Source: Microbacterium ginsengisoli (GTDB taxonomy: Bacteria > Actinomycetota > Actinomycetes > Actinomycetales > Microbacteriaceae). Taken from it: a stretch of 64,000 bases of DNA. The translations under genes and the position numbers were made by a program. The notes beneath the pieces are model-generated. The model was not told where the DNA came from, ran no database searches, and saw only the letters and a list, made by a program, of their open reading frames with translations. Shown in pieces: positions 1-64,000 of this stretch. Position 1 is the first letter of the stretch. The number at the start of each line of letters is the position of its first letter. The stretch covers positions 1 through 64,000 of the forward strand of contig NZ_JYIY01000069.1 of NCBI RefSeq assembly GCF_000956535.1, given 5' to 3'.

Positions 1-1070
1 GGGTATAAGAGGGTGGGATCGGGCTCGGCGGTGGGCATCGAAGGGGAGGCGGACGGCCCGTCGTCGGTCATCGGCACGGCTGCGGCGGCGGGCGGAGCGG
101 GAGGCGGTGACACCGACGTCGCGAACATCGTGGCCGCCACAGCGGCCGCCGCGACGGCACCGACGAGGGCGACCGATCCGCCGACGATCGCCGAGGTCGC
201 GATGGTCGCGGATCCCGCCGACACCCCGCTCGCCGTGGCACCTGCGCTCGACGCGGTGGCCGCGGCGCCACCGGCCGCCGGAGCTCCCGAGAGTGCGGCG
301 AACGCCGCTGCACCCGCGCCGAACACGATCGGCAGCAGCACGAGTGCGAGATGCCGGGACAGGTCTCTCGCCTCGGCGGCCAGGGCGCGGCACGCGTCGC
401 ACTCGGCGAGGTGACGAGACATCCGCTCGTTCTGCGTCGTCGTCGCCGACCGTCGCACCCGTGCCGCGAGGTGCTCCCTCGTCCACGCGCACTCGGGGCC
501 TGTCGCGCTCGGCAGGTTCTCGGTGATCCACGCCCGCTTCAGACCCTCACGGGCGCGACGACTCAGATTCGCCACCGCCGTCGGGCGCAGGCCCAGCAGC
601 GGCGCCGCGTCGCGCGGCCCGCGTCCCTCGACGGCCGTCAGCCACAGCACCTCCTGCCAGGCGATCGGGAGGCTCCGGAACGCCCGCACGATCGCGTCGC
701 GATCCGACAGGGCGACGGCCTGGTCCTCGGGGGAGTCGACGGTCGGGGCAAGGGCGTCAAGCCCGCGCGGGTCGCTCGTGGGCTCGACGCCGGCTCGTTC
801 GAGATGGCGCCAGGCGAGCCGGCGCACGGTCGTGAACAGGTAGGGACGGAATGCCTCGGTCGGCCCGTTCCCCCGCTGCACCGCCTCCTGCACGCGGGCG
901 AACGCTTCCTGTGCGAGATCCTCCGCGTCCGCCTCTGTCACGCCCTGCGCTCGCGCGGCACTGATCGCGGCGGGGTGATGGCGGCTCCAGAGCTGCCCCC
1001 ATGCCGCGGCATCGCCGTCCCTCGCCTGCAGGAGCAGTGCGGCGTCACTCCGGCGCGCGTCGTCGACCAT
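1..1070 (-). CDS. ECF-type sigma factor with fused zinc/anti-sigma-like and membrane C-terminus (3' partial)
   Basis: The frame is open from an ATG at 1070, preceded by GGGAGG, to the window edge, so the C-terminus is missing. The N-terminal ~175 residues read as sigma-70 region 2 (ARDGDAAAWGQLW, DAEDLAQEAFARV) and region 4 (LPIAWQEVLWLTAVEG, then an HTH). After a linker comes an H-x3-C-x2-C motif (RHLAECDAC, about residue 222) like zinc-binding anti-sigma domains. A hydrophobic stretch (LALVLLPIVFGAGAAAFAAL) and an Ala/Thr-rich tail follow. I infer an ECF regulator carrying its own anti-sigma-like, membrane-linked module. The function of the tail is unknown. Confidence 0.8.
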   Translation of the reverse strand, partial: MVDDARRSDAALLLQARDGDAAAWGQLWSRHHPAAISAARAQGVTEADAEDLAQEAFARVQEAVQRGNGPTEAFRPYLFTTVRRLAWRHLERAGVEPTSDPRGLDALAPTVDSPEDQAVALSDRDAIVRAFRSLPIAWQEVLWLTAVEGRGPRDAAPLLGLRPTAVANLSRRAREGLKRAWITENLPSATGPECAWTREHLAARVRRSATTTQNERMSRHLAECDACRALAAEARDLSRHLALVLLPIVFGAGAAAFAALSGAPAAGGAAATASSAGATASGVSAGSATIATSAIVGGSVALVGAVAAAAVAATMFATSVSPPPAPPAAAAVPMTDDGPSASPSMPTAEPDPTLLY

Positions 1071-1103
1071 GTCCTCCCCCGTCCGTCTCCCGCGGGCGCA
1101 TGA

Positions 1104-1138
1104 CGCCCGCCCCTGTCAGACAGGAGTCGGGGCGGGCG
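1104..1138. repeat. Strong hairpin upstream of the sigma gene
   Basis: CGCCCGCCCC at 1104-1113 pairs with GGGGCGGGCG at 1129-1138, with CTGT/ACAG also able to pair inside the loop. It lies between the start of the sigma-factor gene (minus strand) and the plus-strand ORF at 1170. It could be a leader structure or an operator. No T-run follows it, so a terminator is less likely. Confidence 0.4.
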
Positions 1139-1169
1139 CGATCATGTCGCGACACGCACGGTTCGGGCG

Positions 1170-1631
1170 GTGCGCGTCGGCGAGCGGGAGATGTCCTCCG
1201 TGCCACCCTACGGAATCCCGATGAGGCCGGGGCCGGTCGCGACATGGAATGCCGTCATCCGGATCTTGACCGGTATGAGCACGTCGTCCCTCGATGCCGC
1301 GATCACCGCCGTCCCCTGTGACATCCACCCGTCGTCCCTCGTGACGGCGATTCCGGTATGGAAGTTCCCGGGCATCGCGCGCGGCATGACCCGACGCAAG
1401 GGCCTCGACCCCGAACGCGCGCTGCGCATCCTGCTCACCTCGCACGTGAGGGTGCACGGCGCCGACGGCGTCGTCACCTGCATCGTGCCGCGCACGCTCA
1501 TGGCGCAGACGGCGACGTCTCCGGCCGCCTACGTGCAGATGTTCGTCGACATGCACCGTCAGGGCACGCTGCGATGGGATGCCGCGGCGCGGTCGCACGT
1601 GTGGAGTCGCGACGCCGTCACCAGCGGCTGA
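1170..1631 (+). CDS. Hypothetical protein
   Basis: A 153-residue frame with normal amino-acid composition; the overlapping minus-strand frames are Arg-rich and look like shadows. I do not recognise the family. There is no signal peptide or membrane segment. The middle part (TAIPVWKFPGIARGM...LRILLTSHVRVHG) looks like a small globular alpha/beta protein. The start is uncertain: GTG 1170, ATG 1191 and ATG 1221 are all possible and none has a well-spaced Shine-Dalgarno. It converges on the lipid-kinase gene, which ends 14 bases inside it. Confidence 0.5.
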   Translation: MRVGEREMSSVPPYGIPMRPGPVATWNAVIRILTGMSTSSLDAAITAVPCDIHPSSLVTAIPVWKFPGIARGMTRRKGLDPERALRILLTSHVRVHGADGVVTCIVPRTLMAQTATSPAAYVQMFVDMHRQGTLRWDAAARSHVWSRDAVTSG

Positions 1632-2613
1632 CGTCGTGCCCCGAAGGCACGGTCACGAGCAGTGCCCCCTCGGCGACGCGGCAGTCGATCCCGATCGCGA
1701 TGCCGAAGTGGTCGCCATCGAGCTGCACGGCCTGCGGAGTCTCGGTGCGCGTGTCGATCCCGTGCGCCGAGAGGTAGCGCACGGCCCGATCGCGGCGGCG
1801 CTCGAGCACGAGCCGGCCGGCCTTGAAGCGGCGCAGCACCGAGTTGTCCCACCAGACCCGTCGCCACACGGCCGCCCAGCCCCAGAACCCGCGGGGCTGG
1901 ATGAGCACGATATCCAGCGCGCCGTCGGCGATCGACGCGTCCGGGATCAGGGCGATGCCGGCGGGCAGTGACCCGCAGTTGGCGAACAGGACGCTGTAGG
2001 TGCGGGAGCTGGCGAGCTTGTCGTCGTCGAGCTGGTAGACGATGCGGAACGGCGCGGCCTTCGGCAGCGAGCGCGCGGCGCCGTCGACGTAGGCCACCCA
2101 TCCGACGGCCTTCTTCATGCGCGGGCGCGTGTTCGCGATCATCGCGGCGTCGAGGCCCATGCCGGCCATGACCACGAAGGACGCCTCCTCGACGGTGTGG
2201 TCGAGGCGGGTCATCCGCGCCAGGCCGATGTCGATCGGATGGATCTCGCCGTCGAAGGCCGAGGAGATGACCCGTTCGGGGTCGTCGAGGGTCAGGCGCA
2301 GGTTGCGGGCGAGCAGGTTCCCGGTTCCGCTCGGGACGATCGTCACGGGGATCCCGGTGTAGGCCATCGCCTCGGCGACCGCTCTCACGGTGCCGTCACC
2401 GCCGGCCACGAGCACGACCGACGCTCCCGCCGCGACCGCGGCACGAGCCTGACCGGAGCCGGCATCGCCGACGGTCGTCTCGAAGAAGAGAGGCGACTCC
2501 CAGCCGGCCCGTCCCGAGTAGTGCACGACCTGCGTGCGCAACCGGTCGCGATCCACCTTCACCGGGTTGTAGATGAGAGCCGCGCGCCGCACCGTGGGCA
2601 CCGGGTCGGTCAT
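1618..2613 (-). CDS. Diacylglycerol/lipid kinase (DagK catalytic family)
   Basis: The protein has the DAGK/YegS signature: an N-terminal RAALIYNPVK strand, then the nucleotide-binding loop VAGGDGTVRAVAEA and VPSGTGNLLARNL, and a C-terminal beta domain (YSVLFANCGSLPAGIALIPDASIADGALDIVLI). The family phosphorylates diacylglycerol or related lipids with ATP at the membrane. The start at 2613 was chosen because ACCCTA at 2621-2626 (TAGGGT on this strand) sits 7 nt upstream, an ideal -10 for a leaderless mRNA. Upstream codons in this frame would be Pro/Arg-rich. It is transcribed away from serS. Confidence 0.9.
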   Translation of the reverse strand: MTDPVPTVRRAALIYNPVKVDRDRLRTQVVHYSGRAGWESPLFFETTVGDAGSGQARAAVAAGASVVLVAGGDGTVRAVAEAMAYTGIPVTIVPSGTGNLLARNLRLTLDDPERVISSAFDGEIHPIDIGLARMTRLDHTVEEASFVVMAGMGLDAAMIANTRPRMKKAVGWVAYVDGAARSLPKAAPFRIVYQLDDDKLASSRTYSVLFANCGSLPAGIALIPDASIADGALDIVLIQPRGFWGWAAVWRRVWWDNSVLRRFKAGRLVLERRRDRAVRYLSAHGIDTRTETPQAVQLDGDHFGIAIGIDCRVAEGALLVTVPSGHDVSRW

Positions 2614-2687
2614 GATCCACACCCTAGCGGCGGGGGGTCTGCCCTGCGGCCCGGCGAGGCTGCATCCGGCGCCCATAGACTTGTGGG

Positions 2688-3968
2688 GTGATCGATCTGG
2701 CGCTTCTGCGTGACAACCCCGAGCTGGTCAAGCGTTCTCAGACGGCTCGCGGTGAGTCGCCCGACACCGTCGACCGCGCCCTCGCGGCGGACCGCGCCCG
2801 GCGCGCGGCGCTCACGACGTTCGAGGAGCTGCGCGCGGCGCAGAACGCGCACGGCAAGAAGGTCGCCCAGGCTCCGAAGGAGGAGAAGGCGGCGCTCGTC
2901 GCCGAGGCGAAGACGCTCAGCGAACAGGTCAAGCAGGCGCAGGCCGCGGTCGGGGAGGCCGAGGCATCCGCCGACGAGGCTCTCGCGGTCATCGAGAACA
3001 TCGTGGTCGACGGGGTGCCGTCCGGCGGCGAGGACGACTTCGTCACCCTGCGCACGCACGGCGGCGAACCGACATTCGATTTCGAACCGCTCGACCACCT
3101 GGCGATCGGCGAGAAGCTGGGCGCGATCGACATGGAGCGGGGCGCCAAGGTCTCCGGGGCCCGGTTCTACTTCCTCACCGGCATCGGGGCGCGTCTCGAG
3201 ATCGCGATCATGTCGCTCGCGCTCGACCGTGCGCTGCAGGCCGGATTCACCCCGATCATCCCGCCGACGCTCGTGCGACCCGAGGTGATGCACGGCACCG
3301 GGTTCCTCGGCAAGCACTCCGCCGAGGTCTACCACCTCGACGAGCAGGACCTCTATCTCGTCGGCACGAGCGAGGTGCCGCTCGCCGGGTACCACATGGG
3401 CGAGATCATCGACCTCGACCGTGGGCCGAAGCGCTACGCCGGCTGGTCGACCTGCTACCGCAGCGAGGCGGGCTCGTACGGCAAGGACACCCGCGGCATC
3501 ATCCGCGTGCACCAGTTCAACAAGCTCGAGATGTTCGTCTACACGACTCCCGAGGCCGCCGAGGAGGAGCATCTGCGCCTCGTGGCCCTGCAGGAGGGGA
3601 TGCTGCAGGACCTCGGCCTCTCCTACCGGGTCATCGACGTCGCCGCGGGCGACCTCGGCTCGAGTGCCGCACGCAAGTACGACGTCGAGGCGTGGGTGCC
3701 CACGCAGGGCTCGTACCGCGAGCTGACGAGCACGTCGAACTGCACGACGTACCAGGCGCGTCGCCTCGACATCCGGTACCGTCCGGCGGTCGAGTCGGGT
3801 GCGCCGGCGAAGGCGCAGCACGTGGCCACCCTCAACGGCACGCTCGCGACCACCCGCTGGATCGTCGCCCTGCTCGAGACCCACCAGCGCGCGGACGGCT
3901 CGGTGACGGTGCCCGAGGTGCTGCGCCCCTACCTCGGCGGGCTCGAGGTCATGGAGCCGGTCGCGTGA
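2688..3968 (+). CDS. serS: Seryl-tRNA synthetase
   Basis: Charges tRNA-Ser with serine in the cytoplasm. The 426-residue protein has the N-terminal [17 protein letters not shown] start and coiled-coil arm (residues ~30-105), then class II motifs: motif 2 ([25 protein letters not shown]) and motif 3 ([15 protein letters not shown]). The start is GTG 2688. TAGACT at 2676-2681 ends 6 nt upstream, so the mRNA is probably leaderless. The stop overlaps the GTG of the next gene. A serine tRNA gene lies about 1 kb downstream. Confidence 0.98.
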
Positions 3969-4789
3969 CCGATGCCACCCCCGGCGCCCCCGTGTCGGAG
4001 GGGGCCCTCGTGGTGCTCGACATCGACGGCACGGTGCTGCTCGAGGACGAGTCGCTGAGTCCCGGCGTCGTCGACGCGGTCGCCGACGCCCAGGCGCGCG
4101 GCCACCGGGTGATGCTGGCGACGGGCCGCAGTTGGGAGGGCACGATCGGCATCGTGCGTGCTCTGCGGATCCTTCCCGAGTACGTGGTGTGCTCGAACGG
4201 GGCGATGATCATGAAGCGCATCGGCGACCGCCGCGACTACGAGCGCTTCCACGCGGAGACCTTTGACGCGTCCGAGGTGCTCACGCTTCTGAAGGCGCAC
4301 CTGCCCGACGCGCACTACCTTGTCGAACTCGCCGATGGACGTCGCCTGTTCACCGACTACCTCGACGACTGGCAGCTCGAGCGGGCGTTGCGTGTCGGCT
4401 TCGACGAGCTCGCCGCCGAGCCGGTCACCCGCGTGGTCGTCGTCTCTCCCGAGCAGACCGAGCACGACTTCATCGACCTCGTCGCCCGCATCGGCCTGAA
4501 CCAGGTGTCGTACGCCGTCGGCTGGACGGCCTGGCTCGACATCGCCCCGAAGGGGGTCGACAAGTCGACCGCGCTCGAGAAGGTGCGCGCCTGGCTGGAT
4601 GTCGCCTCCGACCGGGTGCTCGTGATGGGCGACGGCCGCAACGACATCGGCATGTTCACCTGGGCCCTCGCCGGCGGTGGCCGCGCGGTGGCGATGGGTC
4701 AAGGCCCCGACGAGGTGCGGGAGGCGGCCGGCGAGGTGACCGCATCGGTCGCCGACGGCGGGGTCGCGCAGGTTCTGCGCGCGCTGTGA
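3965..4789 (+). CDS. Cof-type HAD-family phosphatase
   Basis: HAD motif I is LDIDGTV near residue 20, motif II is LATGRS, and the late motifs are K (KGVDKSTAL) and [12 protein letters not shown] large cap follows motif II, as in Cof/YbiV-type sugar- or flavin-phosphate phosphatases. The GTG start at 3965 overlaps the serS stop (GTGA), so the two genes are translationally coupled. A longer frame runs upstream inside serS in another register and is not needed. The substrate cannot be told from sequence. Confidence 0.9.
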
Positions 4790-4929
4790 GCCGCGGCATC
4801 CGTTCGACTCATCGCCGACACGCACCTTTCGTTCAGGCACCGCTCAGCGCTTCGTTGCGAGAATTGCCGCCGAGCCTCGTCGACTAGACTCGTCGCCGGT
4901 TCGACTCGACCGCTTCGGCGGACGTGTCG

Positions 4930-5014
4930 GGAGGGTTGTCCGAGCGGCCGATGGAGCTGGTCTTGAAAACCAGTGGGCAGAGATGTCCCGTGGGTTCGAA
5001 TCCCACACCCTCCG
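4930..5014 (+). tRNA. tRNA-Ser (anticodon TGA)
   Basis: The acceptor stem GGAGGGT (4930-4936) pairs with ACCCTCC (5007-5013), discriminator G5014. The anticodon arm CTGGT/ACCAG holds loop CTTGAAA with anticodon TGA at 4964-4966. A long variable arm and the GTGGGTTCGAATCCCAC T-arm fit a class II serine tRNA. CCA is not encoded. TAGACT at 4885-4890 is a plausible -10. Confidence 0.97.
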
Positions 5015-5092
5015 CAGATCCCGACGGCTGCCCGAACGGCCCGAGGAGCGAGGGACCGGCCGCCGGCCGACCCTGACCCCGAGAGGACCTGA

Positions 5093-6361
5093 GTGACACC
5101 GTCGACTCCCCAGCCGCGCCGCCGCACGGTGGCCCGGCACGGGCAGCTGCGCTCGCCGCGGCCCGTCTCTCAGCTGTTCACGATCCTCGCGGTCGCGGTC
5201 GCCTCGGTGCTGGTCGCTGTTGTGGGCGTCGTCGGCTTCACGGTGTACAGCTTCACGACCGACTACGTCAGCAACGCGGTCGCCCTCCCGGGCGAAGACA
5301 GCGTGCCGCCGGACATCGGTGCGATCCAGGGCGGCTACAACCTGCTGATCGTCGGAACCGACGAGTGCCTCCCCGACTTCGCCGCGATGTTCCCCGGCCG
5401 GTGCAGCGGCGCCGACGACGGATCGATCAACAACGACGTCGACATCGTCGTGCACATCTCCGACAACCCGCGTCGGGTCACGGTCATCTCCTTCCCGCGC
5501 GACCTGATGCTTCCGATCCCCTCCTGCACCCGTGACGACGGCACGAAGACCTCCGCGATGAGCAAGCAGCCGCTCAACTCCACCTACTCGGTGGCGGGCC
5601 TCGGCTGCGTGGCGCAGACAATCACCTCTCTCACCGGCATGCAGATCCAGGGTGCGGCGAAGATCACGTGGGGTGGTGTCATCCAGATCACCGATGCGAT
5701 CGGCGGCGTCGACGTCTGTGTGTCGGGGCGCATCTACGACCCGAACAACACCGGCCTCGACCTCGGCCCCGGCATGCACAACCTCGTGGGGATCCAGGCG
5801 CTGGAGTTCCTCCGGACCCGCCACGGCATCGGCGACGGCAGTGACCTCGGCCGCATCTCGAACCAGCAGCAGTACATGTCCCGCCTCGCGCAGAAGCTCA
5901 TCAGCGCGGGAACGCTGTCCGACCCGACCACCCTGCTGCAGCTCGCGTCGATCGTCGTGAAGAACATCACGCCGAGCAAGTCGCTCACGAACCCCATCAC
6001 GCTGGTGCAGCTCGCGACAGCCCTGAAGAGCGTCCCGTACAGCGACATCGTGTTCGTGCAGTACCCCACCCTCACCGACCCCTCGAACCCCAACAAGGTC
6101 GTGCCGAACGCGTCGGCGGCGAGTGCGCTGTTCACAGCGCTCGAGAACAACGAGGCACTGCAGCTGACGGGCAAGGTCGGCCAGAACGGCGGTGTCATCG
6201 AGGTCACGCCGTCGGCCACCCCGACGCCGACGTCGACGCCGTCGACCACGAGCACGCCGTCGACCTCGACGACGCCGAACCCGACCGCGACCCTTCCGTC
6301 GTCGATCTCGGGTCAGACGGCGGCGCAGGAGACCTGCTCGGACGGAAACCTCAAGAAGTGA
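5093..6361 (+). CDS. LytR-CpsA-Psr (LCP) family cell-wall glycopolymer ligase
   Basis: The layout is a short basic cytoplasmic N-terminus, one membrane helix at about residues 23-50 (LFTILAVAVASVLVAVVGVVGF), then an extracytoplasmic LCP domain. Landmarks are NLLIVGTDE, DIVVHISDNPRRVTVISFPRDLMLPIPS, YSVAGLGC..TITSLTG and EFLRTRHGIGDGSDLGRISNQQQYM. LCP enzymes attach teichoic-acid-like or other polymers to peptidoglycan using polyprenyl-linked precursors. The C-terminus is Thr/Pro/Ser-rich, like a wall-spanning stalk. The start is GTG 5093 after GAGAGGACCTGA. Confidence 0.92.
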   Translation: MTPSTPQPRRRTVARHGQLRSPRPVSQLFTILAVAVASVLVAVVGVVGFTVYSFTTDYVSNAVALPGEDSVPPDIGAIQGGYNLLIVGTDECLPDFAAMFPGRCSGADDGSINNDVDIVVHISDNPRRVTVISFPRDLMLPIPSCTRDDGTKTSAMSKQPLNSTYSVAGLGCVAQTITSLTGMQIQGAAKITWGGVIQITDAIGGVDVCVSGRIYDPNNTGLDLGPGMHNLVGIQALEFLRTRHGIGDGSDLGRISNQQQYMSRLAQKLISAGTLSDPTTLLQLASIVVKNITPSKSLTNPITLVQLATALKSVPYSDIVFVQYPTLTDPSNPNKVVPNASAASALFTALENNEALQLTGKVGQNGGVIEVTPSATPTPTSTPSTTSTPSTSTTPNPTATLPSSISGQTAAQETCSDGNLKK

Positions 6362-6507
6362 CGGATGCCGCAGCCCCGCGCGATGCGGAGGCCGCGGCAT
6401 CCACCGCTCCATGACGCGCCCCGCCCGGGTGCCGAACGGGTTTCGGACACACGCGCTCCACCGGTTATGCTTGCCGGGTGCGTGCGCGGTTCTGCCGCCG
6501 CACGCCT

Positions 6508-6599
6508 GGAGACGTCGCATAGTCAGGCCTAGTGCACCACCCTGCTAAGGTGGAGTCCCCGTAAGGGGACCGAGGGTTCAAATCCCTCCGTCTCCGCCA
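6508..6599 (+). tRNA. tRNA-Ser (anticodon GCT), prophage integration site
   Basis: GGAGACG (6508-6514) pairs with CGTCTCC (6589-6595), discriminator G6596 and an encoded CCA. Anticodon GCT is at 6544-6546 in loop CTGCTAA between CCACC and GGTGG. The long variable arm (AGTCCCC...GGGGACC) marks serine. The T-arm and 3' end form the left copy of the phage attachment core, so the gene stays functional after integration. TATGCT at 6466-6471 is a likely -10. Confidence 0.97.
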
Positions 6600-6600
6600 G
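6572..6600 (+). repeat. attL core
   Basis: GAGGGTTCAAAT...CTCCGCCAG, 29 bp, identical to 47672-47700. It covers the T-arm, the acceptor 3' strand and CCA of tRNA-Ser(GCT), plus one further G. Sequence diverges immediately to the right (phage) and continues as tRNA to the left. Confidence 0.95.
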
Positions 6601-6674
6601 TGTTTCCAAGGGTTTCCAGCTCGCAAGTTGACACAGACTCGAAAAGTGTTGACGTAGCCCCTACTCTTACGGGC

Positions 6675-7778
6675 ATGGCGAGCGTGCGGAAGCGGGTCCA
6701 ACGGACCGGGACGGCGTCGTTCGCGGTGCTCTGGCGTGACCCTCAGTCGGGCCGCCAGACGAGCATGACCTTCCCGACCGAGACCGAAGCGGAGACGCTT
6801 CGTCGACTGCTCGACGCGAACGGCCAGAGCTTCGCGATGGCGGAGCAGATGCTCGAAGCTGCGGCATCACGCTCGCCGACCGTTACCGATTTGCTCGAGC
6901 GGCACCTCTCGCTACTCACGCGCGCCAACGAAGGCACGATCGCGGGCTACCGTTCGATGATCGCGAATCACGTCACCGAGCAGATCGGGGGCCTACGCGT
7001 CGACGCTGTGACGGATGAGCACATCGCAGCGTGGGTGCAGCGTCAGCGTAGGGAGGGCGCGACGAGGAAGTCGATCGCGAACCGCATGGGGCTGCTGTCG
7101 AGCGCATTCAAGCTCGCTGTGCGGAAGGGTTGGCGGGGTGACAATCCGTGCGAGCTCGTCGATCTCCCGAATGAGGATCGCGCCGGGCGCCGCGCGACTT
7201 TCCTGACCAAGGCGGAGTTCGACGCCCTTCTCGCCCACGTCCCCGCGCGACATCAACTCCTCACACGAGTGCTCGTCGGCACGGGCATGCGCTTCAGTGA
7301 GGCGACCGCTCTGACATGGAACGACCTGCACCTCGACGCTGAGATCCCTTTCATCCAGGTCGACAAGGCGTGGAAGGGCGACGAGCGCCGGCGTTTCTAC
7401 ATCGGTTCGACGAAGAACACTCCGAGCGATCGCGACGTGTCGATCACGCGCGCACTTGCCGACGACCTCCGTTCCGCGGGGCGCCCACATGATCTCGTCT
7501 TCCCCAACACGCTCGGGTCGCAGCTCACGAACACGACATTCCACAACCACGGCTGGCAGGACGCCGTCGACGCAGCGAAACTTCGGAAGGAGCCACGCCC
7601 TCACGACCTACGGCACACGCACGCCTCGTGGCTGCTGCAGGAGGGCGTCCCCATCTTCGTGGTCTCCCGCCGCCTCGGTCACAAGTCCGTGCAGACGACG
7701 ACGCAGATCTACGGGCACCTCATGCCGCAGGCAATGAAGGACGCCGCGGACGCCATGTCGCGGATAGAGGCGCGATAG
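6675..7778 (+). CDS. int: Tyrosine-type phage integrase
   Basis: A 367-residue recombinase next to attL. An N-terminal arm-binding part (VRKRVQRTGTASFAVLWRDP) and core-binding SAM-like domain (~70-160) precede the catalytic domain. Catalytic residues seen are R206 (GTGMRFSE), K247 (GSTKNTP), H310 and R313 (PHDLRHTHA), H336 (LGHKSVQ) and nucleophile Y346 (QIYGHLM). It should catalyse attP x attB recombination at tRNA-Ser(GCT). The start is ATG 6675; TACTCT at 6662-6667 ends 7 nt upstream, so the mRNA may be leaderless. Confidence 0.95.
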   Translation: MASVRKRVQRTGTASFAVLWRDPQSGRQTSMTFPTETEAETLRRLLDANGQSFAMAEQMLEAAASRSPTVTDLLERHLSLLTRANEGTIAGYRSMIANHVTEQIGGLRVDAVTDEHIAAWVQRQRREGATRKSIANRMGLLSSAFKLAVRKGWRGDNPCELVDLPNEDRAGRRATFLTKAEFDALLAHVPARHQLLTRVLVGTGMRFSEATALTWNDLHLDAEIPFIQVDKAWKGDERRRFYIGSTKNTPSDRDVSITRALADDLRSAGRPHDLVFPNTLGSQLTNTTFHNHGWQDAVDAAKLRKEPRPHDLRHTHASWLLQEGVPIFVVSRRLGHKSVQTTTQIYGHLMPQAMKDAADAMSRIEAR

Positions 7779-7831
7779 TCCAACAGCAGGGGATCGCGCG
7801 AATCAGCAACGTAAGAATCGAGGGGGATCAT

Positions 7832-8272
7832 ATGAACGTCAAGAGGATCGTCGCAGTCGGGGGAGCGGTCGTGCTCGCGTCCGCCATTGCGGGCGGCGTC
7901 TACGCAGCTACGACAGCGTTCCCGCCGCGTGCGACCGATACCCCGCAGGTCGGGACGGTGGCCACGACTACGCTGCCGTCGCCATCGACTACCCCAACCT
8001 CGACTCCAACACTCGCACCGACGCCCACGCCGACGCCCTCTGCGGCTTCAGTCGTCGAGACGCCGACGCCCTCCGCGCCTCAAGATCAGGTGAAGCACGC
8101 CGCGCCACCGGCCGCGCCAGCGCATCCGGCAGCCCCGGTCCGGTGCCCCGCAGGGTCAATGGCGAACAGCAACGATGGCACGAACGACACGTCCTGCCTT
8201 CCGACGATCTGCTTCTCCATCCTCGTTCCAGACCCCGCGCATCCCGAGTGTGATACCCCGTTCAAGCCATAG
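7832..8272 (+). CDS. Exported or membrane-anchored Thr/Pro-rich protein, possible lysogenic moron
   Basis: 146 residues. An N-terminal hydrophobic segment (residues ~4-26, RIVAVGGAVVLASAIAGGVYA) looks like a signal peptide or anchor. A Thr/Pro/Ser-rich spacer (~35-105) follows, then a short Cys-containing C-terminal module (VRCPAGS...DTSCLPTICF...PECD; four Cys). Start ATG 7832 follows AGGGGGAT. It lies downstream of int on the same strand, away from the lytic genes, which suggests expression during lysogeny. The function is not recognised; surface alteration or superinfection exclusion are guesses. Confidence 0.7.
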   Translation: MNVKRIVAVGGAVVLASAIAGGVYAATTAFPPRATDTPQVGTVATTTLPSPSTTPTSTPTLAPTPTPTPSAASVVETPTPSAPQDQVKHAAPPAAPAHPAAPVRCPAGSMANSNDGTNDTSCLPTICFSILVPDPAHPECDTPFKP

Positions 8273-8297
8273 CATCGGGCGACCTAGGACCGGTCCA

Positions 8298-8465
8298 CTA
8301 GTTGCCCTCGGCCCACATCTGGGCGATGATCTCGTCGCGCGCGTCGAGGAGCGCGAGGGCCGCGAGATCGAGAGCTGCCTCTCGGCGCGCCTCCTGCTCG
8401 GGGGTGAGCGGCTCATGTTCCGGGGTCGAGAGCATGTCGGGCAGTCTGCTGTGAGGGTCTGACAT
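8298..8465 (-). CDS. Small hypothetical phage protein
   Basis: 55 residues, acidic and helical (TPEQEARREAALDLAALALLDARDEIIAQMW). Its ATG overlaps the stop of the upstream gene by one base (TGATG), which indicates translational coupling. No family is recognised. Confidence 0.6.
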   Translation of the reverse strand: MSDPHSRLPDMLSTPEHEPLTPEQEARREAALDLAALALLDARDEIIAQMWAEGN

Positions 8466-8722
8466 CACATGCCCGGCCATGCGGCGACCGCGCCGCCTGC
8501 AGGCCCGTGCCCGCGCACATACGCCTGATGCACGCGTTCGCATCCGAGGCGCAGCGTCGTCGCCCACCCAAGCAGCTCCCCGCGGTGCTCGCACCGGTAG
8601 CGGGGGCCGTCGACGGTGCGGCGCAGCTCGACCCGGCCGTACGGCTTCCCGTCGGGCGCTCGGAGCTCCCAGACCGCCGGGGACGTCTCGACGGCGGCGA
8701 GGATCGGATGCCACTCAGACAT
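8465..8722 (-). CDS. Small hypothetical phage protein
   Basis: 85 residues with an N-terminal beta-rich part (HPILAAVETSPAVWELRAPDGKPYGRVELRR) and several His and two Cys (YRCEHRG, LGCERVHQAY). It is coupled to the 55-residue gene downstream. No family is recognised. It belongs to a short cluster of late-strand genes beyond the second recombinase. Confidence 0.6.
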   Translation of the reverse strand: MSEWHPILAAVETSPAVWELRAPDGKPYGRVELRRTVDGPRYRCEHRGELLGWATTLRLGCERVHQAYVRGHGPAGGAVAAWPGM

Positions 8723-8753
8723 GCCCCGATCCTGCGTGTAGCCGCCGACACTG

Positions 8754-8888
8754 CTAGGCGCGACTAGCTCGCCACCATTCCTCGGTGCACTCGGCGCAAA
8801 GTCCCACAGGATCGCTGACCGATCGATCCGCCGAGTACACCGTGCCGCACTGCTTGCAGATCTCGATCCTGCTGATTCGTCTGACCAT
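8754..8888 (-). CDS. Small zinc-ribbon protein
   Basis: 44 residues, ATG 8888 with GAAGGAGC upstream. It carries two CxxC knuckles (ICKQCG and LCAECT), so a zinc ribbon is likely. It ends 31 bp before the next gene in the same direction. Confidence 0.6.
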   Translation of the reverse strand: MVRRISRIEICKQCGTVYSADRSVSDPVGLCAECTEEWWRASRA

Positions 8889-9028
8889 GTTTCTGCTCCT
8901 TCGATCTGGGCCCGTTTGGGCCGTGGGGGAGTGAGTTTAGGTGGTGATCAGACTCGCTAACTCGGGGCCCTCGCCCCAGTGATGGATAGAAGGTGTGGGC
9001 TTATATCCCTCCGGTATGAGGTGCGGGC

Positions 9029-9934
9029 TTATGCGACGTTGGAGAAGATCGCGGCGGTGATCGCGGATCCGGGGACTCCGGCTGCGCCGCGGCGGCGGTG
9101 GTAGAGCTCGGTGGTGGATGTTTCGGCGTGGCCGGCGAAGTCGCGGGCGGTTTCCATGCTGGCGCCGGAGTCGATGACGGTGGCGATCGCGGCGCGGCGG
9201 AGGGCGTGCGGGTGCGCGTCGGGGATGCCGGTCTTCGCGCCGAGGGCCCGCACCCATGCGTACGCTCCGTGTCGGGTTTGCGGGTCGCCGTTGCGTTTGC
9301 GGACGATGGGGCCTTCGGTGCGGCCGTTCCGGGTGGTCTGGATGATCTCGTGCAGCACGGGTGGGATGTCGACGATGTGGGGGCGGTCGCCCTTCTCGGT
9401 GACGGTGAGGGTCCATTCCCCGGTGGTCGACTGGTGGAGGTTCTCGAGGCGTGCGGCGCATGCGCCGCTGACGCGGAGGCCGCCGATGGCCATGAGCGCG
9501 ACGAGCGCGTGGTGGGCGGGGCTGGTGGCCGCGGCGGTGCGCAGGAGCGCGCCGATCTGGAACCGGTCGAGCCACACGAGGCGGGTGATGTCGCGGTGCA
9601 CGCGCGGCATCCGCAGCAGCACGGTCGGGTCGCGGTCGATGTATTCGTCGGCGTACGCGAGCCGGTAGAAGCCGCGGATGGTTTGCAGGCGTCGGCGGAC
9701 GGAGCGGGGCGCGTTGTGTTTCTCCGCGGCCAGGTGCGTCTCGAACGCTTCGATGTGATGCCGGCGGGCGTCGAGCGGGTCGATGCCGTGGGTGGCACAC
9801 CAGTCGAAGTAGATGCGCAGGTCGAGGCCGTACAGGGCGGCGGTGCCGCCGGTGTAGCGGCTGAGGAACCCGGTGCGGGCGTGCTCGGCGGGGGTGATGG
9901 TGTGCGCGGCGGGGCGCGCGATAGTGTCACTCAC
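9029..9934 (-). CDS. Second tyrosine recombinase (XerC/D-like)
   Basis: 301 residues from GTG 9934, preceded by GGAGGT at good spacing; an in-frame GTG at 9946 overlaps that Shine-Dalgarno and was rejected. An N-terminal SAM-like core-binding domain (TGFLSRYTGGTAALYGLDLRIYFDWC) precedes a full catalytic set: R in GGLRVSGA, K in TEKGDRPH, H-x-x-R in HPHALRRAA, H in FAGHAETST, Y in TELYHRRR. It is unrelated in detail to the integrase at 6675 and lies at the end of the late gene strand. Possible jobs are multimer resolution, tail-fibre inversion or alternative integration. No inverted invertible segment was seen. Confidence 0.88.
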   Translation of the reverse strand: MSDTIARPAAHTITPAEHARTGFLSRYTGGTAALYGLDLRIYFDWCATHGIDPLDARRHHIEAFETHLAAEKHNAPRSVRRRLQTIRGFYRLAYADEYIDRDPTVLLRMPRVHRDITRLVWLDRFQIGALLRTAAATSPAHHALVALMAIGGLRVSGACAARLENLHQSTTGEWTLTVTEKGDRPHIVDIPPVLHEIIQTTRNGRTEGPIVRKRNGDPQTRHGAYAWVRALGAKTGIPDAHPHALRRAAIATVIDSGASMETARDFAGHAETSTTELYHRRRGAAGVPGSAITAAIFSNVA

Positions 9935-10036
9935 GGCGACCTCCACTCTGAATGGATGTCTGCCAGCCCCCGTCTGCAGTTGGCGCTGCGGCGGGGGCGC
10001 TCCCGTCTTCGGGAGGCTCTGAGCCTAGAACGACGA

Positions 10037-10089
10037 ACAGCCCCCTCGGGCCGACTCCCAGAGAACTGGGAGCCACCCGAGGGGGCTGT
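10037..10089 (-). terminator. Nested hairpin terminator at the end of the late operon
   Basis: ACAGCCCCCTCGGG (10037-10050) pairs perfectly over 14 bp with 10076-10089. A second perfect 7-bp hairpin (CTCCCAG/CTGGGAG with loop AGAA, 10055-10072) sits inside its loop. It lies just downstream of the last tail-fibre gene on the minus strand and is followed by TGTTCGTCGTTCT. Confidence 0.8.
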
Positions 10090-10134
10090 ACACGTGGGGA
10101 GGAACCCGCACGCATACTTCGTGTTTAGTGCGGG

Positions 10135-11727
10135 TCAGGTGAGCCCGAGGCGCGTCAGGTTTCGGACGGTCATCTGGGCGATGGACGCGGACACGCCTGC
10201 TCCGACGACGCCGAACGACAGTTGCAGCGACGTCGTGCCCGCGGGGATGCGTGACTCGCTGCGCCATACTGCCCAGCCGCCCGGCAGGCTCGTTATGGGT
10301 GCATCGCGGGAGATGCCCATCGAGCAGAGGTAGGTGGCCCGTGTCGATCCGATCGCCTTGATCGCCACTGTCACCGATCCGCCTTCGATCGCGTCCAGCC
10401 CGGCCGTCTTGAGCTTGAATGCGAGGTAGACCAGATCACCGGGTGTCCAGTCGGTGAAACTGCTGATGTCGGAATACGCGCCGCTCCATGCCGTGCGGGA
10501 GATCGTGTAGACGTACCCGTCGACATTCGGGTCCGTGGTGAGCGTTGACGCGGCGGTGGCTGTGTCTCCGTACCACGACCAGTTCGCGGGGCGGTTGTCG
10601 CCGGTGTTCTTCGGGTAGAGCAGCCCGCGTGTGGACAGGCCCGTGAACTCGCCGTCGGCTTGGAGGGCGAGCATGCTCAGTGGGTCATCCCGCGTGCGGC
10701 ACAGCTCGGGCTCGGCAACGGGGATCACGTTCACCATGGCATCCGCGAACGTCACCCCCATGCTTCGCTCTGCAATGGTCGTGGGGTGTGTGCCGTCCGA
10801 GCAGAGCCCCGGCTTGTAACGACCCGCCGACCAGTCGTGCAGTCGCGCGAACTGGTCGATGACGGGGATGCCGTAGCGCCGTGCAAGGGTGCGCTTGACC
10901 CCGTTGACCGTTGCGATCTTTGTCTTGACCGTGTCGGTTGGGGCGGTGCTGGCCGTGGTGTTCGTGCTGGGCATCGTCGCTGCCGTCGTGGCTGCGCCCG
11001 TGTCGGTGAACGTGTTCTGCGGGGTCGCTTGCGCGGTGCCGGTCCCGTTCTGCCACACCAACGGCTTGGACGCGCCCGTCGTGCGGCCCCAGACACTGTA
11101 TCCCGTCGCTCCAGGCGCGGGAGTCCAATCGATCCGCACCGCACCTACGGCAGACAGGGTGACCGACTTCTCCACGGTGGGTGTGCTCTGACCGAGCGAG
11201 GTGCGTGTCACGATCTGGTAGTAGTACGTGCCTGCCGGAAGGGTACCGCCCGCGTATCCGGGGAGGGCGGTGAGCGTGAAGTCCGCAGGTGCTGTAACGG
11301 CCTGCGAGCCAGCCGGCGGGATCGTCGCGACGACAACGCGCGCGCCCACGCCCAGGGCATGGTCGATCATCGCCTGGTTGTTCGGCAGGGTCTCCGTCAG
11401 CGGGGCGGTGTCGTTCGTGCCATCGGCGATGGCCAGCAGGTCGTAGTCCAGGCCAGCGCCCACAACTTCGGTGTTCCACAACCCCCGCACAGTGGTCGTG
11501 TTCGCGCCACCTTTCGCACAGGTATAGACGTGCGTCAGCCGCCCTGCGGAGGCGAGCACGGCGAAAGTCACCCACGAGTTGCCCCAGATGTTGTTCAGAC
11601 GGGACGAGTTCGTTTCCGTGATCGAGTCGCCGACCGCGACAAGGCGGCCACGGTTGACGCGAGCATCGGACGCGATACGCCGCTTCGCATCTGTCTTCGC
11701 CATGCCAAGAGTGACGGGGTCCATCAC
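10135..11727 (-). CDS. Tail-fibre protein with SGNH/GDSL hydrolase domain
   Basis: 530 residues. The SGNH catalytic blocks are GDSIT (33-37, nucleophile S35), GTND (103-106) and DGTHP (311-315, the D-x-x-H dyad). Between blocks III and V is an inserted beta module (~141-262: GTYYYQIVTRTSLGQST, VRIDWTPAPGATGYSVWGRT) that resembles a fibronectin type III/Ig fold. The C-terminal ~180 residues look like a carbohydrate-binding jelly roll. I infer a tail fibre that deacylates or cleaves cell-surface glycan during adsorption. The MMDP start overlaps the previous gene's stop. Confidence 0.8.
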   Translation of the reverse strand: MMDPVTLGMAKTDAKRRIASDARVNRGRLVAVGDSITETNSSRLNNIWGNSWVTFAVLASAGRLTHVYTCAKGGANTTTVRGLWNTEVVGAGLDYDLLAIADGTNDTAPLTETLPNNQAMIDHALGVGARVVVATIPPAGSQAVTAPADFTLTALPGYAGGTLPAGTYYYQIVTRTSLGQSTPTVEKSVTLSAVGAVRIDWTPAPGATGYSVWGRTTGASKPLVWQNGTGTAQATPQNTFTDTGAATTAATMPSTNTTASTAPTDTVKTKIATVNGVKRTLARRYGIPVIDQFARLHDWSAGRYKPGLCSDGTHPTTIAERSMGVTFADAMVNVIPVAEPELCRTRDDPLSMLALQADGEFTGLSTRGLLYPKNTGDNRPANWSWYGDTATAASTLTTDPNVDGYVYTISRTAWSGAYSDISSFTDWTPGDLVYLAFKLKTAGLDAIEGGSVTVAIKAIGSTRATYLCSMGISRDAPITSLPGGWAVWRSESRIPAGTTSLQLSFGVVGAGVSASIAQMTVRNLTRLGLT

Positions 11728-12107
11728 ACCTCCTCGATGCTGGTCAGGTTGCCCGAGCCGTCGTACGTGTACTCGCGGGTGACGCCGAGACGCGTGTCTG
11801 TCGCCACGGTCCCGTCTGGGTTGTACGTGTAGGTCGTCGTGATCTCGCCCTCGGTCACGGCCGTGACGTTCCCGGAACCGTCGTATGTGATCGTTGTGCC
11901 AGCGAACGCCCGCACAAAGGCCGCACTTAGTTCAGGCGACGCAGCGAGCTCGGTGCGCCCGTCGGGCGTGTTCGGGAGCGCGTTCTCGGCGGCGACCGAC
12001 GCCTCGTAGATGCCTTCCTCGAAGTGGTCGAGCGCCGACGGGTTCAGCGCCGTCGACAGGTACGGGCGGTCACGCCACCCGCCCGGCCGAACCTTCTCGT
12101 ACGTCAT
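11724..12107 (-). CDS. Small tail protein with YD/RHS-like repeats
   Basis: 127 residues. The N-terminal ~70 residues (TYEKVRPGGWRDRPYLSTALNPSALDHFEEGI) resemble the attachment part of phage minor tail proteins. The C-terminus holds tandem YD-type repeats: TITYDGSGNVT, TTYTYNPDGTV, REYTYDGSGNLTSI. Such repeats form beta structures in RHS/teneurin shells, but here there are only about three. It sits between the holin gene and the SGNH fibre gene, overlapping both, which suggests a fibre accessory or adhesin. Confidence 0.7.
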   Translation of the reverse strand: MTYEKVRPGGWRDRPYLSTALNPSALDHFEEGIYEASVAAENALPNTPDGRTELAASPELSAAFVRAFAGTTITYDGSGNVTAVTEGEITTTYTYNPDGTVATDTRLGVTREYTYDGSGNLTSIEEV

Positions 12108-12493
12108 CAGTCACCGGCCGACGGGAGCGCGTCCGACGACACGACGACGTCCGCAGGCGCCGTGTCCGTCACGGGGGGCGCGACGACAGCCGGCACCGAA
12201 GCGGCCGGCGTGTTCGCGCGGGCGAGCATCGCCATCTGCGGCGACAGGGCGCCGTACGCGCCGGCCGCGCCGGCGAGCACAGCGATACCGACCGCAGCGG
12301 GCCACGGGAGGCCCGCCTGCTGGGCGAGCACGAACGAACCGGAACCGGCCGTGAGCGCCGCGACGACACCCGTCAGCGCGAGTCCGATGATCACCCACAC
12401 GCTGTACACCTTCCGACGGGTCGACGGGTTCTCGATGACCGAGCCGAGCGCACCGGCGTCGACGGTCACGGCAGGGATGCTGTTCAGGGACAT
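12107..12493 (-). CDS. Putative holin (two membrane helices)
   Basis: 128 residues from ATG 12493 with AGGAAA upstream. Two hydrophobic helices (VYSVWVIIGLALTGVVAALTAG and LPWPAAVGIAVLAGAAGAYGAL) are separated by a short loop. The C-terminal tail is Ala/Pro/Val-rich. Size, topology and position near the endolysin fit a holin that lets lysin reach the wall. No sequence family is firmly recognised. Confidence 0.72.
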   Translation of the reverse strand: MSLNSIPAVTVDAGALGSVIENPSTRRKVYSVWVIIGLALTGVVAALTAGSGSFVLAQQAGLPWPAAVGIAVLAGAAGAYGALSPQMAMLARANTPAASVPAVVAPPVTDTAPADVVVSSDALPSAGD

Positions 12494-12495
12494 GG

Positions 12496-12954
12496 TCAGG
12501 TTTCCTTTCGGGTGCGGTTTGCGGTGTTCTCGATCGCGTTCCACTGGTCACGTTCCGACCTGCGGATCTGTCCGATCTCCTCGCGGATGCCGATGATGTC
12601 GTCGCGCTGCTGCTTCTGCTCGACGCGGACGGCCTTCACGAGGTCTTTCAGTTCGTCGATGTCGTCGCGCAGGATCGTTCCGCCGTGCGAGTTCACGACG
12701 TGGTCGACGGTCTTCTCGACCCCAGTGCCGATGCGCTGCAGCTTGCCCGCAGCCGGTGCACCGACGCTGATGATCGCGCCGACAACAACGAGGATCTGGA
12801 GGATGATGCTGTCCGGATCCCGCAGCCACGACTCACCGTCGGGCGCGCGGGTACCGCCCAGGAGGATGAGCCCGGAGATCAGGAACGTGAGCACGCCGGC
12901 GGCGGAAACGAACCACCAGACCCGGCTCATGCGGGATACGGGTCCGGCGCTCAC
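12496..12954 (-). CDS. Membrane protein with coiled coil, second holin-like/lysis protein
   Basis: 152 residues. Two hydrophobic segments (VWWFVSAAGVLTFLISGLILLG and IILQILVVVGAIISVGAPAAG) are followed by a charged helical tail (~80-150: DIDELKDLVKAVRVEQKQQRDDIIGIREEIGQIRR). The GTG 12954 overlaps the endolysin stop (GTGA). It lies between endolysin and holin, so a role in lysis timing (antiholin or second holin) is likely. It resembles DUF2746-type actinophage proteins in layout; this is inference. Confidence 0.65.
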   Translation of the reverse strand: MSAGPVSRMSRVWWFVSAAGVLTFLISGLILLGGTRAPDGESWLRDPDSIILQILVVVGAIISVGAPAAGKLQRIGTGVEKTVDHVVNSHGGTILRDDIDELKDLVKAVRVEQKQQRDDIIGIREEIGQIRRSERDQWNAIENTANRTRKET

Positions 12955-13844
12955 GACGCCTTCAGGGTGAGGCCGCCAAGAGCGTTCACGAGAAGTTGCT
13001 GCACCTGGTCGGGAGTCGCACCAGTGATCGTGGGGAGCTTCGCGGCGATCTGTTCGACGAGCTTCGCGAGGTCAGCGTCAGCGAGCGTCGTCGCCTGCAC
13101 GACAGGCGAGTACATGTTCCGCAGCAGGTCGTATGCGCGCGGGTTACCGTCGGTGTTCACGATGGGCACACCATCGAAGATCGGCTTACCGTCCGTCCGG
13201 GTCTTAGAGGACGCGTACTGCCACTCCTCACCGGAGAACGGGTGCCAGTGACCAGCAGCGGCCAGGACGGTGCCGTTGCGCCAGTCAGCGGACTCATGGT
13301 GAACCAGGATCATGTCAGTCATGTCAAGCTCCTCAATAGGGAAGGGGGTGGATGAGGTGGAGGCGGATATCGCAGCCCACGGGTCAAGGTCGATGACGTG
13401 CCACTGCTCCCAGGAGAAGACTCCGGGGATCAACCCGACCGCCGTGCACGCAGCCGCGAACGCGGCGTACGTCCCGAACACGTACTGCCAGTTGCCGTAG
13501 TCCATCGCCGCCGAGTCGGCCTCAACGTTCCCGGTGATCGCACCCCGGAAAGTGAGGCCATGCGACGACGTCCCCGGTGCGGCGGCATCCCCGGGGCGGC
13601 CGGCGGCGATCGCGTTCTTCTTCGCGAGTGTCTGCGCGGCGAGCGGCCGGTACGCGTTGTAGCCCGGCGTGATCTGCAAGGTGCGGCCGGACGCTTTCTG
13701 CCCAAGCGCGACGAGCGCGTTGTGCTTGAGGAGCGTTGCAGGTGGGAGCAGGTGCTCCCAGTAGCCGTCAGTGTTCGTGCCCGAGGCGATCTTCACCAGC
13801 ACGTCGGTGGGGACTTGCCCGTTCTTGTAGCGAGGCATCATCAC
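12951..13844 (-). CDS. Endolysin, M15 (VanY-like) D-Ala-D-Ala peptidase
   Basis: 297 residues. The N-terminal catalytic domain shows zinc-peptidase M15 landmarks: SSHGLTFRG (first His ligand), AMDYGNW (Asp) and WEQWHVID (E and last His). The C-terminal ~120 residues (from DMTDMILVHHESADWRNGTV) are probably a cell-wall binding or phage-specific domain ending in an amphipathic helix. It cleaves peptidoglycan peptides during lysis. It is followed by two holin-like genes. Confidence 0.85.
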   Translation of the reverse strand: MMMPRYKNGQVPTDVLVKIASGTNTDGYWEHLLPPATLLKHNALVALGQKASGRTLQITPGYNAYRPLAAQTLAKKNAIAAGRPGDAAAPGTSSHGLTFRGAITGNVEADSAAMDYGNWQYVFGTYAAFAAACTAVGLIPGVFSWEQWHVIDLDPWAAISASTSSTPFPIEELDMTDMILVHHESADWRNGTVLAAAGHWHPFSGEEWQYASSKTRTDGKPIFDGVPIVNTDGNPRAYDLLRNMYSPVVQATTLADADLAKLVEQIAAKLPTITGATPDQVQQLLVNALGGLTLKAS

Positions 13845-14851
13845 ATCTCGAATACTTCGAGCATCAGACCGTACGCGGACGCCGTGTTCGGTTGCGTGTT
13901 GGAGATGACGAGCGTCACGGTCCGTGTTCCGCTCGCGGCCCGAGTGAACACTGTCCGGCTGAAGTGCGTCCCGACAGCTATCCCTGTTCCCGTGACCGTG
14001 TCATACGGTGTTTCGCCCCCGACCGGCACCCCGTCGATGAGTATCTTGATGCCGCCCTGCAGCTCCGAGCCGGTGTAGATGCGGCCGGCGGCGGTGATCG
14101 CTACCAGCCCACCGGTCCCGGTGAACGTCTTCGTAAGGACTGTGGTTCCCGCCGTGGTCGCCGGGATCTCCGCCGACGTGCCGGAGCCCGTCTGAGACAG
14201 CAACGCCACACCCGACCCAATGGGAGCCCAGTTTCCAGAGAGACGCTGATACATGACCTCCGTATCAATCTGGAAGCACAGGTCCCCGTCAGCCGGTGCC
14301 CACGCGGCCCGCTCGTCCGAGTTGCGCACAGGCACCACGGCTCCCGCAGGCGCCGTGTACGTGTAGGAGGGAAGGATGATCACGCCGGACGCGTTCGTCG
14401 ACGCCTTTCCGGCGGGCATCTGGACCGTCGCCAGCTCGAGCGCCCCCGGCGGCAGCGCGGCGCGCGCGGTCGCGAAGTCGACCGTCGACAGCGCGGCCGA
14501 CGCGACCTGAGCGTCGTTCGCGTCCGTCCCGGGTGATGTGTGCTCGTTCTGCTTCGCGTACACCACGTAGAAGTTCGTGCCCGCGGTCGGGGAGATCAGC
14601 GGGGCATCCAGTTGGATCACCCCGTCGTTTGCGAAGATGATCGCCCCACCGAACTGCGACGCGACGCCGGTGAACGGTTGTACGTCGACGTTCATGTCGC
14701 TGCGGGCGGTGACGAGCGCGCTCGCGCCCGACAGGATCCCGGCGCGCAGCGCACCTGTCGCGCTGGTCGCGAACAGGCCGCTCAGCGCCTTCCGAACGTG
14801 TGTGGTCGTCGCCGCGCCGGACACGCCGGGCCATGACGGAGTGAGAGTCAT
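13841..14851 (-). CDS. Minor tail / tail fibre protein
   Basis: 336 residues from ATG 14851 overlapping the previous stop. The N-terminal part (LTPSWPGVSGAATTTHVRKALSGLFA...SDMNVDVQPFTGVASQ...NDGVIQLDA) is typical of actinophage tail proteins that dock to the tail tip. The C-terminus (TVLTKTFTGTGGLVAITAAGRIYTGS...SRTVFTRAASGTRTVTLVISN) looks like a beta-sandwich of the C1q/TNF-like fibre head kind. Probably involved in host attachment. Confidence 0.7.
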   Translation of the reverse strand: MTLTPSWPGVSGAATTTHVRKALSGLFATSATGALRAGILSGASALVTARSDMNVDVQPFTGVASQFGGAIIFANDGVIQLDAPLISPTAGTNFYVVYAKQNEHTSPGTDANDAQVASAALSTVDFATARAALPPGALELATVQMPAGKASTNASGVIILPSYTYTAPAGAVVPVRNSDERAAWAPADGDLCFQIDTEVMYQRLSGNWAPIGSGVALLSQTGSGTSAEIPATTAGTTVLTKTFTGTGGLVAITAAGRIYTGSELQGGIKILIDGVPVGGETPYDTVTGTGIAVGTHFSRTVFTRAASGTRTVTLVISNTQPNTASAYGLMLEVFEM

Positions 14852-15666
14852 GAGCGTCCTTTCATCAGGGTTTCGAGGTCGGACACACGCGCCTCGAGAT
14901 CGGTGCGTGCGGCGCGTTCCGCGCGCGCCACCGCGAGCAGAGGGACGACGAGCTGCGAGTAGTTGATCGAGTACGCCTCGCCGACGGGGATCACCACAGG
15001 ATTGCCGTCGGTTCCGAGGATCGAGGCCCCGTCCGGGCCGACCATGTGCAGCGGCTCCGTGGTGTCCACCACTGGGGCGACATCCGGGCCAAAGCCGGCG
15101 GCCTGCACGTCGCCGGCAAGTAGGAACACCTTGGCTGGTGAATCGTCGGCGTCCCACACGTATCGACCCCAGTAAGGAGTCAATGACAGGAACCGATTCA
15201 CGTCATCCGCGGTCATCGCGGTCAGCCCGGTCTTAGTCACTCCCGCGGAGGAGGAGTATCCGATCTGGTAGGTCGCCCCATCGATCCACGCGCCCTTGTA
15301 CGAAGTCGCGACCGGATAGTTGTATGACGGCTGCGATTTCAGGGGCGCACCGTTGGAACTCACCTGGCCCGAGGCCGTCACGTCGGTCGCGGACATCGCG
15401 CCCGACGCCGTGACCGTCGTCGGTGTGATCGCCCCGGGCGACGCGACCTTCGCGTCGATCTCCGCCTTCGTGTACGAGTTGAGGTCGATCGCGGCGGTCA
15501 CGGTCGCGGTGATGTTCGCGATCGCTTGCTGCACCTGCGCGACGAGGCTGTTCACGCTCGTCCCCGTGGGGGTCTCGAGCTCATCGAGCCGGCGCTGGAT
15601 GCTCTGCAGCTCGCGGATCAGGGCGCCGAGTTCACCCTGAGCGGGCGTGGAGTAGCCGCTACCCAT
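14848..15666 (-). CDS. Tail fibre protein with S74-like C-terminal chaperone region
   Basis: 272 residues. The N-terminal coiled coil (LGALIRELQSIQRRLDELE) and repetitive TASGAMSATDVTASGQVSS segment are fibre-like. The C-terminus (GEAYSINYSQLVVPLLAVARAERAARTDLEARVSDLE) matches the end of intramolecular chaperone (peptidase S74) domains, although the N-terminal catalytic part of S74 is not evident. It likely trimerises. It overlaps its neighbours by ATGA-type junctions. Confidence 0.7.
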   Translation of the reverse strand: MGSGYSTPAQGELGALIRELQSIQRRLDELETPTGTSVNSLVAQVQQAIANITATVTAAIDLNSYTKAEIDAKVASPGAITPTTVTASGAMSATDVTASGQVSSNGAPLKSQPSYNYPVATSYKGAWIDGATYQIGYSSSAGVTKTGLTAMTADDVNRFLSLTPYWGRYVWDADDSPAKVFLLAGDVQAAGFGPDVAPVVDTTEPLHMVGPDGASILGTDGNPVVIPVGEAYSINYSQLVVPLLAVARAERAARTDLEARVSDLETLMKGRS

Positions 15667-16852
15667 CGTGCGCCGCCTGCGTCGTCACGTTCACGGTGAT
15701 TCCCTTCGCGTCTCCATCGATCGCGACGATGCGCCGCCGCGTCGTGGTCGGTTCGAACAGGTAGGGGTCGCCGACGCCGCTGTCGGGGTCGTAGCGGGGG
15801 ATCGTGACGACGCACCAGTCGCCCTCCCAGTACGCGCCGAGGTACGGCTGCCGTGCGGCCTCCACGGTGAAAGTCCAGGTCTCGAGGACGGAACGGCCGA
15901 TCGCGGCTTCCTGTGCGGTGTAGCCGTCGAGGGTGGACTGGTACACGACCGTGGAATGGGACGTGTCGAGCGCTTCGAGCAGTGGGAAGCCGAGGTCGAG
16001 GAGTGTCGTGTCGGTCGTGCGGGAGACGAGCACCGAGTCGATCCCTCGACCTGCGGACGCCCACGCGATGCTCGCAAGCTGCGTGCCGTCGGAGTCGACG
16101 GTGAGGGCGGAGACCCCGGTGCCGTGCACGCCGACCGTCCACGTGTGGACGCTGTCGCCGGCGAGGAGCCGGTCGGCGTCCGTCGCGGTCTCGAGGAGGA
16201 ACTCGACCCCGAGCCGGTCGGCGGTGAACCGGGGCCGGAATCGGATGTCGGGCCCGTCCTCGAGCTGAGTGAGCTGACTCAGGAGGGTGCCGATGTTCTT
16301 GAAGTCGACGGCGTCGTTGTTGCGGTCGTGGATCCCTGCGCGGTCGTCCTCGAACACGACCGGCACGTTCCCGCCCGTCCACGCCTGCGCCTGCTGCACC
16401 CACCGCTTCGCGATGGTGCCGTACTCGAGCGCGGTGAGGTTGGTCGCCAGCGCGCTGTTCGGCATCGTCTTCCCGGCCGATGCCGGATCGGGGACGATGA
16501 ACGTCCCAACGTCGGCGGTGGCCGCGACGACGGGCAGCAGGAAACGGTGATCGAAGTACGACCACATGCCCAGCGCCGTCACCGTGAGCGTCTTCTTGTC
16601 GCGGTCGTATCCGTGCTTCCAGATCGGGCCGGCGGCGAGAATCAGGTCACCGATCGCGACAGCGAGGATCGAGCGGCCCGGTGCCATCGCCTGACGCGGC
16701 TTCAACGCGATGGTCGCGGGGTCCTGCATGTTCAGGACCGCCGTGATCTGCTCCGCGCTGTTCAGCGCCCGCGACCACGTCGACTCCGCCATGACCTGCA
16801 CGTCGACGACCTGCCGCCCCGTCCGAAGGTCAGCGATGAACCAGCGCAGCAT
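15659..16852 (-). CDS. Minor tail protein (Gp37-like tail-tip protein)
   Basis: 397 residues. The opening LRWFIADLRTGRQVVDV and the central block (WVQQAQAWTGGNVPVVFEDD, IRFRPRFTADRLGVEFLLETATD) resemble the siphovirus Gp37-like minor tail family found right after the distal tail protein in actinophages. The C-terminal part (GDWCVVTIPRYDPDSG) looks like an OB/baseplate fold. Predicted tail-tip or tail-associated component. Confidence 0.75.
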   Translation of the reverse strand: MLRWFIADLRTGRQVVDVQVMAESTWSRALNSAEQITAVLNMQDPATIALKPRQAMAPGRSILAVAIGDLILAAGPIWKHGYDRDKKTLTVTALGMWSYFDHRFLLPVVAATADVGTFIVPDPASAGKTMPNSALATNLTALEYGTIAKRWVQQAQAWTGGNVPVVFEDDRAGIHDRNNDAVDFKNIGTLLSQLTQLEDGPDIRFRPRFTADRLGVEFLLETATDADRLLAGDSVHTWTVGVHGTGVSALTVDSDGTQLASIAWASAGRGIDSVLVSRTTDTTLLDLGFPLLEALDTSHSTVVYQSTLDGYTAQEAAIGRSVLETWTFTVEAARQPYLGAYWEGDWCVVTIPRYDPDSGVGDPYLFEPTTTRRRIVAIDGDAKGITVNVTTQAAHDG

Positions 16853-16858
16853 CCGTCC

Positions 16859-17719
16859 TCAATTCGCGTCAGCCCACACGAGGGTGAGCAGCGGGGAGCC
16901 GACCAGCGTGCCGAGCGGGTTGAACTGGACTGTGCGGCTGCCGAACGGCGCGATCTGGAACCCGTCCCACTCCCGCCGGGTCATGAACCCGGTGAGGTCG
17001 TTCTCGGGCACCTCGAGGTACACGGCCCCGGCGTCCGCATCGAACACCACCGTCGCCCCGACCGGGATGAACCGCTCGAGTCGGAGGATGCGTCCCGACG
17101 TCGTCTCGACCAGCTCGACACCGTCCGCACCGCCCGTGACCGTCATCGTCAGCGGCGACACCGCCGACCCGCCGTTCATAGCGGACGCGCGCCCATCGCC
17201 GCCCGGAGTGCCCCAGTCGACGGGGAACACCTGCGGCCACGCCTGCCCGGTCCCGGACGTCGGCGGGGTCGCCGTGGCGGTCTGAGTCGGCCCGAACATG
17301 CGCGCGTCGGTCGCGACCAGCACGGCCTGAAACTCGACGTACTGGGCGCCAGGGTTCGGCGACGGCTCGAAATGCCGGACCGACACGATGCGGGAGGACA
17401 CCCCGATCGCGTCGTCGACCGTCACCGTCACCGGGGTGCCCGCCGAGAGCACGGCGCGCAAGCTCATCAGCATCTGACCCCACGTCGCCCCACGGAACCG
17501 GCCCGTGAGGTTCAGCGGCAGCGATGATCGCCAGTCCCGGTCGATGCCGAACGCGCCGTCCGCGGCGGCACGCTCACGGATCTCGGTCTTCGAGTCGGAG
17601 AGCGTGTACCAGTCGTGGAAGAACTGCGCGCCGGCCTGGAACGCGCCGTCACGGTACTGGTTCGCGGTGTACAGCGTGACGCTGCCCAGCGGCGACGTCA
17701 GCGTGACGGTCCCGCTCAC
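16859..17719 (-). CDS. Distal tail protein (Dit-like)
   Basis: 286 residues directly after the tape measure gene, the standard Dit position. The N-terminal half has the Dit belt-domain look (RFRGATWGQMLMSLRAVLSAGTPVTVTVDD), and the C-terminal half is a beta galectin-like region (RLERFIPVGATVVFDADAGAVYLEV). It would join tail tube and tip complex. The assignment rests on order and weak similarity. Confidence 0.7.
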   Translation of the reverse strand: MSGTVTLTSPLGSVTLYTANQYRDGAFQAGAQFFHDWYTLSDSKTEIRERAAADGAFGIDRDWRSSLPLNLTGRFRGATWGQMLMSLRAVLSAGTPVTVTVDDAIGVSSRIVSVRHFEPSPNPGAQYVEFQAVLVATDARMFGPTQTATATPPTSGTGQAWPQVFPVDWGTPGGDGRASAMNGGSAVSPLTMTVTGGADGVELVETTSGRILRLERFIPVGATVVFDADAGAVYLEVPENDLTGFMTRREWDGFQIAPFGSRTVQFNPLGTLVGSPLLTLVWADAN

Positions 17720-20517
17720 TTCGGCACCGCCGCGAGCGCGCGCGTCACACGGTCACCGATGATCATGCCGAGCACTCGAGGGTCCTCCTGGTTCACACCG
17801 GTGACGTTGATGTGGACGTGAGTCTCAGAGGCCCTCGTCGCCGCCGGTGCGGCTTGAAGGGTCTGCATTTGCGGTGTGTACCCGGCGTTGATCTGCTTCA
17901 GCAGCGCACGGTTCCGGTCCGCCTGCCCGAAGATGTTCGAGGTCACCTCTTCACCGTTCGCGAGCCGATAGAGCCCCGCACTGTCGGATCCGGCAGTGCC
18001 GCGGCCGACCACGCTGCCCCCACCGCCGGCCGCGAGACCACGCGGTGTGCCACCGTTCGCGAACTTCACGAGACCTTGCACGTTGCTGAGGTTCTCCGCC
18101 CCGTGCAGGGTGACGGCGATGTCCACGTTGCGGCTGAGCTGGTCGAGGTTCTTCTTCAGCGCCGCGATCTGAGCGTTCGCGGCCTCCGTGTCGACCTCGA
18201 TCTTCGTCTGCGGCACGGACTCGGGGATCTGGAAGATCGAGTTCACGAACGCCTCGACCTGCTTCCGGTCCTCACCGAGCTCGACCGCGTGCTCGATGAT
18301 CGCCTTCTTCATGTCGACGAGCTTCTGCCGCGCGTCATCGCTGCTCGCGCCGTTGTCGCGGTAGGCCTGCGCGGCGTTCTGCGCGGCCTGCACCGACGAG
18401 ATCAGTTCCCCTCGGTTCGCGACCGCGGCCGCCGACATGCCCTCGAGGCTCGTCGTCGCGCGCTTCACGTCCTTGCCGGTCTTGTCGATGTGCTGGCCCA
18501 TGTTCGCGAGCGACGAATCGAACCGGTTCTGCGCGTCGGCGGCGGAGATCGCCTTGCCGTTGAGGAGGTCGAGCTGTTGCTTCAGCAGGCCCGCGGCATC
18601 CGACTGCAGGTACATCTGCGCCGTGGCGTCCTCCGTTGACGACTTCATGTCCTTCTGGGAGGCGCGGGCGGCCTGGATGGCGGTGACGCTGATGCCGAGC
18701 GCCGCGGCCGCGGCGGTGTCGGCGGCCGCCTGCGCGTTCGAGGTCGCTGTGGTGTCGACCAGAGCGGCTTGAAGGTTCTGGTAGGCGGAAATGGTCGCGT
18801 TGATGGCGTCCGTCTGACCGCCGATCGACTTCCGAAGATTCTCGACATCGTCCGCCTGCTGCCCAACCACATGACCCGTGGCGGCGGAACTACCGCTGTA
18901 TTGCGAAAGAGCCTTGTTCACCCGGTTGACGGCATCCTGCTGCCCCAGCGCGGCAGCCGTAACGTCCTGCAGCGAGATCCCAAGCCGCTTCGCGGCATCA
19001 AGGGTGCCGGCGTCCTGCAGAGCCTTCGCGGCAGCGGCCTTCACGTTGCGTCCGATCGCGCCGGAGTCCGCTTCGACGGCAGCCGTGTAGTTCTGCATCG
19101 CGGCCGTTGCACCGTTGTTGCTCGCAATGACGACCGCGAGCACCCCAGCGAGCGCGCTCAGCCCAGCGACGACCCAGCCAATCGGGCCGGTGCCGATCGT
19201 GATGGCCCCGTTCAAGAGGTTCATGGAGTTCGTCGCATACGCCATCGATTCCGCAACAGCGGCGAGCATCGGCGCGATGAACCCCCACGCCTTGAACGCG
19301 ATCGCACCCCACGTGACGCTCACGATCAGAGCGCTGAGCACATCCACAGGGATGTTGCTGATGACGTCGGAGATCCCGGACAGAACGGCCATACCGATGG
19401 TCCCGAGGGGCGCGAGGGCTTCGAGGATGTGCATCACCATCGACGCCAACCGCCCGAGCACGTCGGTGACGGTAGGGAGCATCGAGAGGGCGTAGCCGGT
19501 GAACTTCTCGATCCCGCTCCCCGTCGCCCACCGCTGGAACCCCTCCGCGAGGGACTGCACGTACACGCCCGCGGTGAGGAACAGGGGGTTCAGGATGCGC
19601 AGCGCGGCGATCGTGCCGCCGACGGCCGCGGCGCCCGTGCGGCCGAGGATCCCGGAGAACTGCGCGACCTGCGTGTTCAGCGCGGGCATGTCCGCCTGCA
19701 GTTGGCTGACGACGCTGCGGAAGGAGCCGAGCATGTTCACCGCGGCCGTGCGCGACAGGGTGTCGAACATGCCGAGCAACTCGGTGAGGCCGGCGCGGTA
19801 CATCGTGCCGACCGCGGTGCCGTCCTGCATCTCCTTGCGGATGCCGAACAGGGCGAGCATACCGGCCGACCCCATCCCGAGCAGCGCGCCGGCGATACCG
19901 ATCGCTACAGCACCGACAGGCGCCAGGAGCGGGACGAGCAGCGCGACAGCGGTCGCGATCGCGCCCACACGGGTGACGTTGGTGCGGTTCGCTTCGTTCG
20001 CCTTGACCGTGGACCGTTCGACGTCGTCCTGCGCGGCGGCTTCCTCGAGCGCCGCCGCAGCCGCTGCCTGCTGCGCGGCGGCGAGAGCGGCCTCGGCGGC
20101 GGTGGCCTTCTCGTTCGCGGCGTCGAGGCGGCGCAGGGCCTCCGTCAGCGCGATCTCCGCGGACATGAGACGCGACCCGGTGGTCACGCCGCGGTCGCGG
20201 ACCTCGTTCAGGCGCGTCTGCGCCAGGGCCGCGCGCGCGAACGCGGCGTCGGCGGCCTTCATCGCCGCGGTGAGGCGTGCTTCCGCCGCCGTCACCCCGT
20301 CGGTCGTCTTCGAGAGACGCTGAGTCTGCCGATCCACCGCGGCGAGCTTCGCGACAGCCTCACCGGTCGTCGCACCCACACGGATGTCCGGGTTCGCCGA
20401 CTCGATGTCGTGAATGTCCTTCTTCGTCGCCGCGAGCTGAGCGACCCACTCGTCGCGGTCAATCCGCAGCCTCCCGACGATGCTGCCGACGGTGGTGGGA
20501 CCGGAATCAACGCTCAT
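17716..20517 (-). CDS. Tape measure protein
   Basis: 933 residues, the longest gene of the phage, from ATG 20517 overlapping the HNH stop. Extended Ala-rich coiled coil (~70-200) is followed by membrane-like segments (VGAIATAVALLVPLLAPVGAVAIGIAGALLGMGSAG; further ones near 430-520). The C-terminus contains an Arg/Gly region (GGGGSVVGRGTAGSDSAG) like other tail-tape proteins. It sets tail length and is injected with DNA. Tail tube length should scale with this protein. Confidence 0.92.
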   Translation of the reverse strand: MSVDSGPTTVGSIVGRLRIDRDEWVAQLAATKKDIHDIESANPDIRVGATTGEAVAKLAAVDRQTQRLSKTTDGVTAAEARLTAAMKAADAAFARAALAQTRLNEVRDRGVTTGSRLMSAEIALTEALRRLDAANEKATAAEAALAAAQQAAAAAALEEAAAQDDVERSTVKANEANRTNVTRVGAIATAVALLVPLLAPVGAVAIGIAGALLGMGSAGMLALFGIRKEMQDGTAVGTMYRAGLTELLGMFDTLSRTAAVNMLGSFRSVVSQLQADMPALNTQVAQFSGILGRTGAAAVGGTIAALRILNPLFLTAGVYVQSLAEGFQRWATGSGIEKFTGYALSMLPTVTDVLGRLASMVMHILEALAPLGTIGMAVLSGISDVISNIPVDVLSALIVSVTWGAIAFKAWGFIAPMLAAVAESMAYATNSMNLLNGAITIGTGPIGWVVAGLSALAGVLAVVIASNNGATAAMQNYTAAVEADSGAIGRNVKAAAAKALQDAGTLDAAKRLGISLQDVTAAALGQQDAVNRVNKALSQYSGSSAATGHVVGQQADDVENLRKSIGGQTDAINATISAYQNLQAALVDTTATSNAQAAADTAAAAALGISVTAIQAARASQKDMKSSTEDATAQMYLQSDAAGLLKQQLDLLNGKAISAADAQNRFDSSLANMGQHIDKTGKDVKRATTSLEGMSAAAVANRGELISSVQAAQNAAQAYRDNGASSDDARQKLVDMKKAIIEHAVELGEDRKQVEAFVNSIFQIPESVPQTKIEVDTEAANAQIAALKKNLDQLSRNVDIAVTLHGAENLSNVQGLVKFANGGTPRGLAAGGGGSVVGRGTAGSDSAGLYRLANGEEVTSNIFGQADRNRALLKQINAGYTPQMQTLQAAPAATRASETHVHINVTGVNQEDPRVLGMIIGDRVTRALAAVPK

Positions 20518-21083
20518 GCCAGACCCCCGGTTCTCGACTCGGCGGGCGGGTAGTACTTGTCGCAGGACTCCTGCAAGGAGACGCCAGGATGCCGACGCGC
20601 CCACTGCGTTCCGAGGTGGCAAGCACGGCACTGTCGTTTGCCGTGCTTGATCCCTTGTGCGCGGAGGTTCGGTGCAACAAGTCGGTGCCCGCGCGAACAG
20701 TGCGTCTTGTTCGCAAGGTGATGGTTGCCGTCAGCGACTCGCTGACGCTGGTTCTCCGAGCGAGTCCCGTACCGCAAATTCCTCAAAGCCGGATTGGCGC
20801 GATTCGCGTCAAGGTGCAGCACTTCCATCCCGGCCGGTCGCGGGCCGACAAATGTCTCCAACACGAGCGTGTGCACCTTGACCATGCGGCCTGCGGGAGA
20901 CGCGCCGACCTGAACGGTGAGGTAACCGTCGTCGTTCACAGTGAGTTTCCGCAGACGGGGTCGGTAGTGCCAACCGCGGCGACCGACGATGCCGTCACCA
21001 ATGAACGCAGCGGATCGAACCCGTCCGAGATCACTCACCTCAATGAGCGGATATTGCGGATGATCCATCCAGCGCTCATTCAT
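20514..21083 (-). CDS. HNH homing endonuclease (NUMOD4 type)
   Basis: 189 residues. The N-terminal NUMOD4 motif (YPLIEVSDLGRVRS) precedes the HNH core (VHTLVLETFVGPRPAGMEVLHLDANRANPALRNLRYGTRSEN; H, N and H/N residues present). The C-terminus is a Zn-like module (KTHCSRGHRLVAPNLR...RQCRACHLG), shared almost word for word with the HNH at 42799. It is squeezed between the tail assembly chaperone and tape measure genes, overlapping both. A free-standing homing nuclease is likely. Confidence 0.88.
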   Translation of the reverse strand: MNERWMDHPQYPLIEVSDLGRVRSAAFIGDGIVGRRGWHYRPRLRKLTVNDDGYLTVQVGASPAGRMVKVHTLVLETFVGPRPAGMEVLHLDANRANPALRNLRYGTRSENQRQRVADGNHHLANKTHCSRGHRLVAPNLRAQGIKHGKRQCRACHLGTQWARRHPGVSLQESCDKYYPPAESRTGGLA

Positions 21084-21731
21084 GCGGCACCTCCTGTGGG
21101 TCGTCGGGCGCGAAGTAGCGTGCGAGAGGTGTGTCGGTGGAGAGGAGGAACTTCACGCGTGCCGCGAACCAGCGCCACGACTTCACCCGCCACACGGACT
21201 CGAGGTCGACGTGCAGCACCTGGTGGAACGTGCCGACGAGCAGCGTCCACTGCTCGAACACGGCGTCGAAGGAGACGCTTGTGCCGGCGGGTTTCGTCAG
21301 CTCTTTCGGGAGGTCGTAGCCCTCGAAGATGCCGGTGACGGGGTCTTGCTCGCCCCACCCGTACTGCGCGATCGCCGCGTAGCCCGATTCCCCTTCGACT
21401 TCATGTACTCCGCCATTGCTTTTGGGTCGGCACCGGTCTCCCACATCGCGGTCGCGTACTCGCGGCCGTACTGGAAGTCGGCGATGACGGTCGCCGCGGC
21501 GCGGGTGACGAACGCGACCGGCACGCCGTCAGCGCGCATCTCGTCGTAGGCGGGGCCGAAGAGATCGGGCCACAGGTCGGGGAACGGGAGTTCCGCTTCC
21601 TGCCCCAGATTCGTGATGCCGTTGAGGCGCAGACCGAGCTCGATACCGACCTCCGGGGCGGTGTACACCTTCCCCTGGTACGGGAACTGCAGCGGGCCGG
21701 CGGCGAACTCGGTGAACTCGCGAAGAGTCAT
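21076..21731 (-). CDS. Tail assembly chaperone GT (made by -1 frameshift)
   Basis: The second frame (21076 to about 21444) has no good start of its own but continues the upstream G frame if ribosomes slip -1 at CCCAAAA (21426-21420). The product is about 218 residues: G residues up to ...GADPK, then SNGGVHEVEG...YGWGEQDPVTGIF...SWRWFAARVKFLLST. The T part resembles the usual acidic/aromatic gpT domain. As in lambda, GT and G should guide tail tube polymerisation on the tape measure. Confidence 0.85.
21297..21731 (-). CDS. Tail assembly chaperone G
   Basis: 144 residues from ATG 21731 (AAGGATCC upstream). The N-terminal MTLREFTEFAAGPLQFPYQGKVYTAPEVGIELGLRL and helical DEMRADGVPVAFVTRAAATVIADFQYG match actinophage tail assembly chaperones. 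It reads through the slip site in frame and ends 124 nt later. It lies between the major tail protein and tape measure genes, as expected. Confidence 0.88.
   Translation of the reverse strand: MTLREFTEFAAGPLQFPYQGKVYTAPEVGIELGLRLNGITNLGQEAELPFPDLWPDLFGPAYDEMRADGVPVAFVTRAAATVIADFQYGREYATAMWETGADPKAMAEYMKSKGNRATRRSRSTGGASKTPSPASSRATTSRKS
21420..21426 (-). other. Programmed -1 frameshift slippery heptamer
   Basis: On the minus strand the sequence reads C CCA AAA in the G frame, a perfect X XXY YYZ heptamer. Slipping by -1 joins the G and T frames and gives ...DPK|SNGG. It is the only perfect heptamer I saw in the overlap. Confidence 0.82.
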
Positions 21732-21803
21732 GGTGTGGGGATCCTTCCTGTGGGGATGAGCCCCGGGCGCACGCATCCCCACACGTGCGCCCGGGGGGTT
21801 GGG

Positions 21804-22511
21804 TTACGCGCCGCGCGTGTACGGCAGCGCGGTGGAGGTGCCGGTCGGGTTGGTGACCGTGATCGGGGCGGAGCCCGCGGAACCAGCGGGCATGATCGCG
21901 ACGATCACGTTGTCGGACACGACGAAGTAGCTCGACGCGTTCGTGCCGCCGATCTTCACGCCCGTGGCGCCGGTCACGCCGGCGAATCCGGAACCGGTGA
22001 TCTGCACCATCGACCCGGCCGCGGCGCCCGACGGCGTCGCACCGAGCAGGACGGGCACCAGCGGGTCGCTGAACGGGTTCGAGATCGGGGCGAGGATGCC
22101 GTCGCCGGTGAACGTCGCCGTGATCTCGTCGAGGTCGGCGACACCGGTCTTCGACGGCGCCCAGCCGACGATCGCGACGCCCTGGAACGCCTCGGGGCCG
22201 CCGTTGCGGTCGTACCAGCGGACGTTCACGCGGCCGGCGTCACCGAAGCCGAGCTGCTGCCCGCGGACGAGTTCCTGGCCCGGGTCGAACGTGCCGCCCG
22301 ACGTCTTGCGGAGCGCCTTCGCGGTGACGACCCAACCCTGCATGGTCTTCTCGAACGACGACCACCCGTTGGTGTCGTAGTCGTCGGCGGCCTGCAGGTT
22401 CGGGGTGACGGGGGTGTTGAGGTCGTTGATGCCCTTGAAAGGCACCCAGACGGTCGGGTTCGCGATCGACGAGACGTCGAGCTTGAACCGGCGGGCGAGA
22501 GCGGTGGTCAT
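21804..22511 (-). CDS. Major tail (tube) protein with C-terminal IPT/TIG-like domain
   Basis: 235 residues from ATG 22511. The N-terminal ~155 residues (FKLDVSSIANPTVWVPFKGINDLNTPV...YDTNGWSSFEKTMQGWVVTAKALR...VGWAPSKTGVADLDEITATFTGDG) match siphovirus tube proteins. The C-terminal ~80 residues (PVLLGATPSGAAAGSMVQITGSGFAGVTGATGVKIGG...PAGSAGSAPITVTNPTGTS) form an IPT/TIG Ig-like domain that would decorate the tail surface. Confidence 0.9.
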   Translation of the reverse strand: MTTALARRFKLDVSSIANPTVWVPFKGINDLNTPVTPNLQAADDYDTNGWSSFEKTMQGWVVTAKALRKTSGGTFDPGQELVRGQQLGFGDAGRVNVRWYDRNGGPEAFQGVAIVGWAPSKTGVADLDEITATFTGDGILAPISNPFSDPLVPVLLGATPSGAAAGSMVQITGSGFAGVTGATGVKIGGTNASSYFVVSDNVIVAIMPAGSAGSAPITVTNPTGTSTALPYTRGA

Positions 22512-22610
22512 GATGAGCCTCCTCAGGCTGATCGGGGCAGGGTGAAAGCCCCTCACCAAGCGGTTCGGGGGCGGGCACCGACGGGAGTGTCGGTGGTCAG
22601 AGGGTGGGGA

Positions 22611-23063
22611 TCACCACGCCCCACGGTCGGGGCGCAGGGTGCTGGGTGGGGCGTCGACGTCGAGGTAGAACTGGTCGGCGCGTTCCCACCGCTTCGACTG
22701 GTCCATGCCCATCGGTGCGGAGATGCGGCGCAGGCACTGGATGACGGTCTGGGAGCCGAACGTGACGCCCGTGAGCCCGTGGAGGGCGGTGAAGATCGGG
22801 TCGAGGATGTCGTCGACATCGGTCGGGTCACCGGGGGCACCGCGGCCGCGGACCTGCAGCATCTTCGCGCCGAGCGGCATGGTCGGGTCGTCGGTGGTGT
22901 CGACGATGGTGAGGGTCACCGCCCGGTCTGGGCTCGTCGGCATGAGCTTCATGAAGATCCCGAGCGTGTCGTCGGCGTACACGCCGGTCGGGTTCCACGC
23001 GGCGAGGCCCGCGTCGGCGAGCAGCTGCGCGAACCCTTCGAGGAGTTCCGTCGTGGTGCCCAT
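22611..23063 (-). CDS. Tail terminator / minor capsid-type protein
   Basis: 150 residues, with an N-terminal helix (ELLEGFAQLLADAGLAAW) and beta-rich body (RAVTLTIVDTTDDPTMPLGAKMLQVRGRG...RWERADQFYLDVDAP). Layout and position just before the tube gene fit the lambda gpU-like tail terminator family. Overlap with the neighbouring start (23063) suggests coupling. Confidence 0.72.
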   Translation of the reverse strand: MGTTTELLEGFAQLLADAGLAAWNPTGVYADDTLGIFMKLMPTSPDRAVTLTIVDTTDDPTMPLGAKMLQVRGRGAPGDPTDVDDILDPIFTALHGLTGVTFGSQTVIQCLRRISAPMGMDQSKRWERADQFYLDVDAPPSTLRPDRGAW

Positions 23064-23398
23064 CAGAACGCCGCGCCGAGGGTGTCGGCCATGATCTGCA
23101 TGACGGCGTCCGCCTCGGTGCGCATCGGCTGCTCGAGGTACAGTGCCTGCCCGTGCGTGTGCTTCCAGTCCAGCTCGAAGTGCTGCCGGCGGGCGTACGG
23201 TCCGGGGTAGGTGAGTTCGGCCTCGTCGCCGTGGACGGTGACGCCCGCCGCGCCGACGAGCTGCCCGGACCGGATCGGGGTGAGCGTCGCCGCGACGCCG
23301 CGAACGTGCTCCATGCCGCGGCCGACGGCGAGAGGGGTGAGGTCGTCGACGGCTTCCTCGAGGGCTGTGAGCTTGTCGAACAGGCGGCCGTCGTCCAT
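23063..23398 (-). CDS. Neck / HK97 gp10-like tail completion protein
   Basis: 111 residues: a helix (LFDKLTALEEAVDDLTPLAVGRGMEHV), then beta hairpins (LTPIRSGQLVGAAGVTVHGDEAELTYPGPYARRQHF), typical of the HK97 gp10/minor capsid family whose members close the head-tail joint. It lies between the stopper and terminator genes, as expected. Confidence 0.72.
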   Translation of the reverse strand: MDDGRLFDKLTALEEAVDDLTPLAVGRGMEHVRGVAATLTPIRSGQLVGAAGVTVHGDEAELTYPGPYARRQHFELDWKHTHGQALYLEQPMRTEADAVMQIMADTLGAAF

Positions 23399-23409
23399 GG
23401 TCGTCCCTC

Positions 23410-23748
23410 TCAGGTCAGGTAGACCGCGATGTGGTCGGGGAGTTCGAGGCCGCCGGAGTCGGACACGGCGACGGTGAGCACTCGGGATGCGACCCCGTCG
23501 ATGGTGACTACGGAGTCGACGGTGAACAGTGGCTCGGCGTCCCGGTACGTGTAGACGGTCGTCTCGGACACGACCTGCTCGCCGGCCTTGTCGCGCACGA
23601 GGCGACGCTTCCGTTCAACGAAGCACCCGGTGTCGGGCGGGGTCAGGATGTGGGGGGCTTCGAGGACGTCCGCGCCGTACCCGTTCGTGCCCTGGTGGGT
23701 CTCCACGGTCACGGTGTGGACGTAGAAGTCCGCGAGCTCGTCGCTCAT
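23410..23748 (-). CDS. Head-tail stopper/adaptor protein
   Basis: 112 residues from ATG 23748, overlapping the previous stop (ATGA). It is a small beta-rich protein (FYVHTVTVETHQGTNGYGADV...GCFVERKRRLVRDKAGEQVVSETTVYTY...DSVVTIDG), like phage head closure (stopper) proteins. The assignment is by fold impression and gene order. Confidence 0.7.
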   Translation of the reverse strand: MSDELADFYVHTVTVETHQGTNGYGADVLEAPHILTPPDTGCFVERKRRLVRDKAGEQVVSETTVYTYRDAEPLFTVDSVVTIDGVASRVLTVAVSDSGGLELPDHIAVYLT

Positions 23749-24206
23749 CCGATCGTCCACACGTTCGTGCCGAGCAGGTTCCGCTGCTGCAGGAACCGTG
23801 CGGCTTCCGGCACCAGGCCGCGGTAGGCGGCGGCGCGCGCGGCGGTGACGGCCTGCACCTCGGAGTCGGAGTACTCGACGCGGGCGGAGCCGATCGCCTT
23901 CGACCGGGCCGTCTTCGACGCCTGCAGCACACCGCCCGTCGCCGGGTCGATGTTCAGCGCGATCCACGCGGCCGCCTGAATGCAGGTCGCGTCGCGGAGC
24001 GCGCCGGCGATGACCGGGTCCGTGGCGAGGCCCGTGTCAGGGTCGACGTCGTAGATCGTGCCCTGCACGCCTTCGAGGACGAGCGTCGTGCACGACCGGA
24101 GCACCGCCAGGGCGTTCGCGGGCGCTCCCGCGCCCGTCCATGCGGCGAGGTCATCGGGTTGCGCGAGAAGAGAGGGGACGACGAAGTTCCCGAAGTACAT
24201 GCTCAC
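23745..24206 (-). CDS. Head-tail connector (adaptor) protein
   Basis: 153 residues. GTG 24206 was chosen because AAGGGA sits 8 nt upstream; ATG 24200 is the alternative. The mainly helical protein (PANALAVLRSCTTLVLEGVQ, AGALRDATCIQAAAWIAL, SKAIGSARVEYSDSEVQAVTAARAAAYRGLVPEAARFLQQ) resembles gp6/gp15-type adaptors that form a ring under the portal. Confidence 0.72.
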   Translation of the reverse strand: MSMYFGNFVVPSLLAQPDDLAAWTGAGAPANALAVLRSCTTLVLEGVQGTIYDVDPDTGLATDPVIAGALRDATCIQAAAWIALNIDPATGGVLQASKTARSKAIGSARVEYSDSEVQAVTAARAAAYRGLVPEAARFLQQRNLLGTNVWTIG

Positions 24207-24270
24207 GGCTGGTTCCCTTCGTCGAGTGGTGCCAGTGGGCGGGGCGGGTGAGGCCCCGCCCACCAGGCGG

Positions 24271-24606
24271 TTACTTCTGGACGCCGAACTTCTCGATCAG
24301 GTCGTCCTTGGTGGCTGCTTCGGCGTCGTCCGGCTTCATGCCGTTCGCCACCGCCCAGCCCACCCAGGTCGCCTTGTTCGCGTTCAGCGGGGGACGTTCC
24401 GTCGGCGTCGACGCCACCTGCGTGGTGTCGGTCGTCGGGTCGTACGGGTCGCCTTCCGCGTTCGCGACGCGGGTCAGGTGGCCCTTGATGAGACGCTCCT
24501 CGATCGACTCGTGGAGGGGGAGGTCCATCTTGAAGATGCCGCCGCCCTCTCCTCGGATGAAGACGTGGGGAGTCTCGGTCGGCTCGGTCGATTCGGTCTC
24601 GGCCAT
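24271..24606 (-). CDS. Hypothetical structural protein
   Basis: 111 residues, acidic N-terminus (AETESTEPTETPHVFIRGEGGGIFKMDLPLHESIEERL) and a C-terminal helical hairpin resembling a HeH/LEM-like or Rho-N-like motif (KATWVGWAVANGMKPDDAEAATKDDLIEKFG). Such motifs occur in small head proteins of actinophages located between capsid and connector. Specific role unknown. Confidence 0.65.
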   Translation of the reverse strand: MAETESTEPTETPHVFIRGEGGGIFKMDLPLHESIEERLIKGHLTRVANAEGDPYDPTTDTTQVASTPTERPPLNANKATWVGWAVANGMKPDDAEAATKDDLIEKFGVQK

Positions 24607-24610
24607 GGGA

Positions 24611-24982
24611 TCAGCCCACGTAGCGGCCGTCGACCGTGAACGCCGTGACCGTCATGACCACGGACGTCTCGATCGCGAGGGTGCCGTCCGGCTGCTGGAA
24701 CCGGGCGGACTCGAACGGGCCGATCCAGCGGGTCGCTCCCGCGCCGACGGTGTCGACGAGGGGGCCCTGGCCGGACGCGATCGCCGACGGCTGCGAGCCG
24801 GCGAGGATCGATGCGGTGCCGGAGCCGCCGGTGCCGTTCGTGACGCGGAGCAGGACGAGCTTCGATCCCTGCGCGGGGATCGTGAAGCCGTTGCCTGCGC
24901 CCGCGACCGACGCGGTTCCGGCGGGGTCGGCGATGCCCGCGTTCGGGGCGAACGGGGTCGGGGTGAGGGTTGCGCGTGCCAT
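24611..24982 (-). CDS. Head decoration-like protein
   Basis: 123 residues, beta-rich with few charges (FTIPAQGSKLVLLRVTNGTGGSGTASILAGS...GPFESARFQQPDGTLAIETSVVMTVTAFTVDGRYVG). It sits directly after the capsid gene, where decoration proteins are usual. An all-beta capsid-surface protein is the best guess. Confidence 0.68.
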   Translation of the reverse strand: MARATLTPTPFAPNAGIADPAGTASVAGAGNGFTIPAQGSKLVLLRVTNGTGGSGTASILAGSQPSAIASGQGPLVDTVGAGATRWIGPFESARFQQPDGTLAIETSVVMTVTAFTVDGRYVG

Positions 24983-24999
24983 GTGTCAGCACTCCTTTC

Positions 25000-25848
25000 T
25001 CAGGCCGTGACCGTGACGAGCGCGCTCGCCAGCGAGTCGGGACGGACGTTCTTCGCGCCGTAGAGCAGGAGGCCCTTGACGGCGTCGGAGAACGAGGACT
25101 GGGGCCGGTACGCCTCGACCTTGTTGATCTGCTCGGCGAACGTGATCGCACGGTCGTTGCCGGCGATCGTCGCGAACTCCGACCCGGACGTGTTCGGGGC
25201 GTTGTTCGAGAGGAGGATGTCGAAGCCGGCGGCGCGGCCGACCATACCGTTGCGGAGGCCCTCCGACGTGCCCGCCTCGTTCACCTTGATGAAGCGGGGG
25301 TCGCGGAGCAGAACACCGTGGAAGTCGGGGGTGACCACGACGGACCGGTTCTGGGTAGCGACGTTCGCCTTGTCGAGGCGGACCTTCAGGGGGACGAGGA
25401 CGTTGTCGTACGCCTGCGAGGGGGTCGCGGCGGAGACGCTGATCGAGCCGAGCTGGTTGGCCGTCTGGATCGACGTGTAGAACGATGCGATGTACTGGTC
25501 CACCGTGTCGGCGAACGCGTACGCAGCCTCGTCCTTCAGCTGGTCGAGGATGCCGCCCTTCGCCTGCCGCTTGTCGACGTCGTCGACCTGGAAGGCGAAG
25601 AACTTCGCCTGGTCCACGACGAGGGTGCGCTGGCTGTCCGCGACCGTCTCCGGGGAGATGACCGTCTGACCGGGCACGTAGTTCGCGATCGTGGGGCGAC
25701 CGACCGACGTGATGCGGACGGTGTCGCCCGCTTCGGCGATCTCGCCTTCGTAGTCGCGGTTCGTGAACGCGCTGTACACGAGGGACTTGCGGAGAGCGAC
25801 GAGGAGCAGCGCGCTCCAGATCTCCGGCTTGAACTTGTTGAAAGCCAC
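25000..25848 (-). CDS. Major capsid protein (HK97 fold, P22 coat-like family)
   Basis: 282 residues. The opening FNKFKPEIWSALLLVALRKSLVYSAFTNRDYEGEIAEAGDTVRI and the E-loop/P-domain pattern (ADSQRTLVVDQAKFFAFQVDDVDKRQAKG) match actinophage P22-coat-like major capsid proteins. The C-terminal block (RAITFAEQINKVEAYRPQSSFSDAVKGLLLYGAKNVRPDSLA) is also typical. It lies after the scaffold gene with a good Shine-Dalgarno (AAAGGAG). Confidence 0.93.
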   Translation of the reverse strand: MAFNKFKPEIWSALLLVALRKSLVYSAFTNRDYEGEIAEAGDTVRITSVGRPTIANYVPGQTVISPETVADSQRTLVVDQAKFFAFQVDDVDKRQAKGGILDQLKDEAAYAFADTVDQYIASFYTSIQTANQLGSISVSAATPSQAYDNVLVPLKVRLDKANVATQNRSVVVTPDFHGVLLRDPRFIKVNEAGTSEGLRNGMVGRAAGFDILLSNNAPNTSGSEFATIAGNDRAITFAEQINKVEAYRPQSSFSDAVKGLLLYGAKNVRPDSLASALVTVTA

Positions 25849-25866
25849 GGCGGGCTCCTTTCGAGG

Positions 25867-26451
25867 TTAGAGCAGGTGGTTCAGTTGCCCCTTGGAGTGG
25901 GCGTCTGCGATCTGCTCGGGGGTCATCTGCGCAAGCTGCGCTTCGGTGATCTGTCCCTGCTCGCCGGGCCCGCCGGGAGTTTCGACAGTGCTCGCGCCGA
26001 CCGCCCGGGTCGCCTTGAGGGTCTGGTCCGCAGCGATCGCGGCTTCGATGGCCGTTTTGATCGCTGCACCATCGGTCGGGTCGATCCCGGCGATGGAAGT
26101 GAGGAACGATGCTCGGTCGAGGAGCTTCGTCGGGTCTGCGCCGGCGGCGGTGGCCTGCTCGAACACGGCGAGCTTCCGCACTGCGGCGTTCGCGGTTTCG
26201 GTGGCCTGCTGAGCGACCTTGACCGGGTCGGGCTCGTCGGGCTTGATGCCCGCGGCGGCGAGGATCGCGGCGACACGGTCCTTCTCTGCCTTCGCCGCGG
26301 TGCGGTGGTCTCCCGCTTCCTTGCGGGTGTCCTTGATGAGCTTCTGCGCCCACTCGGGGAGGTCTTCGACCCTCTCCGCAGGGTTCTCGGCGGGCGTCTC
26401 CGCGGGCTTCTGCTGCTCGGTCGGGGTGGGAGTGACTTCGGGTTCGGGCAT
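25867..26451 (-). CDS. Scaffolding protein
   Basis: 194 residues from ATG 26451 (AAGGAG upstream). The frame extends to a possible ATG at 26580, but that start has no Shine-Dalgarno. Composition is typical: an acidic, Pro/Glu/Thr-rich N-terminus, a helical middle (WAQKLIKDTRKEAGDHRTAAKAEKDRVAAILAAAG...ANAAVRKLAVFEQATAAG) and a conserved short tail (EAQLAQMTPEQIADAHSKGQL) seen in many actinophage scaffolds. It directs capsid assembly and leaves the head. Confidence 0.88.
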   Translation of the reverse strand: MPEPEVTPTPTEQQKPAETPAENPAERVEDLPEWAQKLIKDTRKEAGDHRTAAKAEKDRVAAILAAAGIKPDEPDPVKVAQQATETANAAVRKLAVFEQATAAGADPTKLLDRASFLTSIAGIDPTDGAAIKTAIEAAIAADQTLKATRAVGASTVETPGGPGEQGQITEAQLAQMTPEQIADAHSKGQLNHLL

Positions 26452-26582
26452 GATGTTCGGTGTCTCCTTCTGAGCGCCAGGCTCGTGGGGGTCGGTTGGG
26501 GATGAGCCCGCGCTCGGCGGGACGGTTATCAGCGCGCGGCGGCGTTCACGAGCCGCTGCGCGACGGCTCAGATCGGACATGG

Positions 26583-27050
26583 TCAGGCGATGTGCGCGAA
26601 CAGGAACCAGCGGTCCTTGTCGAGGCCGCGAGCGATCTCGATGACCACGTCCTGCGACACCTGATCGATCTCGTCGAGCGCTTCCACCGCCGCACGGACC
26701 GTCGCGAGAGCCGCGTCGATCTGGGCCAGCACCTGCGCGATGAGGGCGTCCGACTGCGCGAAGCCGGGCGTGATCGGGGGGAGCGTCGACTGCGCTTGCA
26801 CCGTCGCGAGGTTCGCGTCCACGGGGCTGCCGAGAGCGATGATGCGTTCCGCGGCGAGGTCCGCATAGTCGAGCGCGTTGTCGACGAGCTTGTCGAGCAG
26901 CTTGTGCACGCCGATGAAGTTCGCGCCGCGCACGTTCCAGTGCGCCTGCTTCGCCTCCAGGACGAGCGCCTGACAGTCGATCACGACCGGGAGGAGCGCC
27001 TTCGTGACGCCGGTGACAACAGCCGTGGGGATCGTCGTCGCGTTGACCAT
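26583..27050 (-). CDS. Dps-like ferritin-fold protein in the capsid operon
   Basis: 155 residues from ATG 27050 with AAGGAGAG upstream. The Dps ferroxidase set is complete: H37 (AHWNVRG), H49 and D53 (GVHKLLD), D64 and E68 (YADLAAERI). The spacing 12/4/11/4 is the same as in E. coli Dps (H51, H63, D67, D78, E82). The N-terminal tail is short and hardly basic, so DNA binding is uncertain. Known Dps proteins oxidise iron with peroxide inside a 12-mer shell. Its place between the minor head and scaffold genes implies late expression. Confidence 0.88.
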   Translation of the reverse strand: MVNATTIPTAVVTGVTKALLPVVIDCQALVLEAKQAHWNVRGANFIGVHKLLDKLVDNALDYADLAAERIIALGSPVDANLATVQAQSTLPPITPGFAQSDALIAQVLAQIDAALATVRAAVEALDEIDQVSQDVVIEIARGLDKDRWFLFAHIA

Positions 27051-27222
27051 GTCTCTCCTTCGAAGTTGGGGGCGTGGTGGGCGTCCGCTGGCTGCGTTCC
27101 CCGTTAGGCGGCACCTGAGCCGCACCCACCACTTCGCGCTTAGCGACCGCGATACGTCGAGCCGATGAACATGGCGTCCCATGCCCTCTTCTCTGGAGGC
27201 AAACCCAGCGCTGATGACCCGG

Positions 27223-29133
27223 CTACCGGATGGGAGTCGGGAGCTTGATACGGCCGTCGGTCAGATCGACCTGCTCACGGCGGGAGTCGCGGGCGAACCC
27301 GGTCTCGGCGATGAAGTCGCGGATCTTCGCCTGCCCGGCCTGCACCTTCGTGCGCGCGTCCGCGCGGGTCTCCGGGGACACCGCGAACTCGAGCTGCCGC
27401 TTCGCTTTCCGCACCTCAAGTTCGAGGCGACGCTGCTTCTGCGACAGGTCGTAGTTCGCCTGCATCTCCTCGGCCCACACCTGCGGTTCCGGGAGGACCG
27501 TCACCCCCGGGTAGACGGGCAGGAGCGTGTGGCGGCAGTTATGTACTAAGATCGAGCTAGCGACGTAGGCGCCCGTCGACGTTTGGAGGTCGTAGGCATG
27601 CCCTTCGAAGTGAAGGAACTCGACGTTGACCAACTCGTCCGGCTCTACACCAGCGGCGAGACCGCTGAGAATCTCGCTCACCGATTCGGCGTCAGCGACA
27701 CGACGATCCGTCGGCGTCTCCGCGACCGCGGCGTCAGCATCCGCCAGGGTCCGAGCTACCGCACCATGGACACAGAGGCTGTCAAGCAGCGCCGCGCGCG
27801 CACCCGTTCCCAGAAGGGCCTGCACATCGGCCCGCACGAAGTCGCTTTCGCTGCCCTGCTCGACGCCGCGGGACTCCACTATCGGCAGCAGCCGCCGATC
27901 GGCCACTACAACCTCGATTTCGCCCTGGATGAAGCGCCCATCGCCGTGGAGATCGTCAGCGGCGGCGGGAACTCGCGCCAGGCCTCCCAGCGCCGCGAGC
28001 GCATCGAGTTCGTCCTCGAACGTGGTCTGTGGGTCGTGGAGATTCACGTCCGGTACGGGAACCAGTTCCGGACGCTCACTACTGGCAGTGCTGAATACCT
28101 GCATGCCCTCGCGGAGAGCCTTCGCGGGCAGCCATCCGGTCGCGGTGAGCACCGGATGATCTGGGCTGACGGTGAGGTCATGACCCCGCGCAGTCGTCAG
28201 GTGTACTGACGGGCCGGAGTACCACGCCTTCACGCCGTTCTCAGCCTCACCGAGCACCCGAACCGGGCCGTTTCCGAGGATCGCATTCGGGTGGAACAGG
28301 CCCGCCGCGGTCGCTTCCGCGATCGTCGCGTCGACGGGCAGAGCGGGGAACGGGACCGGGGCGAACGTGAGCACGCGGCCCTGCCACGGGAAACACAGCG
28401 GGCACGGGTGACCCGTGTCGTCGACAGTGAAGTACTCCACGCCGAGCGCCTGCATCCGGGCCAGATGGGACGCGTTGTACGCCCGGGTCGCCGCGGTGCG
28501 CACCGCCATCTCCACGTACGCCGACAGCGACCAGTTCCGGCCCGACTTGTCGGTGAACCCGGTGATGCCCTGCGACACGAACACCCGCCACGCCATCGCC
28601 TGCGCTTGCGCCGGCGTGACCTGGTTGTCGAGCACCTGCCGTATCGCGCCGTTCGGGGCGATCATCTTGTAGATGTCGTCGGGGAGGCGGGTGATGCGGA
28701 ACCGCACATCCGCGAGCGACGATGTGATGTCGTCGCGGATCGCGCGCGCCGCCCGCTCACCATGCGACAGGGACAGGTCGAACGGTTCCCCGCCGGGGAG
28801 GGTCACGTCACGGCCTGGGGGGACACGGCCGCCCGCACCGCCGCCGGCACGAAGCGCGCGCTCGAGCACGAGCTCCGCGTCGCGGCGTCCCTCCGCCGAC
28901 GCGGCCGTGACCATCGCCTGCAGCATCGGCGTGGACCGTGCCGTCAGGTACGTGAGCACCTGCCTCACCAGCAGGCGGGCACGGTTCAGGATCATCGCGT
29001 CCCGCTGAACCGACCACGGTGCACGCAGCACAGCGGTCAGGCCCGCGAGGAGTTCGTGCTCAGCGAGGACGTACAAGCCGATCAGGGCCGCCGCGATCTG
29101 CTGCGACGACGGCTCAGACGGCTGCTGCGCCAT
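27223..29133 (-). CDS. Minor head (MuF/SPP1 gp7-like) protein interrupted by an intein
   Basis: 636 residues as read. Residues 1-283 and 533-636 together form an ordinary minor head protein: helical N-terminus, WSLSAYVEMAVRTAATRAYNASHLARMQALG, the zinc-like GHPCPLC, then LFHPN joined to CRHTLLPVYPG. The C-terminal tail is basic and helical. Residues 284-532 are an intein (separate entry). After splicing the product would be 387 residues. It overlaps the portal gene end by 20 nt. It should sit at the portal vertex and help head morphogenesis or DNA ejection. Confidence 0.92.
   Translation of the reverse strand: MAQQPSEPSSQQIAAALIGLYVLAEHELLAGLTAVLRAPWSVQRDAMILNRARLLVRQVLTYLTARSTPMLQAMVTAASAEGRRDAELVLERALRAGGGAGGRVPPGRDVTLPGGEPFDLSLSHGERAARAIRDDITSSLADVRFRITRLPDDIYKMIAPNGAIRQVLDNQVTPAQAQAMAWRVFVSQGITGFTDKSGRNWSLSAYVEMAVRTAATRAYNASHLARMQALGVEYFTVDDTGHPCPLCFPWQGRVLTFAPVPFPALPVDATIAEATAAGLFHPNAILGNGPVRVLGEAENGVKAWYSGPSVHLTTARGHDLTVSPDHPVLTATGWLPAKALREGMQVFSTASSERPELVPVPDVNLHDPQTTFEDELDALAALGGLARVPAAADDLHGDGRFIQGEIEVVVADRRLLPIVESRGVEQGSESDFVRADVQALLGTGARAALLDSLCVHGAVARTLADADAAVAETPTDRRVADAESVSEILSGLAAGVEPDELVNVEFLHFEGHAYDLQTSTGAYVASSILVHNCRHTLLPVYPGVTVLPEPQVWAEEMQANYDLSQKQRRLELEVRKAKRQLEFAVSPETRADARTKVQAGQAKIRDFIAETGFARDSRREQVDLTDGRIKLPTPIR
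27585..27590 (+). promoter_or_regulatory. Shine-Dalgarno of the antisense nuclease gene
   Basis: GGAGGT ends 7 nt before ATG 27598. On the other strand the same bases lie within intein codons for Asp-Leu-Gln (block F). A strong ribosome site at this exact place supports real translation from ATG 27598 rather than from TTG 27583. Confidence 0.8.
27598..28209 (+). CDS. Vsr-like/EDxHD homing endonuclease encoded antisense inside the intein
   Basis: 203 residues, fully inside the intein DNA and on the opposite strand to all structural genes. An N-terminal resolvase-type HTH (residues 12-48: LVRLYTSGETAENLAHRFGVSD) precedes a nuclease domain: E81 (IGPHEVAF), D107 (GHYNLDFAL), E118 (IAVEIVSGGG), and GLWVVEIHV. 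This is the pattern of Vsr-like EDxHD/DUF559-related homing nucleases. The His usually found after the GG turn is not obvious. Among the first 60 codons I count 48 G/C third positions versus 40 for the antisense reading, so this strand looks like the better coding one here. It would cut intein-free copies of the head gene. Confidence 0.85.
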   Translation: MPFEVKELDVDQLVRLYTSGETAENLAHRFGVSDTTIRRRLRDRGVSIRQGPSYRTMDTEAVKQRRARTRSQKGLHIGPHEVAFAALLDAAGLHYRQQPPIGHYNLDFALDEAPIAVEIVSGGGNSRQASQRRERIEFVLERGLWVVEIHVRYGNQFRTLTTGSAEYLHALAESLRGQPSGRGEHRMIWADGEVMTPRSRQVY

Positions 29134-30718
29134 CGGCCTGACCGAACGGGTTCATGGTCGGGTCGGGGAGCGTGTGCGCGAACTCGTCCTTGATCTTGGC
29201 GACCTCTTCACCGATCTGCGTCTCGTCCCAGTCGGGGTGCAGCATGCTGACGCGCTCCTCGACGGACGCGGACTCCGACGCGTACAGGGCCTGCACGGTC
29301 TGCGCGAGACGCAGCTGCGACTCCTGCACCCCGTCGGAGAACTCGACCTGCACGCCCTCGGTCGGGTTCGGGTGGTTGAAGAACACCCGGTCGATGGCGA
29401 GCAGCTTCTCGACGTACTCCTCGAGCGCGGGACGCCAGATGCGGATCTTCCGGGCGCGGGTCATCAGGGAGCGGCGTTCGCGGGCTTCGATCTCCGTCGC
29501 GGTCCGGTCGCCGCGCTGGTCGCCCTGCACACCGAACGTCGACATCGAGTAGCCGGCCATCTGCAGGATCTGCTCGATCAGCTCGTCCGCGGTCGCCTTG
29601 TACCCGGCAGGGTCGAACGTGGGCTGCATGACGTTCATGCGGTCCGCCATCGACAGCGGGGCCGGCGAGGAACCCGAGTTCGCTGACATGTCGGTGGAGA
29701 CGTACGTCTCCTGGTCCATGTCGATCACGGACGCCTGGCCGGGGCCGGCGGACTTCGCGAGTTCCTTCGCGACCAGCACGCGAGCGCGCGCGGCGCGGCG
29801 GGCACGCATCCAGTCCGACATGGTCTCCGCGAGCTGATCCATCAGGTGCTCGATGCCGTCGAGGTCGGAGCGGCCGAGGTTCTGCCCGAGGGGATCCTTC
29901 CGCCACGACCGGTTCGGGGTCTGGTTCGGGACGTACACGACCGCGAGACCCGGCGAGCCGGTGCTGATCGTGCCCTCACTGTTCAGGTCGGTGTACACGG
30001 CGAGGGGGGCCGTCTCGGGTCGGGAGGAGAGCGGGATGCGGATGCCGAGGGTCGTGTCGTCGCCGACGTACAGGCCGTGGAGGATCACGCCGACGCCCGT
30101 CGAGGTGAGTTCGTGGCGTTCGAGGTGTCGCCACACCTGCTTGCCGTCGCGGGCGACGACCGCCCAGAACGTGACCGCGGTGAGCACACCGAACCGGAAC
30201 TCGGGGATCGCTTCGTCCGCGTCCTTCACGGTCGTGAATGGGGCATCCGGGTTCAGTGTGTCGTCCCACGTGACCCGCAGGTACACGCCGCCGAGCGCCG
30301 CGGACATCTCCGCGGCCTCCGCGATCGACGCGTGGAACCCGTCGTCCAGGAGTTCACCGAGCCGCGCCTGCGCCGCCTCGTCCGTGTGGGTCACGGTGAC
30401 CGGGTCGGAGAACAGCAGGTCCGCGGACGCCTGGCAGATCTCCGCCGCGATCGGGACGGGCAGTTTCGTGTTCAACTGTGTGCCGACGGCGGGCTGCGCG
30501 ATGAACCAGCGGATCGGGCCGAGGGAGTGGACCTTCATCCCGCCCGTGTCGGACGCGAAGAACCCGGTCCGGTCGGGCATGAGGCCGCCGCCGTACACCG
30601 CCTGCAGGCGGGCGAGGTCGTTCGCCCACCATGCGCCCCACCGGGCCATCGCGGGGAGCAGGTTGTCGAGAACCTTCGGCGGCCACTGGGCGGTGGTGGA
30701 GGACGCGGGAAGCGGCAT
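29114..30718 (-). CDS. Portal protein
   Basis: 534 residues from ATG 30718; the 20 extra upstream codons are Arg-rich. The start (LLPAMARWGAWWANDLARLQAVYGGG), core (DAAEICQASADLLFSDPVTVTH...ALGGVYLRVTWDDTLNPDAPFTTV) and the C-terminal helical crown (YKATADELIEQILQMAGYSMSTFGVQGDQRGDRTATEIEARERRS) match actinophage SPP1-type portals. The dodecameric ring is the DNA entry gate and binds terminase. Confidence 0.93.
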   Translation of the reverse strand: MPLPASSTTAQWPPKVLDNLLPAMARWGAWWANDLARLQAVYGGGLMPDRTGFFASDTGGMKVHSLGPIRWFIAQPAVGTQLNTKLPVPIAAEICQASADLLFSDPVTVTHTDEAAQARLGELLDDGFHASIAEAAEMSAALGGVYLRVTWDDTLNPDAPFTTVKDADEAIPEFRFGVLTAVTFWAVVARDGKQVWRHLERHELTSTGVGVILHGLYVGDDTTLGIRIPLSSRPETAPLAVYTDLNSEGTISTGSPGLAVVYVPNQTPNRSWRKDPLGQNLGRSDLDGIEHLMDQLAETMSDWMRARRAARARVLVAKELAKSAGPGQASVIDMDQETYVSTDMSANSGSSPAPLSMADRMNVMQPTFDPAGYKATADELIEQILQMAGYSMSTFGVQGDQRGDRTATEIEARERRSLMTRARKIRIWRPALEEYVEKLLAIDRVFFNHPNPTEGVQVEFSDGVQESQLRLAQTVQALYASESASVEERVSMLHPDWDETQIGEEVAKIKDEFAHTLPDPTMNPFGQADGAAAV

Positions 30719-30738
30719 CAGTGACCTCCCGTCGCGGG

Positions 30739-32031
30739 TTAGAACGTGTGCGGTCGCGGGCCGACTTCGTCGCGCCATTCGTGTTCGGTGGATGCGACGA
30801 CGTACCGGAACGCGTCGAGGGAGTCGTCGCCGACCTTGATCGGTTCGTCGAGGCCCTTCTCCGTGGCCTTCGGGTCGTACCGGTAGTCGGGCATTTCCTT
30901 GATGACGCCCGTGCAGCGGTCGGTGACCTTCATGAGCCCGCGGGCGAGGAGCGACGCGATCAGGCCGATGCCGTACGCGACCGCGTTGTCAGCTGCGATC
31001 GTGTCGACGCCTTCCGACTCGCGCAGCTCCTGCCGGAACGGTGCAGCGGCGGGGTCCGCGAAGATCAGTTCCGGTCGCAGGTGACCCTCGGGGAGGTGGT
31101 TAGCCTTCAGCCATACGGCGATCGCTTTCGCCTGCTGGCTGGGGGACTGGCGTTGCGTCTGCGCGTCCGCTTCGATCCGCAGCTCGTCGATCAGGTACAG
31201 CTTCCGGTCGTAGCCGAGGCCGAGGAGCACCACCGACGTGGCGTGCTGGATACCGAAGTCCATGCCGACGCCGAGGAGCCGGTACATCGGGGGCAGGTTC
31301 TCCCACGCGATGACGTGCTCGGCGGGGTCCCAGCCGTCGTAGATCGCGCCCTCAGCGTTCGTCCACAGGCCGCGGATGAACCGGTCGAAGAACAGCTTGC
31401 TCTTGCGGAACGCGGCTTCCATGTCGGCGATGTACGCCGGGCCCGGGTCGCCGCCCTCGAAGTAGAGCGGGTTGTCGTGCATCGTGAAGTGGAACACGAT
31501 CATGTTCTGCGCGACGGCGTCGAGGATGTACTTCACACGCAGCCAGTGCTGTGACGAGCCGGGGTTCGTGGTCGCGAGGAGCCGGGCGCCGGCGACGCGG
31601 AGACGGGTGAGGAGCATCGCCCAGAACGCCTCCGGGACCAGCGTCGCCTCGTCGACGTACGCGAGCTCGATCGTCGAGCCTCGGATCTTCTCCTCAGAGC
31701 GGGCATCGTTCGCGCCGACAAGGTGCACGACCCGGCCGAGGATCACCGCCGTGTTCGACCCGGTCGTGTGCTTCACCTGCTTCGCGAGACGCCCGTACAG
31801 TTCGGGCTTCTGCATCTCGCCGATCACGTTCCGCTCGATCGTCTGCAGCGTCTTCCCGACGATGACGATCAGCCCGCGGCCGCGCGTGTGACGGATCGCG
31901 ATGAACAGCGCGAACAGCGACACCATCGTCTTCCCGGCGGACACCGCACCAACCCACAGCGCGATCTTCCGCGACGACGCGCGCGCGATGCTCCACCGCT
32001 GCTTCCGCGACAACGCCGGCGGACGAGTCAC
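30739..32031 (-). CDS. Terminase large subunit
   Basis: 430 residues. Walker A is GAVSAGKT (28-35), Walker B ELAYVDEA (122-129), coupling motif LATTNPG. The C-terminal nuclease has GVGMDFG, IFADPAA and DDSLDAFRY acidic residues. It packages DNA into proheads. GTG 32031 overlaps the small-subunit stop (GTGA). Confidence 0.95.
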   Translation of the reverse strand: MTRPPALSRKQRWSIARASSRKIALWVGAVSAGKTMVSLFALFIAIRHTRGRGLIVIVGKTLQTIERNVIGEMQKPELYGRLAKQVKHTTGSNTAVILGRVVHLVGANDARSEEKIRGSTIELAYVDEATLVPEAFWAMLLTRLRVAGARLLATTNPGSSQHWLRVKYILDAVAQNMIVFHFTMHDNPLYFEGGDPGPAYIADMEAAFRKSKLFFDRFIRGLWTNAEGAIYDGWDPAEHVIAWENLPPMYRLLGVGMDFGIQHATSVVLLGLGYDRKLYLIDELRIEADAQTQRQSPSQQAKAIAVWLKANHLPEGHLRPELIFADPAAAPFRQELRESEGVDTIAADNAVAYGIGLIASLLARGLMKVTDRCTGVIKEMPDYRYDPKATEKGLDEPIKVGDDSLDAFRYVVASTEHEWRDEVGPRPHTF

Positions 32032-32528
32032 TGCCCGAACTCCGCATCATCCACGTCGGTGAACTCGCCGTCGAACTCCGCCTCGAGCCGGTCCAGCACA
32101 GACTCCGCGTCCGCGCTGCCCTCCGTCGTCGACTCGATGACCTTCGACAGCTTGTCGAACACGATCGCCGCCGACGTGATGATCGTGCGGCGCGCATCCA
32201 CAGGAGCGGAGTCGAGCGTCGCCGAGTTGAACACGTTGTCGCGACCACCGAACGCGTACACCGTGAACGGCTGCTCGATCATGTCGAGCATCGCGTTCGC
32301 GGCGACATCGAGGCGCTCGGCGAGCTTCAGACGGGCCGCGGCGAGGTCGAGTGATCGAGCCGCCTGTGCGGCTTTTGTCGCTGACCGGTCAAAGCTGCGG
32401 TGGTGGGCGTTGCAGATGTTGGTGACGGATCCGGCGCTGATGCCGACTCGGCGGGCGATTTCGTTTCGGGCGATGCCTTGGGCGTGGAGTCGGAGGACTT
32501 CGTCGCGTTGGGTGTCGTTGATCGCCAT
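32028..32528 (-). CDS. Terminase small subunit
   Basis: 166 residues from ATG 32528 (GAGGT upstream; an in-frame GTG at 32537 overlaps it). The N-terminal HTH (VLRLHAQGIARNEIARRVGISAGSVTNICNAH) would bind packaging DNA, followed by an oligomerising helix (RLKLAERLDVAANAMLDMIEQ) and an acidic C-terminus. It is the first gene of the late operon. Confidence 0.88.
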   Translation of the reverse strand: MAINDTQRDEVLRLHAQGIARNEIARRVGISAGSVTNICNAHHRSFDRSATKAAQAARSLDLAAARLKLAERLDVAANAMLDMIEQPFTVYAFGGRDNVFNSATLDSAPVDARRTIITSAAIVFDKLSKVIESTTEGSADAESVLDRLEAEFDGEFTDVDDAEFGQ

Positions 32529-32607
32529 CGGTGTCACCTCTTCGGTGGCGCCAGGCCACGTTCAGGGTTGCTGCGCGGGTGCGCGGTCACGGTGGTCGGG
32601 GAGTGAC

Positions 32608-32642
32608 GAAGCCCCGGTGTCCTCTGTGAGGTCCGGGGCTTC
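32608..32642. terminator. Hairpin between early and late gene blocks
   Basis: GAAGCCCCGG (32608-32617) pairs perfectly with CCGGGGCTTC (32633-32642). There is no strong T-run. It lies upstream of the terminase genes, so it may end early transcription, with late transcription resuming past it. The 192-nt gap 32529-32720 also holds an A/T-rich patch (32690-32712). Confidence 0.6.
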
Positions 32643-32720
32643 TGTCGTTGGGCGGAGTGATCCACCATCTACGTCTGATCATGCCGTTTTTGCCACATTT
32701 GCATCTTTTTTCGGCGGTGT

Positions 32721-32936
32721 TCAGGGTCGGCGTGTCGGGATTCCTTTCGGGCGGCCGCGTTTCTGGTCGAGTGCGACGCGGCCGACGGATTTCGAGAGGA
32801 CGAGGATGCGGCCCTGGCTGTCTTCTCGTGTGGCGAGGAGGTCGCGGTCGATCCACCGGTAGATGGTGCGGGGTGCTTTGCCGGTGATCTTCGCCGCGAC
32901 GGCGACGGTGATCCACTCCGGGATGTCTGGTGTCAT
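32721..32936 (-). CDS. MerR/excisionase-like HTH protein
   Basis: 71 residues from ATG 32936 (GGAG 6 nt upstream). WITVAVAAKITGKAPRTIYRWIDRDLLATREDSQGRILVLSKSVGRV is a winged HTH as in excisionases, and the tail is basic (DQKRGRPKG, AT-hook-like). It could be Xis or an early-to-late switch. A TTG at 32987 would give 88 residues but is a weaker start. Confidence 0.75.
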   Translation of the reverse strand: MTPDIPEWITVAVAAKITGKAPRTIYRWIDRDLLATREDSQGRILVLSKSVGRVALDQKRGRPKGIPTRRP

Positions 32937-32983
32937 GTCGTGCTCCGAGTGTTCGAGGGGAGTTGAATCGGTCGGGTGGTGGT

Positions 32984-33364
32984 TCAAGCGGGAGGGTGTT
33001 CGCTTGAATCGGTGGCGTACGGGTACGGGCGGCCGGTGAACACCCGCATGACGGCGTCGGCGTACATGCCGGCGACGCCTGGCGGGATCGAGTAGAGCAG
33101 GTGACCCTCGTCGTCCTGGGCGGTCTGGATCGCGAGCTTGATCCGCTCACGCAGCGCCTGATCTTCGACGGGCGGCGCGAGCTCGAACAGGGACGGTGCT
33201 GGCGCCCACCCGGCGGTGATCACCGCGTCCGCCATGCGCAGGAAGTTCGCCCGGAAGTAGGCGGCGAGGTCCTCCCACTGGTCGACGTTGGCGCGCTCGG
33301 CGCGGGCCTTCGCGGTCACCGCGTCATGCAGGAGGCGGGCCAGGGCTTCACGGTCAGCCGGCAA
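32984..33364 (-). CDS. Hypothetical phage protein
   Basis: 126 residues, helical (DREALARLLHDAVTAKARAERANVDQWEDLAAYFRANFLRMADAVITAGW). The family is common in actinophages but has no known role. The only upstream start is TTG 33364, so the true start may be an internal GTG. It overlaps the methyltransferase gene end. Confidence 0.6.
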   Translation of the reverse strand: MPADREALARLLHDAVTAKARAERANVDQWEDLAAYFRANFLRMADAVITAGWAPAPSLFELAPPVEDQALRERIKLAIQTAQDDEGHLLYSIPPGVAGMYADAVMRVFTGRPYPYATDSSEHPPA

Positions 33365-33863
33365 CGTCAGACCCCCGATCGGTCGGTAGGGGCGTCTTGA
33401 TGAACGTCACCCAATGAGTTCGCGCCGTCTTCCCCGACTTGTGCCCGACGAGTGGGCGGTACGGGGTGAGCGCGAGGATCTGTGACACCGGGATCTGCGT
33501 CTCGTTCCACTTGAAGATCAGCACACCGTCGTCGGCGAGCACGCGGAAGCACTCCGCGAAGCCTTCGGCGAGATCGGTGCGCCAGTTCAGCGGATCGAGG
33601 CGACCGTACTTCTTGCCCATCCAGGCGTTGTCACCGACGCGGACGAGGTGCGGCGGGTCGAACACGACCACGCGGAACGCGCCGTCCTCGAACGGCAGCG
33701 CCCGGAAGTCCATCTCCATGTCCGGTTCGATGTTGAGGGCGCGCCCGTCGCAGAGGACGTGAGATTCGTTACGGATGTCACCGAACAGCACGCGGTCGTC
33801 GGCCTTGTCGAAGTACATCATCCGGCTGCCAGAGGCCGGATCGAGCACGAGCGGTTCAGGCAT
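33354..33863 (-). CDS. SAM-dependent DNA methyltransferase-like protein
   Basis: 169 residues. Motif I-like LDPASGSRMMYF (7-18) and catalytic FDPPH (68-72) match class I N6-adenine/N4-cytosine MTases. ALPFEDGAFRVVVFDPPHLVRVGDNAWMG is conserved in phage orphan methyltransferases. No separate recognition domain or restriction enzyme lies nearby, so it may protect phage DNA from host restriction. Confidence 0.85.
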   Translation of the reverse strand: MPEPLVLDPASGSRMMYFDKADDRVLFGDIRNESHVLCDGRALNIEPDMEMDFRALPFEDGAFRVVVFDPPHLVRVGDNAWMGKKYGRLDPLNWRTDLAEGFAECFRVLADDGVLIFKWNETQIPVSQILALTPYRPLVGHKSGKTARTHWVTFIKTPLPTDRGSDVAG

Positions 33864-34080
33864 CGCTGCCCCCATCCTCGTGGTCTGCCGACGGATCGGT
33901 CGGTTCGGGGCGGTCGATTCGCCCCGCCGCTATCTCTTCGAGCGCCCATTCGACGCCCTGACGGAAGGTAAGGCGACGCACGGCCCGAGCGGTACTCGTC
34001 ACCTCACCTGATTCGTGTTCGTGTGGCCAGCGGCGGTTGGCCTCGCGCATCGTGTGCGCTCTATCGCGTCCTTCGAGCAT
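33856..34080 (-). CDS. Small hypothetical protein
   Basis: 74 residues. ATG 34080 overlaps the upstream stop (ATGA). The middle (LTFRQGVEWALEEIAAGRID) is a helix and the ends are charged. Nothing more can be said. Confidence 0.55.
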   Translation of the reverse strand: MLEGRDRAHTMREANRRWPHEHESGEVTSTARAVRRLTFRQGVEWALEEIAAGRIDRPEPTDPSADHEDGGSDA

Positions 34081-34418
34081 CACGACTCCTGACTGGTCGA
34101 ACCGGTGTCGTAGCTCCACACCATCCAGTCGCCGTTCCATGTCAGGATCACCGGCCCCGAGTGCAGGGCGTCGAACGCAAGCACGTCGCCGTCGTAGCAG
34201 TCGGCAGGGAAGTCATCGAACCATCCCTCGGTGCGCGCGCAGTATCCCTGGTCGCTGAGGGTGTGCGATTCATGGTTCTCGCTGGCGCCCTCCTCGCATT
34301 CGGTCTCATCGCACCACAGGCGGCAGGGTGCACCCACCGGGGCGTCGCAGACGATGCGGACACCGCTCGTGAAAGTGGATTCGGGATCGGTGACCTCGAT
34401 CCGATGTGGGTTGCTCAC
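34080..34418 (-). CDS. Hypothetical Cys-rich protein
   Basis: 112 residues from GTG 34418 overlapping the previous stop (GTGA). Five Cys are spread through the first ~75 residues (RIVCDAPVGAPCRLWCDETECEEG, DQGYCARTEGW), suggesting metal binding. The C-terminus (VILTWNGDWMVWSYD) is beta-rich. No family is recognised. Confidence 0.55.
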   Translation of the reverse strand: MSNPHRIEVTDPESTFTSGVRIVCDAPVGAPCRLWCDETECEEGASENHESHTLSDQGYCARTEGWFDDFPADCYDGDVLAFDALHSGPVILTWNGDWMVWSYDTGSTSQES

Positions 34419-34642
34419 GACTTGCTCCCATCCTCGTGGACGTCGATGTAGTGGTCGAATGCCCGCCGCGCATGGGCGAGTGACCCGAACGACGGCTGGA
34501 CGAAACGCGCCCCGCACGACTTGCAGGTCAGCGAGTGCGGCGCGAGCCAGAACGCGAGACGTTCCAGCGGCGCGAACGCACGTTGCGGCAGGTACCGCCA
34601 GGCGGCCAAACGGCGCACGATGCGCGCGAGACGCTTCCTCAT
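34415..34642 (-). CDS. Small C2H2-like zinc-finger protein
   Basis: 75 residues. A basic N-terminal half is followed by LTCKSCGARFVQPSFGSLAHARRAFDHYIDVH, a C-x2-C...H-x3/4-H-type finger. It ends in HEDGSKS, the same ending (ENGSKS) as the next protein, which hints at duplication or a shared tag. Confidence 0.6.
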   Translation of the reverse strand: MRKRLARIVRRLAAWRYLPQRAFAPLERLAFWLAPHSLTCKSCGARFVQPSFGSLAHARRAFDHYIDVHEDGSKS

Positions 34643-34839
34643 GACTTGCTCCCGTTCTCGTGGTCGGTGACCCGGCGGTAGCAGGGCCCGTCATGCGCGC
34701 AGCCCGTGAAGCCATGGCCGGCGCACTCCATGCCGTGGATGGTGAGCTTCGACGCGAGACCCTGATCGTTGAACCGGGCCACTGCCGTCTCACACACCGT
34801 GCAGACGACCGGGTCGGATTCGACCTGCAACGTGGTCAT
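34639..34839 (-). CDS. Small zinc-binding protein
   Basis: 66 residues from ATG 34839. VVCTVCE and the later MECAGHGFTGCAHDGPCYRR give six Cys and two His, likely one or two zinc sites. It ends in ENGSKS like its neighbour. Overlapping junctions place it in the same operon. Confidence 0.6.
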   Translation of the reverse strand: MTTLQVESDPVVCTVCETAVARFNDQGLASKLTIHGMECAGHGFTGCAHDGPCYRRVTDHENGSKS

Positions 34840-35666
34840 GCTGTTCTCCGTTCTTCGATGGGTTCGTAGTGGACGACGCCGGCGGTGATAACCCACACGG
34901 ACCGGTCGACGTACCCGGTGGTGTGCTGGTCCGCGTCGAACACCGCATGGATGCCCTGGGGGAGGGACGCGCGGCCGACCATGTGGCAGGCGCACCGGCA
35001 CTCGAGGCCACGGCAGTCGAGGTGGTCGTCGGACTCGCAGTCCTCGGACCCGAACCAGCGGGGCGCGGACGGGAGGCGGATCTCGTCGAGCACGTGCCCG
35101 CACTGCTGGCACTCGATGATCGTCTTCCCGCGGTGCTCCCGGGTGGGGTTCTCCGTGAGGGTGAGGAACCCGCAGCCGGGGCAGCGGACCCGTTCGATGT
35201 GCTTCGGGCGTTCCTCGGTCTGCAGGGCGTCGAACGCGTTGTGCGCGGCGTGCGCGAATCGGATCGCGTCGGCCGCTCCGGCTTCATCGTGCACCCACAG
35301 GTCGACGGTCCGGTCCGCGCGGGACGCGAGGAGGCGGGTGCACTCGTCGATCGCGAGGGTCGTGACCTGAAGGTTCGAGTACCCGTCGGCCTGCCCGCCG
35401 CCTTCCGGGGCGACGAGGCGCCCGTCGGCGGCGAGCACGAGACGCAGCCACCGCGGCCACCGCAGGCACGCGGACTCCACGAGCTCGTAGCAGCGTTGGC
35501 AGAGGAACCCTCGGTCAGCCTGCCGAGGCAGGCACCCCCGGCACGTGCCCGGACGCAGCGTCTCCGCCCACCCGGGATGATCCGGGCACGTCACCCGGTG
35601 GAGGCCGAAGTGGGTGCACGGGCGGATGCCGCGGAGCCCCACGGTCGTCGCACATAAGACAGTCAT
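34836..35666 (-). CDS. Large Zn-finger protein of unknown function
   Basis: 276 residues from ATG 35666 overlapping the HNH stop. CxxC knuckles are frequent: GTCRGC, FLCQRCYE, VRCPGCG, IECQQCG, then LECRCACH, so at least two zinc ribbons are expected. The middle (YSNLQVTTLAIDECTRLLASRADRTVDLWVHDEAGAADAIRFAHAAHNA) is helical. Similar proteins occur in actinophage early regions. A DNA- or RNA-binding role is a guess. Confidence 0.65.
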   Translation of the reverse strand: MTVLCATTVGLRGIRPCTHFGLHRVTCPDHPGWAETLRPGTCRGCLPRQADRGFLCQRCYELVESACLRWPRWLRLVLAADGRLVAPEGGGQADGYSNLQVTTLAIDECTRLLASRADRTVDLWVHDEAGAADAIRFAHAAHNAFDALQTEERPKHIERVRCPGCGFLTLTENPTREHRGKTIIECQQCGHVLDEIRLPSAPRWFGSEDCESDDHLDCRGLECRCACHMVGRASLPQGIHAVFDADQHTTGYVDRSVWVITAGVVHYEPIEERRTA

Positions 35667-36148
35667 GAGCCGCCCCCAGCTCGTCCGCGTGCCCACCCGC
35701 TGGGCCGCCGCCGATCCCGCTCTCGCGAGCATGCGTGACACTTCCGGCTACCGCTAGGAAGGATCGCGGTGTTCTCCGCGGTGAACTCGTGCCCGTGAAC
35801 ACAATGCGTCTGGCGGGCGTGGATACCTGATGCGCCGAACCCTCGACGGTTGTTCTCCCCGACCGTCACCGGTTCCAGGTGCGCTGGGTTCACGCAGATC
35901 CGGTTTCGACATAGGTGGTCGAGCGGAAGTTCGCCGGGGATTGGACCGCGGAGGATCGTGTAGACCACGCGATGCGCCAGTAAGCGTGTGCGGGAGCGGC
36001 CTCGCGACACGAGCCCGTACCCGGCCTTCCCAGTCCCGCCGGTCCATGGCCAGCACCCGCCCGACTTGGATTGGTCGAACCTGGCCAGGACTGCCTTGAT
36101 GTCGACGGTGCTCAGATCGATGGGAAGCGCGGTGCGGGTAGCATTCAC
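35663..36148 (-). CDS. HNH endonuclease
   Basis: 161 residues from GTG 36148 (AAGGAT upstream; earlier starts would overlap ssb). GGCWPWTGGTGKAGYG, LLAHRVVYTILRGPIPGELPLDHLCRNRICVNPAHLEPVTVGENN is the HNH_3 core with HRV, DHLCRNRxCVNPxHLE. The C-terminus (QTHCVHGHEFTAENT...RKCHACSRER) is the same kind of Zn module as in the two NUMOD4 HNH proteins of this phage. A free-standing homing nuclease is likely. Confidence 0.88.
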   Translation of the reverse strand: MNATRTALPIDLSTVDIKAVLARFDQSKSGGCWPWTGGTGKAGYGLVSRGRSRTRLLAHRVVYTILRGPIPGELPLDHLCRNRICVNPAHLEPVTVGENNRRGFGASGIHARQTHCVHGHEFTAENTAILPSGSRKCHACSRERDRRRPSGWARGRAGGGS

Positions 36149-36267
36149 TGCTAGCCCATCCTTGGTTGAGTCAAGCGAGTGGGTCAGGCCCCGAGCGAGC
36201 GTTGGCGCGCTCCTCGGGGCTGCCATCATGTTACCGCGCGTGGTAGACAAAACCCCAGACTGAGCGA

Positions 36268-36747
36268 TCAAAACGGTGTCTCCGAATCCCCGTACGCCGA
36301 TCCCGGCGTGGACCACTCATCGCCGCCCGACTCAGGAGTCGCCCACTGCTCAGAGACGCCCGGTCGCGCAGCGCTCGCGTTGCTCACTGCTCGCGTCACC
36401 GTGGCCACGGCGTAGCGCAGCGAGGGGCCGATCTCGTCGACCTCGAGCTCGATGGCGGTGCGGGTCTGCCCGTCACGGTCTTGGTAGGAGCGCTGACGCA
36501 GACGACCGGTCGCGATGACACGACTGCCCTTGGTCAGCGAACCCGCCACGTGCTCGGCGAACTCACGCCAGACCGACGCCCGCAGGAACAGGGCCTCGCC
36601 GTCCTTCCACTCGTTCGCCTGACGGTCGAACGTGCGGGGGGTCGACGCGATGGTGAAGTTCGCGACGGGCAGCCCGTTCTGCGTGTACCGCAGCTCGGGG
36701 TCGGCCGTGAGGTTGCCCACGACGGTGATGACGGTCTCGCCGGCCAT
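36268..36747 (-). CDS. ssb: Single-stranded DNA-binding protein
   Basis: 159 residues. The OB fold is clear: [96 protein letters not shown]. The C-terminus is acidic and ends in SETPF, a modified version of the DDDIPF tip that recruits partners. It works in phage replication and recombination. The start overlaps the previous stop. Confidence 0.96.
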
Positions 36748-37007
36748 CAGTTCTCGACCTCCGCGCTGACGGTGACCTCGGCAGGCTGGATCTCGTCGCC
36801 GGGCTTGAACTCGATCTCGACGTACGGGATCGCCTCGTCGAAGAACCCGGCCGGGACGGTGATCTTGGCCTTTACGATGACCGTCCCCGGCTCGACCTGC
36901 GCTTCACGCGACTTCGCGACCTTCGAGACGATCAGGTCCCTTGCGTAGCGACCCGGGTTGAGGTGCAGGTACACGACCTGCGATCGGGGATATCCCAATG
37001 TGCTCAT
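36747..37007 (-). CDS. Hypothetical phage protein
   Basis: 86 residues, beta-rich ([58 protein letters not shown]). It is immediately upstream of ssb and coupled to it. No family is recognised. Confidence 0.6.
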
Positions 37008-37318
37008 GCTCGTTTCCTTCGTGTTCCAGTGGCCCTCCGCACGGAATGCGGAGGGAGGTTCTTCGACCTACGGACGCCCGCGACGTAGCCGCGGACCTCC
37101 CCAGTGCGTTCAGCGATCGCCGCGTCCGTGAGGCCTTCTCCCCACGCCTGCAAGACCTGGTTCCGTCGCGCCGCGTTGCGGAGCTTCGCGATCGACGACG
37201 GCCGCACCGCGTCGCGCAGTGCCGCCTCGATCACCCGCGCGACCGTCGTCCCGTGCTCCTCGGCGAACGTGAGCACTTCCGCCCACGTGCTGTCGGCGAG
37301 GTGGATCTCGACTCTCAC
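37004..37318 (-). CDS. Small RHH/HTH-like DNA-binding protein
   Basis: 104 residues from GTG 37318 (GTGA overlap). The N-terminus MRVEIHLADSTWAEVLTFAEEHGTTVARVIEAALRDAV looks like a ribbon-helix-helix, the C-terminal half (NQVLQAWGEGLTDAAIAERTGEVRGYVAGVRRSKNLP) like an HTH. It may regulate early genes or assist replication. Confidence 0.6.
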   Translation of the reverse strand: MRVEIHLADSTWAEVLTFAEEHGTTVARVIEAALRDAVRPSSIAKLRNAARRNQVLQAWGEGLTDAAIAERTGEVRGYVAGVRRSKNLPPHSVRRATGTRRKRA

Positions 37319-37992
37319 GAGGCCACCTCCGCCGCTTCGCGAGCGCACCGGTCGCACGGCAGCGGATAGCCGGGATGCGTCTCGCACTCCGGGTCACGCG
37401 TCGGCAGCGGCGTCGGCTTCGCACGAGTCGCAGCCCGCGACACCTCGAGCGCCATGCGCGCGTCGCCGCACGCCCGGCAGGACTTCCCGTCGGGGCCGTT
37501 CGGCTGATGCTTCGGGCAGAAGGGGGAGAGCGCAGCCTCGCGCGACCCCTCTACTGCTCCGTCAGGAGTAGTAGAGGGGGGTCGGGTCGGGTCGGGTCGG
37601 GTCGGGGAAGCCGGAATCACGGCGTCTATCCCGCGTGCGTCACGGCGTGACTCACCCTGTGACCTCTGACGTGACTTCTCGCGTGACACCCGCTTGCGTT
37701 CCGTCGCGGCAGCACGCTCAGCGAGCACCTGCTCCTTCGTCGGCTGATAGTCCGACCAGTCATGGAACCGGAACCCGCCGTCATGCGGATGCCACAGCCG
37801 AGCCGTCACCAGCGCCTCCGCGTCCGCCTCCGTCCCACCGAGCGCCGGCACCATCGACCCGGGCACGAACCCGTCCGTGAGCTGCTGCATCGACCACGAG
37901 CCCGCCCGCACCCACAGGCCGAGAGCAGGGTTCCCGGCGTTGATCGCCTTCATGCTGAACGCGAGAGCGTCGTCGACCTTGAACCACGGCAT
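37315..37992 (-). CDS. Replication-initiator-like protein
   Basis: 225 residues from ATG 37992. The N-terminal domain (PWFKVDDALAFSMKAINAGNPALGLWVRAGSWSMQQLTDGFVPGSM...ALVTARLWHPHDGGFRFHDWSDYQPTKEQVLAERAA) is a winged-helix type found in phage replisome organisers. A basic linker follows, then a Pro/Thr-rich stretch coded by a (GTCGG)5 repeat. The C-terminus has Zn knuckles (FCPKHQPNG...CRACGD, CETHPGYPLPCDRCA). It lies between HNH and ssb genes. Confidence 0.6.
   Translation of the reverse strand: MPWFKVDDALAFSMKAINAGNPALGLWVRAGSWSMQQLTDGFVPGSMVPALGGTEADAEALVTARLWHPHDGGFRFHDWSDYQPTKEQVLAERAAATERKRVSREKSRQRSQGESRRDARGIDAVIPASPTRPDPTRPPSTTPDGAVEGSREAALSPFCPKHQPNGPDGKSCRACGDARMALEVSRAATRAKPTPLPTRDPECETHPGYPLPCDRCAREAAEVAS
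37581..37605 (+). repeat. (GTCGG)5 pentanucleotide tandem repeat in a coding region
   Basis: Five perfect copies of a 5-bp unit in the linker of the replication-like gene, coding for Thr-Arg-Pro-Asp-Pro on the minus strand. Gain or loss of one unit would shift the frame and remove the C-terminal zinc part. Confidence 0.9.
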
Positions 37993-38381
37993 CAGCGGGC
38001 CCCCATCGCTTCCTCGACGCTGATCCGCTCGGACTCGGACAGCAGGAACCAGCGGGTACCGTCGAGCGCTTCCACCGGCGTCTCGCGGGCACGCGCGAGG
38101 GTCTTCTCGTGCGTCGCCGCGGGCCGCACCCACAGGCCACGCAGCTCGAGTTCGAGCAGCACCAGCGCGGGCGCGTCGGCCTTGTCCCCGTTGCACAGAG
38201 CGCACGCGGCGATCAGGTTCACGGGGTCGTTGAGGACGCGGGAGCCGCCCATGCCGCGGTTCGCGCGGTGATCGGTGGTCGTCGCCTCGCCCTGGCATCG
38301 GGACAGCGCGAGAAGGCAGTACTCGCCGTCGCGGCGGATTACGGCACGCTTCACGTCGACCGGAGGATGCGGGGTGCTCAT
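37992..38381 (-). CDS. HNH nuclease
   Basis: 129 residues. VKRAVIRRDGEYCLLALSRCQGEATTTDHRANRGMGGSRVLNDPVNLIAACALCNGDKA has the C-x-C pair, DH and N/H residues of the HNH fold. The C-terminus (RPAATHEKTLARARETPVEALDGTRWFLL) is short. Unlike the homing types it lacks NUMOD or the shared Zn tail and may act in replication or recombination. Confidence 0.82.
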   Translation of the reverse strand: MSTPHPPVDVKRAVIRRDGEYCLLALSRCQGEATTTDHRANRGMGGSRVLNDPVNLIAACALCNGDKADAPALVLLELELRGLWVRPAATHEKTLARARETPVEALDGTRWFLLSESERISVEEAMGAR

Positions 38382-38833
38382 ACTGCCACGCTCCCGAGGT
38401 AGCTCGAGCGACGTCGCGCCTGCGCGGCCACGAGGTCGTCATGCTGGTCGATCTCGTGCGACACGCCCCAGTGCGACGTGTGCAGCGGCCTGACGTGGTG
38501 CTCCATCGCCTGCGCGACTTCGTCGACGGTGAGGGGGATCGACTGCCCGTCTTCCCACCGGTGCGCGTTCAGGAACCACGCGCAGTGCAGGCAGCGGGCG
38601 ATGCGCACGGCACCCGGCAGGTTCCGGTCCCGGCCGCGCATCACGATCGCGTCGTGTTCTCGGATCCGGCACCCGTCGATCTGCGCGCAGTCGTCGCACA
38701 CGGTGCCCGTGCGGGTGCCGCCCTGGTTGAAGCTGCAGCGCGTCCCGCAGAGCCCGCAGCGCTCCCAGTCGCCCACGATGACCCACTCGGTTCGCGTCTC
38801 GGGGAAGTCGTCGAGCTCGAAGAGCGCGCTCAT
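38378..38833 (-). CDS. Hypothetical Zn-finger protein
   Basis: 151 residues. ERCGLCGTRCSF and TVCDDCAQIDGC are zinc knuckles; a third CLHCAWF follows, then HRWEDGQSIPLTVDEVAQAMEHHVRPLHTSHWGVSH with several His. This probable nucleic-acid-binding early protein is not recognised further. Confidence 0.6.
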   Translation of the reverse strand: MSALFELDDFPETRTEWVIVGDWERCGLCGTRCSFNQGGTRTGTVCDDCAQIDGCRIREHDAIVMRGRDRNLPGAVRIARCLHCAWFLNAHRWEDGQSIPLTVDEVAQAMEHHVRPLHTSHWGVSHEIDQHDDLVAAQARRRSSYLGSVAV

Positions 38834-39132
38834 GCGCCGACCTCCGCATCCTTCTCAGCGCGCCAGGCGGCGATGATCCTGTCGATCTCGGCCGGTACGA
38901 ACCCGGGGACAGCGACCGCCCCGTGCGCCGTGATCGGCGCGCTGCGGTAGCCGAGCTTCCGGAAGTACTCGAGGTCGCTCTCGTGCTCCTCCGCTGTGAG
39001 GTCGCGCTCGGTGAACGGCACCCCGGCCTCGGTCAGGCGACGCTTCACCGCCGTGCACTGCACGCAGGAGGGCTTCGTCCACACGGTGATATCGCCGGAC
39101 GGCGGCGCGGTGAGGTGAGAGGGAAGGCTCAT
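38830..39132 (-). CDS. NrdH-like glutaredoxin
   Basis: 100 residues. TVWTKPSCVQCTAVKRRLTEAGVPFTERDL has the redox pair C23-V-Q-C26 of NrdH-redoxins, followed by the fold's SAPITAHGAVAVPGFVPAEIDRI. NrdH proteins reduce ribonucleotide reductase, here perhaps boosting dNTP supply for phage replication. No phage nrdEF is present, so it would serve the host enzyme. Confidence 0.88.
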   Translation of the reverse strand: MSLPSHLTAPPSGDITVWTKPSCVQCTAVKRRLTEAGVPFTERDLTAEEHESDLEYFRKLGYRSAPITAHGAVAVPGFVPAEIDRIIAAWRAEKDAEVGA

Positions 39133-39566
39133 GCGTCGAACCCACCCTCGAGGAGAACAGCGAGGCCTTCGAGCCGCATCGTGACGTACTGCTCTGCAGG
39201 GTCCGCGATCCCGCGACGCTTGTGGACGACCAAGCCCACGACCGCGTCGTCGTTGCCGCGCTCGGCCTCCGCTTCACGCAGCCACCCGGACAGGTCGATG
39301 CGGGTGGTGTTCTTCGCTTCGATGACGACGCGTCCGCCGCGGATGGTGCGCACACCGGTGATGTCGCCGCGGTCCTTCACGCCTCGCTTCACGCGGCGGT
39401 CGATGCGGTCGTCGTTGAGGCGGCTGGCGAGCCAGTCGGCGATGGAACGCTCGAACGAGGAGCCGGCCTTGCGGGCGGATGTGCGGTTCCGGCGGGGCGG
39501 CGGGGCGCCGACGGTATCCGTCTGCACCTGCTCCGGGACCGGGTCGGGAAGAATGGGGGAGCCCAT
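39129..39566 (-). CDS. Holliday-junction resolvase-like nuclease
   Basis: 145 residues. SARKAGSSFERSIADWLASRL...DRRVKRGVKDRGDITGVRTIRGGRVVIEAKNTTRIDLSGWLREAEAERG matches Hjc/RuvC-substitute PD-(D/E)xK folds: E in SSFERS, D in RGDI, E-A-K in VIEAKN. It would resolve junctions or debranch DNA before packaging. Confidence 0.82.
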   Translation of the reverse strand: MGSPILPDPVPEQVQTDTVGAPPPRRNRTSARKAGSSFERSIADWLASRLNDDRIDRRVKRGVKDRGDITGVRTIRGGRVVIEAKNTTRIDLSGWLREAEAERGNDDAVVGLVVHKRRGIADPAEQYVTMRLEGLAVLLEGGFDA

Positions 39567-39603
39567 GGTCTGCTTTCCTGCTCAGGGATAGTGATTGGGT
39601 GGT

Positions 39604-39636
39604 GGGGGCCGAGCTGCTGGAATCAGCTCGGCCCCC
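39604..39636. terminator. Strong hairpin in the early operon
   Basis: GGGGGCCGAGCTG (39604-39616) pairs perfectly over 13 bp with 39624-39636, loop CTGGAAT. It lies between the 123-residue gene and the resolvase gene, in the only sizeable gap of this block. Without a T-run it may be a partial terminator or an mRNA-processing/stability element. Confidence 0.6.
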
Positions 39637-39677
39637 GGTTTCGTTCGGTCAGCGATGGGGGACGCCGACCGGACGGG

Positions 39678-40049
39678 TTACGGGTCGACGCTGTGGTCGG
39701 CGTACAGCTGGCGCTCTGCGCGCTCGGTGCTCACCTCCGATCGGAGTGCGTCCGCGACCGCGGCGCACCATCTGAGTCGCGCCTTCTTTGCCTCGACCGT
39801 CGATTCGGCGGCGCGGAACTCGCGGTGGAGCCGATGGGCTTCCGGATCGGCGTCAGCGATCCGCTCGGCGGCAGCCTGCGAGAGCTTCGCGTCGCCACGA
39901 TGCTTCGCCTCCTCCATCACCACGGCCCGGCGATACTCGTGGTCCGCTTTCCGCTGCCCGTAGGTGGTGATCGCAGTGTCGAAATCCTTGATCTCCCTGT
40001 CCCAGCGCATGAGGTGGTCATTCAGACGCGTCTGTGTGGGGAGTGGCAT
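39678..40049 (-). CDS. Hypothetical helical phage protein
   Basis: 123 residues, almost entirely charged helix (TRLNDHLMRWDREIKDFDTAITTYGQRKADHEYRRAVVMEEAKHRGDAKLSQAAAERIADADPEAHRLHREFRAAES). Next to the RecT gene (overlapping stop/start), so possibly a recombination accessory. A coiled coil is likely. Confidence 0.6.
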   Translation of the reverse strand: MPLPTQTRLNDHLMRWDREIKDFDTAITTYGQRKADHEYRRAVVMEEAKHRGDAKLSQAAAERIADADPEAHRLHREFRAAESTVEAKKARLRWCAAVADALRSEVSTERAERQLYADHSVDP

Positions 40050-40951
40050 CAGATCTCACCCCTCTCGACAGCGGCGTCGAACTCCGCCGATGCGGCGGCC
40101 TCGTAGTCGTCCGGGGTGCCCGCCGAGGGCGAGGCGGGGGGCGTGGGGGACGCGTCCTCACCCTCGGCGGGAGTCTGGTCGTCGACGACATCCGCGTCGA
40201 CGGTGTTCGCTTCGGTCGCGAGAACGGCGGCACGCGCACGGTAGGCGGCGCGGATGTCGTCGTTCCCCTGCCCGGACTCGGCGATCCGCGCACCGACCCG
40301 TGCGAGATCGCCCGTGGTCGTGGCGGACGCGATCAGCGCCCCCCAGTCCTCGCGCTCCTCCCACGGGGCATCGGACGTGTCGACATCGTCGGACTCGAAG
40401 TCCTCCGGCGTGTACAGGCCGGCCAGCTCCATCGGGAATGCACGTCGGAATGCGTGAGACTCCGCACGGATGCCGAGCATGTGCGATGGGCGCTGAGACC
40501 AGTTCCCTCCGCGGCCACCGAACTCGGCGAGCGTCACCGTCTGAACGAGCGGACGGCTGACGCCCTTCCGGTAGATCGCGACGCGCGCCGCGTACGGTGC
40601 CTTCGGCGGCACCGTGGTCCACTGGCCGTCCTCGGCCGCGAGCCACTCGATCGGGTCTTGCCCGTCGTACTGGCCGGTGCGCTGCGCGACAACCCGCATC
40701 CCGTCGATGCCGACGAGCACGGTCCACTTGCCACCCATCTGCGCGGCGTAGATCTGCTTCGCAGTCGGGTCGAGACCGGTACGGGCGCACGCGGCGATGA
40801 ACGCGGCCATCACACCGGACGGTGCGAACACGCGGTGCGCAGCGTCGCCGACACCCTCGATCCACGTGAGGCCAGCGAACTCCATCATCGCGGCGGTGTC
40901 GGCGTTCCAGGTGTCAGGGCGGACGGAACTGGGCAGAGCAACTTCGGACAT
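40049..40951 (-). CDS. RecT/Bet-family annealing protein
   Basis: 300 residues from ATG 40951. The conserved Bet core is clear: FIAACARTGLDPTAKQIYAAQMGGKWTVLVGIDGMRVVAQRTGQYDGQD, followed by APYAARVAIYRKGVSRPLVQTVTLAEF and MLGIRAESHAFRRAFPMELAGLYTPED. The C-terminus is acidic and disordered. It anneals single strands produced by the neighbouring YqaJ exonuclease. Confidence 0.93.
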   Translation of the reverse strand: MSEVALPSSVRPDTWNADTAAMMEFAGLTWIEGVGDAAHRVFAPSGVMAAFIAACARTGLDPTAKQIYAAQMGGKWTVLVGIDGMRVVAQRTGQYDGQDPIEWLAAEDGQWTTVPPKAPYAARVAIYRKGVSRPLVQTVTLAEFGGRGGNWSQRPSHMLGIRAESHAFRRAFPMELAGLYTPEDFESDDVDTSDAPWEEREDWGALIASATTTGDLARVGARIAESGQGNDDIRAAYRARAAVLATEANTVDADVVDDQTPAEGEDASPTPPASPSAGTPDDYEAAASAEFDAAVERGEI

Positions 40952-41571
40952 CAGAACGGAACCTTCATGAGAGTGGCCGCGGTGAGCGCGGCGAGAACGG
41001 CGTGCCCGATCGGCACAATGAGTTCGGTGGCGGAGGCGATCGCGGGGTGGTCGCGGGTGAACAGGAGCGTCTGCGGCGGACGGCGGAGCCGCCACCCGAC
41101 CGGCGACGCGGGGTCGCGGACCAGCTCACCCCACACCCACTCGGCGTGCGTCGCTTCCGGGATGCAGTAGAGCTGCCAGGCGAGCTGCCGCACCTCGTAC
41201 GGTGTGGGACCAGCGACGACCTTCTCGTGCTTCGTCTTCGTCTCGACGATCGCGAACCCGTCCGCGGCGGGCTTCGTGCCGTCGATGGTGGCCGCGAACC
41301 GGTCGTTGTCGGGGGCGTGGACGAACAAGCTGTTCGGCTCCGCGCCGACCGCGGCGAGCAGCGCCGGCTCCCAGTCGTGACCCGACCGGGTCGTCTCGTT
41401 GCCGGCGAACGTGCGGGGCTCGAGGATCTGCCGGACGTACGTCTCTACCGAACCCGGCTTCGCGAACTTCCCCGCCGTCGACGACCCGATGACGCGGTCG
41501 TGCACGCCCAGCCACGACTCACGGTCAGCGGAGTCGGCGAGAGTACGGTCCAGAACAGCAAGAGCGCTCAT
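40951..41571 (-). CDS. YqaJ/lambda-type exonuclease
   Basis: 206 residues. IGSSTAGKFAKPGSVETYVRQIL, then TRSGHDWEPALLAAV (E), FAATIDGTKPAADGFAIVETKTKHEK (D and E-x-K) give the YqaJ nuclease active site. PYEVRQLAWQLYCIPEATHAEWVWGEL follows as in the family. It makes 3' single strands for RecT. Confidence 0.92.
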   Translation of the reverse strand: MSALAVLDRTLADSADRESWLGVHDRVIGSSTAGKFAKPGSVETYVRQILEPRTFAGNETTRSGHDWEPALLAAVGAEPNSLFVHAPDNDRFAATIDGTKPAADGFAIVETKTKHEKVVAGPTPYEVRQLAWQLYCIPEATHAEWVWGELVRDPASPVGWRLRRPPQTLLFTRDHPAIASATELIVPIGHAVLAALTAATLMKVPF

Positions 41572-42797
41572 GCGAGTGCGCCGTCCTCGATGGTGAAGCC
41601 GATCTGCCGGGACTCGTCACGGTCGCGCTCCACGAGGACCGTGTAGCCGCGCTCGTCGGCGAGCTCACGGATCGCGGCGAGGGAATCGGCGTCCAGGAGG
41701 TCGCCGTCCTTGATAATCACCAGGCGGAGCTTCGGGTCGCCGGCGGTGGCGATCGCGAACGCGACGCGGCGGCGCATCGCGGAGTTGACCTGCGTGAACG
41801 GGACGCCGTCGAAGGTGACGCCGTTCTCATCCACGGACAGGCCGTCGACGGGGAACGTGGCCGCGGCGAGGCCTTCCCGCTTGCGCTTCTCGATCGCCTC
41901 GAGTTCGCGGTTCGCGGCGGCCTGCGCGGTCTCCGCGGCGGCGCACTCGTCAGCGACCTTCGCGTACTCGCGTCTCGCGCGCACGGCGGCGTTGGTCTCG
42001 TCGACGGCCGCGAGCTTCTCGCGCAGCGGCTCGATGTCGACCGGCGCGGGCAGAGCGTCCCGCGCCTCGGTCAACGTCTTGACCTGCGCGGATGCTTCCT
42101 CCAGCTCCTCTGTGAGCTTGGCGATGCGCGCCGTGAGGGATGCGACGTCTTCCGCCGCATCATCGAGCTCGCTCATCACCCGCTCGCGGTGGCGCTGGAG
42201 GTCCTGAGCGGCCTCGATCTCGGCGAGCACCGCGGCTCCCGACACCTCCTCGGCGGGAGCGTCGAGCGGGTTCGGCATCGACGCGAGAGCGCCCTGGAGG
42301 CGGCGCACGTCGCGCCCAGCCTCAAGGCGGCGCTGCTCGGCGCCCGCCTTCTCGCGCGCCACCTCGTCGATGTCGAACGGCAGGTCAACCTTCTCGAGCA
42401 GCGCGTCACGCTGCCGCTTCTCGTCGAGGTTCAGGAACGCGACCGGGTCGAAGATCAGCCCGCCCGTCAGCTCCGCGACGATCTCCGCAGGCTTCGAGTA
42501 CTTCGCGCCATCGAGCGCGAACACCTCAAGCTTCCCCGCGTCGTCCTTCTTCCACGTGCGCACGATCCGCACCTGCAGGTCGTCGTCGACGAACTCGGCG
42601 CGCGCCTCGGCCTCGCCGTCACGGATCGGCTTCGGCGTCAGGCGGACACCGCGAGGATCGACCAGCTCGGCGATCGCGTCGATGAAGCTCGACTTCCCGG
42701 CACCGTTCGCGCCGGCGACTACGACCAACGAGCCAGTCGGGTGGAGGGTGATCTCACGGATCCCCTTGTAGTTCTGGACGGTGAATGTCTTTGCCAT
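41568..42797 (-). CDS. SMC/RecF-like AAA ATPase
   Basis: 409 residues from ATG 42797; the frame upstream is antisense to the HNH and Pro/Arg-rich. FTVQNYKGIREITLHPTGSLVVVAGANGAGKSSFIDAIAEL carries Walker A (29-36). A long coiled-coil region (~160-310) and a C-terminal RLVIIKDGDLLDADSLAAIRELADERGYTVLVERDRDES follow. The architecture is like a small SbcC/RecF. With YqaJ and RecT it forms a phage recombination module. Confidence 0.88.
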   Translation of the reverse strand: MAKTFTVQNYKGIREITLHPTGSLVVVAGANGAGKSSFIDAIAELVDPRGVRLTPKPIRDGEAEARAEFVDDDLQVRIVRTWKKDDAGKLEVFALDGAKYSKPAEIVAELTGGLIFDPVAFLNLDEKRQRDALLEKVDLPFDIDEVAREKAGAEQRRLEAGRDVRRLQGALASMPNPLDAPAEEVSGAAVLAEIEAAQDLQRHRERVMSELDDAAEDVASLTARIAKLTEELEEASAQVKTLTEARDALPAPVDIEPLREKLAAVDETNAAVRARREYAKVADECAAAETAQAAANRELEAIEKRKREGLAAATFPVDGLSVDENGVTFDGVPFTQVNSAMRRRVAFAIATAGDPKLRLVIIKDGDLLDADSLAAIRELADERGYTVLVERDRDESRQIGFTIEDGALA

Positions 42798-42798
42798 C

Positions 42799-43341
42799 TC
42801 AGGCCTCCTGCATGATTCGGGCGTACGCGGCGTTGGCGCGCGCCGGGTTGAAGGGTTCACGCGCGTGGTGTGCGCGGGAGTGTTCTTGGCCGCAGGCGCG
42901 GCACTGGCGGCCGCCGTTCGCGAGTGCGCCGAGGCGGAGGTTCGGAGCGACGAGCTGGTGCCCACGGGGGCACTCGGTCTTGGAGGAGTTGTGGTGCGTG
43001 CCGTGGAGCACGCGGTCCTCGTTGTTCTCGCCCCTCGTGCCGTAGCGAAGGTTCGACACGGCGTTGTGAGCGGGGTTGCCGTCGAGGTGACGGGTTTCGA
43101 GTCCGGCCGGCAGTGGGCCGAGGAACGCCTCGCCGACGATGCGGTGGACCTCGAACGTGCGCCCTCGACCGTCTCGCCACAGGCTCAGGTGGAGGTGTCC
43201 GCTGTCGCGGACGGCGGCGCGCAGCTCGGACCCGGATATGGCGCGGCCGAGAGAGTCGCGGCGGGGGAGGGATCGAACTGCACCCTCGTCGCTAACCTCG
43301 TAGATGCCTTCGTAGCCGACAACGGCGAGCCACCGGGCCAT
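42799..43341 (-). CDS. HNH homing endonuclease (NUMOD4 type)
   Basis: 180 residues. NUMOD4 start (VVGYEGIYEVSDEGAVRSLPR), HNH core (FEVHRIVGEAFLGPLPAGLETRHLDGNPAHNAVSNLRYGTRGENN) and Zn tail (KTECPRGHQLVAPNLRLG...RQCRACGQEH). Very similar tail to the HNH at 20514. Inserted directly upstream of the ATPase gene, ending one base before its start, without disturbing it. Confidence 0.88.
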   Translation of the reverse strand: MARWLAVVGYEGIYEVSDEGAVRSLPRRDSLGRAISGSELRAAVRDSGHLHLSLWRDGRGRTFEVHRIVGEAFLGPLPAGLETRHLDGNPAHNAVSNLRYGTRGENNEDRVLHGTHHNSSKTECPRGHQLVAPNLRLGALANGGRQCRACGQEHSRAHHAREPFNPARANAAYARIMQEA

Positions 43342-43363
43342 CAGCGGTCTCCATCCATGCGGT

Positions 43364-43528
43364 TCATCGGTGTTCCTTTCGGCGGCGGGATCTGATCGCG
43401 CGGAGCCCTGCCAGACCCGCGATGAGAAGGACCACGACCAGCAGGTCGAGTCCGTTGATGGGGCGGTCAGCGATCGCGAACGGCGCGAGCAGCAGACCGA
43501 GGATGAGGGCGGCGGCGAACCCGATCAC
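43364..43528 (-). CDS. Small membrane protein
   Basis: 54 residues from GTG 43528 overlapping the upstream stop (GTGA). Two hydrophobic segments (GFAAALILGLLLAPFAI and LDLLVVVLLIAGLAGLRAI) flank a short polar loop; the C-terminus is basic (RSRRRKEHR). Too short for a confident family. Confidence 0.55.
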   Translation of the reverse strand: MIGFAAALILGLLLAPFAIADRPINGLDLLVVVLLIAGLAGLRAIRSRRRKEHR

Positions 43529-44106
43529 AGCGGGTCACCGCCGAGACGGTCGTGGAGGGTGTTCTCCTCGAGGTCGACCTCGAGGCTGTCGAACACGGAC
43601 CAGACAAGGTCCAGCCACGTGTTCGGCCGGCGGGCGTCTTCGATGTCGAGATCCGGGTCGGTGTCGTGCTGGTCGCGGTACGACTCCCACGCGGTAGTGA
43701 TCGCCTGCGAGATCTGCTGGTCCGTGCGGGTGATGCCCGCCGCGAGCAGACGGTCGCGGACGTCCTCGACACGGGACTGGTAGGGGAGAGTCGGGCCAAT
43801 GCGCCAAACCGCGGCGGACACGCCGTCCTGCTTCACCCGTCCGGCCTTGTGCACACGGTCGTCGGCGACGAGCTCCCCGCGGGCGGTGCGGATGCGGGAG
43901 TCGGAGAACCGGTGCCCGGCGCGCCGCACCTCGACGACGATCTGCTTATCGGTCAGCGCGATCCCGAACGCGAGGACGTCGAGGACAGCGGCCTGAGACG
44001 CGGCGACGGACGACGCGGACGCGTCCGCGGCCTCGTGGGACTCGATCGGGTCGAACAGGCGCGCCCGGGGGGAGTCGCCGTTCATGACGATCTGCGGGAC
44101 ACTCAC
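43525..44106 (-). CDS. Hypothetical phage protein with winged-helix-like region
   Basis: 193 residues. The segment QAAVLDVLAFGIALTDKQIVVEVRRAGHRFSDSRIRTARGELVADDRVHKAG is a good winged HTH, repeated weakly in RVEDVRDRLLAAGITRTDQQISQAITTAW. A DNA-binding role is likely. The C-terminus is acidic. The GTG start overlaps the preceding stop. Confidence 0.6.
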   Translation of the reverse strand: MSVPQIVMNGDSPRARLFDPIESHEAADASASSVAASQAAVLDVLAFGIALTDKQIVVEVRRAGHRFSDSRIRTARGELVADDRVHKAGRVKQDGVSAAVWRIGPTLPYQSRVEDVRDRLLAAGITRTDQQISQAITTAWESYRDQHDTDPDLDIEDARRPNTWLDLVWSVFDSLEVDLEENTLHDRLGGDPL

Positions 44107-44255
44107 AGGACCGCCGCCCCCCAGATCGCCATGGCGACGAGGAACGGGATCATCCAGGGCGCGACCTTCTCCGCGACCTCGTCCACCCGCGAAGCGAGCA
44201 CCGCGCGAGCACGTGCACGATCGGTGCGGCGGACGGCCACCTTCGAGGCATCCAT
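44103..44255 (-). CDS. Small membrane protein
   Basis: 50 residues, basic N-terminus (VAVRRTDRARARAV) and one C-terminal helix (VAPWMIPFLVAMAIWGAAVL). ATG 44255 shares a base with the previous stop (TGATG). Confidence 0.5.
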   Translation of the reverse strand: MDASKVAVRRTDRARARAVLASRVDEVAEKVAPWMIPFLVAMAIWGAAVL

Positions 44256-44593
44256 CACGCGACCTCCACGCACTCGAACGACTCCGTCACATCGGCCGGG
44301 CGCATCAGCGTGCGCTCGGGCGTGCCGACGTGGACGACTTCGAATCGCACGGCCCCGCAGAGGTGACGGACCGCCGTCACCCTTTGCCCGTCCGCCAGAT
44401 CCGTGACCTCGATGCGCTCGCGAAGATGCTCGGCCCACGCGGCCACGGACTCGACCGAGTCAGCGATCACGGTCACCGTGAGCGGGCTGTCCGGGTACTT
44501 CAACCCGGGCCGCTCGTCCGGGAACAGCACCACCGTGTTCGCCAAGGCGCGCAGCCCCTCGGCGATATCCACGACGTCGAACGCGTCGCTCAT
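44255..44593 (-). CDS. Hypothetical phage protein
   Basis: 112 residues, alpha/beta (DVVDIAEGLRALANTVVLFPDERPG...LTVTVIADSVESVAAWAEHLRERIEVTDLADGQRVTAVRHLCGAVRFEVVHV). No family is recognised. Coupled to both neighbours. Confidence 0.55.
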   Translation of the reverse strand: MSDAFDVVDIAEGLRALANTVVLFPDERPGLKYPDSPLTVTVIADSVESVAAWAEHLRERIEVTDLADGQRVTAVRHLCGAVRFEVVHVGTPERTLMRPADVTESFECVEVA

Positions 44594-45012
44594 GCTGCCT
44601 TCTCCTTTGCTGCTTCGAGCAGCAGCTCGCGGAACTTCGCAAGGTGTCCGTACTTCGCCTGGAGGATGCGGATCTCACGCTTCAGCTCGCTGAGGAGCAG
44701 GCGCGCGCTGAACGGGTCGGCGAGCACCTCCTCGGTCGGCACGTAGCCTTCCGACGGGCTGTCCTCCCCGCGGACCGCGACGAAGGCGCGCACGTCTGTG
44801 GTGGTCTCCGCATCGGACGCGAATGTGATCTTGACGCTGCGGATCAACTCGGCTGCCTGGTCCCGGCGGTACTTCTCTGCCGCAACGTCGTCTCGCCACT
44901 CGAACCGCCAGTGAAGGGGCGCATCCTCCGCACGGGACGCGTCGACCACGTTCATCGGTGTCAGGGCGCCGTACGCGGCGCGGATGCTGAGCAGCTCATC
45001 GCGGAGGCTCAT
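44590..45012 (-). CDS. Hypothetical phage protein
   Basis: 140 residues. LRDELLSIRAAYGALTPMNVVDASRAEDAPLHWRFEWRDDVAAEKYRRDQAAELIRSVKITF is a pattern seen in many phages, usually near the gene that follows here. The C-terminus (LLLSELKREIRILQAKYGHLAKFRELLLEAAKEKA) is a coiled coil. Function unknown. Confidence 0.65.
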   Translation of the reverse strand: MSLRDELLSIRAAYGALTPMNVVDASRAEDAPLHWRFEWRDDVAAEKYRRDQAAELIRSVKITFASDAETTTDVRAFVAVRGEDSPSEGYVPTEEVLADPFSARLLLSELKREIRILQAKYGHLAKFRELLLEAAKEKAA

Positions 45013-45653
45013 GAGAGCACTTCGATTTCACGTGACGCGTCGACCGCGTAGGTGCCGAATTCACCGCGCTTCTCGGGACGCCACTCGCCGACCCCGATGC
45101 CCAGGCCGCCCGCATCGATGAGAGACAAGACCGACTGACGCGAGATCGAGGAGGTAACGAACGTCACCTCGAGAACCGCCGACCACGTCGGGAACTCAGG
45201 GCGGTACCGGAGGTCTGCGGATCTCGACGGGCCGCCGAGACGCACCACGTCTTCCCGCATCCGCGGCTCCCCGACGATCTCGACGAGTTGCTGCGGGTCG
45301 GCCTCGGAGAGGATGCCGCGCATGAAGATGAACTGACGCAGCGACGTCATCGACACCGACTTGTCGTAGAACCGAGCGGCGCCAATGGTCGCCGCCTTGA
45401 AGGCGGTAACGGGGAACCCGAAACGGTCACCGTTCGGATCGCTGATCCGATACAGCGCCGCGGTGTACTCGGATCGCGGGTCGCGGACCTCCTTCAGCTT
45501 CTTCCGGCCCTGCTGCGCGTCGAGCATCTGACGCTTCGACTTCTCGGAGAAGTTATGCACGATCAGCGGCGATGTGCCGACGATCGGAACGCGCACTGTC
45601 TCCGCAGCGATCCGGTCGATCTGAATCGCTGCGCCTTCGGTTACACTCGCCAT
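45009..45653 (-). CDS. Conserved early phage protein of unknown function
   Basis: 214 residues from ATG 45653. Features: VPIVGTSPLIVHNFSEKSKRQMLDAQQ, RDPRSEYTAALYR, FGFPVTAFKAATIGAARFYDKS, GEPRMREDVVRLGGPSRSADLRYRPEFPTW, and the glycine loop GLGIGVGEWRPEKRGEFGTY. This set recurs in early regions of unrelated siphoviruses. The G-x-G-x-GEWRP loop recalls RAMP-type nucleic-acid-binding folds, but that is only an impression. It is the first gene of the operon. Confidence 0.7.
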   Translation of the reverse strand: MASVTEGAAIQIDRIAAETVRVPIVGTSPLIVHNFSEKSKRQMLDAQQGRKKLKEVRDPRSEYTAALYRISDPNGDRFGFPVTAFKAATIGAARFYDKSVSMTSLRQFIFMRGILSEADPQQLVEIVGEPRMREDVVRLGGPSRSADLRYRPEFPTWSAVLEVTFVTSSISRQSVLSLIDAGGLGIGVGEWRPEKRGEFGTYAVDASREIEVLS

Positions 45654-45672
45654 GAGAATCCCATCTCGTTCG

Positions 45673-45696
45673 AGCGCCCCGTTGCTGCGGGGCGCT
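45673..45696. repeat. Leader hairpin in front of the early operon
   Basis: AGCGCCCCG (45673-45681) pairs perfectly with 45688-45696, loop TTGCTG, 20 nt upstream of ATG 45653 on the minus strand. On the plus strand TTTCT follows it. It could be an attenuator, an antitermination site, or a block to plus-strand transcription. Confidence 0.65.
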
Positions 45697-45789
45697 TTCT
45701 CGTGGTGCGGTCGCGTGACCGCCCGTGCGCGTCGACGACTCGAACGTCGATGTGATCCACTCGCGCGAACTTCCTCATGCCGGCCGCAC

Positions 45790-45940
45790 CGCGCCCAGCC
45801 GAGCCCTGCCGGAACCAGCGCTGCCATGCCATGCCTGCCGTGCCCTGCCGCGCCAAGCCCTGCCAAACCAGGCCCATCCGCGCCTGCCATGCCCTGCCGC
45901 GCCAGGCCATGCCGCACCAGGCCACGCCATGCCTGCCACG
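45790..45940. repeat. GGCNN pentamer-phased repeat array
   Basis: On the minus strand GGC recurs every 5 nt (GGCAT GGCGT GGCCT ... GGCAT GGCCT GGCGC GGCAG) for about 150 nt with few breaks. It lies in the non-coding leader between the HTH gene (45941) and the first operon gene. The frame that reads as Met-Ala-Trp-Gly-Arg repeats is a by-product. Possible roles: phage origin, protein-binding array or structured RNA. Confidence 0.75.
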
Positions 45941-46189
45941 TCAGACCGCCCGAAGCAGCTCACGCATGCGCTTCGTCCGCTGGTGAGCCTCAGACCGTGT
46001 CGGGTCACTCGGCTCGTGATGCGTCATCGCACGAACCCGCTCTACGTCCTCGGCGGACATGCGACGAGTGCGCTCGCTGAACTTCGAGTGCGGCCAGCGC
46101 CCTGCGTAGACGTTGTCCCGCACGACCTCGTACGGGATGCTGAGCTGCTCTGCGATCTCGCGGAGCGTGAACAGCGCTTGGGTGCTCAC
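45941..46189 (-). CDS. HTH protein (excisionase/MerR-like)
   Basis: 82 residues. ALFTLREIAEQLSIPYEVVRDNVYAGRWPHSKFSERTRRMSAEDVERVRAM is a winged HTH of the excisionase type. The start overlaps the end of the Cro-like gene, so both are one transcript. Xis or early regulator is likely. Confidence 0.75.
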   Translation of the reverse strand: MSTQALFTLREIAEQLSIPYEVVRDNVYAGRWPHSKFSERTRRMSAEDVERVRAMTHHEPSDPTRSEAHQRTKRMRELLRAV

Positions 46190-46419
46190 GCCGCATCCTC
46201 TACTCGGAATTCCTCGGGTAGGAGCTGTGTGGGATGGAGGCCGAGTGCCTTAGCGATTCGGGCGATCTCGCTGATCGTGAATTCTCCGCCGCCGCGAACC
46301 TTGCGGCGCAGGGTCGGAATCGCGAGACCCGCACGCTCGGCGGTCCACTTCACCGAGCGATCCGCGGCGAGGATTGCGTCCTCGACCAGCTCCGCTGGTG
46401 TCTTCGAGTCGGTAGTCAT
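46186..46419 (-). CDS. Cro-like/early HTH regulator
   Basis: 77 residues from ATG 46419. AELVEDAILAADRSVKWTAERAGLAIPTLRRKVRGGGEFTISEIARIAKALGLHPTQLL is an XRE-type HTH. It is divergent from the plus-strand repressor across a 104-bp operator region. A -10 box (TATAGT, 46431-46426) ends 6 nt before the ATG, giving a leaderless mRNA. Confidence 0.8.
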   Translation of the reverse strand: MTTDSKTPAELVEDAILAADRSVKWTAERAGLAIPTLRRKVRGGGEFTISEIARIAKALGLHPTQLLPEEFRVEDAA

Positions 46420-46425
46420 ATGAAG

Positions 46426-46454
46426 ACTATAGAGTACGAATGAGTACCGAACAA
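46426..46454 (-). promoter_or_regulatory. Leftward early promoter
   Basis: -35 TTGTTC (46454-46449), 17-bp spacer, -10 TATAGT (46431-46426). Direct repeats GAGTAC at 46432-46437 and 46442-46447, one helical turn apart, lie in the spacer and are candidate operators. Confidence 0.75.
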
Positions 46455-46476
46455 GCGTTGTCCGAACTTTCAAGGT

Positions 46477-46509
46477 AGCAATTTGACTACCCTTGGTAGT
46501 CAAATTGCT
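46477..46509. promoter_or_regulatory. Immunity operator, 15-bp perfect inverted repeat
   Basis: AGCAATTTGACTACC (46477-46491), spacer CTT, then its exact reverse complement (46495-46509). It lies just upstream of TATGGT (46512-46517), the probable -10 of the plus-strand repressor. Binding here would autoregulate the repressor and could affect the divergent promoter. Confidence 0.85.
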
Positions 46510-46523
46510 GCTATGGTCCCCGT

Positions 46524-46769
46524 ATGGGAGATTACGGAGACGCCTTCAATGCTGCGGTGGCAGCCGAACTAAGGGGCCAGCGCGCGAAGCAACGCATCAC
46601 CATCGATGAGCTCGTGCGTCGTACGGGCTACGCCAAGAGCACCGTCCTCAACTACCTCAATGGGCACCGTGACATTCCACTGTCCGCACTCGCTGAGCTC
46701 TGCCGAGCATTGGACGTCAGCTATCGAGCCATCGCCGATCGCGCCGAGCAAGCGCTCAATGGCGAATGA
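46524..46769 (+). CDS. Phage repressor-like XRE HTH protein
   Basis: 81 residues. AFNAAVAAELRGQRAKQRITIDELVRRTGYAKSTVLNYLNGHRDIPLSALAELCRALDVSYRAI is a clean HTH_XRE fold with nothing added, unlike LexA-type repressors with a protease domain. It is the only HTH gene on the plus strand next to the operator, so it is the likely immunity repressor. TATGGT ends 6 nt before ATG 46524, so a leaderless mRNA is probable. Confidence 0.82.
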   Translation: MGDYGDAFNAAVAAELRGQRAKQRITIDELVRRTGYAKSTVLNYLNGHRDIPLSALAELCRALDVSYRAIADRAEQALNGE

Positions 46770-46923
46770 CGGGCTTACGCCACATGCTCGTGCTACCTCT
46801 GCGACTACTGCGACAGTGAGCAATCAAACCCCCAAGTTTCGAATGTTTGTTCGACTATAGGACTGGCATGGGACACTTACAAGCGGCAGAGTGGTCACTG
46901 CACATTCATCAGTGGGGGTAATC

Positions 46924-47562
46924 ATGGGAGACGAAGTTGAGCCAGCACCGGAAGGGCCCGCGACTTGGCGCGAGCGGATTAGGGGCATCGGGCGAGAGGT
47001 GAAGCCGGGCGGGAAGGCCTGGGTGCCGGCGCTCGCGATTCTCGGTGCGATCGTGGTGGTAGCTGCAATCGGGGTGCCGACTATCCTTCGAATCCAGGAC
47101 CAGGCACGGTCCGTTGAACTCCTATCGACTCAACTAGCAAACACCGAGTCTGACCTCAGCATCGCGAAGGCCGAGGCGAAGAACCTTGGCGACTCGCTAG
47201 CTGCTGCCCGGAACAGCGCAGCCCAGAAGGATGCTGACATAGCCGCGCGCGAAGCCGACTTGAAGGCGCGAGAGGACGCCGTGAGTCAGCGTGAAGCTGC
47301 CGTGTCCGCGACAGAGCAGAAGATCGCTGAGAACTCATTCTCGGGCGGCGTCTACGTCGTGGGCACCGACGTCGCTGCGGGCACGTACCGGACGGGGCAG
47401 ATCGACTCGGGGCTCTGCTACTACGCATGGAAGGCGGGAACCGATTCGGACTCTCGGATTCTCGATAACAACGTCGTGCAGGAGGGCGCAGCAACTGCGA
47501 CCCTGCGAGAGGGTCAGGTGTTCGAGTCAAGCGGCTGCGGCACTTGGACGAAGTTGGGATAG
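46924..47562 (+). CDS. Membrane-anchored coiled-coil protein, possible exclusion/moron gene
   Basis: 212 residues from ATG 46924 after AGTGGGGG. One membrane helix (WVPALAILGAIVVVAAIGVPTIL, ~35-57), then a coiled coil (ELLSTQLANTESDLSIAKAEAKNLGDSLAAARN...READLKAREDAVSQREAAV), then a ~65-residue C-terminal domain (GGVYVVGTDVAAGTYRTG...CYYAWKAGTDSDSRILDNNVV...CGTWTKLG). It is downstream of the repressor on the same strand, next to attR, so it is probably expressed in the lysogen. Superinfection exclusion is a plausible but unproven role. Confidence 0.72.
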   Translation: MGDEVEPAPEGPATWRERIRGIGREVKPGGKAWVPALAILGAIVVVAAIGVPTILRIQDQARSVELLSTQLANTESDLSIAKAEAKNLGDSLAAARNSAAQKDADIAAREADLKAREDAVSQREAAVSATEQKIAENSFSGGVYVVGTDVAAGTYRTGQIDSGLCYYAWKAGTDSDSRILDNNVVQEGAATATLREGQVFESSGCGTWTKLG

Positions 47563-47671
47563 CTCTGTTGACTGCGTCAACGAATGGCCGATTTCGTGGG
47601 TGCTCGTAGCTTCATTTCGGACTGGCCACCCGCGAAATTTCAATCCTCTAACGCGTTGCCGCGGTGCGAGG

Positions 47672-47700
47672 GAGGGTTCAAATCCCTCCGTCTCCGCCAG
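47672..47700 (+). repeat. attR core
   Basis: Identical to 6572-6600 over 29 bp. To the left is phage sequence (no tRNA body); to the right the host terminator begins at once. Confidence 0.95.
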
Positions 47701-47724
47701 AAACCCCCGGATGCCCGGGGGTTT
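47701..47724 (+). terminator. Host terminator of tRNA-Ser(GCT), displaced by the prophage
   Basis: AAACCCCCGG (47701-47710), loop ATGC, CCGGGGGTTT (47715-47724), then a T. A textbook intrinsic terminator, directly after the attR CCAG where the tRNA would originally have ended. Confidence 0.9.
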
Positions 47725-47752
47725 TCGCGTTGTCCGTGAGTTCTCGAGTGCG

Positions 47753-49033
47753 TCAGGAGTCGGCCTGCGCGCGGGCCGCGATGAACGGCTCGGAGGCGCG
47801 CACCTCGAGCGCGGCCTGGGTGGCCGTGGTCCGCTCGATGAGACGATGACCCATCAGCCGCTCGGCCTTCTCGAGCCTGCTGACCAGGGTGTTCCGATGG
47901 ATGAACAGGCGGTCGGCGGCGGGTGCGATGCGCGTGCGTGTGTCGAAGAACACTCGCACGGTCTCGCGCAGCTCGGCCATCTCGTCCGTGTCTGCCGACA
48001 GGTCTTGCAGCACTGTCTCGGCGAACCACATCGCCCGTTCCGGGTCCTGCAGCAGGAGCGCCCGTAGGGCGACGTCGCGGTAGAGCGCGCCGCGGCGGCG
48101 GCGCTCGCCCCGACTCACCGCGAGCGCCGCGAGTGACTTGAGATGGCTTCTCCGGAAACCCGCGCGACCCGGATGGGCTTCGCCGATGCCGACGAGCAGT
48201 GTGTCGTCGAATCGCAGCGCATCGAGGGATTCCACGCGCACCGGGCCGTCTGTCGTGACCCAGAGCCAGACCTCGCCAGACCCTGTCGCGTGCCGCACCG
48301 AGCGCGTGGTGCCGACCGCGCGCTGCAGGGCATCGGCGACCGCGTCCACCGCGCGCGGGGTCATCGTCGCTCCGGGCGGTGCGCCGATCGTGCTCGCCAG
48401 ATGCCAGCTCTCGACCGGAACCCCCAGCACGGATGAGGCCACCTGGTCGTCGACCGCTTCTCCCGCGACGAGGGAGCGCACCATCGCCCGCCGGCGTGCG
48501 TGTTCCGACTGGAACGCACGGCGCCGCTCCGCATCGATTGCCGAGATGAACGCACCTACCCACCCGTCGACGGTCTGGGTCACGACGTGGGTGAGTGCGG
48601 GGACGTCGGCCGCCCCTCCGAGTTCGACCGCCCGAGAGACGAGGGCGTCGAGCCACGCGTGCTGCATCATGCGCATCGTGTCGACGACCCGCCCCAGCGG
48701 AATGTCGCGAGCGACGATGTCGTCGGCGAACGCGCGCTCTGCCAGGCGCTCGTCGGGGGTGGTCGGTTCCGATGCGACGCACCGCTCGATCGCCTCGGCG
48801 AGCACGTGCTCGGCGAGGGCGCGCATGTGGGGCCACGGCGCGAGTGCGTCCGCATCGGGCCGCGCTCTCAGTACACCGAGCGTGTGGTCCACGGTCGCGA
48901 CCACCCAGCGCACCGGCCCCTCGCCGAGTGGGGCATGCAGGCGTTCCAGCTCGTCGTCGGGCAGTGAGGCGGCCGTCGTGGGGGCGCCGTCGAGCGTGCA
49001 AACGAGCTCGCGCAGCCGACCCGGGGAGGACAT
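47753..49033 (-). CDS. PucR/CdaR-type helix-turn-helix regulator
   Basis: 426 residues. The C-terminal HTH_30 domain is clear: ELRETVRVFFDTRTRIAPAADRLFIHRNTLVSRLEKAERLMGHRL. The middle (~185-290) is a GGDEF-like degenerate domain, as in PucR/CdaR proteins, and the N-terminal helical part (MRALAEHVLAEAIERCVAS...RVVDTMRMMQHAWLDALVSRAVEL) is a RsbRD-like sensor. The target genes are unknown. Confidence 0.82.
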   Translation of the reverse strand: MSSPGRLRELVCTLDGAPTTAASLPDDELERLHAPLGEGPVRWVVATVDHTLGVLRARPDADALAPWPHMRALAEHVLAEAIERCVASEPTTPDERLAERAFADDIVARDIPLGRVVDTMRMMQHAWLDALVSRAVELGGAADVPALTHVVTQTVDGWVGAFISAIDAERRRAFQSEHARRRAMVRSLVAGEAVDDQVASSVLGVPVESWHLASTIGAPPGATMTPRAVDAVADALQRAVGTTRSVRHATGSGEVWLWVTTDGPVRVESLDALRFDDTLLVGIGEAHPGRAGFRRSHLKSLAALAVSRGERRRRGALYRDVALRALLLQDPERAMWFAETVLQDLSADTDEMAELRETVRVFFDTRTRIAPAADRLFIHRNTLVSRLEKAERLMGHRLIERTTATQAALEVRASEPFIAARAQADS

Positions 49034-49185
49034 GCGGTCAGCCTAGGCGCACCGTGCACTCTGCACAGAGAGCGCTGTGAAGAGTGGTCGAAGCGACCGA
49101 TGAGCGGCGACGCGAACACCGCGATCGTGGTGGTCATGCGGGACAACCGCCCGCGAACATCCCCCGTGATCAGGAGGTCACCGTC

Positions 49186-49791
49186 ATGCCCGAATCGAAC
49201 ATCATCGCCGTCACCTTCGACGACCGCTCGAACGCCTTCCAGGCGCTCAGCGAGCTGAAGGGAGCAGGCATGGAAGGCCGCGTCGACGTCGCCGCCGCGG
49301 CCGTCGTCACCCGCGACGCCGACGGGCGCATCTCGATGCCCGACGGCGTCGACAACAACGGCGCCATGGGCACCTGGGGCGGCAGCCTCGTGGGACTCCT
49401 GATCGGCGTGATCGGCGGACCCATCGGCATGCTGCTCGGCTGGACGGGCGGGCTGCTCGTGGGCGGCGCCTTCGATCTGCGGCGCGTCGACCGCTCGGCG
49501 GGCGCGCTCGAGCAGATCAGCAGTGCCATCCCGATCGGCGGCACCGCCCTCATCGCCGAGGTCACCGAGTACGCCCGTGAGGTCGTCGACGGTGAGATGG
49601 CGAAGCTCGACGGCGTCGTCATCCGGCGCCCGCGCGAGGAGGTGCTCGACGAGATGGAGGCCGCCGAGGAGGCCTACCGTGAAGCCGAGAAGGAGGCGCG
49701 GCGTCACGCGCGTGAGCAGCGCAAGGCCGAGCGCAAGACCGATGCGGCGGAGCGCACCGCGGCGCTGAAGGAGAAGCTCGGCGCCAGTTGA
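49186..49791 (+). CDS. DUF1269-family membrane protein
   Basis: 201 residues from ATG 49186 (CAGGAGGTCACC upstream). NIIAVTFDDRSNAFQALSELKGAGMEGRVDVAAAAVVTRDADG and the glycine-rich hydrophobic hairpin (GAMGTWGGSLVGLLIGVIGGPIGMLLGWTGGLLVGGAFD) are DUF1269 marks. The C-terminus is a charged coiled coil. Members are stress-associated, function unknown. Confidence 0.85.
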   Translation: MPESNIIAVTFDDRSNAFQALSELKGAGMEGRVDVAAAAVVTRDADGRISMPDGVDNNGAMGTWGGSLVGLLIGVIGGPIGMLLGWTGGLLVGGAFDLRRVDRSAGALEQISSAIPIGGTALIAEVTEYAREVVDGEMAKLDGVVIRRPREEVLDEMEAAEEAYREAEKEARRHAREQRKAERKTDAAERTAALKEKLGAS

Positions 49792-49805
49792 TCCGCCATG
49801 CGAAG

Positions 49806-49837
49806 AGGGCTGCCGGTGCAGGAGCGCCGGCAGCCCT
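49806..49837 (+). terminator. Terminator after the DUF1269 gene
   Basis: AGGGCTGCCGG (49806-49816) pairs perfectly with CCGGCAGCCCT (49827-49837), 15 nt after the stop codon. Confidence 0.85.
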
Positions 49838-50029
49838 TCGCCGCGCGTTCGGCGGGCGGGCCGGGCGGAAGTAGGGTCTTCGGTCTGCCGGTGGGCGTGG
49901 CATCCTTCGGCGAGCCGGCCTGCTCCGGGGGACTGTGCACAATGCGCAGTCGTGGGCTCCGGACCGCGATGGAGCGGTCCCGCCCCGGGATCTCACCCAT
50001 TTCGCCGTCGGCGAACGACGCCGCCTTCG
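49838..50029. other. Intergenic region without recognised gene
   Basis: 192 nt between the terminator and the CIRCE-like site. Short frames exist on both strands but none has a Shine-Dalgarno, recognisable motif or neighbour support. It probably holds distal promoter elements of the hsp20 gene. Confidence 0.5.
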
Positions 50030-50056
50030 CTGGCACTCTCACTGCCCGAGTGCTAA
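50030..50056. promoter_or_regulatory. CIRCE-like operator (HrcA)
   Basis: CTGGCACTC-N9-GAGTGCTAA against the consensus TTAGCACTC-N9-GAGTGCTAA: the right half is perfect, the left has two mismatches. Spacing is exact. It lies 84 nt upstream of the hsp20 start. Confidence 0.82.
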
Positions 50057-50065
50057 TCTCGCTCT

Positions 50066-50088
50066 AGTTGAGCCAATCAGACTCAACT
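50066..50088. promoter_or_regulatory. HAIR-like operator (HspR)
   Basis: AGTTGAG-N9-CTCAACT, a perfect 7-bp inverted repeat that contains TTGAG-N9-CTCAA of the HspR site (CTTGAGT-N7-ACTCAAG). It is 10 bp after the CIRCE-like site and 52 nt upstream of the start codon. Confidence 0.78.
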
Positions 50089-50139
50089 TTCGCAGACCCG
50101 GGTGGATGCTGCATCCGCCCCGCTCACACAGGAGAACCC

Positions 50140-50580
50140 ATGGCGACCTACGACCTGCTCCGCGACCTGGAGCGCTTCGCGACCACGACTCTCGACCAGA
50201 CCCGCCGTGGTCCGCGCCAGATGCCGATGGACGTCTACCGCGACGGCGACCACTACGTGCTCACCGCCGACCTCCCGGGCGTCGACCCGGGTTCGATCGA
50301 CGTCGACGTCGACGGACAGCTGCTCACCATCCGCGCCGAGCGCACCCTGCCCAGCGGCGAGGGCGTCAGCTGGATCACCCGCGAGCGGGAAGCCGGCGCC
50401 TACCTGCGCCAGCTGCAGCTCGGGCGTGGCATCGACACGGAGACCATCTCGGCGAGCTACCGCGACGGCGTGTTGAGCGTGACCCTGCCTGTCAGCGAGA
50501 AGGCGAAGCCGCGCAAGGTGGCCGTGGCCGGCGCCGCCGAGGCGGTCACCGTGACCGAGGGCGCGACTCCCGCCGCCTGA
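50140..50580 (+). CDS. Small heat shock protein (Hsp20 family)
   Basis: 146 residues from ATG 50140 (AGGAGAACCC upstream). The alpha-crystallin domain is clear: MPMDVYRDGDHYVLTADLPGVDPGSIDVDVDGQLLTIRAERT, GRGIDTETISASYRDGVLSVTLPVSEKAKPRKV. The N-terminus is short (ATYDLLRDLERFATTTLDQTRR). A cytoplasmic holdase that keeps denatured proteins soluble. Two heat-shock operators precede it. Confidence 0.95.
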   Translation: MATYDLLRDLERFATTTLDQTRRGPRQMPMDVYRDGDHYVLTADLPGVDPGSIDVDVDGQLLTIRAERTLPSGEGVSWITREREAGAYLRQLQLGRGIDTETISASYRDGVLSVTLPVSEKAKPRKVAVAGAAEAVTVTEGATPAA

Positions 50581-50613
50581 CCCATCGACCGCGCCGACCG
50601 GCGCACAGACGGA

Positions 50614-50645
50614 GCGCCCCTGGCCCGAGTACGGGCCGGGGGCGT
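50614..50645 (+). terminator. Terminator after hsp20
   Basis: GCGCCCCTGGCCC and GGGCCGGGGGCG can pair as an imperfect 12-bp stem with loop GAGTAC, 33 nt after the hsp20 stop and between convergent genes. Confidence 0.65.
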
Positions 50646-50661
50646 TCGCGCATTCCCGCAG

Positions 50662-51411
50662 CTACCGCAGGTCGGCGGGTTTCATCCGCACCGGTCCCAT
50701 CCAGAGCGCGACGAGCACGGATGTGACCGCCCCGGCCGCCATGATGGCCGCGAGCACGACGATCTGGAACCGGCCCGCCTCCAGCGGCGAGATCCCCCCG
50801 AAGATCGCGCCGACGAAGGCGCCCGGCAGCACGACGAGACCGGTCGTCTTGGTCTGGTCGATCGAGGGGATGAGGGCATCGCGCACGGCCTGCCGCGCCA
50901 GCGCCAGGGTCGACTGCCGGGGCCGCGCGCCGAGGGCGAGCCACCCCTCCACCTCGTCCCAGTGGTCGACGATTCCGCGGGTGAACATGCGGCCGGTGAG
51001 GGTCGCGATGCTCATGGCGTTGCCGATGACGATCGCGCCGATCGCCAGCGCGTAGCGTGCGGTCAGCTCGAGCGCACCGGTCGCGAACACGATCGTCGTC
51101 GCGAACACGACCCCCGACACGATGGATGTCGTCATCATCGCCGCGTGGCGCCGCGACCATCCGATGCGTCCGGTCGCCACCGACGCCGCGATCACGAACA
51201 TCGCGACGAGGGTCAGTGCGATCAGCCTCGCGTCGGTGATGAGTCCGGTCAGCAGCACGCTGATCACCGCGAGCTGCACCGCGCCGCGCACGATCGCCAG
51301 CAGCGGCGACCACAGGCCCGGCACGCGGAAGGCGGCGAGCACGACCGTCGTGACGGCCGCGAGCACCCCGACACCGACGAGCGAGGGGAGCAGGTCGGTC
51401 GGCGGATTCAC
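50662..51411 (-). CDS. FetB/UPF0014-family ABC permease
   Basis: 249 residues from GTG 51411; upstream codons are Arg-rich. Six or seven hydrophobic helices, with family motifs RGAVQLAVISVLL, MMTTSIVSGVVFATTIVFATGA, GNAMSIATLTGRMF, EGWLALGARPRQSTLALARQAVRDALIPSIDQTKTTGLVVLPGAFVGAIFGGISPLEAGRFQIVV. E. coli FetAB exports iron. No FetA-type ATPase gene lies next to it, so the partner and substrate are unclear. Confidence 0.88.
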   Translation of the reverse strand: MNPPTDLLPSLVGVGVLAAVTTVVLAAFRVPGLWSPLLAIVRGAVQLAVISVLLTGLITDARLIALTLVAMFVIAASVATGRIGWSRRHAAMMTTSIVSGVVFATTIVFATGALELTARYALAIGAIVIGNAMSIATLTGRMFTRGIVDHWDEVEGWLALGARPRQSTLALARQAVRDALIPSIDQTKTTGLVVLPGAFVGAIFGGISPLEAGRFQIVVLAAIMAAGAVTSVLVALWMGPVRMKPADLR

Positions 51412-51488
51412 AGCGCGAGCGTAGCCCCGCGGCATCCTGAGGCCCGAATCTCGGCGCATTCTTTGAATCGCACCGCCAGGATGGGCGC

Positions 51489-52085
51489 GTGAACATCATC
51501 GACAGTCTCGGAAGCCTCGGTCCCCTCGCCCTCGTGCTCGTCGCCGTCATCGTCTTCATCGAGAACGGTCTGTTCTTCCCCTTCCTGCCCGGCGACAGCC
51601 TCCTGTTCGCCGCGGCGATCCTCGCGGTGCCGCTGAACACCTCCTGGGTGCTGATCGCGGCGATCGCCGCGGTCGCCGCGATCGTCGGCGCCGAGCTGTC
51701 GTTCTGGATCGGTCGTCGCTACGGGCGGCGCCTCTTCCGTCCCGGGGCGCGGCTGTTCAAGCCTGAGTACCTCGCCGAAGCACACGGCTTCTTCGAGCGC
51801 TACGGGGTGGGCGCGATCATCCTGGCCCGTTTCGTGCCGATCGTGCGCACCTACATCTCGCCCGCGGCGGGCGTCTCCGACATGCCGCGTGCCCGCTTCT
51901 CGATGTGGAACGCGATCGGCGCCGTGATCTGGGCGGGCATTCTCGGGCTCGCCGGCGCCCTGCTCGGCGGGGTGCCGTGGGTCGCCAACAACATCGAGTG
52001 GATCAGCATCGCGATCGTGCTCGTGACCGTCGCGCCGGTCGTCATCGGGGCGCTCGTGAAGCGCTCGAAGGCCAAGCGCGCATGA
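51489..52085 (+). CDS. DedA-family membrane protein
   Basis: 198 residues. FIENGLFFPFLPGDSLLFAAAILA, then the amphipathic ELSFWIGRRYGRRLF and FFERYGVGAIILARFVPIVRTYISPAAGVSDMPRARFSMWNAIGAVIWAG are DedA signatures. DedA proteins are thought to move or flip lipids such as undecaprenyl phosphate. Its stop overlaps the start of the next gene. Confidence 0.93.
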   Translation: MNIIDSLGSLGPLALVLVAVIVFIENGLFFPFLPGDSLLFAAAILAVPLNTSWVLIAAIAAVAAIVGAELSFWIGRRYGRRLFRPGARLFKPEYLAEAHGFFERYGVGAIILARFVPIVRTYISPAAGVSDMPRARFSMWNAIGAVIWAGILGLAGALLGGVPWVANNIEWISIAIVLVTVAPVVIGALVKRSKAKRA

Positions 52086-52867
52086 GCGCGACGACTTCGG
52101 ATGCCGCGCCCTCGCGCGTGCCCGATCCGACGCCGTCGTTCTGGGTGGCCAAAGCCGCGTCGACGGCGCTGGGCGAGGCGCTGTCGGACTTCTCGATCCG
52201 GGTGCTGCCGCCGGTGGTCGCCGTGCTGATCGCGTTCGTGCTGTTCTGCGCGGCACTGGCGCTGCAGTTCACGCGTCGGCGCTACGTGCCCGAGGTCTAC
52301 TGGTTCGCCGTCGCGATGGTGGGCGTCTTCGGCACGATGGCCGCCGATGTCGCGCACGTCGTCGTGGGCCTTCCGTATGCGGTGTCGGCGACGCTCTACG
52401 CGGTGTTCCTCGCGGCCGTCTTCCTCGTCTGGTGGCGGGTGGAGCGCACCCTGTCGGTGCACGCGATCACCACGACCCGGCGCGAGGCGTTCTACTGGGC
52501 GGCCGTCATCGGCACCTTCGCCCTCGGCACGGCGGTCGGCGACTTCGCCGCGGTGACCCTGGGACTCGGCTACGCTCCGTCGATCCTCGTGTTCGCGGTG
52601 CTCATCCTCGTTCCGGCACTCGGCTACCGCTTCCTGCGCTTCGGCGCCGTGTTCGCGTTCTGGTTCGCCTACGTGCTCACCCGTCCGCTCGGCGCCTCGG
52701 TCGCCGACTGGCTCGGCAAGCCCGTCGACGAGGGAGGGGTAGGCGTCGGCAGCGGCTGGGTGTCGCTCGGATTCGCGCTGGTCATGGTGATCGTCGTCGC
52801 GATCATCCGTCAGCGGCGCAGCGTGGCGGGCACGGCCCCGGTCGCCGCATCCGACCTCGGTCTGTGA
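52082..52867 (+). CDS. Uncharacterised multi-pass membrane protein (COG4705-like)
   Basis: 261 residues from ATG 52082 (overlap with DedA stop). About seven helices. Two internal repeats are visible: STALGEALSDFSIRVLPPVVAVLIAF and TFALGTAVGDFAAVTLGLGYAPSILVF, plus VLTRPLGASVADWLGKP. This repeat of LG-x2-x-x-D is typical of the COG4705 membrane-anchored family, function unknown. Confidence 0.8.
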   Translation: MSATTSDAAPSRVPDPTPSFWVAKAASTALGEALSDFSIRVLPPVVAVLIAFVLFCAALALQFTRRRYVPEVYWFAVAMVGVFGTMAADVAHVVVGLPYAVSATLYAVFLAAVFLVWWRVERTLSVHAITTTRREAFYWAAVIGTFALGTAVGDFAAVTLGLGYAPSILVFAVLILVPALGYRFLRFGAVFAFWFAYVLTRPLGASVADWLGKPVDEGGVGVGSGWVSLGFALVMVIVVAIIRQRRSVAGTAPVAASDLGL

Positions 52868-52909
52868 CCGGCGCGGCAGCCGCGCGTCATCGATCCGGCC
52901 GCTGAGCGC

Positions 52910-53949
<1,040 letters not shown>

Positions 53950-53953
<4 letters not shown>

Positions 53954-55437
53954 GCGGTCTTCTTCCGGCGGGCGTCGGCGAGGAGCAGTGCGACGCTCGG
54001 CACCGACAGGGCGATCAGCAGGATCGCATATGGTGCGGCCGATGCGAAGTCGGCGTTGATCGTCGCCGACCAGAACTGGGTCGCGAGCGTGCTGGTGCCG
54101 GCCGGGGCGAGCAGCAGAGTCGCCGTGAGCTCGTTCGCGCAGCCGAGGCCGGTGAGTGCGAGAGCCGCGCCGAACGACGAGAGCATGAGCGGCGCGGTGA
54201 CCGTCAGCTTCGCGCCGAGCGAGCTGCGCCCGAGAGAGCGCGCCGCCTCTTCGAGCCCGCGCGGCACCTGGGCGAGGCCGGTGCGCAGGCTCACCAGCGC
54301 CCGCGGCAGGAACACGATGACGTAGGCCGAGATCACCGTGACCGGCGTCTGGTAGACGGCCGGAAGCACCCGCAGGGTGACCGTCACGAGCGCGAGGGCG
54401 ACGATGATCGTCGGCAGGCTGCTCGCGAGGTACATCGCGCCTTCGATCACGCGGGACATGCGGCCCGGGTACCGCACCGCGAGCCACGCGCCGGGCAGGG
54501 CGATGACGGTCGCCGCGATCGCGCCGCCCGCCGAGAGCATCAGGGTCTGCCCGAGGGTGGAGAGCAGGTCGCCGGCCGCCCAGGCCTCCGGGCGCAGGGC
54601 CCAGCGCACGAGGCTCACGCCCGGCACACCGACAGCGAGTGCGAGCACGAGGGTCAGTGCCAGGGCCACGGGCACCGCGCGCCACCCGAGTCGGTGTGGC
54701 ACGGCGGGGCGCGGCGCACCGCGGCCGATGCGTGCGTAGCGCGCGGAGCCGCGTGCCGACGCCTCGCCGACGAGCAGCACGAGGCACAGCAGCGCGAGCA
54801 CCACGCCGAGTGCGTTGGCGGCAGGACCCGCGAACGTCGACTGGAACTGGCTGACGATCGCGGTGGTGAAGGTGTCGAACCGCAGCAGTGCGAAGGCGCC
54901 GTACTCGGCGAGCAGGTGCAGCCCGACGACCAGTCCGCCGCCGAGGATCGCGATGCGCAGCTGGGGGAGGGTCACGCGCAGGAAGGTGCGCACGGGGCCG
55001 TGCCCGAGCGCGCGGGCGGACTCCTCGAGCGCCGGGTCGAGCCGCCGTAGGGCGGCGAGGGCGGGGAGGTAGACGAGGGGATAGTACGCGCCCACCGCGA
55101 CGAGGAGCCCTCCCGACAGTCCGCCGAGGGAGGGCACCGCCGACACCCATCCGTAGCTGCTGACGAATGCGGGCATCGCGAGCGGAGCAGCGAGCGCGAT
55201 GGCCCAGACGCGCCTCCCCGGGAGGGCGGTGCGCTCGACGACCCATGCGGCGAGCACCCCCACGACCACGCACAGCGGAACCCCCACCACGACCAGGCCG
55301 ATCGTGTTCAGCAGCAGCTCGCCGACCCGCGGCCGGAAGATGAGCGGCGCCAGCTGCGCCCAGCCCTCATCGATCGCGACCCAGGCGACGAAGCCGACGG
55401 GCACGAGCATGAGCGCGGCGACCACGAGCGTGAGCAC
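53950..55437 (-). CDS. Ferric iron ABC transporter permease (FbpB-like)
   Basis: 495 residues as listed, with two fused binding-protein-dependent permease halves: EAA loops GPVRTFLRVTLPQLRIAI and SSLGAKLTVTAPLMLSSF. About 12 helices. The true start may be a few codons upstream, but no ATG/GTG/TTG occurs there in frame (the extra stretch is Arg/Pro-rich); GTG 55437 has no good Shine-Dalgarno. Middle gene of the fbpABC-like operon. Confidence 0.88.
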
Positions 55438-55519
55438 GACCAGCGGCGCCGGGGCTCGACGAGCCCGGCGCCGGAGGGTCGCGCCGCCGATCGGGGCGCT
55501 CGCAGCGAGAGCGGTCAGA

Positions 55520-56569
55520 TCAGATCAGCCCCGCCGCGGTCATGAGGTCGGAGACCTGCGAGCTGTTGAGGGTTGAGGGGTCGATCGCTGGCGGCTGCAG
55601 CGTGTCGAGCGCCGGCAGCGCCGGGTTGGAGGCGACGCCGCTGCCGATCGCGTACTCGAAGCTGGTGCCGTCGCGCAGCACCTGCTGGCCCGCGGCGGAG
55701 GTGATGAACGCGATGAACGCCTGTGCCGCCTGCTGGTGGGTGCTGGACTTCAGCACGCCACCGCCCGAGATGCTGACGAAGGCGCCCGGGTCCTGGTTCG
55801 TGAAGTAGGCCAGCTTCGTGTTGTTGCTGTTCTCCTTCGTCTTCGACTGATCGATGAACCAGTAGTAGTGGTAGATGATGCCGAGGGGCACCTGGCCGGA
55901 GTTGACGGCCTTCATGACGGTCGAGTTGCCCTTGTAGGCGACGGAGTTCTGCTTCATCGCGTCGAGCCAGGCGGTCGTCGCATCGACGCCCTTCTGCTGC
56001 AGGATCGCGGACACGATCGCCTGGAAGTCGGCTCCGGTGGGGGATGCCGCCCACTTGCCCTTCCACTCCGGCTTCTCGAGGTCCATGATCGACGTCGGCA
56101 GCTGGTCGGCGGAGATGAGCGACGGGTTGTAGACCATCACCGTCGAGCGGGCGGCGATGCCGGTCCAGTCGCCGCTGGCGGGGCGGTAGGCGGCCGGAAC
56201 GTTGTCGAGGGTCGAGGCATCGAGCGGGGCGAAGAGCCCGGCCTTCTCGACGAGCGACATCGCCGGCGAGTTCTCCGTGAGGAAGACGTCGGCGGGCGAT
56301 GCGGCGCCCTCCTGCACGATCTGGTTGCCGAGCTCGGAGTCGTCCCCGTTGCGAAGGACGACCTTCACACCGGTCTGCTTCGTGAACGCGTCGGCCCATG
56401 CCTGGGTGAGTTCTTCGTGCTGTGCGTTGTAGACCGTGATGGTCTGGCCGGAGATGTCGCCGGATGCGCTCGCGCTGGGCGACGACGAGGACGAGCACGC
56501 GGCGAGGCTGACGGCGACGGCGAGAACGGCGGATGCCGCGGCGAGACGGCGTGCGGTACGGCGGGGCAT
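55520..56569 (-). CDS. Ferric iron ABC transporter substrate-binding lipoprotein (FbpA-like)
   Basis: 349 residues from ATG 56569. The lipobox LAAC puts the lipidated Cys at residue 25. TITVYNAQHEELTQAWADAFTKQTGVKVVLRNGDDSELGNQIVQEG, ADVFLTENSPAMSLVEKAGL and the Tyr pair in IIYHYYWFIDQ fit the FbpA iron-binding family, whose ligands include neighbouring Tyr. Downstream permease and ATPase complete the importer. An iron box lies 24 nt upstream. Confidence 0.93.
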   Translation of the reverse strand: MPRRTARRLAAASAVLAVAVSLAACSSSSSPSASASGDISGQTITVYNAQHEELTQAWADAFTKQTGVKVVLRNGDDSELGNQIVQEGAASPADVFLTENSPAMSLVEKAGLFAPLDASTLDNVPAAYRPASGDWTGIAARSTVMVYNPSLISADQLPTSIMDLEKPEWKGKWAASPTGADFQAIVSAILQQKGVDATTAWLDAMKQNSVAYKGNSTVMKAVNSGQVPLGIIYHYYWFIDQSKTKENSNNTKLAYFTNQDPGAFVSISGGGVLKSSTHQQAAQAFIAFITSAAGQQVLRDGTSFEYAIGSGVASNPALPALDTLQPPAIDPSTLNSSQVSDLMTAAGLI

Positions 56570-56592
56570 GACGGGAACCTTCGGTCGATGGG

Positions 56593-56607
56593 AGGTAAGG
56601 CTTACCT
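56593..56607. promoter_or_regulatory. DtxR/IdeR-like iron box
   Basis: AGGTAAG-G-CTTACCT, a perfect 7-bp inverted repeat round a central G. It matches the core of the actinobacterial iron box (TTAGGTTAGSCTAACCTAA). It sits just upstream of the FbpA-like gene, so Fe-loaded repressor should shut this importer. Confidence 0.85.
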
Positions 56608-56728
56608 GACTTGGGCCTCGTGAATAGTACGTCCCCGGCGCGCCCAGCGCCATTCGGACGGCCGTGAGAATCGGGATGCGGCGGTCACGGGTTGCGCGCT
56701 CCCGGGTGGGTCGGGGTAGGGTGGCCGC

Positions 56729-56755
56729 GTGCTGACCTGTCTGTGTTGTCGCTGA
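56729..56755 (+). CDS. Leaderless Cys-rich mini-ORF, probable cysteine attenuator
   Basis: GTG CTG ACC TGT CTG TGT TGT CGC TGA encodes MLTCLCCR. TAGGGT at 56717-56722 ends 6 nt upstream, so the mRNA likely begins at this GTG. A small hairpin (CGACGC/GCGTCG, about 56758-56773) follows. Poly-Cys leaderless mini-ORFs that attenuate sulphur genes are known in mycobacteria. Position before a transsulphuration operon fits that role. Confidence 0.75.
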   Translation: MLTCLCCR

Positions 56756-56832
56756 TCGACGCCTTCGCGTCGTCTTCATCGACCCCCGTCAGCCGTCACG
56801 CCCCCGCGTGACACCACCCCCAGGAATCTCTC

Positions 56833-57822
56833 GTGCGCTACGCCTCGAGCGTGACCGACCTCGTCGGCAACACGCCTCTCGTCCGTCTGAACGCCGTCAC
56901 CGCCGGCATCCGTGCCACCGTGCTCGCCAAGGTCGAGTACTTCAACCCGGGCGGCTCGAGCAAGGACCGCATCGCGGCATCCATCATCGACGCCGCCGAG
57001 CGGGACGGACTGCTCCGCCCGGGCGGCACGATCGTCGAGCCGACCTCGGGCAACACTGGCGTCGGACTCGCGCTCGTCGCCCAGCAGCGTGGCTACCGGT
57101 GCGTGTTCGTCGTGCCCGACAAGGTCGCCGAGGACAAGCGGGCGGTGCTGCGGGCATACGGCGCCGACGTCGTCGTCACGCCGACGAACGTCGAACCCGA
57201 TGACCCCACCTCCTACTACTCGGTGTCCGACCGCCTCGCTCGCGAGATCCCGGGTGCCTTCAAGCCGAATCAGTACGCGAACCCGAACGGTCCGGCGAGC
57301 CACTACCGCTCGACCGGTCCTGAGATCTGGCGTGACACCGACGGACGCCTGACCCACTTCGTGGCGGGCGTCGGCACCGGCGGCACCATCACGGGTACGG
57401 GCCGTTTCCTTCGGGATGCCGCGGGCTCCGCAGTGCGCATCATCGGCGTCGACCCGGTCGGCTCGATCTACTCCGGCGGCCCCGTGCACGGCTACGACGT
57501 CGAGGGCGTCGGCGAGGACATGTGGCCGGAGGCCTTCGACCCGACCGTCGTCGACGCCTACGAACGCGTGTCCGACGCGGAGTCGTTCGCGATGGCGCGG
57601 CGCCTCGCCCGCGAGGAGGGTCTGCTCGTCGGCGGCTCCAGCGGCATGGCGGCGGTCGGTGCGCTGCGCGTCGCGCGCGACCTCGACGAGCATGCCGTGG
57701 TCGTCGTGCTCCTGCCCGACCACGGCCGCGGCTACCTCTCGAAGCTGTACGACGACGACTGGATGCGCGCCCACGGCTACGACGTCCCGACCCCGACCCC
57801 GATCACTGGAGTGAACGCATGA
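56833..57822 (+). CDS. Cystathionine beta-synthase-like PLP enzyme (no CBS-domain pair)
   Basis: 329 residues from GTG 56833. PLP Lys is K44 in NPGGSSKDR. TSGNTGVGLALVA binds the substrate, GVGTGGTITGTGRFL the phosphate. FNPGGSSKDR, NQYANPNGPASHY and GGPVHGYDVEGVGEDMWP are closer to cystathionine beta-synthase than to CysK. It makes cystathionine from serine and homocysteine (or cysteine from O-acetylserine). The C-terminal regulatory CBS domains are absent. Confidence 0.88.
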   Translation: MRYASSVTDLVGNTPLVRLNAVTAGIRATVLAKVEYFNPGGSSKDRIAASIIDAAERDGLLRPGGTIVEPTSGNTGVGLALVAQQRGYRCVFVVPDKVAEDKRAVLRAYGADVVVTPTNVEPDDPTSYYSVSDRLAREIPGAFKPNQYANPNGPASHYRSTGPEIWRDTDGRLTHFVAGVGTGGTITGTGRFLRDAAGSAVRIIGVDPVGSIYSGGPVHGYDVEGVGEDMWPEAFDPTVVDAYERVSDAESFAMARRLAREEGLLVGGSSGMAAVGALRVARDLDEHAVVVVLLPDHGRGYLSKLYDDDWMRAHGYDVPTPTPITGVNA

Positions 57823-58982
57823 CCGACCACGCCTCGTCCGCCCGCGGCTTCGACAGCCTGGCGGTGCACGCCGGGCAGGAGTTCGACCCGACGACGGGCG
57901 CGGTCATCCCGCCCGTGCATTTCTCGTCGACGTACGCGCAGGACGGCATCGGCGGGCTGCGCGGCGGCTATGAGTACGGCCGCAGCGGCAATCCCACCCG
58001 CACCGCCCTCGAGCGTCAGATCGCGGCGATCGAAGGCGGCGTGCACGGTCTCTCGTTCGCGTCGGGCCTCGCCGCCGAGGACGCCCTGCTGCGCGCGGCA
58101 CTGCAGCCCGGCGACGAGGTGCTTCTCGGCAACGACGTCTACGGCGGCACCTACCGGCTGATCGCCCGCATCCTCGGGCCCTGGGGAGTGGGCCTGCGGG
58201 TCGTCGACATGAGCGACCTCGCCCAGGTCGAGGCGGCACTCGCCGAGCGTCCGGCGAAGATCGTCTGGGTCGAGACCCCGTCGAACCCGCTGCTGCGCGT
58301 CACCGACATCGCCGGGCTCGCCCGCCTCGGCCACGAGGCCGGCGCGATCGTCGTCGTCGACAACACCTTCGCCTCCCCGGCCCTGCAGCAGCCGCTCCCG
58401 CTCGGCGCCGACGTCGTCGTGCACTCGACGACCAAGTACCTCGGTGGGCACTCTGACGTGATCGGCGGTGCACTCGTCATCGCCGACGACGCGCTCGCCG
58501 AGAAGGCGCGCTTCCTGCAGTTCGCCGCCGGTGCCGTGTCGGGGCCGCTCGACGCGTGGCTCACGACCCGCGGCATCAAGACGCTCGCGGTGCGCATGCA
58601 GCGGCACTGCGAGAACGCGCAGCAGATCGCCGAGGTGCTCGAGGGGCACAACAAGGTCGCCCGGGTCTACTACCCCGGCCTCCCCTCGCACCCGGGACAC
58701 GAGCTCGCCGCGCGACAGATGTCGGCGTTCGGCGGCATCGTCACGCTCGACCTCGGCGACGGGGCATCCGCCCGCCGCTTCGCCGAGTCGACGCGCCTCT
58801 TCACACTCGCCGAGTCGCTCGGCGGCGTCGAGTCGCTGGTCAACTACCCCGATGAGATGACCCACGCCTCGGTGCGCGGCACCGAGCTCGCCGTGCCGGA
58901 GTCTGTCGTGCGGCTGTCGGTGGGCATCGAGTCGGTCGACGACCTCGTGGCCGACCTCGAGCAGGCGCTCGCCGCCCTCTGA
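57819..58982 (+). CDS. Cystathionine gamma-synthase/gamma-lyase
   Basis: 387 residues; ATG 57819 overlaps the previous stop. PLP Lys K206 in VHSTTKYLGGHSD, substrate residues in YEYGRSGNPTRTALERQIAAIEGG, VETPSNPLLRVTDI and C-terminal SLGGVESLVNYPDEMTHASV. With the upstream enzyme it forms a reverse transsulphuration pair (homocysteine to cysteine) or methionine branch. Gamma-lyase versus gamma-synthase cannot be settled by eye. Confidence 0.92.
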   Translation: MTDHASSARGFDSLAVHAGQEFDPTTGAVIPPVHFSSTYAQDGIGGLRGGYEYGRSGNPTRTALERQIAAIEGGVHGLSFASGLAAEDALLRAALQPGDEVLLGNDVYGGTYRLIARILGPWGVGLRVVDMSDLAQVEAALAERPAKIVWVETPSNPLLRVTDIAGLARLGHEAGAIVVVDNTFASPALQQPLPLGADVVVHSTTKYLGGHSDVIGGALVIADDALAEKARFLQFAAGAVSGPLDAWLTTRGIKTLAVRMQRHCENAQQIAEVLEGHNKVARVYYPGLPSHPGHELAARQMSAFGGIVTLDLGDGASARRFAESTRLFTLAESLGGVESLVNYPDEMTHASVRGTELAVPESVVRLSVGIESVDDLVADLEQALAAL

Positions 58983-58993
58983 GCCCCACGCAT

Positions 58994-59026
58994 CGAGGCC
59001 CCCGGGAGATCATCCCGGGGGCCTCG
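58994..59026. terminator. Terminator between convergent genes
   Basis: CGAGGCCCCCGGGA (58994-59007) pairs perfectly over 14 bp with 59013-59026, loop GATCA. It serves the transsulphuration operon and probably the convergent CsbD gene. Confidence 0.9.
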
Positions 59027-59072
59027 ACACATTCCTGCCGCGCGACGCTGAGCGACGGGCTCAGCGGAGCGG

Positions 59073-59270
59073 TCACTCGCCGCGCAACTGCTCCTTGAGC
59101 TCGTTGCGCTTCTCGACCCGCTCCTTCTCGGCTTCGGCCTTCTTGACGTTCGCGTCGGCCTTGACCTCGTCGACCTTGTCGCCGATGCGGTCCTTGGCGT
59201 CCTCGAAGCCCTCCTTGACCTTGCGGCCGGCGGTCTCCGCGACGTCCTTGGCGTCATCGATGAGTCCCAT
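59073..59270 (-). CDS. CsbD-like stress protein
   Basis: 65 residues, charged helix (GLIDDAKDVAETAGRKVKEGFEDAKDRIGDKVDEVKADANVKKAEAEKERV). It matches the composition and repeat of CsbD/LEA-like general stress proteins. The start follows GAAAGGGG. Confidence 0.78.
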   Translation of the reverse strand: MGLIDDAKDVAETAGRKVKEGFEDAKDRIGDKVDEVKADANVKKAEAEKERVEKRNELKEQLRGE

Positions 59271-59410
59271 GTCGATACCCCTTTCGTGAAGTGTGTACGG
59301 ACACCGGTGACGGTACGCGGCCGGCGTCGACGGATGCCGGGGGTTGCGCTGCTGCAGCGAGGTCGCTACGCCCCTTACCCGGCGTCGCCGGGCGGGCCTA
59401 CGCTGTGCGC

Positions 59411-59848
59411 ATGACGCAGCGGTTCGAGACGCCCATGTCGCAGTTCGGCAACAACACCGGCATCGAGGTGCCGCCCGCGGTGCTCGAGGCGCTCGGAGGT
59501 GGCAAGCGTCCCGCCGTCGTGGTCAGTGTCAACGGCTACGAGTACCGCTCGACGGTCGGGGTGATGCAGGGGCTGTTCCTCGTGCCGTTCAGCTCCGACA
59601 AGCGTGCGGCGACCGGCATCGGCGGGGGCGACGCGATCACCGTCGAGCTCGCCCTCGACACCGCGCCGCGCGAGGTCGAGGTCCCGGCCGATCTCGCCGC
59701 CGCGCTCGCATCCGCAGGGCTCACCGACGCGTTCGCCGCGCTCGCTCCCAGCCACCGCAAGGCGCACGTCGTGAGCGTCGAGTCCGCGAAGGCCGCCGAC
59801 ACCCGCTCACGACGTGTCGAGGCGGTGATCACCAAGCTCGCGGGGTGA
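59411..59848 (+). CDS. DUF1905/YdeI-like protein
   Basis: 145 residues from ATG 59411. ETPMSQFGNNTGIEVPPAVLEALGGGKRPAVVVSVNGYEYRSTVGVMQGLFLVPFSSDKRAATGIGGGDAITVELALDTAPREVEVPADLAAAL is the DUF1905 beta-barrel followed by the OmdA/YdeI segment ending in SHRKAHVVSVESAKAADTRSRRVEAVI. Function unclear. TACGCT ends 6 nt upstream, so the mRNA may be leaderless. Confidence 0.85.
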   Translation: MTQRFETPMSQFGNNTGIEVPPAVLEALGGGKRPAVVVSVNGYEYRSTVGVMQGLFLVPFSSDKRAATGIGGGDAITVELALDTAPREVEVPADLAAALASAGLTDAFAALAPSHRKAHVVSVESAKAADTRSRRVEAVITKLAG

Positions 59849-59910
59849 GGGGCGGCATCCGTCATCGACCTCACAGGCCTGCGGGCGATACCCTCGACAC
59901 AGGAGTGGTT

Positions 59911-60597
59911 GTGGCGCGGATCTGGAAGAGCCGGGAAGGCGAGAGCCCGAACGATGCCGCACGCGTCGCCAAGACGAAGGATGTCGTCGCCGAAGGTCTC
60001 TACATCGCGGCGGCCGCCACGCGACTGACGTTGAAGAACCGCATGCTGGTCGCGCTCATCTCGTCGGACGCCGACTTCGATGTCGAGCTGTTCCTTCCCG
60101 ACGCGCAGGAGGCGCTGCTGGCGCTGGCGCGGGAGGCGGAGGCCGACGGCAAGCGGGCGGAGCGGGAGCGCAAGCGCGCCAGCCGCCGGTTCAGCCTCTC
60201 GGACGGCACCCACGACTACCGCAGCCGCGACGTCAAGAATCTTCGGCGTCGACGTAAGCAGTCGCTGCGCATCGCCGAGGAGCTGCAGCAGCGTGCCGCC
60301 GACGAGGCGACGCTGCGCGAGCTCGTCGAGGCGGCGCGCGAGGCGGCATGGAGCGAGGTCTCGCGCAACATCGACCGGCGGCTGCGCATCGAGGCGGCGC
60401 GCCCCGACCTCGAGCCCGACTACGAGAAGATGCGCAAGGCGCGCATGATGAGCCTCAAGCTCGTCGACCTGCCGAAGCTCGCCGCTCACCGCAAGCGGCT
60501 CGTCGACGGGGAGCCTGAGGCGCTTCCCGGCGGTGAGATCGTCTCGGGTGCCGCGCCGAAGGCATCGGGCATCGACCTGAGCGAACTCGATGAGTGA
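59911..60597 (+). CDS. Conserved hypothetical helical protein
   Basis: 228 residues from GTG 59911 (AGGAG at ideal spacing). Highly charged, mostly helical (LPDAQEALLALAREAEADGKRAERERKRASRRF, LRIAEELQQRAADEATLRELVEAAREAAWSEVSRNIDRRLRIE). A family of actinobacterial proteins looks like this, without known role. It may bind nucleic acid. Confidence 0.65.
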   Translation: MARIWKSREGESPNDAARVAKTKDVVAEGLYIAAAATRLTLKNRMLVALISSDADFDVELFLPDAQEALLALAREAEADGKRAERERKRASRRFSLSDGTHDYRSRDVKNLRRRRKQSLRIAEELQQRAADEATLRELVEAAREAAWSEVSRNIDRRLRIEAARPDLEPDYEKMRKARMMSLKLVDLPKLAAHRKRLVDGEPEALPGGEIVSGAAPKASGIDLSELDE

Positions 60598-60695
60598 GGG
60601 GATGTCGCGGGCCGCGGCATCCACGATTCGTTCCGGGAGCACGTCCTGGGGTATGCTCTCCTGGTGCCCGCGCGCCGAAAAGGCCGCGAGAACAT

Positions 60696-60768
60696 GCGCC
60701 CGTAGCTCAATGGATAGAGCATCTGACTACGGATCAGAAGGTTAGGGGTTCGAGTCCCTTCGGGCGCA
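60696..60768 (+). tRNA. tRNA-Arg (anticodon ACG)
   Basis: GCGCCCG (60696-60702) pairs with CGGGCGC (60761-60767), discriminator A60768. Anticodon arm TCTGA/TCAGA with loop CTACGGA, anticodon ACG at 60729-60731. T-arm AGGGGTTCGAGTCCCTT. CCA not encoded. TATGCT at 60652-60657 is a good -10. Confidence 0.97.
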
Positions 60769-60790
60769 CACTGTGTTGAGACAGTAATTG

Positions 60791-60816
60791 AAACGGCCCG
60801 CTTCGGCGGGCCGTTT
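60791..60816 (+). terminator. Terminator of tRNA-Arg
   Basis: AAACGGCCCGC (60791-60801), UUCG tetraloop, GCGGGCCGTTT (60806-60816): a perfect 11-bp stem ending in T's, 22 nt after the tRNA. Confidence 0.92.
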
Positions 60817-60831
60817 CGCGTCTGCGGGGTC

Positions 60832-60972
60832 TCAGATAGGCTCGGTCGTGCGGATCAGTCCGCAGTTCACGCACGACCATGCGACGAGGAAGCGTTCGTC
60901 GTCGAGGATCTCGAATCGCAGAGGATCGCCGCACGTCGGGCACGCGCGCGGATCCGGAGCATCCGACGTCAT
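60832..60972 (-). CDS. Small zinc-ribbon protein
   Basis: 46 residues. Two CxxC pairs (ACPTCGDPLRFEILDDERFLVAWSCVNCG) form a zinc ribbon. ATG 60972 lies in a G/C-rich gap with no strong Shine-Dalgarno. It converges on the tRNA terminator. Function unknown. Confidence 0.7.
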   Translation of the reverse strand: MTSDAPDPRACPTCGDPLRFEILDDERFLVAWSCVNCGLIRTTEPI

Positions 60973-61052
60973 GAGCCCAGCCTAGGGAGGGTGGAGCGGG
61001 CGGGCGCGAGTGGGGGCAGGATGGTGCCGAGACATCCGATCCGGAGGCCACC

Positions 61053-61229
61053 ATGAAGCACACCGTGTTCGTCGTCATCTACCTGCTCGTGATGGGTGGG
61101 CTCATCGTCGGGCTCGACGTGGCGTTCTTGCGCGACCACCTCTGGTGGCGCCTCGCCGTCAACGTCGGCATCGTCGCGGTGTTCGCGATCGTCTACCTGA
61201 CCCTGCTGCGCAACCTCTTCACGCAGTGA
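61053..61229 (+). CDS. Small two-helix membrane protein
   Basis: 58 residues with GGAGG well placed before ATG 61053. Two hydrophobic helices (HTVFVVIYLLVMGGLIVGLDVAFL and LAVNVGIVAVFAIVYLTLL) around DHLWWR. This pattern is widespread in Microbacteriaceae-type genomes as a hypothetical membrane protein. Confidence 0.75.
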   Translation: MKHTVFVVIYLLVMGGLIVGLDVAFLRDHLWWRLAVNVGIVAVFAIVYLTLLRNLFTQ

Positions 61230-61244
61230 CGCGGTTGCGGGGTG

Positions 61245-61278
61245 TATGACGGCCGTCATAGTATGACGAGCATCATAC
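61245..61278. promoter_or_regulatory. Two palindromic operators for the TetR regulator
   Basis: TATGACGGCCGTCATA (61245-61260) is a perfect 16-bp palindrome. GTATGA-N6-TCATAC (61261-61278) follows immediately with the same TATGA/TCATA half-sites. They lie just upstream of the tautomerase-tetR operon. Confidence 0.85.
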
Positions 61279-61299
61279 TCCCGACCTCGGAGGCTCCCC

Positions 61300-61734
61300 A
61301 TGCCCATGATCGACATCTACGCTCCCGCCGGACTCATCGCCGACGTGCATTCCCTCGCCCAGCGTGCCGCCGCCGCCGTGAAGGACGTCGAGCAGGTGCC
61401 CGACATCCCGATGTTCCGGGCGAACACCGCCGCGTTCGTTCATGAGCTTCCCGCCGCGGCACTGTCCGATGTCGACGGATCGAGCGATCACGTGCGCGTG
61501 CAGGTGCTGACTAACGCCGGTGCACTCGACCGCGACAAGCAGCTCGCCGTCGTGAGCGCGCTCACCGATCTCGTGGCGGAAGCCGCGGGCGACCCGAGCT
61601 GGCGCGAGCGCACCTGGGTGCTGCTCACCGAGGCCCCCGAGGGTGGCTGGGGCCTGTGGGGTCACGCGCACACGAACGCCGAAATCGTCGGCGCCGCGCG
61701 CGCCGAGATCGCGTCGCTGCGGGGCGAGTCCTGA
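61300..61734 (+). CDS. Tautomerase-family protein
   Basis: 144 residues. MPMIDIYAPAGLI... opens the beta-alpha-beta fold, and the second half (RVQVLTNAGALDRDKQLAVVSALTDLVAEAAGDPSWRERTWVLLTEAPEGGWGLWG) repeats it, as in fused 4-oxalocrotonate tautomerase-like proteins. The catalytic N-terminal Pro would be P2. It overlaps the TetR frame, so they form one operon. Confidence 0.85.
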   Translation: MPMIDIYAPAGLIADVHSLAQRAAAAVKDVEQVPDIPMFRANTAAFVHELPAAALSDVDGSSDHVRVQVLTNAGALDRDKQLAVVSALTDLVAEAAGDPSWRERTWVLLTEAPEGGWGLWGHAHTNAEIVGAARAEIASLRGES

Positions 61735-61751
61735 GCGGCGCGCGGGAGCAG

Positions 61752-62288
61752 ATGGCCGACACCGCGGCGCGGCTGCTGGCTGAGCGCGGCTATCAGGCCA
61801 CCTCGTTCAGCGACGTCATCGCCGCCTCGGGTGCACCCCGCGGGTCGATCTATCACCACTTCCCGGGCGGCAAGGACGAGCTCGTCGAGCTGGCGGTGCG
61901 CCGGCAGGCCGACCGGGTGATCGCGCTCGTCGGCGGGTTCACCGGCGACACCCCCGTCGAGGTCGTGGCATCCTTCATCGCCGTCTGGCGGCACACGCTC
62001 GTCGCGACAGACTTCGCCGTCGGATGCTCCCTGCTCGCCGTGACCGCCTCGACCGACGGGCCGCTGCGCGACACGGCCGGCGCCCTGTTCGGCGGATGGA
62101 TCGACGCCCTCGCCGCCCGCCTCGTCGTGACGGGCGTGGATGCCGCAGCCGCCGCATCGTTCGCGACGACACTGCTCGCGGCCATCGAGGGCGCCGTGGC
62201 GATCTCTCGCGCGCAGCGCTCGCTCGCGCCCTTCGACGCGGTCGCCACCCGCCTCACCGCCGACGCCGCTGCGCTCGCGCGCGGCTGA
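61752..62288 (+). CDS. TetR-family transcriptional regulator
   Basis: 178 residues from ATG 61752 (GGGAG upstream). The HTH is clear (AARLLAERGYQATSFSDVIAASGAPRGSIYHHFPGGKDELVELAV). The C-terminal domain (DFAVGCSLLAVTASTDGPLRDTAGALFGGWIDAL) is of the LmrA/YxaF kind. The frame extends a few codons upstream (SGAREQ) without a normal start codon, so the N-terminus may be slightly longer. It likely binds the palindromes at 61245-61278 and represses its own operon. Confidence 0.9.
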   Translation: MADTAARLLAERGYQATSFSDVIAASGAPRGSIYHHFPGGKDELVELAVRRQADRVIALVGGFTGDTPVEVVASFIAVWRHTLVATDFAVGCSLLAVTASTDGPLRDTAGALFGGWIDALAARLVVTGVDAAAAASFATTLLAAIEGAVAISRAQRSLAPFDAVATRLTADAAALARG

Positions 62289-62291
62289 GCG

Positions 62292-63389
62292 TCAGGCGTA
62301 TCGGCGAACCGCCTCGCGGATCTCATCGGCGAAGGAGTAGATGTCTTCGAGCGCGTCGATCGGATGACGGGTTTCCACCTTGTCTGCGTCGAGGAGTCCG
62401 AGGTACTTCTGCTTCGCCGCGTTGAAGTGCAGACGCGCGATCGGCTTGCGATTGTTGTCATCGAGGAGCACCGCGAAGTAGCTCTTCGAGTCGCGGGCGA
62501 CCACGCGGCTTGGCCGGACGTCGGAGCAGGCGATCGCGCGAACGATCTGGAAGCCTTCGAGTTCCTCGGGCGTCGTCACGACCTCCGAATCCTCGACGGG
62601 CTCGCCGGCGAGCGCCACTTCGCTTGCCGGGCTGGGTGCGGGCTCGGCGAGCGGTAGGAAGGCGGCAGGGGCCTCCGATCCGAGGGCGGTCTTGAGTCGG
62701 TCGTTGACCTGTTCATTCAAGAACTGGCGCGACGACTTCGACACGAGCGAAGTGAACTGCTCCCGAACCTTCTGTGTGAATGCACCCTCGTACACGCGGG
62801 TGGTGAAGAACCGCACCCACTCGGTCGTGGGCTCTCGGAATTCCGCCGCGATCTCTCGCTTGATCGCGCCGACGTACTTCAGTTCTTCGGCGGCATTGAT
62901 GATCGAATCGAGGTCGAAACTTGCCTTCGAGATCTTCTTGATCTCGGGAACGAGGTTGTCGTCGATCTCGAGAAGGTCCAGCACGAGGAATGGCTTCTCG
63001 TCCATGCGGTTCGGGGCGTCGAGGTCCGTATAGAACTGCCACACGATACCGTTCGTCAGCACCGCGAGACGGGCATTGGTCGTCGCAAAATAGCGGAAGA
63101 GCTGCGACGCATGCTCGATCTTCAGGGCGCCGACTGAGGGCTTGCATTCCACGAGAATCTGAATGGCGCCGTCCTTGACGATGGCGTAATCGACTTTCTC
63201 GCCACGCTTCACACCGACGTCAGCGGTGAACTCAGGGATCACTTCCTGAGGATCGAACACGTCGTAGCCGAGGATGCTCGAGATGAATGGCATGACGAAG
63301 GCGTTCTTCGTTGCCTCCTCGGTCTGAACTGCCGCGGCTTGGCCTTTGACCTTCGAGGCCAGCGCGACGAGACGCTCTTCAAACTCCAT
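62292..63389 (-). CDS. Stand-alone HsdR_N-like restriction endonuclease-fold protein
   Basis: 365 residues from ATG 63389. EATKNAFVMPFISSILGYDVFDPQEVIPEFTADVGVKRGEKVDYAIVKDGAIQILVECKPSVGAL has the PD-(D/E)xK residues: D in EKVDYAI and E-x-K in VECKPS. The rest (ARLAVLTNGIVWQFYTDLD) is as in type I R-subunit N-terminal domains. No helicase or methyltransferase follows. The C-terminal ~70 residues (KSYFAVLLDDNNRKPIARLHFN) are a separate beta domain. Its base composition looks less G+C-rich than its neighbours. Possible defence gene. Confidence 0.82.
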   Translation of the reverse strand: MEFEERLVALASKVKGQAAAVQTEEATKNAFVMPFISSILGYDVFDPQEVIPEFTADVGVKRGEKVDYAIVKDGAIQILVECKPSVGALKIEHASQLFRYFATTNARLAVLTNGIVWQFYTDLDAPNRMDEKPFLVLDLLEIDDNLVPEIKKISKASFDLDSIINAAEELKYVGAIKREIAAEFREPTTEWVRFFTTRVYEGAFTQKVREQFTSLVSKSSRQFLNEQVNDRLKTALGSEAPAAFLPLAEPAPSPASEVALAGEPVEDSEVVTTPEELEGFQIVRAIACSDVRPSRVVARDSKSYFAVLLDDNNRKPIARLHFNAAKQKYLGLLDADKVETRHPIDALEDIYSFADEIREAVRRYA

Positions 63390-63482
63390 ATTTCCCCCCG
63401 GTCCCAATGGTGATTCCAAGATTCTAGGGACTGGTCGGCACTTTCATTCGCCCCTCATCGCCGCTCGCGCGCGGCTGAGGGG

Positions 63483-63911
63483 TCACCCGGTGGCGAGCGC
63501 CCGGTCGAGCTCCCCGAGGATCTCCGCGCATCGAGTCACGTCTTCGGGGGTACCCGAGAGCTCGAACTCGAACAGGATGGGGCGCCCGGACAGCTCCGCG
63601 AGTTCACGCGCAGCCGCCTGGTAGTACCGACCGAAGTTGCGATTGCCCGAGCCGATGATGCCGACGAGATTCCGCCGGGTGACGGCGGACCGAAGGAACG
63701 CCCGCACCGCCGCGGGCAGCGTCACCTGATCGTCGTTGCCGGCCTTGTATGAGGGCGTGAGCAGCACCCACGGGGCATCCGCTTCGCTCTGTCGCACCTC
63801 GGCGTCGGCGAGGTCGCGCACGGGCCTGCCGTCGTTCTCGGTCAGGTGCTCGGCGAACCGGCGGGTGAGGTTCGAGGTGGACGAGTAGTAGTACACCGGC
63901 GTCTGGTGCAT
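63483..63911 (-). CDS. nrdI: NrdI flavodoxin-like protein
   Basis: 142 residues from ATG 63911; an in-frame ATG at 63971 adds an untypical leader. PVYYYSSTSNLTRRFAEHL binds the FMN phosphate and VGIIGSGNRNFGRYYQAAARELAELSGRPILFEFELSGTPEDV completes the family signature. NrdI supplies oxidant to assemble the manganese cofactor of class Ib ribonucleotide reductase. NrdH/NrdE/NrdF may lie beyond the window edge. Confidence 0.9.
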   Translation of the reverse strand: MHQTPVYYYSSTSNLTRRFAEHLTENDGRPVRDLADAEVRQSEADAPWVLLTPSYKAGNDDQVTLPAAVRAFLRSAVTRRNLVGIIGSGNRNFGRYYQAAARELAELSGRPILFEFELSGTPEDVTRCAEILGELDRALATG

Positions 63912-64000
63912 GCCGTCAGTGTGCTCCGGATGCCGCGGCTCCGCGCCCACGCGCACCGTGAGAATGTTCATCTCGATCGGGCATCGGTTCAGCCCCGGGT

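Follow-up and report, generated by a model that had tools for sequence, protein, structure and literature searches.

The window, a stretch of 64,000 nucleotides from Microbacterium ginsengisoli (contig NZ_JYIY01000069.1), carries on its minus strand a phage structural cluster with terminase, portal and capsid genes, and a minor head gene (Table 1). The minor head protein is broken after FHPN by an intein of 249 residues, which forms one open reading frame with its host protein. On the plus strand, wholly within the intein and with codon boundaries common to both frames, lies a second gene, whose product resembles nucleases behind a helix-turn-helix (HTH). The sequence-only reading had proposed this arrangement, and its coordinates hold for the intein, across which intein-less alleles join exactly, as well as for the complete nuclease gene, where GGAGG and ATG also agree.

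Table 1. Features of the minor head gene, its intein and the antisense nuclease gene in the window
Feature	Position	Strand	Evidence or remark
Minor head gene	27223..29133	-	PHROG 581 E 4e-61; Pfam Phage_min_cap2 E 1.5e-34
Exteins of minor head gene	28285-29133 + 27223-27537	-	
Intein, 249 residues, Ala1 ... His248-Asn249, then Cys+1	27538..28284	-	Ala1..Asn249 = 28284..27538
Intein block A region, from Ala1 on	28246..28284	-	sequence
Intein block B, GHDLTVSPDHPVLT (S/TxxH), with nuclease C-terminus overlapping	28144..28185	-	sequence
Intein motif DLHGDG, opposite nuclease beta strand PIAVEI with E118	27937..27954	-	
Intein block G end VHN	27538..27546	-	Cys+1 next, at 27535-27537
Terminase	30739-32031	-	part of phage structural cluster
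Portal	29114-30778	-	part of phage structural cluster
Capsid	25000-25848	-	part of phage structural cluster
Antisense nuclease gene (203 aa + stop), codons in register with intein	27598..28209	+	
Shine-Dalgarno GGAGG of nuclease; its GAG opposite Leu233 (CTC), block F	27585..27589	+	
ATG start of nuclease, facing His229 (CAT) of block F	27598..27600	+	
Helix-turn-helix of nuclease, residues 9-43	27622..27726	+	HTH_7, PHROG 664, model
Vsr/I-Bth0305I-like nuclease core, residues 79-150	27832..28047	+	E81, Y104-N105-x-D107, E118, R135

The splicing motifs of the intein, which we take to be blocks A, B, F and G, include SPDHP (S/TxxH) and the junction VHN/C. Pfam Intein_splicing scores 21.7 bits, under its cut-off of 35.8. 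In an AlphaFold model computed from a 17-row alignment, the two Hint halves (residues 1-66 and 201-249) are predicted with good confidence, residues 70-85 and 130-195 have a pLDDT below 50, and a Foldseek search with the model returns inteins as top matches. H43 and N249 are invariant in 17 rows, and Asn is followed by Cys at the C-terminal junction in 24 of 24 rows. Residue 1 of the window intein is Ala and not the Cys or Ser of class 1 inteins; over 40 loci, this position holds Ala 7 times and Cys 31 times by pattern and twice more by eye. Class 2 (KlbA-like) inteins have Ala1 and use Cys+1 as the nucleophile, and both Ala1 and Cys+1 are found in the window. Class 3 inteins have a Cys in block F (WCT); block F of the window intein, GHAYDLQT, has none. 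With the nuclease on the plus strand, the element does not belong to the inteins with an in-frame homing endonuclease, and the sense linker mostly has a pLDDT below 50.

The nuclease gene has a Shine-Dalgarno sequence (SD) of its own, GGAGG, eight bases 5' of the ATG. As had been described from the sequence, the start codon is antisense to block F and the stop lies upstream of block B. The stop faces intein Ser26, between blocks A and B. A scan of positions 27000-28400 for sigma-70-like promoters found none, which counts little because the phage has a GC content of 70%. The HTH is recognised by Pfam HTH_7 (E 8e-5; 23.1 bits, just under the cut-off of 23.8) and PHROG 664 (E 2e-7), and an AlphaFold model (40-row alignment, mean pLDDT 90.6) places it, with helices at residues 10-18, 23-30 and 34-43, ahead of the nuclease core. 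As to a DUF559 or PD-(D/E)XK-type assignment, Pfam DUF559 scores 18.0 bits on the window nuclease, just under its cut-off of 20.6, and is matched by 11 of the 49 nuclease family members at E 0.01. Conservation in this family is nearly complete at E81 (48/49), Y104 (49/49), D107 (48/49) and E118 (49/49).

The lack of any match to a nuclease family had been named beforehand as an outcome that would speak against the proposal. A profile of the 49 members (hmmsearch) matches PDB entries 3hrl (E 6e-7) and 3r3p (E 4e-5), the latter being, by its name in the Foldseek result, the catalytic domain of I-Bth0305I; these are outranked by two matches to the HTH part (2lvs, E 5e-9; 8vd6, E 5e-8). Foldseek with the nuclease model places 1vsr (probability 1.00) and 3r3p (probability 0.99) near the top at E 0.009-0.02, with no match at E <0.001 and with a transposase and a ribosomal entry in the first two rows. 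A relationship to I-Bth0305I or Vsr is thereby supported by sequence profile and by fold. The His of the EDxHD motif is absent from the window nuclease, and 28/49 family members have a His at +2 to +8 of E118. The antisense frame encodes a conserved protein family. The single nuclease sequence found only 2 matches at E 1e-3 among 5.8 billion predicted proteins, both annotated in Corynebacterium.

Among 50,697 phage records, tblastn matched the nuclease in 107, three of them from Acinetobacter phages, and the intein in 116. Together with the window, 142 loci from phage records, IMG/VR and one genome made up a sample of 143 sequences; as some contigs are included more than once, tests were run on clusters or on non-overlapping pairs. 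In 134 of the 143, both splicing halves, in one open reading frame, flank the opposite-strand nuclease. All 134 parsable sequences, which form 56 clusters at 70% identity, have the antisense gene in register with the intein (the nine that could not be parsed are L073, L069, L075, L122, L074, L003, L068, L142 and L018). They include phages of Salmonella, Escherichia, Pseudomonas, Vibrio, Gordonia, Rhodococcus and Mycobacterium. The survey confirms that the antisense gene inside the intein is real and occurs beyond this window, and the shared codon boundaries in 134/134 sequences bear out the register first noticed at this locus.

The search was also run from the side of the intein, following the suggestion that related inteins be compared with and without the opposite frame. 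In 79 of 81 loci found with sense-intein queries, the intein block faces the top nuclease match, and 74 of the 81 pass the full bracketing test. The two without an opposite nuclease match are L068, whose contig breaks off after 50 codons, and L142, a distant match with no C block and 10 antisense stops; beyond these two, no intein of this family that lacks the antisense gene was found among the 81 loci. Mini-inteins without a linker may be under-sampled here, because matches were confirmed by tblastn with the whole intein. Separately, a search of genomes from the host family gave a match in 88 of 199, mostly to the HTH part; these matches are not drawn on.

The position of the start signal within a splicing motif leaves a clear trace in codon choice. 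In the 46 clusters in which block F was recognised by pattern (10/56 are thereby left out of the start and SD counts), the codon opposite the block F His position is ATG in 40, GTG in 5 and TTG in 1. The block F His is written as CAT in 40/45 clusters against 17.7 expected (P 6e-15), and the block F Leu as CTC in 31/43 clusters against 9.3 expected (P 5e-14), the expectations being taken from each phage's own extein codon usage, which in two clusters is a short sample (16 codons in L115, 48 in L092). In a control stretch, the next 20 codons of the sense frame past the SD, CAT makes up 9/30 His codons (11.0 expected) and CTC 11/53 Leu codons (13.6 expected). The synonymous choices in block F thus favour antisense translation, because only the antisense start and SD need them. 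The start codon and the Shine-Dalgarno sequence of the nuclease are built into the codons of block F.

Substitution patterns allow the two frames to be told apart, since the shared register pairs the third sense position with the first antisense position, and vice versa. Over 30 non-overlapping pairs, chosen greedily by identity and not from a tree, differences in the core at sense positions 1/2/3 number 2716/1323/1947, and 29 of the 30 pairs are antisense-polarised (position 1 > 3). For the exteins of the same genes the numbers are 1520/1199/2689, with sense polarity (position 3 > 1) in 20/20 usable pairs, the comparison missing for 10/30 pairs in which the exteins are too short or below 35% identity. 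This comparison of rates by frame, which had been put forward as a check, comes out in favour of the antisense gene. The region of DLHGDG and PIAVEI is antisense-polarised in 25/29 pairs. At the block B side, the last 30 nuclease codons have rates of 0.232/0.125/0.292 and are sense-polarised in 19/27 pairs, and the first 14 nuclease codons have no clear polarity (5/15 and 12/20). The polarity thus switches along the overlap.

The nature of the amino acid changes points in the same direction. Where core changes are silent in the intein frame, residues of the nuclease are exchanged far more conservatively than expected (z 11.4); where they are silent in the nuclease, the intein changes are slightly conservative (z 2.9). 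All these z values treat changes as independent and give transitions a weight of 2, and the sense-frame signal in the core lacks a neutral rate. Changes over the last 30 nuclease codons are conservative in either frame (z 3.7 and 3.0). At the other end, over the first 14, the intein frame is not conservative (z -0.7, n 29) and the nuclease weakly so (z 1.7, n 20). Polarity and conservation together let us describe the core as a nuclease gene that is read from the other side by the head protein: the nuclease is the main target of selection there, and the intein frame, though kept open, is close to a read-through linker. The C-terminus of the nuclease is written opposite block B, and this end of the overlap is two-coded; block F shares a start codon and SD rather than protein chemistry. 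The sequence-only reading had held that both strands must be functional over the splicing motifs. This stands for block B, where both frames are constrained, but not as an even constraint, which is unequal between a core that is mainly nuclease and a block F that carries start and SD.

Whether two functional protein families can overlap antisense over a long stretch is a matter of dispute. Here, dozens of divergent natural replicates, a switch in polarity and, for reference, a free-standing gene make two-strand coding directly testable.

In relatives of the minor head gene, the intein is absent precisely at HPN/C. The closest of these, P0007, has 86% extein identity and reads FHPN/CKH, and P0009 is a further intein-less allele. 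Of 120 proteins listed, 78 are intein-less at HPN/C, 21 bear an intein and 21 are neither. P0006 and P0008 are 87% identical in their exteins and 60% in their inteins, and the window and P0006 are 53% identical in their exteins and 80% in their inteins; the histories of intein and host gene are discordant. The existence of intein-less alleles and this discordance therefore indicate mobility, and the nuclease gene lies in the very element that is missing from the empty alleles and horizontally spread. In the loci read, the insertion site is HPN/C or an equivalent before a Cys of the head protein. Its place differs between fEg-Eco06 and Sejanus; in Rctr197k the element lies in a protein recorded as head morphogenesis, which we take to be a deoxycytidylate deaminase from its appearance. 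Decay is seen in REQ3, which is without the HTH and the block F start, in L098, which has an antisense stop between the two HTH parts, and in L122, which is split across frames on both strands. Homologous inteins with a broken plus-strand frame and a conserved minus-strand frame had been named as evidence that would count against the nuclease gene; REQ3 and L098, both decayed, are among the few examples.

In the window alone, the open antisense frame could pass as a by-product of high GC, its homology mirroring that of the intein. High-GC coding contains few TTA, CTA and TCA codons, which leaves an in-register antisense frame open, and the in-register antisense frames of homologous genes can yield mirrored tblastn matches. 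With an extein GC of 70% in the window phage, the open frame is indeed unsurprising given the intein protein and the codon usage of the phage (log10 P -0.4), so that the support for the antisense frame comes from the relatives. Across the 40 loci tested, extein GC ranges from 0.40 to 0.74, and stop avoidance in the antisense frame is kept at 0.40-0.57, with log10 P down to -13.4 (chance of an open frame 10^-13.4 in Vib1.113, 10^-10.0 in VibrioH2 and 10^-9.8 in 1N2-2). In Acinetobacter phage IME285, moreover, an intein-less minor head gene is directly followed by a convergent, free-standing homologue of the nuclease; the in-register frame on the strand opposite to it contains 13 stops over 311 codons. 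As a query, this nuclease matches 71 phage records, 3 at at least 99% identity and 68 at <60%; among the matches listed, the best of the 68 is Aaphi23 (34% over 94%, E 1e-27; L017), where the match sits within the minor head gene and on the strand opposite to it. Because the IME285 homologue is free-standing and has 13 stops opposite, the antisense homology is more than mirrored intein homology, which this homologue rules out. A chance antisense frame is ruled out by the same homologue, by the stop avoidance at low GC, by the codon choice at start and SD and by the reversed substitution polarity of the core. Taken as a whole, the by-product explanation has next to nothing left to recommend it.

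Two further explanations accept the antisense gene as real, and we consider both very improbable, and equally so. One holds that the intein frame is dead, an unspliced and tolerated insertion like the ShiLan domain. The weak constraint on the intein frame in the core (z 2.9) and an Ala in place of Cys or Ser at position 1 of the window intein would fit such a state; the sense polarity of the block B region, the predicted Hint fold, the invariant H43 and N249 in 17 rows, the Asn-Cys junction in 24/24 rows and the Cys1 of most loci read argue against it. The other holds that the antisense protein is expressed as a regulator, or as a nuclease directed against competitors, and not as a homing enzyme. 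It has an HTH domain, its nuclease activity is a predicted one and the His of EDxHD is not conserved, all of which such a role could accommodate. Against it stand the nesting in an intein in 134/134 sequences, the intein-less alleles, the intein/extein discordance, the similarity to the I-Bth0305I domain and the free-standing form, which adjoins the same target gene at its 3' end.

We therefore prefer, and hold to be very probable, the reading in which the intein carries a complete, in-register nuclease gene on its opposite strand, predicted to encode the homing endonuclease that spreads the intein. The comparisons support the antisense, in-register nuclease gene as first proposed, and from sequence we infer its homing function. 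Antisense transcription would yield the nuclease as a separate protein, which would bind via its helix-turn-helix and cut an intein-less head gene near HPN/C; repair would then copy intein and nuclease gene together into the cut allele. The head mRNA would be translated straight through the stretch opposite the nuclease, the antisense-derived part would form a mostly disordered, looped-out linker, and the Hint halves would splice the intein out of the head protein. With only slightly less confidence, we regard the elements as a widespread two-strand class of phage homing elements, each made of an intein and an in-register antisense homing endonuclease, with the start signal in block F and an intein linker that is the sense reading of the nuclease's antisense codons. 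Such elements would have moved among hosts, among sites and possibly among host genes, with the register fixed over 56 clusters.

I-Bth0305I, an EDxHD homing endonuclease, lies in a phage group I intron. The antisense nuclease is like it in having a related catalytic domain, by profile and fold, and a separate DNA-binding part, and differs in that the xHD His is not conserved. Inteins of the PI-SceI and TliVMA type have their nuclease fused in frame (PMC3943268, PMC8966425), and in the parts of these papers available the in-frame arrangement is the one described, in agreement with the expectation of the sequence-only reading that intein nucleases normally share the frame of the intein. Such inteins and the present element both have Hint halves around a nuclease and, presumably in our case, home into empty alleles; unlike in them, the nuclease here is a gene of its own on the other strand. 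Homing endonuclease genes antisense to a self-splicing element are described, in the available text, for the nuclear rDNA group I introns of I-DsqI and Dir.S956-2 (PMC9548176), but there the host is an RNA intron in rDNA, the gene is peripheral and the opposite strand gives no protein. The ShiLan domain of a mycobacteriophage methylase, with its out-of-frame HNH endonuclease (Arsenault et al., 2025, PMC11855218), is likewise a nuclease hidden in an insertion that is open in the host frame. According to the sections available, it lies in another frame of the same gene, with no splicing domain and no detectable ribosome-binding site, whereas the present nuclease is on the opposite strand, within an intein, and has a conserved SD.

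That no such case had been described, as was supposed at the outset, agrees with our search of the open-licence PMC literature, from which subscription papers are largely missing: among the papers listed, none showed an antisense nuclease within an intein, and none appears in the available text of PMC6669764, PMC3556154, PMC1508164, PMC1635734 and PMC3322345. Within the literature so covered, the element would be an undescribed and widespread variant of mobile inteins with the nuclease on the other strand.

The element shows a way for an intein to host a nuclease that is not fused to it. How the two may have come together is suggested by the convergent, free-standing form next to the target gene. 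The conserved DFHGDG motif can be explained as the antisense of the nuclease active site. Such antisense nucleases can escape gene callers and intein surveys. The head-protein intein of Guernseyvirinae (Snoke, UPWr_S, fEg-Eco06) is the same element. Its sense intein is found annotated for Snoke and for fEg-Eco06 and is mentioned for UPWr_S phages (PMC8425127, available text), and the annotated regions and available text on these inteins do not note the antisense gene. In vB_StyS-sam, a hypothetical open reading frame of 402 bases is annotated on the nuclease strand, in another frame.

In Acinetobacter phage IME285, a gene of the nuclease family is free-standing, convergent with and immediately 3' of a minor head gene that contains no intein. 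It is plausible that this arrangement is a precursor, or else a relic, of the nested one, in which the nuclease gene lies within the intein. A protein of Virus Rctr197k is interrupted by the same intein with its antisense nuclease. The record annotates the interrupted protein as head morphogenesis; we take it to resemble a deoxycytidylate deaminase. One further contig (L073) has two antisense nuclease matches, possibly representing two nuclease-bearing inteins near each other. Among minor capsid homologues, PF18451 is given as an additional domain for P0008, P0101 and P0112, and P0008 has the intein as well.

The nuclease active site is encoded opposite intein residues 91-129 (window 27898-28014), for which the predicted model gives a mean pLDDT of 71-82, in contrast to the remaining linker. 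This raised confidence may reflect a real fold of the sense frame, or it may mirror conservation of the antisense frame. The vB_StyS-sam record lists a hypothetical ORF of 402 bases within the intein, on the same strand as the nuclease but in a different frame.

Within the window, the product of the ORF adjoining the minor head gene is presumably Dps-like, judging by its sequence, which is out of the ordinary for a structural cluster. The tRNA gene directly followed by an integrase gene likely marks a prophage end.

Positions of features in the window and in related loci
Feature	Sequence	Positions	Strand	Match
IME285 minor head and free-standing nuclease genes	L018	413-1348 and 1342-2127	convergent	
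vB_StyS-sam hypothetical ORF	L007	2697-3098	+	
Rctr197k locus with intein and antisense nuclease	L024	2459-3346		
Region with two nuclease matches	L073	1803-3720 (matches 1848-2646, 3033-3720)		
ORF adjoining minor head gene	window	26583-27182	-	PHROG 3636 'DNA binding protein', E 1e-25
tRNA-Ser(gct), then integrase	window	6508-7778	+	integrase: PHROG 1, E 9e-74
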